Assembly: GCA_030753015.1 (NCBI GenBank)
Contig: JASMDC010000059.1
Span: 1 to 17,367, forward strand
Direction of reading: 5' to 3'
Origin: Candidatus Undinarchaeales archaeon
GTDB taxonomy: Archaea > SpSt-1190 > JASMDC01
Length of the DNA stretch: 17,367 bases
The notes under the pieces were generated by a model, which saw only the letters and a program-made list of their open reading frames with translations, did no database searches and was not told the DNA's origin. Positions 1-17,367 of the stretch are shown in pieces. The position numbers were made by a program, and so were the translations under genes. The first letter of the stretch is position 1, and every line of letters begins with the position of its first letter.

Positions 1-516
1 ATACGGGACTTCTTCCTCTCCCGGAAGGAGACCTTCGCCAACGATCAGGTCGGGAACCAGCGCCTGATGTACCAACTGGCCAACGTCCAGAAATCCATCG
101 AGCAATTGTACAAGCACCGGGAGAAGAAGGTGCTCATCCTTGCCCTCAACGACTCACGATCGGATAGCCAATGCCCGGAGGTCTCTGACATGGTGCCCCA
201 CGAGAAGAAGCTTTACGGAGCGCTCATCAAGATCCTCAACGAGCACCGCGACCAGTATTACGTCCCGCTCTTCAACGACGACAAGCGCGCGGGTTCGACG
301 CCGGTCCCCGCGAAAGACACCGCTCCTGTCCAGGTTGAAAGGAACGCCCCGACCGATGGTTTCATCAACGTGGAGTTCCTCACCGATGTGCCGAGAACGC
401 TAGGGATGGACGCCAAGGAGTACGGACCCTTCAGACGTGGTGAGCGGGCCCAGATCCCTGCGACCAACGCCGAAAACCTTATAAATAGAGGTAAGGCTAG
501 GTCGGCGGAGGCCTAA
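1..516 (+). CDS. gins51: GINS complex subunit, Gins51/15 type (5' end outside window)
   Basis: The frame is open from base 1, so the gene starts upstream and the first visible Met (base 67) is internal. GINS binds MCM and the GAN/RecJ nuclease in the archaeal CMG-like replicative helicase. The visible part ends an alpha-helical A domain (about residues 1-105 of the fragment; charged, helical, with [12 protein letters not shown]), then an Ala/Pro/Thr linker, then a small C-terminal B domain containing [16 protein letters not shown] and [11 protein letters not shown]. The order A then B and the 'D-x-YGPF ... LP/IP ... NA-LI-RG-A' pattern are characteristic of the Gins51 class. It sits 2 bases upstream of L44e, an arrangement found in other archaea. 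The last codons overlap a TATA-like box for the ribosomal genes. Family assignment is from motif recall, not a search. Confidence 0.8.
478..488 (+). promoter_or_regulatory. TATA box inside the GINS 3' end, driving L44e operon
   Basis: CTTATAAATAG lies about 36 bases upstream of the L44e ATG, preceded by an A-rich BRE-like stretch (CGAAAA). Transcription would be expected to start around 508-512, leaving a leader of about 10 bases. It is embedded in coding sequence for N-L-I-N-R of GINS. It would let ribosomal-protein expression be uncoupled from GINS. It is seen in sequence only; the start site is inferred. Confidence 0.55.
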
Positions 517-518
517 CG

Positions 519-794
519 ATGAGGTTCCCGAAGGAGATCAAGACGTACTGTCCTTTTTGCGATACTCACACTCTTCACGAGCTCAAGGAGGTCAAGAAGC
601 ACAAGCCGGGCGAGCTCACCTGGGGTCAGCGACAGTTCCGCCGCGTGCTCAAGGGCTACCGCGGATACCCGCGCCCTCTGCCCCACCATGAGAAGCCTAC
701 CAAGAGGAAGGACGTTCGTGTGTGGTGCAAGATCTGCAAGAAGGGCCATGGACGCAAGGCCATCCGTTCGAAGAAGTACCAGATTGGGAGGTAG
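519..794 (+). CDS. rpl44e: 50S ribosomal protein L44e (eL42)
   Basis: This 91-residue protein is a component of the large ribosomal subunit near the E site in archaea and eukaryotes. It has the two zinc-binding pairs of the family (CPFC near residues 11-14 and CKIC near 73-76), the basic middle segment, and KYQIGR at the C-terminus. Length is normal for archaeal L44e. The ATG at 519 follows a GGCGGAGG Shine-Dalgarno-like stretch. The gene follows GINS by 2 bases and is followed after 5 bases by S27e, the usual archaeal L44e-S27e pairing. Confidence 0.97.
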
Positions 795-799
795 TCATC

Positions 800-982
800 A
801 TGGAGCTCATTCCACGTCCAAAGACCAAATTCATCAAGGTAAAGTGCAAGTGCAAGAACGAGCAGATAATCTTCGGGAACGCAGCAAGCCAGGTGAAGTG
901 CCTCGTATGCGACGAGGTTCTCGCCGAGCCGCGTGGCGGCATGGCCAATGTCAAGGCAAAGGTGCTCGAGGTCCTGGAGTAG
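800..982 (+). CDS. rps27e: 30S ribosomal protein S27e (eS27)
   Basis: This is a 60-residue small-subunit zinc-ribbon ribosomal protein. I chose the ATG at 800, which follows the L44e stop by 5 bases, rather than in-frame codons inside L44e, because translation then begins MELIPRPKTKF as in archaeal S27e. Family hallmarks are NEQIIF, VKCLVC and LAEPRGG. An oddity is that the first cysteine pair reads C-K-C (one intervening residue), where the family I know usually has C-x-x-C; the second pair (CLVC) is normal. Zinc binding may still occur with altered geometry, or the shorter knuckle may be a lineage trait. Confidence 0.95.
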   Translation: MELIPRPKTKFIKVKCKCKNEQIIFGNAASQVKCLVCDEVLAEPRGGMANVKAKVLEVLE

Positions 983-988
983 GCTCGG

Positions 989-1777
989 ATGCGTGTAAAG
1001 AAGGGATTCCCCAGTTCGGGCGACATCGTCGCTTGCACCGTGAAGAGCGTATCCTCCTATGCCGCCTTCGCCTCACTTGACGAGTACAACAACCATGAGG
1101 GCATGATCCACATCTCTGAGGTATCCACTAAATGGGTGAAGAACATCCGGGACCATGTCAAAGAAGGCCGCAAGATCGTATGCAAGGTCCTCTCCGTCGA
1201 TTCTAGGAAGGGCCATATCAACCTCTCGCTCCGCCGTATCACTTCAGCTCAGGAAAAGACCAAGCTCGAGGAGGTGTCCCAGGCCAACAAGGCCGAGAAG
1301 CTACTGGAGATGGTCGCCAAGGACATGAACGTTGAGCTCAATATCGCTATCGAGACGATAGCGATCCCCCTGGAGGACCAGTATGGTGCTCTCTACTATG
1401 CGCTCGAGGACTCTGTTGACAAGGGGGAGAAGGTCTTCACCGATGAGGGCATCTCGGCCGAATGGGCCAAGGCCCTGGTCGAGGTGGCCAAGAAGAACAT
1501 CGTCCCTCCGACCGTCACGATCTCCGGTGTGCTCACCCTTTCGAGCGAGATGCCTGCGGGCCTCGAAGACATAAAGAAAGCGCTCCTGGAGGCGGAGAAG
1601 GCGACAAAGGAAAAGGAGACGCAAGGTGAAGTAGTGGTCATCGCGGCACCCCGGTACCGCATCAAGATCACTGCTCCCGATTACAAGGTGGCCGAGTCGA
1701 CGCTCAAGCGGGCATCGGAAACGGCCATCAGCATCGTCACAAAGGCCGGCGGTTCAGGCGCCTTCCAAAGGAAATGA
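989..1777 (+). CDS. Translation initiation factor 2 subunit alpha (aIF2-alpha)
   Basis: This 262-residue alpha subunit of heterotrimeric aIF2 helps deliver Met-tRNAi to the small ribosomal subunit. Domains: N-terminal S1/OB fold (about 10-83; GDIVACTVKSV, HEGMIHISEVS, VCKVLSVD, INLSLRR), central helical domain (about 90-170), and C-terminal alpha/beta domain (about 175-258; PRYRIKITAPDYK) that contacts aIF2-gamma. Length matches archaeal orthologues (about 260-275). The ATG at 989 follows S27e by 6 bases, with GGAGTAGG upstream. The stop overlaps the Nop10 start (ATGA), implying translational coupling. Confidence 0.96.
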   Translation: MRVKKGFPSSGDIVACTVKSVSSYAAFASLDEYNNHEGMIHISEVSTKWVKNIRDHVKEGRKIVCKVLSVDSRKGHINLSLRRITSAQEKTKLEEVSQANKAEKLLEMVAKDMNVELNIAIETIAIPLEDQYGALYYALEDSVDKGEKVFTDEGISAEWAKALVEVAKKNIVPPTVTISGVLTLSSEMPAGLEDIKKALLEAEKATKEKETQGEVVVIAAPRYRIKITAPDYKVAESTLKRASETAISIVTKAGGSGAFQRK

Positions 1778-1962
1778 AGAAACTTCGCAAATGCTCGGAG
1801 TGCGGGACGTACACACTGCTCGAGGCTTGTCCCCGATGCGGTGGGGACGCAACTAGCCCGCATCCCGCGAGGTTCTCTCCCGACGATCCCTACGGTCGGT
1901 ACCGCCGTCAGCGAAAGAAGGAGGTTATGGTAGAACATGGTGACCCACCTGAACGTGCTTGA
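1774..1962 (+). CDS. nop10: H/ACA RNP component Nop10
   Basis: This 62-residue protein is a core component of archaeal H/ACA ribonucleoprotein, which pseudouridylates rRNA with Cbf5, Gar1 and L7Ae. The zinc ribbon is plain: C7-x2-C10 and C19-x2-C22. It is followed by the family signature PHPARFSPDDPYGRYRR, which makes the linear segment that packs on Cbf5. It starts in a 4-base ATGA overlap with aIF2-alpha, and its 3' end overlaps the next gene by 26 bases. The C-terminal tail (about 10 residues past RRQRKKE) is slightly longer than in the shortest orthologues. Confidence 0.95.
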   Translation: MKKLRKCSECGTYTLLEACPRCGGDATSPHPARFSPDDPYGRYRRQRKKEVMVEHGDPPERA

Positions 1963-2722
1963 ACGACCCAAGCTCACGAAACCCGTCCTTATCGAGGGAC
2001 TCCCCGGTATCGGGAACGTGGGCAAGGTCGTGGTGGAGTACCTCATCGAGATGCTCGGTGCGACCAAGTTCGCCGAGCTCCACTCCAGCCACTTCCCCTA
2101 TCACGTCTTCGTGGGGGACGACGACACCGTGGACCTCCCGACCAACTCGTTCTACTACTGGAAAAAGCAGAAGCGCGGGCAGCGCGACATCATCATCCTC
2201 ACCGGCGACATCCAGTCCATCACGCCTGAAGGCCACTACGAGGTAGTGTCCACGATCCTCGACCTCTGCCAGGAGCACAAGGTCAAGGACCTGATCACCA
2301 TCGGCGGGTTCGGGGTGCAGAAGATCCCCGACGTCCCCAAGGTCATCGGTGCCGTCACCGACACCAAGCTCAAGAAGAAGCTGAAGAAGAGCGATGTCAT
2401 CTTCAGCGGCGGCAATCGCGTGGGCTTCATCGTCGGCGCCTCCGGTCTCCTCCTCGGTCTAGGGAAGATCAGGGGCATCGAAGGCTGCTGCCTCATGGGC
2501 GAGACCGTGGGTGCCCAGCCGTTCTTCACCGACTCCAAGGCGGCCAAGTCCGTGCTGTCGGTCATAAACGACATTCTTAAGCTAAGGCTCGACATGGCGG
2601 GGATCGACGAAATGACCCAGGACATGGAGAAGGCCATCGGAAAGGCCAAGGAAATCCAATCCCGCATCATCGAGGAGATGGGCCGAGGTGGCCCCGCGGA
2701 AGAATTGCGTTATATCGGGTAG
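1937..2722 (+). CDS. PAC2-family protein (proteasome assembly chaperone homologue)
   Basis: This 261-residue protein is of the COG2047/PAC2 type, related to eukaryotic PAC2 and the archaeal PbaA/PbaB ATP-independent chaperones that aid 20S proteasome assembly. Key features are the N-terminal GLPGIGNVGK motif (about residues 22-31), the conserved LTGDIQS and TIGGFGVQK strands, and the GASGLLLGLG segment followed by a charged helical C-terminus. The ATG at 1937 lies within the end of nop10. The nop10-pac2 adjacency is conserved in many archaea. A chaperone role is inferred from family membership; no catalytic residues are expected. Confidence 0.88.
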   Translation: MVTHLNVLERPKLTKPVLIEGLPGIGNVGKVVVEYLIEMLGATKFAELHSSHFPYHVFVGDDDTVDLPTNSFYYWKKQKRGQRDIIILTGDIQSITPEGHYEVVSTILDLCQEHKVKDLITIGGFGVQKIPDVPKVIGAVTDTKLKKKLKKSDVIFSGGNRVGFIVGASGLLLGLGKIRGIEGCCLMGETVGAQPFFTDSKAAKSVLSVINDILKLRLDMAGIDEMTQDMEKAIGKAKEIQSRIIEEMGRGGPAEELRYIG

Positions 2723-2727
2723 GTCCG

Positions 2728-3129
2728 TTGGTCGATAAGACACTGAAAACCAAGCATTCGAAGAAAGGGGACTCGTTGCTGGGCTCCATCAAGAACCTGT
2801 GCGGTAAGATCCTTCCCAGTAAGAAGAGCGCTGCAAATGACATCATGGTGGACACGAAGGTATATACCTCAAACACCTACGAGAAGGCGCTGGCCTTCGC
2901 CCAGTCCCACGAGAACTTCACCCTCGAGGAGATCGAGATAGACACACAGTGTTCGCGACAGAGCCTGAAGAACCAGCTATCCTTCCTTGTTAAGGCCGGT
3001 GAGCTCGAGTCCGTGATGCGATGTGTGTTATGCGGTTACATCTTCCGTGATGGCGAGGACATCTGTCCCACCTGCCGGAAGCGGAAGAGGGCCCACGCCT
3101 ATCGCCTCAAGGTCAAGCGCGAGTACTAG
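2728..3129 (+). CDS. Small winged-helix / zinc-ribbon protein
   Basis: I do not recognise a named family. The 133-residue reading starts at TTG 2728, 5 bases after the PAC2 stop and just behind GGGTAGGT; an ATG at 2845 would give a 94-residue form lacking the basic N-terminus. Residues about 57-95 look like a winged helix (YEKALAFAQ, FTLEEIEI, CSRQSLKNQLSFLVKAGEL). Residues 98-117 form a zinc ribbon (CVLC ... CPTC), followed by a basic tail. This layout fits a DNA- or RNA-binding regulator. It is the last gene of the + strand operon; a new promoter follows directly. Confidence 0.7.
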   Translation: MVDKTLKTKHSKKGDSLLGSIKNLCGKILPSKKSAANDIMVDTKVYTSNTYEKALAFAQSHENFTLEEIEIDTQCSRQSLKNQLSFLVKAGELESVMRCVLCGYIFRDGEDICPTCRKRKRAHAYRLKVKREY

Positions 3130-3152
3130 CTGGCTCACCCGTGAACGATTCC

Positions 3153-3160
3153 CTTTTATG
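3153..3160 (+). promoter_or_regulatory. TATA-like box of the large exported protein
   Basis: CTTTTATG has its centre about 26 bases upstream of ATG 3183. That spacing puts the expected transcription start at or within a few bases of the ATG, so the message would be leaderless. It also argues that ATG 3183, not GTG 3141, is the true start. Confidence 0.5.
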
Positions 3161-3182
3161 CTTTGGGTGGCCTCCGCACCGT

Positions 3183-5975
3183 ATGGTAAGACGGAGGAGT
3201 GTCGCGGTCCTGGTGGCCTTCCTGACGCTCCTCTCACCGGTCACCGGCGAGGACGAACCGACGTTCGACTCGACCGTCTTTCTGGCATCGCTCCTCCCCG
3301 GGACGATCGACTGCCCTCCGGGTATGGTCCGCGTTGACGCCTTCTGGGGGAGCTTCTGTATCGATCAGTACGAGGCGTCCCGCGACGATCGTATGTGGAC
3401 AGTGTCCATCGTGGGGGGGAGGCCATGGACCAATATAACCTGGGAGCGGGCGCGGTTCGTATGCGGGCTCTCCGGAAAACGCTTGTGCACTGGCAGGGAA
3501 TGGCTCGCTGCCTGTGACCTCCAGGGACAGAAGTACGACCTCACGCAAGAGGGTACAGCGGAGCGCTTCGATTGCCACACGTACTGCTCGAACTGCACGC
3601 TGGAGGCGGCCGCGAACCACGATACGGGCGCACACCCCGAGTGTCGGTCTGGATCGAACGCCTACGACATGGTCGGCAACGTTTGGGAGTGGACCGAAGA
3701 GACGGTGCCCGATCATGGCTGGGCAGGTTCTGAGCGTTCCGTGGGCGATGTGCTCGGCAAGGACCCCAAGCGTTATGGGAACGATCATGTCTACCCTCCG
3801 GTCGATAATACCGGGAAGGGGAACCCGGTCCGGCGTGGCGGCTCGTGGAGCACCATCTCCTTCCAGGGGGCCGAGCGGGCCGGATGCTTCTCGCTACATT
3901 TCGCGAACAGCGGGCCTGACGTGCGCACCGGCTACCGGTGCTGTTACGGCTTCGATCCGAGCCCGCTCCCCACGGGGACGCTCGCCGATGCATTAGAGGA
4001 TCGTAACAGCCGCTATCTGGAGGGCATGCGCCAGGGTATCGACCTCAGCCATGAAAAGCGGTTCCAGGAAGCACTGGTCGCCTTCGAGGACGCCCGCGCC
4101 ATCTCGCCAGCGAGCCCCGAGGCCAATAACGGCCGGGCGGTGGCGCTGGCCGGACTGGAACGTCTGGACGCGGCCATCGTAGTGGAGGACAGCGTCCTGG
4201 ACAACGATCCCGACGATACCTACGCGCTCGCCAACAAGGGCGTGTTCCTTATCCGTGCGAAACGATACGAAGAGGCCATCAACACCTACGACCACCTCCT
4301 CGAGCTCGTCCAGGGAGATGAGCGGGCAATCGGTAACTATGCGTACGCTCTCACCGCCATGCTCGCCGAGGCCACTGCAACACCTTCGCAAGTCCCTTCC
4401 CCGGAACCGCCTGCTCCCACACCCACCGCTGAGCCTACGCCGATCTCCGAGCCCACACCGACCGCCGAGCCTTCGGCCACGCCGACCGTGGAAGTGGTCG
4501 GTCCGTCACTCAAACCCTGTCTGGGGCACCGCATCCAATGCGAGGGGAAGTGCATTGATATCACGAGCGATCCCCGGAACTGCGGTGCGTGCGGAATATC
4601 ATGCATCGTCCCCAACGCCGCAGTGGGATGCTCGGGCGGCGTCTGTTCCCTCATCGACTGCATGCCCGGGTACGAAAGCTGTGACCTGCGTCGGAATACA
4701 GGGTGCGAGACCTTCGTTCGAACTGATCCTGGGAACTGTGGGGGATGCAGGAGGCGATGTCCTTTGGGGGAGGCGTGCGTTGACGGGGCCTGCATGGTGC
4801 TCACGGCAGAGCCCCTGGTGTCCGTGATCCCCCCGGAGGAGGTGTGCGAGGACGACAATCCCTGCACACGGAACGCGGGTGCGGACGGCGCCTGCGAGAT
4901 AGTCGCCGTCGACTGCGGCCACTCGTGCGGAGAGGGTCGCGTCTGCAACGGTGACACCGAGTGCGTCCCGCTCAGCGATATCGATGGGCCCTGTGCCTGT
5001 GCTGCCATGTGCACCCCGGGCCTGACCTGCACTTCCAGTGGCTGCAGCCGGGTCATCTCCTCGTGCGGTGATGGGCGGTGCGAGCCGGGCGAGTGCTCGG
5101 AATGCCCTGGCGACTGCTCCCCGACCCATTGCGCAGGGAACGGCCGGTGCGATGCCACGGTCGGCGAGACATGTGCCACCGCCCGCACCGACTGCCTCTG
5201 TGCCCAGGGCCTGGTCTGCAAGCCCGAGATCGAGGGCGCCCTGAAGAACGGGTGCTACGAGGTGGTGTGCGGTGATGGGAGCTGTGATTTCCCCGAGACC
5301 GCCGTCGGCTGCTGCCATGACTGTCCAAGCCCCGAGGGTTACGGTTGTCACGATGAATCCCAGATGTGCATGCTCACGTGCGGCAACGGTCAATGTAACG
5401 AGTGGGAATGCAATATCTGCACACAGGACTGCACCTGTGACGATTGTCGATGCTCTTTCACGATGAGCATAATCAAGAACATCGAACTGAAGGTGAACGA
5501 GAACCACAAGCATCTGTTCTTCATTCGCAACACGGGCATCATCCAGGACACCTACCATGTCGGTGTCACCTCCCCGATCGATACTGGCTGGCTCGGCGAG
5601 CGTACGGTGCAGCTCGAGCCGGGGGAGGACGAGGAGTTCACCCTCCATATCCGCCCCGAAGAGGCGGGGACATTCAGGATAACCGTTCACGTTGAGGCAC
5701 TGGGCACACACGATACGAAGGAGCTCTCGACCGTGCTCACCGTCTCCCGCCAGGGGGCCATGGACGAGGTGCTGGGCGGGCTGGCCCCGATCTTTGGGCT
5801 CAAGGACCTAGCAGAGATCATCATCATCACAGTCTCGCTCGTGTTCGCGGGCCGACGCTACCTGCAGTACCGACGGAACCTCGATGCGATGTCCCGACAG
5901 ACCCATGCGCTCGAACGGATGCGGGCAGAGACCCTGCATGGTGGAGGCCAAGCATATGCCAACAGACGCTATTGA
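3183..5975 (+). CDS. Exported modular protein: FGE/SUMF1-like, TPR, Cys-rich repeats, beta domain, C-terminal anchor
   Basis: This is a 930-residue surface protein. The ATG at 3183 gives a textbook signal peptide (MVRRR, hydrophobic VAVLVAFLTLL, then SPVTGEDE); a GTG at 3141 would bury it. Order: FGE/SUMF1-like domain about 44-256 (CPPGMVRVD, FCIDQYEAS, GKRLCTGREW, MVGNVWEW, RRGGSW, TGYRC); TPR-like helices about 275-395; Pro/Thr linker about 400-437; Cys-rich repeats about 446-757 (DPRNCGACG, CGDGRCEPGECSECPGDC); Ig/NEW3-like beta domain about 765-855; membrane helix about 875-890 with a basic cytoplasmic tail. The FGE active-site C-x4-C after RGGS(Y/W) is absent (STISFQG instead), so formylglycine synthesis is unlikely and a binding role fits better. 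The repeat styles resemble myxobacterial secreted proteins, suggesting domain transfer from bacteria. It overlaps the next gene by 20 bases. Substrate unknown. Confidence 0.85.
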   Translation: MVRRRSVAVLVAFLTLLSPVTGEDEPTFDSTVFLASLLPGTIDCPPGMVRVDAFWGSFCIDQYEASRDDRMWTVSIVGGRPWTNITWERARFVCGLSGKRLCTGREWLAACDLQGQKYDLTQEGTAERFDCHTYCSNCTLEAAANHDTGAHPECRSGSNAYDMVGNVWEWTEETVPDHGWAGSERSVGDVLGKDPKRYGNDHVYPPVDNTGKGNPVRRGGSWSTISFQGAERAGCFSLHFANSGPDVRTGYRCCYGFDPSPLPTGTLADALEDRNSRYLEGMRQGIDLSHEKRFQEALVAFEDARAISPASPEANNGRAVALAGLERLDAAIVVEDSVLDNDPDDTYALANKGVFLIRAKRYEEAINTYDHLLELVQGDERAIGNYAYALTAMLAEATATPSQVPSPEPPAPTPTAEPTPISEPTPTAEPSATPTVEVVGPSLKPCLGHRIQCEGKCIDITSDPRNCGACGISCIVPNAAVGCSGGVCSLIDCMPGYESCDLRRNTGCETFVRTDPGNCGGCRRRCPLGEACVDGACMVLTAEPLVSVIPPEEVCEDDNPCTRNAGADGACEIVAVDCGHSCGEGRVCNGDTECVPLSDIDGPCACAAMCTPGLTCTSSGCSRVISSCGDGRCEPGECSECPGDCSPTHCAGNGRCDATVGETCATARTDCLCAQGLVCKPEIEGALKNGCYEVVCGDGSCDFPETAVGCCHDCPSPEGYGCHDESQMCMLTCGNGQCNEWECNICTQDCTCDDCRCSFTMSIIKNIELKVNENHKHLFFIRNTGIIQDTYHVGVTSPIDTGWLGERTVQLEPGEDEEFTLHIRPEEAGTFRITVHVEALGTHDTKELSTVLTVSRQGAMDEVLGGLAPIFGLKDLAEIIIITVSLVFAGRRYLQYRRNLDAMSRQTHALERMRAETLHGGGQAYANRRY

Positions 5976-7230
5976 TTCCGTATCATCGCTCGGAAAGGTC
6001 GCCCGGGACCTCGCCACGCAGGTCAGGGGCCGCGAGGCGGAGGTCGTCGGCCGGTACGGCGGCGCCCTCGGTACCGACGAGACGAAGCGCTATCTTCGCA
6101 CCCGGTCCAAGGCGGTCGAGCGCGTGGTATCGCTCGGTGCCGTGCTCGATCACAGTGACAACTGCCTGTACTACGGGGCGCTCTCACCCGGATGCGAGCT
6201 GTGCCGCAGAGGTTCGTGGGACTGCGTGTACGTGACACATGCATGCACCCGGTCATGCTTCTTCTGCGCTCAGTCCCGGACGAGCGCCACGCCCCTGCCC
6301 AACGTGGGGGGTGAGCACTTCACCGCGCCGGCGGGCCTCGTCGCCCACGAGCGTCGACGTGGGAACGACGGGTGCGCTCTCTCGGGGGGTGATCCCCTGT
6401 GCCGTCCGGATGACTCACTGGCCATGATCGAAGCGATGCGGTCGTCCTTCGGTCCATCGTTCCGCATCTGGCTCTACACCAACGGCGATCTCCTCACCCC
6501 CGACCTCCTCACCCGGCTCAAGGACGCCGGCCTCGACGAACTTCGCTTCAACATAGCGGGGAAGGGTTACGATGTCAAGGCGCTCGAGCTGGCCCGCGAC
6601 ATAATCGACCGGATCGCCGTGGAAATCCCCATGATACCCGAGGACGAGGAGCGGCTCAGACGCATGCTCCCGGTGTTCAAGGACGTCGGTGTCGACCACA
6701 TCAACCTCCATGAGCTCGTGTACACGCCCGACAACGTCGAACAGCTCAGCGAGCGAGGGTACCTGTGCATGACCGGCGCCTCGCCCATGGACCGGTACGT
6801 AGAGAACCGCCCCGTCCTTGGCAGCGAGCTGACCGCCCTTCGGCTGCTGGAGCACAACATCCGGTCTGGCATCCGGCTCCCGATCAACATCTGCACCTAC
6901 TGCTACAAGGTCAACGTCCAGATCCCGGCCCTACGCCGCCGCGATTCCCGGCTGGTGGTCCGGCCCCACGAGCGCGTCGGGTACGACGGGATGTGCGAGA
7001 CCCTGCTCGTCAAGGGCCCGCCGCCGCTCCTGACGAAGGTCGAGAGCTTCCTCCTGGGACGGGGGGTGGCGCGCGATGCCCTGCGTCGCCAGCGTGACCG
7101 GCTCTATGTCCACCCGCGCCATGCCCGTGACGTGAAGGAACTGGAGGGCCTTCCCGGTGTCGAGAGCGGACTGCTGCGGACGCAACCGACCCAGGGCCCG
7201 GAGCGCAATGACGTCGAGCTCAGGCTATGA
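5956..7230 (+). CDS. Radical SAM protein, COG2108 type
   Basis: This 424-residue protein has the radical SAM CxxxCxxC motif at C97, C101 and C104 (ACTRSCFFCAQ), which binds the 4Fe-4S cluster that cleaves SAM. The GGD motif (LSGGDPLC) and LYTNGD strand support a TIM-barrel core. Extra cysteines precede the core (C70, C80, C83, C90; PGCELCRRGSWDC) and CTYC lies at 313-316, so further metal or cluster binding is possible. This pattern matches an uncharacterised archaeal group related to pyruvate-formate-lyase activases (COG2108). The ATG at 5956 is chosen because GGTGGAGG lies 8-15 bases upstream; in-frame codons from 5884 lie inside the upstream gene. It is coupled to the exported protein by overlap; its stop overlaps the tail of the convergent OB gene. 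Substrate unknown. Confidence 0.85.
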   Translation: MPTDAIDSVSSLGKVARDLATQVRGREAEVVGRYGGALGTDETKRYLRTRSKAVERVVSLGAVLDHSDNCLYYGALSPGCELCRRGSWDCVYVTHACTRSCFFCAQSRTSATPLPNVGGEHFTAPAGLVAHERRRGNDGCALSGGDPLCRPDDSLAMIEAMRSSFGPSFRIWLYTNGDLLTPDLLTRLKDAGLDELRFNIAGKGYDVKALELARDIIDRIAVEIPMIPEDEERLRRMLPVFKDVGVDHINLHELVYTPDNVEQLSERGYLCMTGASPMDRYVENRPVLGSELTALRLLEHNIRSGIRLPINICTYCYKVNVQIPALRRRDSRLVVRPHERVGYDGMCETLLVKGPPPLLTKVESFLLGRGVARDALRRQRDRLYVHPRHARDVKELEGLPGVESGLLRTQPTQGPERNDVELRL

Positions 7231-7545
7231 GCCCTGTCGAGAGCGGGGAGCAAGACGCACGCTACCATGGCCGAGCGCAAGCTCCACGGTGCGCCCGTAG
7301 ATCTTGACGATCCCGTCCCGGACCTCCACAACGTTCCCCAGGCGGAACCGCCCGGCGTCCTCACCCCACAGGACGAGCCTGATGCGGGGGCTGCCCTCCG
7401 GGTCCTCGATCTCGAGACGCTGGCGGGCGACCGTGCGGCCGTCCTTGGTGGTGACCTCCTTTGCAGGCTCCGACTTGACGATGCGGGCGCGTACGTTCAT
7501 GTCCACGGTGAACGGCTTGAGGTCGGCGACCCGGGTCCACTTCAT
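7225..7545 (-). CDS. Single OB-fold nucleic-acid-binding protein (SSB/RPA-like)
   Basis: This 106-residue protein is one OB fold. Its strand pattern resembles crenarchaeal single-OB SSB: LKPF...VNVRARIV, then ARQRLEIEDPEG, IRLVLWGEDAGRFRLGNVVEVRDGIVKIYGRTVEL. The LxLWG...A..f..GdvV core is the typical ssDNA-binding OB signature. There is no acidic C-terminal tail like that of bacterial SSB and no zinc finger. It is transcribed divergently from the helicase with 51 bases between start codons, and runs tail to tail into the radical SAM gene. It probably binds ssDNA or RNA; a helicase partnership is inferred from position only. Confidence 0.8.
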   Translation of the reverse strand: MKWTRVADLKPFTVDMNVRARIVKSEPAKEVTTKDGRTVARQRLEIEDPEGSPRIRLVLWGEDAGRFRLGNVVEVRDGIVKIYGRTVELALGHGSVRLAPRSRQGS

Positions 7546-7565
7546 GGACGTCTCTCCTATGGCAC

Positions 7566-7578
7566 AAGTTTAAGAATC
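7566..7578. promoter_or_regulatory. Shared bidirectional TATA region between OB gene and helicase
   Basis: AGTTTAAGAATCA reads as a weak TATA box in both directions (GTTTAAGAA forward, TTCTTAAAC reverse). Its centre near 7572 is 25 bases from the helicase ATG at 7597 and 27 bases from the OB-fold ATG at 7545. It is the only AT-rich stretch in the 51-base divergent gap, so both genes probably use it. Confidence 0.5.
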
Positions 7579-7596
7579 ATCCCGCGGGTGGCGGAC

Positions 7597-10065
7597 ATGA
7601 TGCTCCTGGCCATCCACGGACACGAACGCAAGGCCGGGACCTGGCGGATCGAGCACATCCGTGCCACGAATGCCGGTTCGGTGCGTCACATAGATCCGGT
7701 GCGTCGGATGACGGTGAAGATGGACATGTCCGACCTCACCCCTGTGAAGTACTACACCGACGTCGAGGGACGGCGCGAGTTCGACGAGCCCCGCTCCTTC
7801 ATCGACCATCTCCGCAAGGCCAAGCACATCCTCCTCGAGGACGACTCGCTCACACAATTGCTCGAGCGCTACCAGCTTGAGGGCGAGACGGCGTCCTTCT
7901 GCCGACACTGTTTTCTGGCAGAACGGGCCACTGTGCTGGACGAGAGCGACATCCAGTGGGGCTCCGAACGGCTGTGCCTGGACTGCGCTGAGCACGAGAT
8001 GAAGCACGAGTTCCGCAGCTGGTTCGGCAGGAACGTGGACTCGGACCTCAAGCCCTTCATCAGGAAGGCGGGAGAGCTGGACGCCGCGATGAAGCTCTTT
8101 GATCCCCGCATCGATCCTCTGACCACTCCCGAGAAGAGCCTCCACTCGGTCGTGAAGCCCAAGAAGGACGCAGTGCGCTGCCTGCAGGTCGCACGGCTCC
8201 CCATCCCTGGCGGAATGAAGGCTACCCTGAAGAAGGTGGGTGTCAAGGAGCTCACACCGGTCCAATCGCTCGCCGTCAAGGCCGGGCTCCTGGATGGGAA
8301 TGACCTTTTGGTCGTCTCCGCCACGGCCTCGGGGAAGACCCTTGTCGGTGAGCTCGCGGGCGTGCCCCGGGCGCTCGACGGTCGCCGGCTCCTGTTCCTC
8401 GTGCCCCTGGTGGCGCTTGCCAACCAAAAGTACAACGAGTTCACCGAGCGGTACGGTCCTCTAGGGCTCACCGTGTCCCTTCGCGTGGGCTTCTCGCGCC
8501 TCGAGATGGTGTCCGGCGTGAACCGGGACCATGCAGCGGACATCGTGGTCGGTACGTACGAGGGTGTGGACCACCTCATGCGCTGCGGCACGCGGCCCGA
8601 CAACGTCGGCTGCGTTGTCATCGACGAGGTCCACATGCTCGGTTCCGATGAGCGGGGCCCACGGCTCGACGGCTTCCTGGCGCGTCTGCGGACGTTCTAC
8701 CCTGACGCCCAGTTCGTGGGCCTCTCCGCCTCGGTCGGGAACCCGCGTCGCCTCGCCGAGTCACTGGGGACCGAGCTGGTGGAGCATGCCGGACGACCGG
8801 TCGCCCTGGAACGCCACCTGGTGATCGTGCGCGATGCCAACGACAAGCAGCGACAGCTGGAGCGGTACTGCGCTCGCGAGTGGAACACCCGCGCCAAGGG
8901 CGGCGTGCGCGGCCAGTCGCTCGTGTTCACCAATGCCCGTCGCAAGGCGGAAGAGCAGGCAAGGACGCTGACGAAAGCAGGCATCCCGTCCAAGGCCTAC
9001 CACTCCGGCCTCACCTACGCCAAACGCAAGGAGGTCGAGCGCGAGTTCATGTCGCGTGCCATCGGCGCGGTAGTGAGCACCGCAGCATTGGGGGCGGGTA
9101 TCGACTTTCCCGCGTCGCAGGTGGTGTTCGAGTCGCTGGCCATGGGTATCGAGTGGCTCACCGTGCAGGAGTTCCAGCAGATGGCGGGGCGTGCGGGCAG
9201 GCCCACCTACCATTCCCGGGGGCTTGCAGTAGTGCTCGCGGAAGTTGGACGCGGCCTCCATCCGTCGATCGGTGGCACGGAGGAGTCCATGGCGTTCCGT
9301 CTAATGGAGGGCACCCTAGAGCCCGTGGACGTGGAGTACTCCAAGGACGCCGATGACGAGCAGGTGCTCGCAACGATGGTGTGCGGAGTGCCTGCCGACG
9401 ACGTGGACGGGCTGCTCCATCGTGCGGTGGGGTTCGACGCGGACGTTGATCCAATCATCGAAGGGCTCGTGCGCGCGGGGCTCGTTGCGGACGGGCGGCC
9501 CACGCCACTGGGCGAGGTGGCGTCACGGCACTTCCTCACCATCGAACAGGTCGACCTCATGGTGGACACGATCGGTAAGGAGCCCGAGGAGTTCGTGGAA
9601 CGGGCGCGCCCCTTCGACCGGGCGTACCTCGGCCGCGGCCTTTCTCGGACCATCGAGGGGATACTGGGCATCCGGGCGCCCACGCGGTTCTTCGACGGCA
9701 GGTTCCTCGACATCTACCAGCGGAACCGGGACCAGCTCGAGGCACGTATGGGCCGGTACGTGCGCATGGTCACCAAGGCGTTCTTCTCCTGCCATTGCCG
9801 GGGCCGTCCATTCTGCGGGTGCCCCGAGCGGCGGTTCACGGAGTACCTGCTCACCCTCCGGCGCCGTGGTCTCGATCCCCGGGCCATGGCGAAGCAGGCA
9901 CAGAAGGACTACTGGCTCAAGGTCTACTCGGGCGACGTCATCCGCTGGCTGGACGATGTCATCCGCTGGCTCGAGGCCAGGGAGGCGGTGGCCCGCATCC
10001 TGGATGAAGGGAAGGTCGGGCGTGAGACCCGTGATCTACGCAATAAATTACAGGGAAGGATCTAA
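7597..10065 (+). CDS. Archaea-specific Ski2-like superfamily 2 helicase (COG1202 type)
   Basis: This is an 822-residue ATP-dependent helicase. The N-terminal region (1-200) carries a zinc-finger-like CRHC (102-105) and CLDC (127-130). Helicase motifs: I ATASGKT (242-248), II DEVH (343-346), III SAS (377-379), IV-V region SLVFTN and STAALGAGIDFP, VI QQMAGRAGRP (527-536). The C-terminal part has winged-helix-like sequence and a second Cys cluster, CHC...CGC (732-742). This architecture matches the archaeal COG1202/DUF5814 group, distinct from Hel308. The open frame continues upstream to 7267, but that part overlies the oppositely oriented OB gene and the promoter, so I start at the MM pair at 7597 (a GTG at 7588 is possible). 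A 7-residue tandem duplication (DVIRWLD) lies near the C-terminus. Confidence 0.9.
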   Translation: MMLLAIHGHERKAGTWRIEHIRATNAGSVRHIDPVRRMTVKMDMSDLTPVKYYTDVEGRREFDEPRSFIDHLRKAKHILLEDDSLTQLLERYQLEGETASFCRHCFLAERATVLDESDIQWGSERLCLDCAEHEMKHEFRSWFGRNVDSDLKPFIRKAGELDAAMKLFDPRIDPLTTPEKSLHSVVKPKKDAVRCLQVARLPIPGGMKATLKKVGVKELTPVQSLAVKAGLLDGNDLLVVSATASGKTLVGELAGVPRALDGRRLLFLVPLVALANQKYNEFTERYGPLGLTVSLRVGFSRLEMVSGVNRDHAADIVVGTYEGVDHLMRCGTRPDNVGCVVIDEVHMLGSDERGPRLDGFLARLRTFYPDAQFVGLSASVGNPRRLAESLGTELVEHAGRPVALERHLVIVRDANDKQRQLERYCAREWNTRAKGGVRGQSLVFTNARRKAEEQARTLTKAGIPSKAYHSGLTYAKRKEVEREFMSRAIGAVVSTAALGAGIDFPASQVVFESLAMGIEWLTVQEFQQMAGRAGRPTYHSRGLAVVLAEVGRGLHPSIGGTEESMAFRLMEGTLEPVDVEYSKDADDEQVLATMVCGVPADDVDGLLHRAVGFDADVDPIIEGLVRAGLVADGRPTPLGEVASRHFLTIEQVDLMVDTIGKEPEEFVERARPFDRAYLGRGLSRTIEGILGIRAPTRFFDGRFLDIYQRNRDQLEARMGRYVRMVTKAFFSCHCRGRPFCGCPERRFTEYLLTLRRRGLDPRAMAKQAQKDYWLKVYSGDVIRWLDDVIRWLEAREAVARILDEGKVGRETRDLRNKLQGRI

Positions 10066-10069
10066 TTCG

Positions 10070-10135
10070 GATATTTTTAAGCCGTATGGGATATATTTTG
10101 TCTATTTATGGATACATATGGGGTGTATTTTTAAA
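10070..10135 (+). terminator. U-tract terminator region after the helicase
   Basis: Just past the helicase stop, an AT-rich strip holds three T-tracts (about 10074-10078, 10096-10099, 10128-10132). Archaeal transcripts commonly end at such U-runs without a hairpin. Two of the tracts end an imperfect direct repeat (TATGGGATATATTTT at 10085-10099, TATGGGGTGTATTTT at 10117-10131). Confidence 0.5.
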
Positions 10136-10167
10136 AAGAATGACAAACTATATGAAGTAGCTTAGAC

Positions 10168-10178
10168 ATAATTATTAT
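10168..10178 (+). promoter_or_regulatory. TATA-like box for the small membrane-protein pair
   Basis: ATAATTATTAT has its centre near 10173. A start site about 25 bases on (near 10198) would leave a leader of about 24 bases carrying GGTGG at 10210-10214 before the ATG at 10222. Together with the U-tracts, this accounts for the 156-base gap after the helicase, which otherwise holds nothing I can identify. Confidence 0.4.
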
Positions 10179-10221
10179 CGGGGATCTGAAAACCTCGTCC
10201 GCCCCCCACGGTGGCTTTGCG

Positions 10222-10332
10222 ATGCTCGATGTCACAGTCGTACAACTATCTCTGCTGATACTGGGTCTGATCCATATCCTGGACCGGCAGTTGCTGTGGG
10301 GCCATCCGAAACCGTTCTCCCGGGACCTGTGA
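10222..10332 (+). CDS. Small single-span membrane protein (36 residues)
   Basis: This is a very short gene reading M-L-D-V-T then a hydrophobic helix (VVQLSLLILGLIHIL) and a polar, basic tail (DRQLLWGHPKPFSRDL). It has GGTGG 8-12 bases upstream and a promoter-like AT-rich box before that. It is followed after 25 bases by a second small membrane protein in the same direction. I recognise no family; it could be an accessory subunit of a membrane complex. Support is the hydrophobic profile, ribosome-binding site and tandem arrangement, so it remains a prediction. Confidence 0.5.
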   Translation: MLDVTVVQLSLLILGLIHILDRQLLWGHPKPFSRDL

Positions 10333-10357
10333 GCGACCGGTCCGGGGGGTGAATACC

Positions 10358-10483
10358 ATGGGTATCGAGACCGTCATCTTCCTGGTGTTACTTGTTCTCG
10401 CACTTCTGGTGCTCGGTGCGATCTACATCTCGTCAGGACAGGGTGAGTGGCGGTACGATGCCCGGTTCTCCGGCGAGAAGTAG
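10358..10483 (+). CDS. Small single-span membrane protein (41 residues)
   Basis: MGIET is followed by one strongly hydrophobic helix of about 19 residues (VIFLVLLVLALLVLGAIYI) and a polar tail (SSGQGEWRYDARFSGEK). The ATG lies 5 bases behind a purine-rich GGGGGGTGA (10344-10352), a good Shine-Dalgarno candidate. It is the second of a two-gene unit; it converges with the DUF483-like gene 17 bases on. No family is recognised; size and shape resemble tiny stabilising subunits of membrane complexes, but no such complex is in the window. Confidence 0.6.
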   Translation: MGIETVIFLVLLVLALLVLGAIYISSGQGEWRYDARFSGEK

Positions 10484-10500
10484 GAGCACGTCGCAGGAGT

Positions 10501-11331
10501 TCAACCGAACCTGAACAGGATGCAGGGACCTGCCTTCTTCCCCACCCATTTCACCGCTCGCCCCTCCTTGAGGAACACGACCTCCTCGTCGTCGAGGCGT
10601 ACGGTGTCGAAGTCGGGCAGGTCGAGCGCGGCCGGACGGAGGGCCACGGAGATGTCACGAACCTCGTTGTCCTTCACCACGCCATCGGTGAGGAGCACCT
10701 CCCTCCCGTCGCCGAGGTAGAGGAGGGGGGACGCAAGGTAGCGCAGCATATCCTTCTCGAACGCGGGGTCGTGCTCGCACAAAAGCTTGCGGACCGTCTT
10801 CCCGAGCGATACTGCCTGCGGACATGCGTACGAACAGGGGAAGTTCGAGATGAACCCGTGCCCGGTGATGCCCCGTAGCAGAGAGTGGGCGTGGATATCG
10901 AACCTTTTGGAGCGTCCGTGGATCGCTACCGGGATGTCACGCTTGGGCTGGGCGACGTAGAACTCGATGCAGCATTCGGGATAACCGAGAACGCTGCCGA
11001 GACGGGCTATGTGCCCATCCTCCTCGTGCCGGCGAGCACGTATGCAGCCTTCCCGTGTGCCGATGTACACGATCCGGCGATCGGCGCCGGGGTGGCAGGA
11101 GGGCACCCGCTCGAAGGTCCCGCTCGGGTGGAGCGCCACACGCTCGGTTGAGATGATCAGGTCGAGATCCAGACGCTTTGCAGCCTCTTTGAGCCCCGGG
11201 ACCTCGCTCTCACGTGCGATGTCGCGTACCGACTCGCGGAGGCCTGCCCTGAGGGCGAGTATCTCGCAGAGCATACCGTGAGCGGCGAGCGTTGCCAGCG
11301 CGTCATCCTCGCTCGATGCGTCCGTCGTCAC
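10501..11331 (-). CDS. DUF483-like protein with conserved cysteines
   Basis: This 276-residue protein carries LGYPECCIEFY (Cys120-Cys121) and NFPCSYACPQAVSLG (Cys166, Cys170), a pairing I associate with DUF483 proteins of methanogens and some bacteria. Their function is unknown; the four cysteines could hold a metal or an iron-sulfur cluster, which is inference. The N-terminal 60 residues are helical and acidic; the C-terminal part is beta-rich. The start is GTG 11331, supported by a TATA-like CATAAAG centred 26 bases upstream; the next in-frame ATG (residue 20) has no such support. It follows the tryptophanase gene by 44 bases on the same strand. Confidence 0.6.
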   Translation of the reverse strand: MTTDASSEDDALATLAAHGMLCEILALRAGLRESVRDIARESEVPGLKEAAKRLDLDLIISTERVALHPSGTFERVPSCHPGADRRIVYIGTREGCIRARRHEEDGHIARLGSVLGYPECCIEFYVAQPKRDIPVAIHGRSKRFDIHAHSLLRGITGHGFISNFPCSYACPQAVSLGKTVRKLLCEHDPAFEKDMLRYLASPLLYLGDGREVLLTDGVVKDNEVRDISVALRPAALDLPDFDTVRLDDEEVVFLKEGRAVKWVGKKAGPCILFRFG

Positions 11332-11353
11332 CGCAGGAGTGTCCGCGGCCCAG

Positions 11354-11360
11354 CTTTATG
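11354..11360 (-). promoter_or_regulatory. TATA-like box of the DUF483-like gene
   Basis: Read on the minus strand, CATAAAG (within GTTCATAAAGC) is centred 26 bases from the GTG at 11331. It sits in the 44-base gap after the tryptophanase stop, so the gene may be transcribed separately and leaderless. Confidence 0.4.
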
Positions 11361-11375
11361 AACCTGACTATGCTG

Positions 11376-12746
11376 CTAGGCAGACCGCTTGAACCGGGAC
11401 TGGAAGTGGCGGAGGATGGGCGCCTCGTACTCGAAGTCAAGGCCCTGGACATCGTGTCGCCGCCCCCACACACCAGCGACGGTGTCGGCGATGTAGTCCA
11501 TGTGCTCCTGGGTGTACACGCGGCGGGGGATGGTAAGACGCGTGAGCTCCAGGGCCGGGTGGATGTTCTCTCCGGTGTCCGGGTCACGTCCTGCGAGCAG
11601 GGTACCGATCTCTACCGAGCGCACACCGCCCTCGAGGTATAGCTCCACGCACAGGGTGTGGGCGGGGAACATGTCCTGAGTGATGTGGGGGAAGAACGTC
11701 TTGGCGTCGATGTAGATGGCATGCCCTCCAACGGGCTTGACGATTGGAACCCCTGTCGCCTCCAGACGCCGGCCCAGGTACTCGATCTGGCCGATACGGT
11801 AGGCGAGATACGGCTCCTCGATGGCCTCGTACAGCCCGCGCGCCATCGCCTCGATGTCCCGGCCGTTCATGCCGCCGTAGGTCGGGAAGCCCTCGAACAG
11901 CACACAGATGGGGCACAGCTTCTGGTACAGTTCCTCGTCGCGCAGGGCCAGGAAACCGCCCATGTTGACGATGGCGTCCTTCTTCGCGCTCATCAGCACG
12001 CCGTCGACGCACGAGAATATGTTGCGCACGATATCGCGGATGGACTTGTTCTTCTGCTCGGGCTCCCTGGTCTTGATGAACCAGGCGTTCTCGGCGTACC
12101 TGGCTGCGTCGATGTAGAGCAGGACCTTGTGCTCGTGGCAGATGGCCGACACGTCACGGATGTTCTGGAGGGATACCGGCTGGCCGCCGCCCGAGTTGTT
12201 CGTGATGGTGATCAGAACGTAGGCGACGTTCAACGGGTCCGGCTCGATGACGGCGCGCAGCTTGTCCAAGTCCAGATCCCCCTTGAAGGGGAGCTCGGCC
12301 GCGGGGTCGTGGATGGCATCGATGGTGCAGTCCACGGCCCGTCCGCCGAGGACCTCGATGTGGGCCTTTGTGGTGTCGAAGTGGATGTTGCCCGGGACGG
12401 TCTGGCCTTCCTTGAGCAGGACGCGGTTGAGCACCTGCTCGGCACCCCTCCCCTGGTGGCAGGGGATGACGAACTCGAACCCCATGATGTCCTTGACGGT
12501 GTTACGGAGGTTGTGGAAGTTGCGCGAGCCCGCGTACGACTCGTCGCCCAGCATGATGCCCGCCCACTGGTTGTCGCTCATGGCACCCGTACCGCTGTCG
12601 GTGAGAAGATCGATGAACACGTCCTTGGAGTTGAGGAGGAAGGGATTGAAACCGGCCTCGACGATCGCCCGCTCGCGCTCCTCCCGAGGTATGAGCTTGA
12701 TGGGCTCGACCATCTTGATCTTGTAGGGCGGTATCATCCGTTCCAT
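11376..12746 (-). CDS. tnaA: Tryptophanase (L-tryptophan indole-lyase)
   Basis: This 456-residue PLP enzyme of the beta-eliminating lyase family converts tryptophan to indole, pyruvate and ammonia. Family hallmarks: NPFLLNSKDVFIDLLTDSGTGAMS, HQGRGAEQ, GGQPVS, PLP lysine in MSAKKDA, EGFPTYGG, LTIPRRVYTQEHMD. Three positions that separate tryptophanase from tyrosine phenol-lyase all read as tryptophanase: Asp in HFDTT (Thr in TPL), Ile in VEIGTLL (Arg in TPL), His in LRHF (Phe in TPL). The ATG at 12746 (MERMIPPYKIK) is preferred over ATG 12800 because a TATA box lies 27 bases upstream and homologues start here. No TnaC-like leader is possible with this promoter. Transfer from bacteria is plausible but untested. 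Confidence 0.93.
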   Translation of the reverse strand: MERMIPPYKIKMVEPIKLIPREERERAIVEAGFNPFLLNSKDVFIDLLTDSGTGAMSDNQWAGIMLGDESYAGSRNFHNLRNTVKDIMGFEFVIPCHQGRGAEQVLNRVLLKEGQTVPGNIHFDTTKAHIEVLGGRAVDCTIDAIHDPAAELPFKGDLDLDKLRAVIEPDPLNVAYVLITITNNSGGGQPVSLQNIRDVSAICHEHKVLLYIDAARYAENAWFIKTREPEQKNKSIRDIVRNIFSCVDGVLMSAKKDAIVNMGGFLALRDEELYQKLCPICVLFEGFPTYGGMNGRDIEAMARGLYEAIEEPYLAYRIGQIEYLGRRLEATGVPIVKPVGGHAIYIDAKTFFPHITQDMFPAHTLCVELYLEGGVRSVEIGTLLAGRDPDTGENIHPALELTRLTIPRRVYTQEHMDYIADTVAGVWGRRHDVQGLDFEYEAPILRHFQSRFKRSA

Positions 12747-12768
12747 GCAGCCAGCCTGCGGGAGTAGA

Positions 12769-12778
12769 CTTAAAAGAG
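12769..12778 (-). promoter_or_regulatory. TATA box of tryptophanase gene
   Basis: On the minus strand CTCTTTTAAGTC is centred 27 bases upstream of ATG 12746, leaving no room for a leader or attenuator peptide. No Shine-Dalgarno sequence precedes the ATG, consistent with leaderless translation. Confidence 0.55.
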
Positions 12779-12830
12779 GACCCGGGAGGCGTGCCACCAT
12801 GGGACAGGGCCGTGTTGTGGCCTGCAGGTT

Positions 12831-12846
12831 CGAAAACTATATATAC
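12831..12846 (+). promoter_or_regulatory. Strong BRE/TATA promoter of the hydrophobic-hairpin protein
   Basis: CGAAAACTATATATAC combines a BRE-like purine stretch with the best TATA box in the window. The predicted start is near 12866, giving a leader of about 12 bases before ATG 12879. Confidence 0.65.
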
Positions 12847-12848
12847 CG

Positions 12849-12875
12849 CCTGTCCTGCCGAGATTGTCGGACAGG
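12849..12875. promoter_or_regulatory. Operator-like inverted repeat over the predicted transcription start
   Basis: CCTGTCC (12849-12855) and GGACAGG (12869-12875) form a perfect 7-base inverted repeat with a 13-base spacer. The right arm overlaps the predicted transcription start. Placement just downstream of TATA is where archaeal repressors commonly bind. It could instead form an RNA hairpin in part; the transcript would contain mainly the right arm, so DNA binding is more likely. Confidence 0.4.
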
Positions 12876-12878
12876 GCG

Positions 12879-13700
12879 ATGGATTCTATCGTGAGCAACG
12901 AGTACTTGGACCTCGACCTCGAGGTCTATCAACCAGACGACCTCGTGCCCGGCCAGGACTCGTGCAACCTCGCCTTCGACGTCCATATCGACGGAAAGAG
13001 GGTCGACAAGGTCAAGTACGACCTGGAGTTCCATGCACCGTCCTACGGCGACATCCCGCCCGAGATCAAGTTCTCCGAGGACTTCTCCAACGGCCAGACA
13101 CGCTACCGGGGCAAGGAGGTCAAGGCATTCATCGGCACGTCCCTTGTCCAGGGGACCAAGGAGTTCCTCAAGGCCGGGTTCCTCGCAGGCGGCGCCTTCC
13201 TCGGCCTGGCAGCGGGCCCGTACGGTCCACTGGCCGCGGTAGGGCTGGGTGCTGCGGGCGCCACGGTCGGACGGTACCTCGGTGACAGGCTCGGCGACTA
13301 CGTGGAGTCCAAGCAGACGTACAAGTTCTTCCAGGAGCAGGACTGGGGCAAGCGCTCCTTTGGCACCAGCCGCGCCACCATGGACCGCCTCGAAGAGGAC
13401 TATCTCAACCTGCCCGACGAGATCGCGCCGTCCGCCGAGTACAACGAACGCATCCTGCACGCCAAGCTCAAGCTCAACCCGGACGCCGGCCCCGTCGTCG
13501 ACAACACCTTCGTTAGCGTCCGCTACGACGTGCGCCACGACAAGGACCACTACATGCCCTTCAGCCTGACGGTGAAGTACAAGCCCAAGGGCGAGAAGCG
13601 GCAGGAGAAGGTGGTCCGCGGGTACGCTGTGTTCCACGACGATGTGTTCTCGCGTGTGGAGCTGCTTAAGGAAGGGGAGCCCGGGGCAGAGGACTGCTAG
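12879..13700 (+). CDS. Unrecognised protein with Gly/Ala-rich hydrophobic hairpin
   Basis: This 273-residue protein is of unknown family. Residues about 1-85 are acidic and beta-rich (YLDLDLEVYQ, FDVHIDGKRVDKV). Residues about 98-134 form a hydrophobic Gly/Ala-rich stretch with a GPYGP turn (AGFLAGGAFLGLAAG ... AAVGLGAAGATVG), long enough for two short membrane spans or a glycine-zipper hairpin. The remainder is soluble, charged and beta-rich with many Asp/Lys pairs. There is no signal peptide. The ATG at 12879 fits the promoter and GGGCG; a TTG at 12864 lies in the operator. Tryptophanase is divergent upstream and the next operon convergent downstream. A conditional membrane-inserting protein is one reading; function unknown. 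Confidence 0.75.
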   Translation: MDSIVSNEYLDLDLEVYQPDDLVPGQDSCNLAFDVHIDGKRVDKVKYDLEFHAPSYGDIPPEIKFSEDFSNGQTRYRGKEVKAFIGTSLVQGTKEFLKAGFLAGGAFLGLAAGPYGPLAAVGLGAAGATVGRYLGDRLGDYVESKQTYKFFQEQDWGKRSFGTSRATMDRLEEDYLNLPDEIAPSAEYNERILHAKLKLNPDAGPVVDNTFVSVRYDVRHDKDHYMPFSLTVKYKPKGEKRQEKVVRGYAVFHDDVFSRVELLKEGEPGAEDC

Positions 13701-13783
13701 ATCTTTCGCCCGGCACCTGCCAGACGACCATTTGGACATGTGTCAGCCTTGCCGAGCTCGTCCTCACTTGGAGAAAAGGTGGT

Positions 13784-13807
13784 GAAGGGGGCCCGCAGAC
13801 CCCCTTC
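13784..13807. terminator. Hairpin terminator between convergent genes
   Basis: GAAGGGGG and CCCCCTTC form a perfect 8-base stem with an 8-base loop. Downstream on the minus strand a TTTT run follows within about 10 bases; on the plus strand ATTATA follows. It lies between the stops of the hairpin protein and the DUF35 gene, so it may end both transcripts. Confidence 0.55.
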
Positions 13808-13821
13808 AATCCATTATAGGT

Positions 13822-14184
13822 TCACCCCTTGGGCCTGAACCTGAAGCCCTCTATGGTCTCCTCGCCGAGCATGCGCAGCATGCCCCAGTCGGGGACGAGC
13901 TTCATGCCCATCTCGACATCTTCCGGCTTAGCAAGGACCTGTCCGGTGGCACGTACGGGTTCGTCGAAACCGTCGAAGGCCACGATGCCGAGCACCAGAG
14001 GCCTGGTCTTCACGCCTGTAGGCACTGCCGTGAGCACCGTGTAGGTGACAAGGCTCGCCTCGGCGCCCAGCGGCACCTCCTTGAAATCCCGCGCACCGCA
14101 CTTCGTGCACAAGTCGTGGGCGGGGTACATCACCTTGCCGCACGCAGTACACTGCATGCCCATCATCTTTCGTTCCTCGTCCAT
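13822..14184 (-). CDS. DUF35 zinc-ribbon/OB-fold protein
   Basis: This 120-residue protein has the DUF35 build: N-terminal rubredoxin-like zinc ribbon (CTAC ... CTKCG, near residues 12-30), then an OB fold (SLVTYTVLTAVPTGVKTRPLVLGIVAF, PVRATGQV). DUF35 proteins bind and shuttle acyl-CoA in complexes with thiolases, HMG-CoA synthases and steroid aldolases. The ATG at 14184 is chosen because GAGGTGA sits 7-13 bases upstream; the GTG at 14193 is part of that Shine-Dalgarno sequence. It lies 1 base after the thiolase-like gene, so the two are almost certainly co-translated partners. Confidence 0.9.
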   Translation of the reverse strand: MDEERKMMGMQCTACGKVMYPAHDLCTKCGARDFKEVPLGAEASLVTYTVLTAVPTGVKTRPLVLGIVAFDGFDEPVRATGQVLAKPEDVEMGMKLVPDWGMLRMLGEETIEGFRFRPKG

Positions 14185-14185
14185 C

Positions 14186-15364
14186 TCAGTCACCTCGCTC
14201 CAGGATGTGGGCGACGACGTTGTTGCCGAACCCGCCGAAGTTCACCGTGAAAGCGCGCTGGGCTCCGCTGACCTGCCGCCTACCGGCATCGCCGCGAAGC
14301 TGCCACGTGCACTCAACGAGCTGGGCCGCACCTGTCGCGCCGACAGGGTGGCCTCTTGCTTTGAGCCCGCCGGACGGATTGATCGGGAGCTTCCCGCCGA
14401 TCTGGGTGACGCCCTCGCGCAGCGCTGTCGCGCACTTCCCGGGCTCGAAGAAGCCGGCGTTCTCGCTCTCGGCGAACTCCAGGATGGTGAACGCGTCGTG
14501 CAGCTCCAGGAAGTCGATGTCCTTGCGCTCGACGCCCGCCATGGCAAACGCCCTGTCGGCAGCAATCTGCACGCTCTTGAGCACCAGCGGATCTGGCCGC
14601 TCGTGCACGGCATGCAGGTCGGTGCCCTGCCCCACGCCCGCGATGCGTACCGGGGTGTCGCAGAGCTCTTTTGCCTTCTCCAGCGGACAGAGGATGAACG
14701 CGGCAGCACCGTCGCTCACCGGGCACATGTCGTAGAGCCGGAGCGGATCAGCGATGACCGGGTTGTTGAGCTTTGCCTCACGCGAGAGCAGGATGCCCTC
14801 AAGGGCGATCTTCTGGTGGATGTGGGCGTAGGGGTTGAGCATACCGTTGGCATGGTTCTTCACGGCGACGTTGGCCAAATCCTCGCTGGTGATGCCGTAT
14901 TTGTCCATGTACAATCGTGCGAACATCCCCGCCAGCGACGGCAGGGTGACGCCGTGGATGTACTCGGCCTTCGGATGGCTCATCATGGCGACGAAGTCGG
15001 TGATGGTCCCGCCGGGAGCGACGCGCATGCGCTCGCCTCCGGCCACCAGCACGCAATCCGAGTAGCCCGATGCCACCTCGAAGAACCCCAGCTTGGCGGC
15101 GTTCTGGCCTGACGCTGGACCGTTCTCGATGGCCACGGCACTGGTCTTTCCAAGGAGCCCCAGCCGGTCGATGACGGCGGACGCGAGGGCGGTCTGGCGG
15201 TTGATTGCGCCGGCGCCCATGTTTGCCACGTACACCGAGTCGATGCCCGGGTTCCCGCAGTCGTCCATGGCAGCAAGACAGGCCTTGGCGATCATCTCGT
15301 CCAGTTCGTACGAGAGGCGCCCGAACTTGGTCATGCCAACGCCGACGATGGCGACGTCGCGCAC
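14186..15364 (-). CDS. Thiolase-fold protein (SCP-x type) lacking the nucleophilic cysteine
   Basis: This 392-residue protein has the SCP2/SCP-x thiolase fold. Retained motifs: VAIVGVGMTKFG at the N-terminus, LHDAF (288-292), NPSGGLKARGHPVGATG with catalytic His339, and C-terminal NFGGFGNN. At the position where active thiolases carry E-N-A-C-A-S-G the sequence is E-N-G-P-A-S-G (Pro83), and the C-terminal GG-x-G loop has no cysteine. The usual covalent Claisen mechanism is therefore unlikely. It starts at GTG 15364 behind GAAGGA, 3 bases after the GNAT-like gene, and is followed by its DUF35 partner. Cysteine-less thiolase-fold/DUF35 pairs include Ltp2-type side-chain aldolases; that role is inference here. 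Confidence 0.88.
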   Translation of the reverse strand: MRDVAIVGVGMTKFGRLSYELDEMIAKACLAAMDDCGNPGIDSVYVANMGAGAINRQTALASAVIDRLGLLGKTSAVAIENGPASGQNAAKLGFFEVASGYSDCVLVAGGERMRVAPGGTITDFVAMMSHPKAEYIHGVTLPSLAGMFARLYMDKYGITSEDLANVAVKNHANGMLNPYAHIHQKIALEGILLSREAKLNNPVIADPLRLYDMCPVSDGAAAFILCPLEKAKELCDTPVRIAGVGQGTDLHAVHERPDPLVLKSVQIAADRAFAMAGVERKDIDFLELHDAFTILEFAESENAGFFEPGKCATALREGVTQIGGKLPINPSGGLKARGHPVGATGAAQLVECTWQLRGDAGRRQVSGAQRAFTVNFGGFGNNVVAHILERGD

Positions 15365-15367
15365 GGT

Positions 15368-16042
15368 CTATCCTTCCCCTGTGACGCGGCGCCTGATCTC
15401 TTCTGGCGGCGGTACGATGATCTCTTTGTTGGCCTCGATGATCTCGTCGGGCACGGGTCGCTCGCCAAAGAGCTTCTCGGGCTTCATGAAGGTCTCGAAG
15501 TTCTCTTTAGTGAGCACCCAGGAGTCGACACCGCCCAGCTCGTGATGGACCTCGTTCTTGGGCTCGAGCCTCAGCTCCTCCATCCAGCGCCGGAACCCGA
15601 TCGGGCTCTCGGCCACGACGAGGACCTCCTCCTGGTCCATCATGAAGTGGTACTCCATCTTGGCCGGGAACAGGTGCGCCCCCACGCGCAGGCCCCGCTT
15701 CAGGGCCATGGTGTGGTAGCTCATCCCCGTCTTGTCGTCCACGATCCGGCCGTTGACGATCCCGACGATCTCGCCGTCGATGAGGCCCACCAGGCAGTAC
15801 TCGTCGCGAACGCGGTAACGGTACCAGCCCAGCAGCTCGGCGTACACTCGTGATGCCACGATGTCGTAGTAGTCCTTGGCAACGGTGGTCAGCGGGCGGA
15901 CCGCATCGAGGAGCTTGGGCACCTCCTCGCGTTCTGCCTGCCGGATCAGCAGCTTCTCCCCGCTCACAAGCGTGATAACCTTGGGCGGGTAGGGTTTCAT
16001 CTCCCTTTCAGGAGGTCTCAGAAGGTCCTCGTCTCCAACCAT
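15368..16042 (-). CDS. GNAT-like acetyltransferase-fold protein
   Basis: This protein, 224 residues from the chosen start, has a probable GNAT fold: KLLIRQAEREEVPKLLDAV (first strand and helix), YCLVGLIDGEIVGIVNGRI (central strands), then MALKRGLRVGAHLFPAKMEY where an acetyl-CoA loop would lie, and VLVVAESPIGFRRWMEELRL. The pyrophosphate loop (usually Q/R-x-x-G-x-G/A) is degenerate, so activity is uncertain. An in-frame ATG at 16090 gives 240 residues, but it overlaps a TATA-like ATTAAATGC; the start at 16042 leaves a short leader with GGGGGA and is preferred weakly. It is the first gene of the thiolase-like/DUF35 operon, so it may act on the same acyl-CoA. Confidence 0.6.
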   Translation of the reverse strand: MVGDEDLLRPPEREMKPYPPKVITLVSGEKLLIRQAEREEVPKLLDAVRPLTTVAKDYYDIVASRVYAELLGWYRYRVRDEYCLVGLIDGEIVGIVNGRIVDDKTGMSYHTMALKRGLRVGAHLFPAKMEYHFMMDQEEVLVVAESPIGFRRWMEELRLEPKNEVHHELGGVDSWVLTKENFETFMKPEKLFGERPVPDEIIEANKEIIVPPPEEIRRRVTGEG

Positions 16043-16085
16043 GATTAGTCCCCCATAGTCTGGGTGTCGGCGGATAGGGACCAAA

Positions 16086-16096
16086 TGCATTTAATC
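16086..16096 (-). promoter_or_regulatory. TATA-like box of the GNAT/thiolase-like/DUF35 operon
   Basis: On the minus strand GGATTAAATGC would place transcription start near 16066, upstream of ATG 16042. A second candidate, the palindromic CTATTAATAG at 16150-16159, could serve either strand and would instead allow the ATG at 16090. Confidence 0.4.
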
Positions 16097-16169
16097 CTTG
16101 TGATGCGTCCGCTCGTAACGTCGTCACCGTGCAGTGGTCGCACAACAATCTATTAATAGGACAAATAGT

Positions 16170-16179
16170 GCTAAATACC
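16170..16179 (+). promoter_or_regulatory. TATA-like box of the transglutaminase-like gene
   Basis: GCTAAATACC is centred about 48 bases before ATG 16223. A start near 16200 would leave a leader of about 22 bases with the purine-rich GAGGAAAGGGG ribosome-binding site. ATACCGCC here (16175-16182) also occurs at the promoter of the hydrophobic-hairpin gene (12843-12850). Confidence 0.45.
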
Positions 16180-16222
16180 GCCACGGTTCGTAGAGAATCG
16201 TGTGTTCAGAGGAAAGGGGACC

Positions 16223-17260
16223 ATGTACGGGATTGTGGACGTTGATCTGGAGACGGAGGGGTACGCCGACGCGCTCGGTGCCGAGACGCGGCACGAGGCC
16301 GACGACCTCGTTGCGAACAAGCTCTCGCAGTACGCCATCTCTGCTGCCACGCTCATCGGTGTATCGTACGGCCTCGACGTCTTCACCTCGTTCTCGATCG
16401 CCCGCCTGACCAACGCGCGACAGGACCCCAACGAGTACCTCTCGTCGGAAGGACAGGAACGCGTCGCAAGCGTCATCGACACCGAGGAGGTCTGGAACGA
16501 CATCTCCGAGAACCCGGACCAGTACTCGGGACAGGACATCGTCGAAAGGCTCCATGCAAAGGTGATGATACACCTTGATTACGACGACTCCTTTGCTGAC
16601 ACCGGCATCGATCCGGCGGTCGACGACGGTTCTGGCATCTGCTTCGACTTCTCGGGCATGACCTACTCGGCCCTGCTCAAGCTCGCGGCCGACCACCCCG
16701 AGATCGCCGAGCAGGCACAGGACGTGCGCTGGGTGTTCGGGGCCTCCGGCGAGGAGAACATCGGGCATGCCTGGTTGCACGTGCGCGGGGAGGACGGCGT
16801 CTGGCACAACTACGATGCCACCGTGGACTACGTGGAGAACGGCATGGGCAACGCCGACATCGTTCACCAGTACCCGCCCGTGGACATGGGCAAGTACATC
16901 GACATGGGCAGCGTCCAGCAGGCGGCCGACGGTACGTACGATCATGACATGGTGTGGGAGAACATCCTCCTCCCCAAGATGTCCGCCGGCGAGCAGCTGC
17001 TGAACATGTACGAGATGAAGACCGGCAACGACATCCCCAACAACGTCGAGCAGTACCTGCCCGAGACGTTCATCCTCGTGGCCGGCACCACCGGTATCAC
17101 CACCGGTGTCAAGTGGACCTTTGGGAAGGTCTGGGAGTGGATCAAGGGCCGCCGTGGCGGCGGTGGCGGAGATGACGGGGACGACGACAGTGGTGGAGAG
17201 GATCTCGAGCGCTACCTCGAGGAGATGGAGCGCAAGCACCGGCAGAAGGACGGGGAGTAG
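16223..17260 (+). CDS. Membrane-associated transglutaminase-like protein
   Basis: This 345-residue protein carries the ordered Cys-His-Asp triad of the transglutaminase-like superfamily: Cys140 in GICFDFSG, His182 in GHAWLHV, Asp198 in HNYDATVD. Such enzymes act as cysteine peptidases or amide-transferring enzymes. A hydrophobic segment lies near 39-61 (ISAATLIGVSYGLDVF) and another near 282-305 (TFILVAGTTGITTGV), followed by a basic stretch, a Gly/Asp-rich linker and a charged C-terminal helix. Two membrane spans are possible, which would put the catalytic core on one side, probably outside. The ATG at 16223 is preferred over GTG 16202 because GAGGAAAGGGG precedes it. It is divergent from the GNAT-like operon. 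Substrate unknown. Confidence 0.78.
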   Translation: MYGIVDVDLETEGYADALGAETRHEADDLVANKLSQYAISAATLIGVSYGLDVFTSFSIARLTNARQDPNEYLSSEGQERVASVIDTEEVWNDISENPDQYSGQDIVERLHAKVMIHLDYDDSFADTGIDPAVDDGSGICFDFSGMTYSALLKLAADHPEIAEQAQDVRWVFGASGEENIGHAWLHVRGEDGVWHNYDATVDYVENGMGNADIVHQYPPVDMGKYIDMGSVQQAADGTYDHDMVWENILLPKMSAGEQLLNMYEMKTGNDIPNNVEQYLPETFILVAGTTGITTGVKWTFGKVWEWIKGRRGGGGGDDGDDDSGGEDLERYLEEMERKHRQKDGE

Positions 17261-17284
17261 GGCACTTACCGGGTTCTTTCGGGT

Positions 17285-17331
17285 CCGGATATCATATCAA
17301 TTCAACTTATTTTCCGAATATCGGATATATC
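17285..17331. other. AT-rich promoter-like strip at the window end
   Basis: Within the last 107 bases, CGGATAT occurs twice (17286-17292 and 17322-17328), with TTATTTTCC between and GGATATATCC at the end. The T-rich part could terminate the transglutaminase-like gene; the second box could be a TATA element for a gene beyond the window. No coding sequence is visible here. Confidence 0.3.
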
Positions 17332-17367
17332 CCTGGTGTGGTGGCGTATTCGACCTCCCTTGGGGAT

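Follow-up and report, generated by a model that had tools for sequence, protein, structure and literature searches.

A cysteine-free thiolase-fold protein encoded with DUF35 and GNAT-like partners, and its association with nucleobase-catabolic genes in archaea and Anaerolineae

What reaction can be expected from a thiolase-fold protein whose nucleophilic cysteine is replaced by proline? This question is raised by a gene in a 17,367-nt stretch of DNA from a Candidatus Undinarchaeales archaeon (contig JASMDC010000059.1), hereafter called the window (Table 1). Genes for L44e, S27e, and aIF2-alpha at 519–1777 indicate that the contig is archaeal. The thiolase open reading frame is intact and starts with GTG, and its product matches Thiolase_N, Thiolase_C, and Thiolase_C_1 of Pfam, each above the cut-off. 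Residues 80–86 read E-N-G-P-A-S-G with P83, residues 288–292 read L-H-D-A-F with HDAF at 289–292, and the C-terminal part harbors GHP at 338–340 (H339) followed by NFGGFGNN at 375–382.

Table 1. Positions of the features discussed, numbered along the window
Feature	Position	Strand	Basis
SCP2-type thiolase-fold protein without catalytic cysteines, 392 aa	14186..15364	-	Pfam, alignments, AF2 model
Codon CCA of Pro83, the residue replacing the nucleophilic Cys	15116..15118	-	Sequence and alignments
Stand-alone DUF35 protein (zf-ChsH2 and OB_ChsH2_C), 123 aa, with four Zn-ribbon cysteines	13822..14193	-	Pfam
GNAT-like protein (longest ORF 15368–16090; likely start ATG 16042)	15368..16042	-	Family alignment, AF2, Foldseek

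In alignments with the solved relatives 7YVY and 6ESQ and with zebrafish SCP2-thiolase, P83 occupies the column of the nucleophilic cysteine, just as a first-pass annotation of this DNA had proposed, and A291 occupies that of the second catalytic cysteine of the HDCF motif. The same annotation had noted a missing second cysteine: the loss is real, but its place is not the C-terminal GG-x-G loop, since in the SCP2-like family this cysteine sits in HDCF, and HDAF, which had been counted among the retained elements, is itself the loss. His289, His339 of GHP, and the SDG/CoA segment are retained in alignments with archaeal and zebrafish SCP2-type thiolases. By these alignments, two catalytic thiols are lost and two catalytic histidines are retained. 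HDAF by itself is not unusual: it also occurs together with an intact nucleophile in 7YVY and several archaeal thiolases. As judged from the residues compared, what is unusual is the proline at the nucleophile place and its combination with HDAF. For example, the Pyrococcus furiosus thiolase PFC_04095 (7YVY; 41–43% identity) shares HDAF and GHP with the window protein but keeps the nucleophilic cysteine (EAACASG), and the thiolase of 6ESQ (36% identity) has the same fold and a DUF35 partner but retains the nucleophilic cysteine as well as HDCF, and its linkage is to HMG-CoA synthase. Assignment as an SCP2-type or archaeal Claisen thiolase was rejected: the thiolase fold and the GHP histidine (H339) are there, but the nucleophilic cysteine of the N-terminal CxS loop (P83) and the HDCF cysteine (HDAF) are absent.

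A scan of the genome collection yielded about 30 loci with the signature of the window protein, from Hadarchaeota, Thermoproteota, Asgard archaea, Anaerolineae, Bipolaricaulota, Fidelibacterota, and Sumerlaeota. In a maximum-likelihood tree they form one clade with a support of 100/95, comprising 31 rows (two identical), 30 of which read NGPASG and one (L062) NGTASG. Among 26 aligned bacterial and archaeal relatives of the clade, N81, G82, A84, S85, and G86 around the proline are invariant, and so are H289, D290, A291, F292, G338, H339, and P340 as well as F379, G380, and N382 of the C-terminal loop; the retention of His339 claimed in the first-pass annotation thus holds for the whole set. P83 itself is conserved at 90% or more, with Thr in L062. 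This conservation, together with the invariance of the neighboring residues, argues that the proline is due neither to chance nor to a sequencing error, and the aligned sequences confirm that the cysteine loss is genuine and evolutionarily stable.

The closest tree rows outside the clade are a Thorarchaeal protein (L115) and ST0096 from Sulfolobus tokodaii (PDB 4YZO), both of which are also cysteine-less; the node with L115 is supported at 100/99, and the branch joining 4YZO alone, a long branch, at 97/61. ST0096 is the nearest solved row to the clade and, furthermore, the closest solved fold to the AF2 model of the window thiolase (pLDDT 86) in Foldseek, with 38% identity and TM 0.84/0.94. 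Like the window protein, it lacks both catalytic cysteines (DNTSGSG, HDMA) and keeps the GHP histidine, an [FY]GN loop, and N81, but it has Ser/Gly instead of Pro at the nucleophile place. Its structure was released in 2016, and no assigned function was found for it. A further cysteine-less relative, HLAC_RS17040 of Halorubrum lacusprofundi (45.6% identity; DQTSSSG, HDMF, GGFGNC), has an OB-fold/DUF35-type neighbor, but its context is a TRAP transporter and a CaiB/BaiF CoA-transferase, with no GNAT or AllFGH gene annotated in the stretch read. The clade, L115, ST0096, and the Halorubrum protein have in common a C-terminal [FY]G[NS][NSC] loop, which is not found in the cysteine-bearing relatives compared, the nearest among them being GTGSN of 7YVY. 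The window thiolase belongs with the uncharacterized cysteine-less relatives of ST0096, in which it represents a distinct subfamily; a literature search found no assay of any clade member. In addition, SCP2-type thiolases at six other archaeal loci (L051, L053, L057, L110, L114, and L131) have the nucleophile replaced by other residues, with variants such as ETGESSG with FDSY, EGGDASG, and EAADASG, and this variety suggests repeated independent loss.

The DUF35 and thiolase genes have 8 nt in common, and a gap of 3 nt separates the end of the GNAT-like gene from the thiolase start, a tight arrangement indicating that the three genes are likely one transcription unit. The closest solved chains to the DUF35 protein are the DUF35 protein of 6ESQ and ChsH2(DUF35) of 6OK1. 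Together with P83 and A291, this adjacent gene supports the earlier view of a non-Claisen, cysteine-less thiolase-fold protein paired with DUF35. The start of the GNAT-like gene was judged from an alignment of 24 family homologues. In Pfam its product reaches Acetyltransf_1 only below threshold, and a search of its profile against PDB sequences gave no match; the best Foldseek matches of its AF2 model (pLDDT 85) are GNAT acetyltransferases (E 1.6e-7, TM about 0.5). Its pyrophosphate loop is degenerate, RGLRVG in the window and RGL[RQ][VI]G in the family, where the middle Gly of R/Q-x-x-G-x-G/A is replaced. A homologue is found in 28 of the 33 clade loci (two loci being from the same genome) and is absent at the clade loci L062 and L078 and at the Asgard loci; with the modelled GNAT fold, this recurrence is in favor of the earlier suggestion that the GNAT-like protein is a third component.

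The neighborhoods of the clade members give the thiolase a metabolic setting. Bacterial clade loci contain AllG, AllH, and FdrA, XDH-like subunits, a PF04199 cyclase, and an NCS2 permease or a BMP-type transporter, in orders such as AllH-FdrA-AllG-GNAT-thiolase-cyclase-NCS2-XdhB-XDH (L159) and NCS2-XDH-FdrA-AllG-cyclase-GNAT-thiolase-DUF35 (L156). AllG, AllH, and FdrA are the subunits of oxamate carbamoyltransferase (PMC11326118). All 17 clade-positive Anaerolineae genomes have AllG, against 98 of 249 Anaerolineae genomes overall (hypergeometric p=5e-8, with genome kinship ignored), and in 11 of the 17 it lies within 16 kb of the clade thiolase. Among 150 archaeal relatives, the thiolase is found in three genomes and AllG in four, including all three with the thiolase (p=7e-6, kinship again ignored); in the fourth (G105), AllG and AllH are accompanied by the GNAT gene, and the contig breaks off at the point at which the gene order of G124 would place the thiolase. 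In the genome of the window, AllH-FdrA-AllG is found on a contig (C28) other than that of the thiolase, and a third contig (C54) encodes a cyclase 55% identical to an Anaerolineae one and three XDH-like subunits, with the same GGGFGGKAG (a KAG active-site variant) and GARGVGEH motifs as in Anaerolineae. This genome lacks an NCS2 permease and a CoA-transferase of the type found at L165. CoA-transferases occur in some clusters, as does a carbon-nitrogen hydrolase; the CoA-transferase of the Hadarchaeal cluster was considered as a universal component and rejected, being absent from the genome of the window and from half of the others. AllG is absent from eight of 34 searched genomes: six with clade members (Bipolaricaulota, Fidelibacterota, Methanoperedens-labelled, and Asgard), the outgroup L115, and G045, a genome without a clade thiolase. 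The tie of the clade to the AllFGH-type nucleobase gene set, which is new relative to the literature searched, is thus strong but not absolute, and the module can serve another pathway. A nucleobase pathway is nevertheless the probable setting of the thiolase.

Which nucleobase is degraded is less clear. In Hadarchaea, a uridine phosphorylase gene adjoins the thiolase, at L073 a uridine phosphorylase scores above the cut-off, the nucleoside hydrolase of L164 scores highest against the RihC, UriH, and RihA models, and methylmalonyl-CoA mutase genes adjoin the thiolase/DUF35 genes at L062/L164 and L078; BMP-type transporters in the clusters are a further pyrimidine hint. The L164 cluster (G152:C31:22000-41900) combines the nucleoside hydrolase, ABC transporter genes, methylmalonyl-CoA mutase subunits, and MeaB with thiolase/DUF35, AllG, AllH, XDH-like subunits, and FdrA. 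Oxidative pyrimidine breakdown leads from uracil to malonate and from thymine to methylmalonate (PMC7662398). From chemical reasoning, malonurate, the opened ring of barbiturate, can be regarded as a one-carbon homologue of oxalurate, the substrate of AllFGH. The uridine phosphorylase, the nucleoside hydrolase, and the methylmalonyl-CoA mutase together favor a pyrimidine over an initial reading as a purine, and a pyrimidine is given nearly, but not quite, an even chance of being the base. With the carbon-nitrogen hydrolase, the CoA-transferases, and the TRAP transporter, the same hints favor a small dicarboxylate-type CoA ester as the substrate.

The alternative that fares best keeps the nucleobase pathway but exchanges its substrate, e.g., for xanthine or hypoxanthine, so that the thiolase-like subunit and the GNAT-like protein would act on a different CoA ester by hydrolysis, amide-thioester exchange, or an aldol-type step. 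Indeed, it is in the degradation of purines and allantoin that XDH-like genes and AllFGH are best known (for AllFGH, PMC11326118), and the best solved relative of the XDH-like subunit, 4-hydroxybenzoyl-CoA reductase, leaves the substrate ambiguous; a scan of the NCS2 permease for substrate motifs also gave no recognizable motif. Against this alternative stand the nucleoside hydrolase, uridine phosphorylase, and mutase genes of some clusters, and reading the neighborhoods turned up no genes of the allantoin pathway. The XDH-like subunits, moreover, have Ala at the place of Glu802, the residue with which xanthine enzymes bind the purine. A different base with a different CoA ester is accordingly thought unlikely, if still a serious contender.

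With both thiols gone, the usual acyl-enzyme cannot form and a non-covalent reaction is expected; the window thiolase is very probably a cysteine-independent CoA-thioester enzyme. Our leading, still tentative, explanation is a DUF35-partnered, cysteine-free enzyme of this kind acting late in nucleobase (perhaps pyrimidine) catabolism, possibly by decarboxylating a malonyl-type CoA ester. The thiolase-fold subunit, DUF35, and the GNAT-fold protein would make up one CoA-thioester module, in which DUF35 may form a complex with the thiolase subunit and complete the CoA site. In the complex of M. thermolithotrophicus, the CoA site is shared (PMC12329534; PMC6392133). A small acyl-CoA would be bound non-covalently, its thioester enolate or oxyanion stabilized by the FGNN loop together with His289 and His339, and the likeliest reaction would be decarboxylation or a related C-C cleavage of malonyl-, methylmalonyl-, or malonamoyl-CoA. 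The pathway partners of the module would be the XDH-like molybdenum hydroxylase, the cyclase-family hydrolase, and the AllFGH-type carbamoyltransferase, and uracil or thymine as the base would give rise to a malonyl-type CoA ester.

A weak thiolase-like precedent for decarboxylation of malonyl-CoA is the SCP2-thiolase-like protein of Trypanosoma brucei, TbSLP, solved as a malonyl-CoA complex (5AB7). The reaction is slow, with a kcat of 0.005 per s (quoted in PMC12329534), and TbSLP differs from the window protein in its YDCF motif, the lack of DUF35, and an identity of about 25%. The GNAT-like protein has no clear task in plain decarboxylation, which counts against our explanation. Taken by itself, decarboxylation as the reaction of the thiolase module is somewhat unlikely.

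A wider scheme, a little more doubtful still, is an undescribed, energy-conserving oxidative pyrimidine pathway common to archaea and Anaerolineae. In this pathway, the molybdenum hydroxylase would yield barbiturate, the cyclase would open barbiturate to malonurate, the AllFGH homologues would phosphorolyse malonurate to malonamate and carbamoyl phosphate, and the cysteine-free thiolase/DUF35/GNAT complex would process the malonyl-type CoA ester. No description of such a pathway was found in the open-access literature searched; if true, it would add a new reaction type to the thiolase/DUF35 family.

The first-pass annotation had raised, beside another non-Claisen acyl-CoA enzyme, an aldolase of the Ltp2 type, i.e., retro-aldol cleavage of a beta-hydroxyacyl-CoA by the DUF35-thiolase pair as in the steroid aldolases Ltp2-ChsH2(DUF35) and Sal-Shy(DUF35). 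These are non-thiolytic thiolase-fold enzymes with a DUF35 partner, their structures 6OK1 and 9MYR are among the Foldseek matches of the window thiolase (TM about 0.8), and the adjacent DUF35 gene and the missing nucleophilic cysteine would suit such a reaction. However, both Ltp2 and Sal depend on the Tyr of a Y-D-[HC]-[FY] motif, Sal functioning without the second Tyr (Tyr344 of TcLtp2; PMC12329534), and this catalytic base, found as YDHF or YDCY (PMC12329534), is replaced by His289 in the HDAF of the window protein and in all 26 relatives. The steroid aldolases are partnered with a MaoC-type hydratase, whereas the DUF35 protein of the window stands alone, with no MaoC hydratase fused to it or found among the main ORFs at 10.5–17.3 kb, and its neighbors are the GNAT-like gene and, across the clade, nucleobase genes rather than those of side-chain or other beta-oxidation. 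A steroid or Ltp2-type aldolase is thus unlikely, clearly more so than the change of nucleobase substrate, and the annotation is not supported on this point; an aldolase reaction of a non-Ltp2 kind may still take place.

Least probable is a Claisen thiolase using another cysteine, most plausibly C214 of the CPxSDG loop, the loop by which other thiolases bind pantetheine: this residue is invariant in the 26 relatives, but zebrafish SCP2-thiolase has a Cys there alongside its normal catalytic cysteines, and 4YZO, the closest fold, has Thr.

Cysteine-less thiolase-fold proteins are at present labelled as 3-ketoacyl-CoA thiolase or acetyl-CoA acetyltransferase; HLAC_RS17040, for example, encoded on plasmid pHLAC01 of a cultured archaeon (L173 7989-9514), is annotated as 3-ketoacyl-CoA thiolase. 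The window family is almost certainly neither. The conserved link to AllFGH, the molybdenum hydroxylase, and the cyclase provides a concrete metabolic setting for an orphan fold variant, so that its function can be probed directly, the compounds to try being uracil, thymine, barbiturate, and CoA esters of the malonyl type. The role of AllFGH in Anaerolineae and archaea could be revealed as well, and for ST0096, too, the setting offers a lead.

Other thiolases are encoded elsewhere in the genome of the window (G000; 3.85 Mb with a contamination estimate of 5%, same-class relatives having 0.6–1.1 Mb). No HMG-CoA synthase gene lies beside the window thiolase; the HMGS-like set of this genome is on another contig (C67), together with an HMGS-linked thiolase having both cysteines (L003/L014). 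A second, unrelated cysteine-less thiolase-like protein (EGGGATGG, HDAY) with DUF35 is encoded on C73 (L005, 628–2407; also L015) next to genes recognized by eye as acyl-CoA dehydrogenase-like and enoyl-CoA hydratase-like. Judged by this context, the C73 protein is more likely than the window thiolase to be an acyl-CoA retro-aldolase.

In the window itself, the three-gene unit is flanked by an ORF without Pfam match at 12864–13700 (+) and one with sub-threshold transglutaminase similarity at 16202–17260 (+). At 3141–5975 (+), a large protein has an N-terminal part like formylglycine-generating enzyme and, beyond it, regions of TPR-like and Cys-rich character, as read by eye only. The radical SAM protein at 5884–7230 (+) matches MoaA/heme-synthase models only weakly, and the Hel308-like helicase that comes next, at 7267–10065 (+), scores far short of the Hel308 cut-offs. 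The gene at 11376–12800 (-) encodes, on this archaeal contig, a tryptophanase/tyrosine phenol-lyase-like protein scoring below the curated cut-offs of the TnaA and TPL equivalog models.
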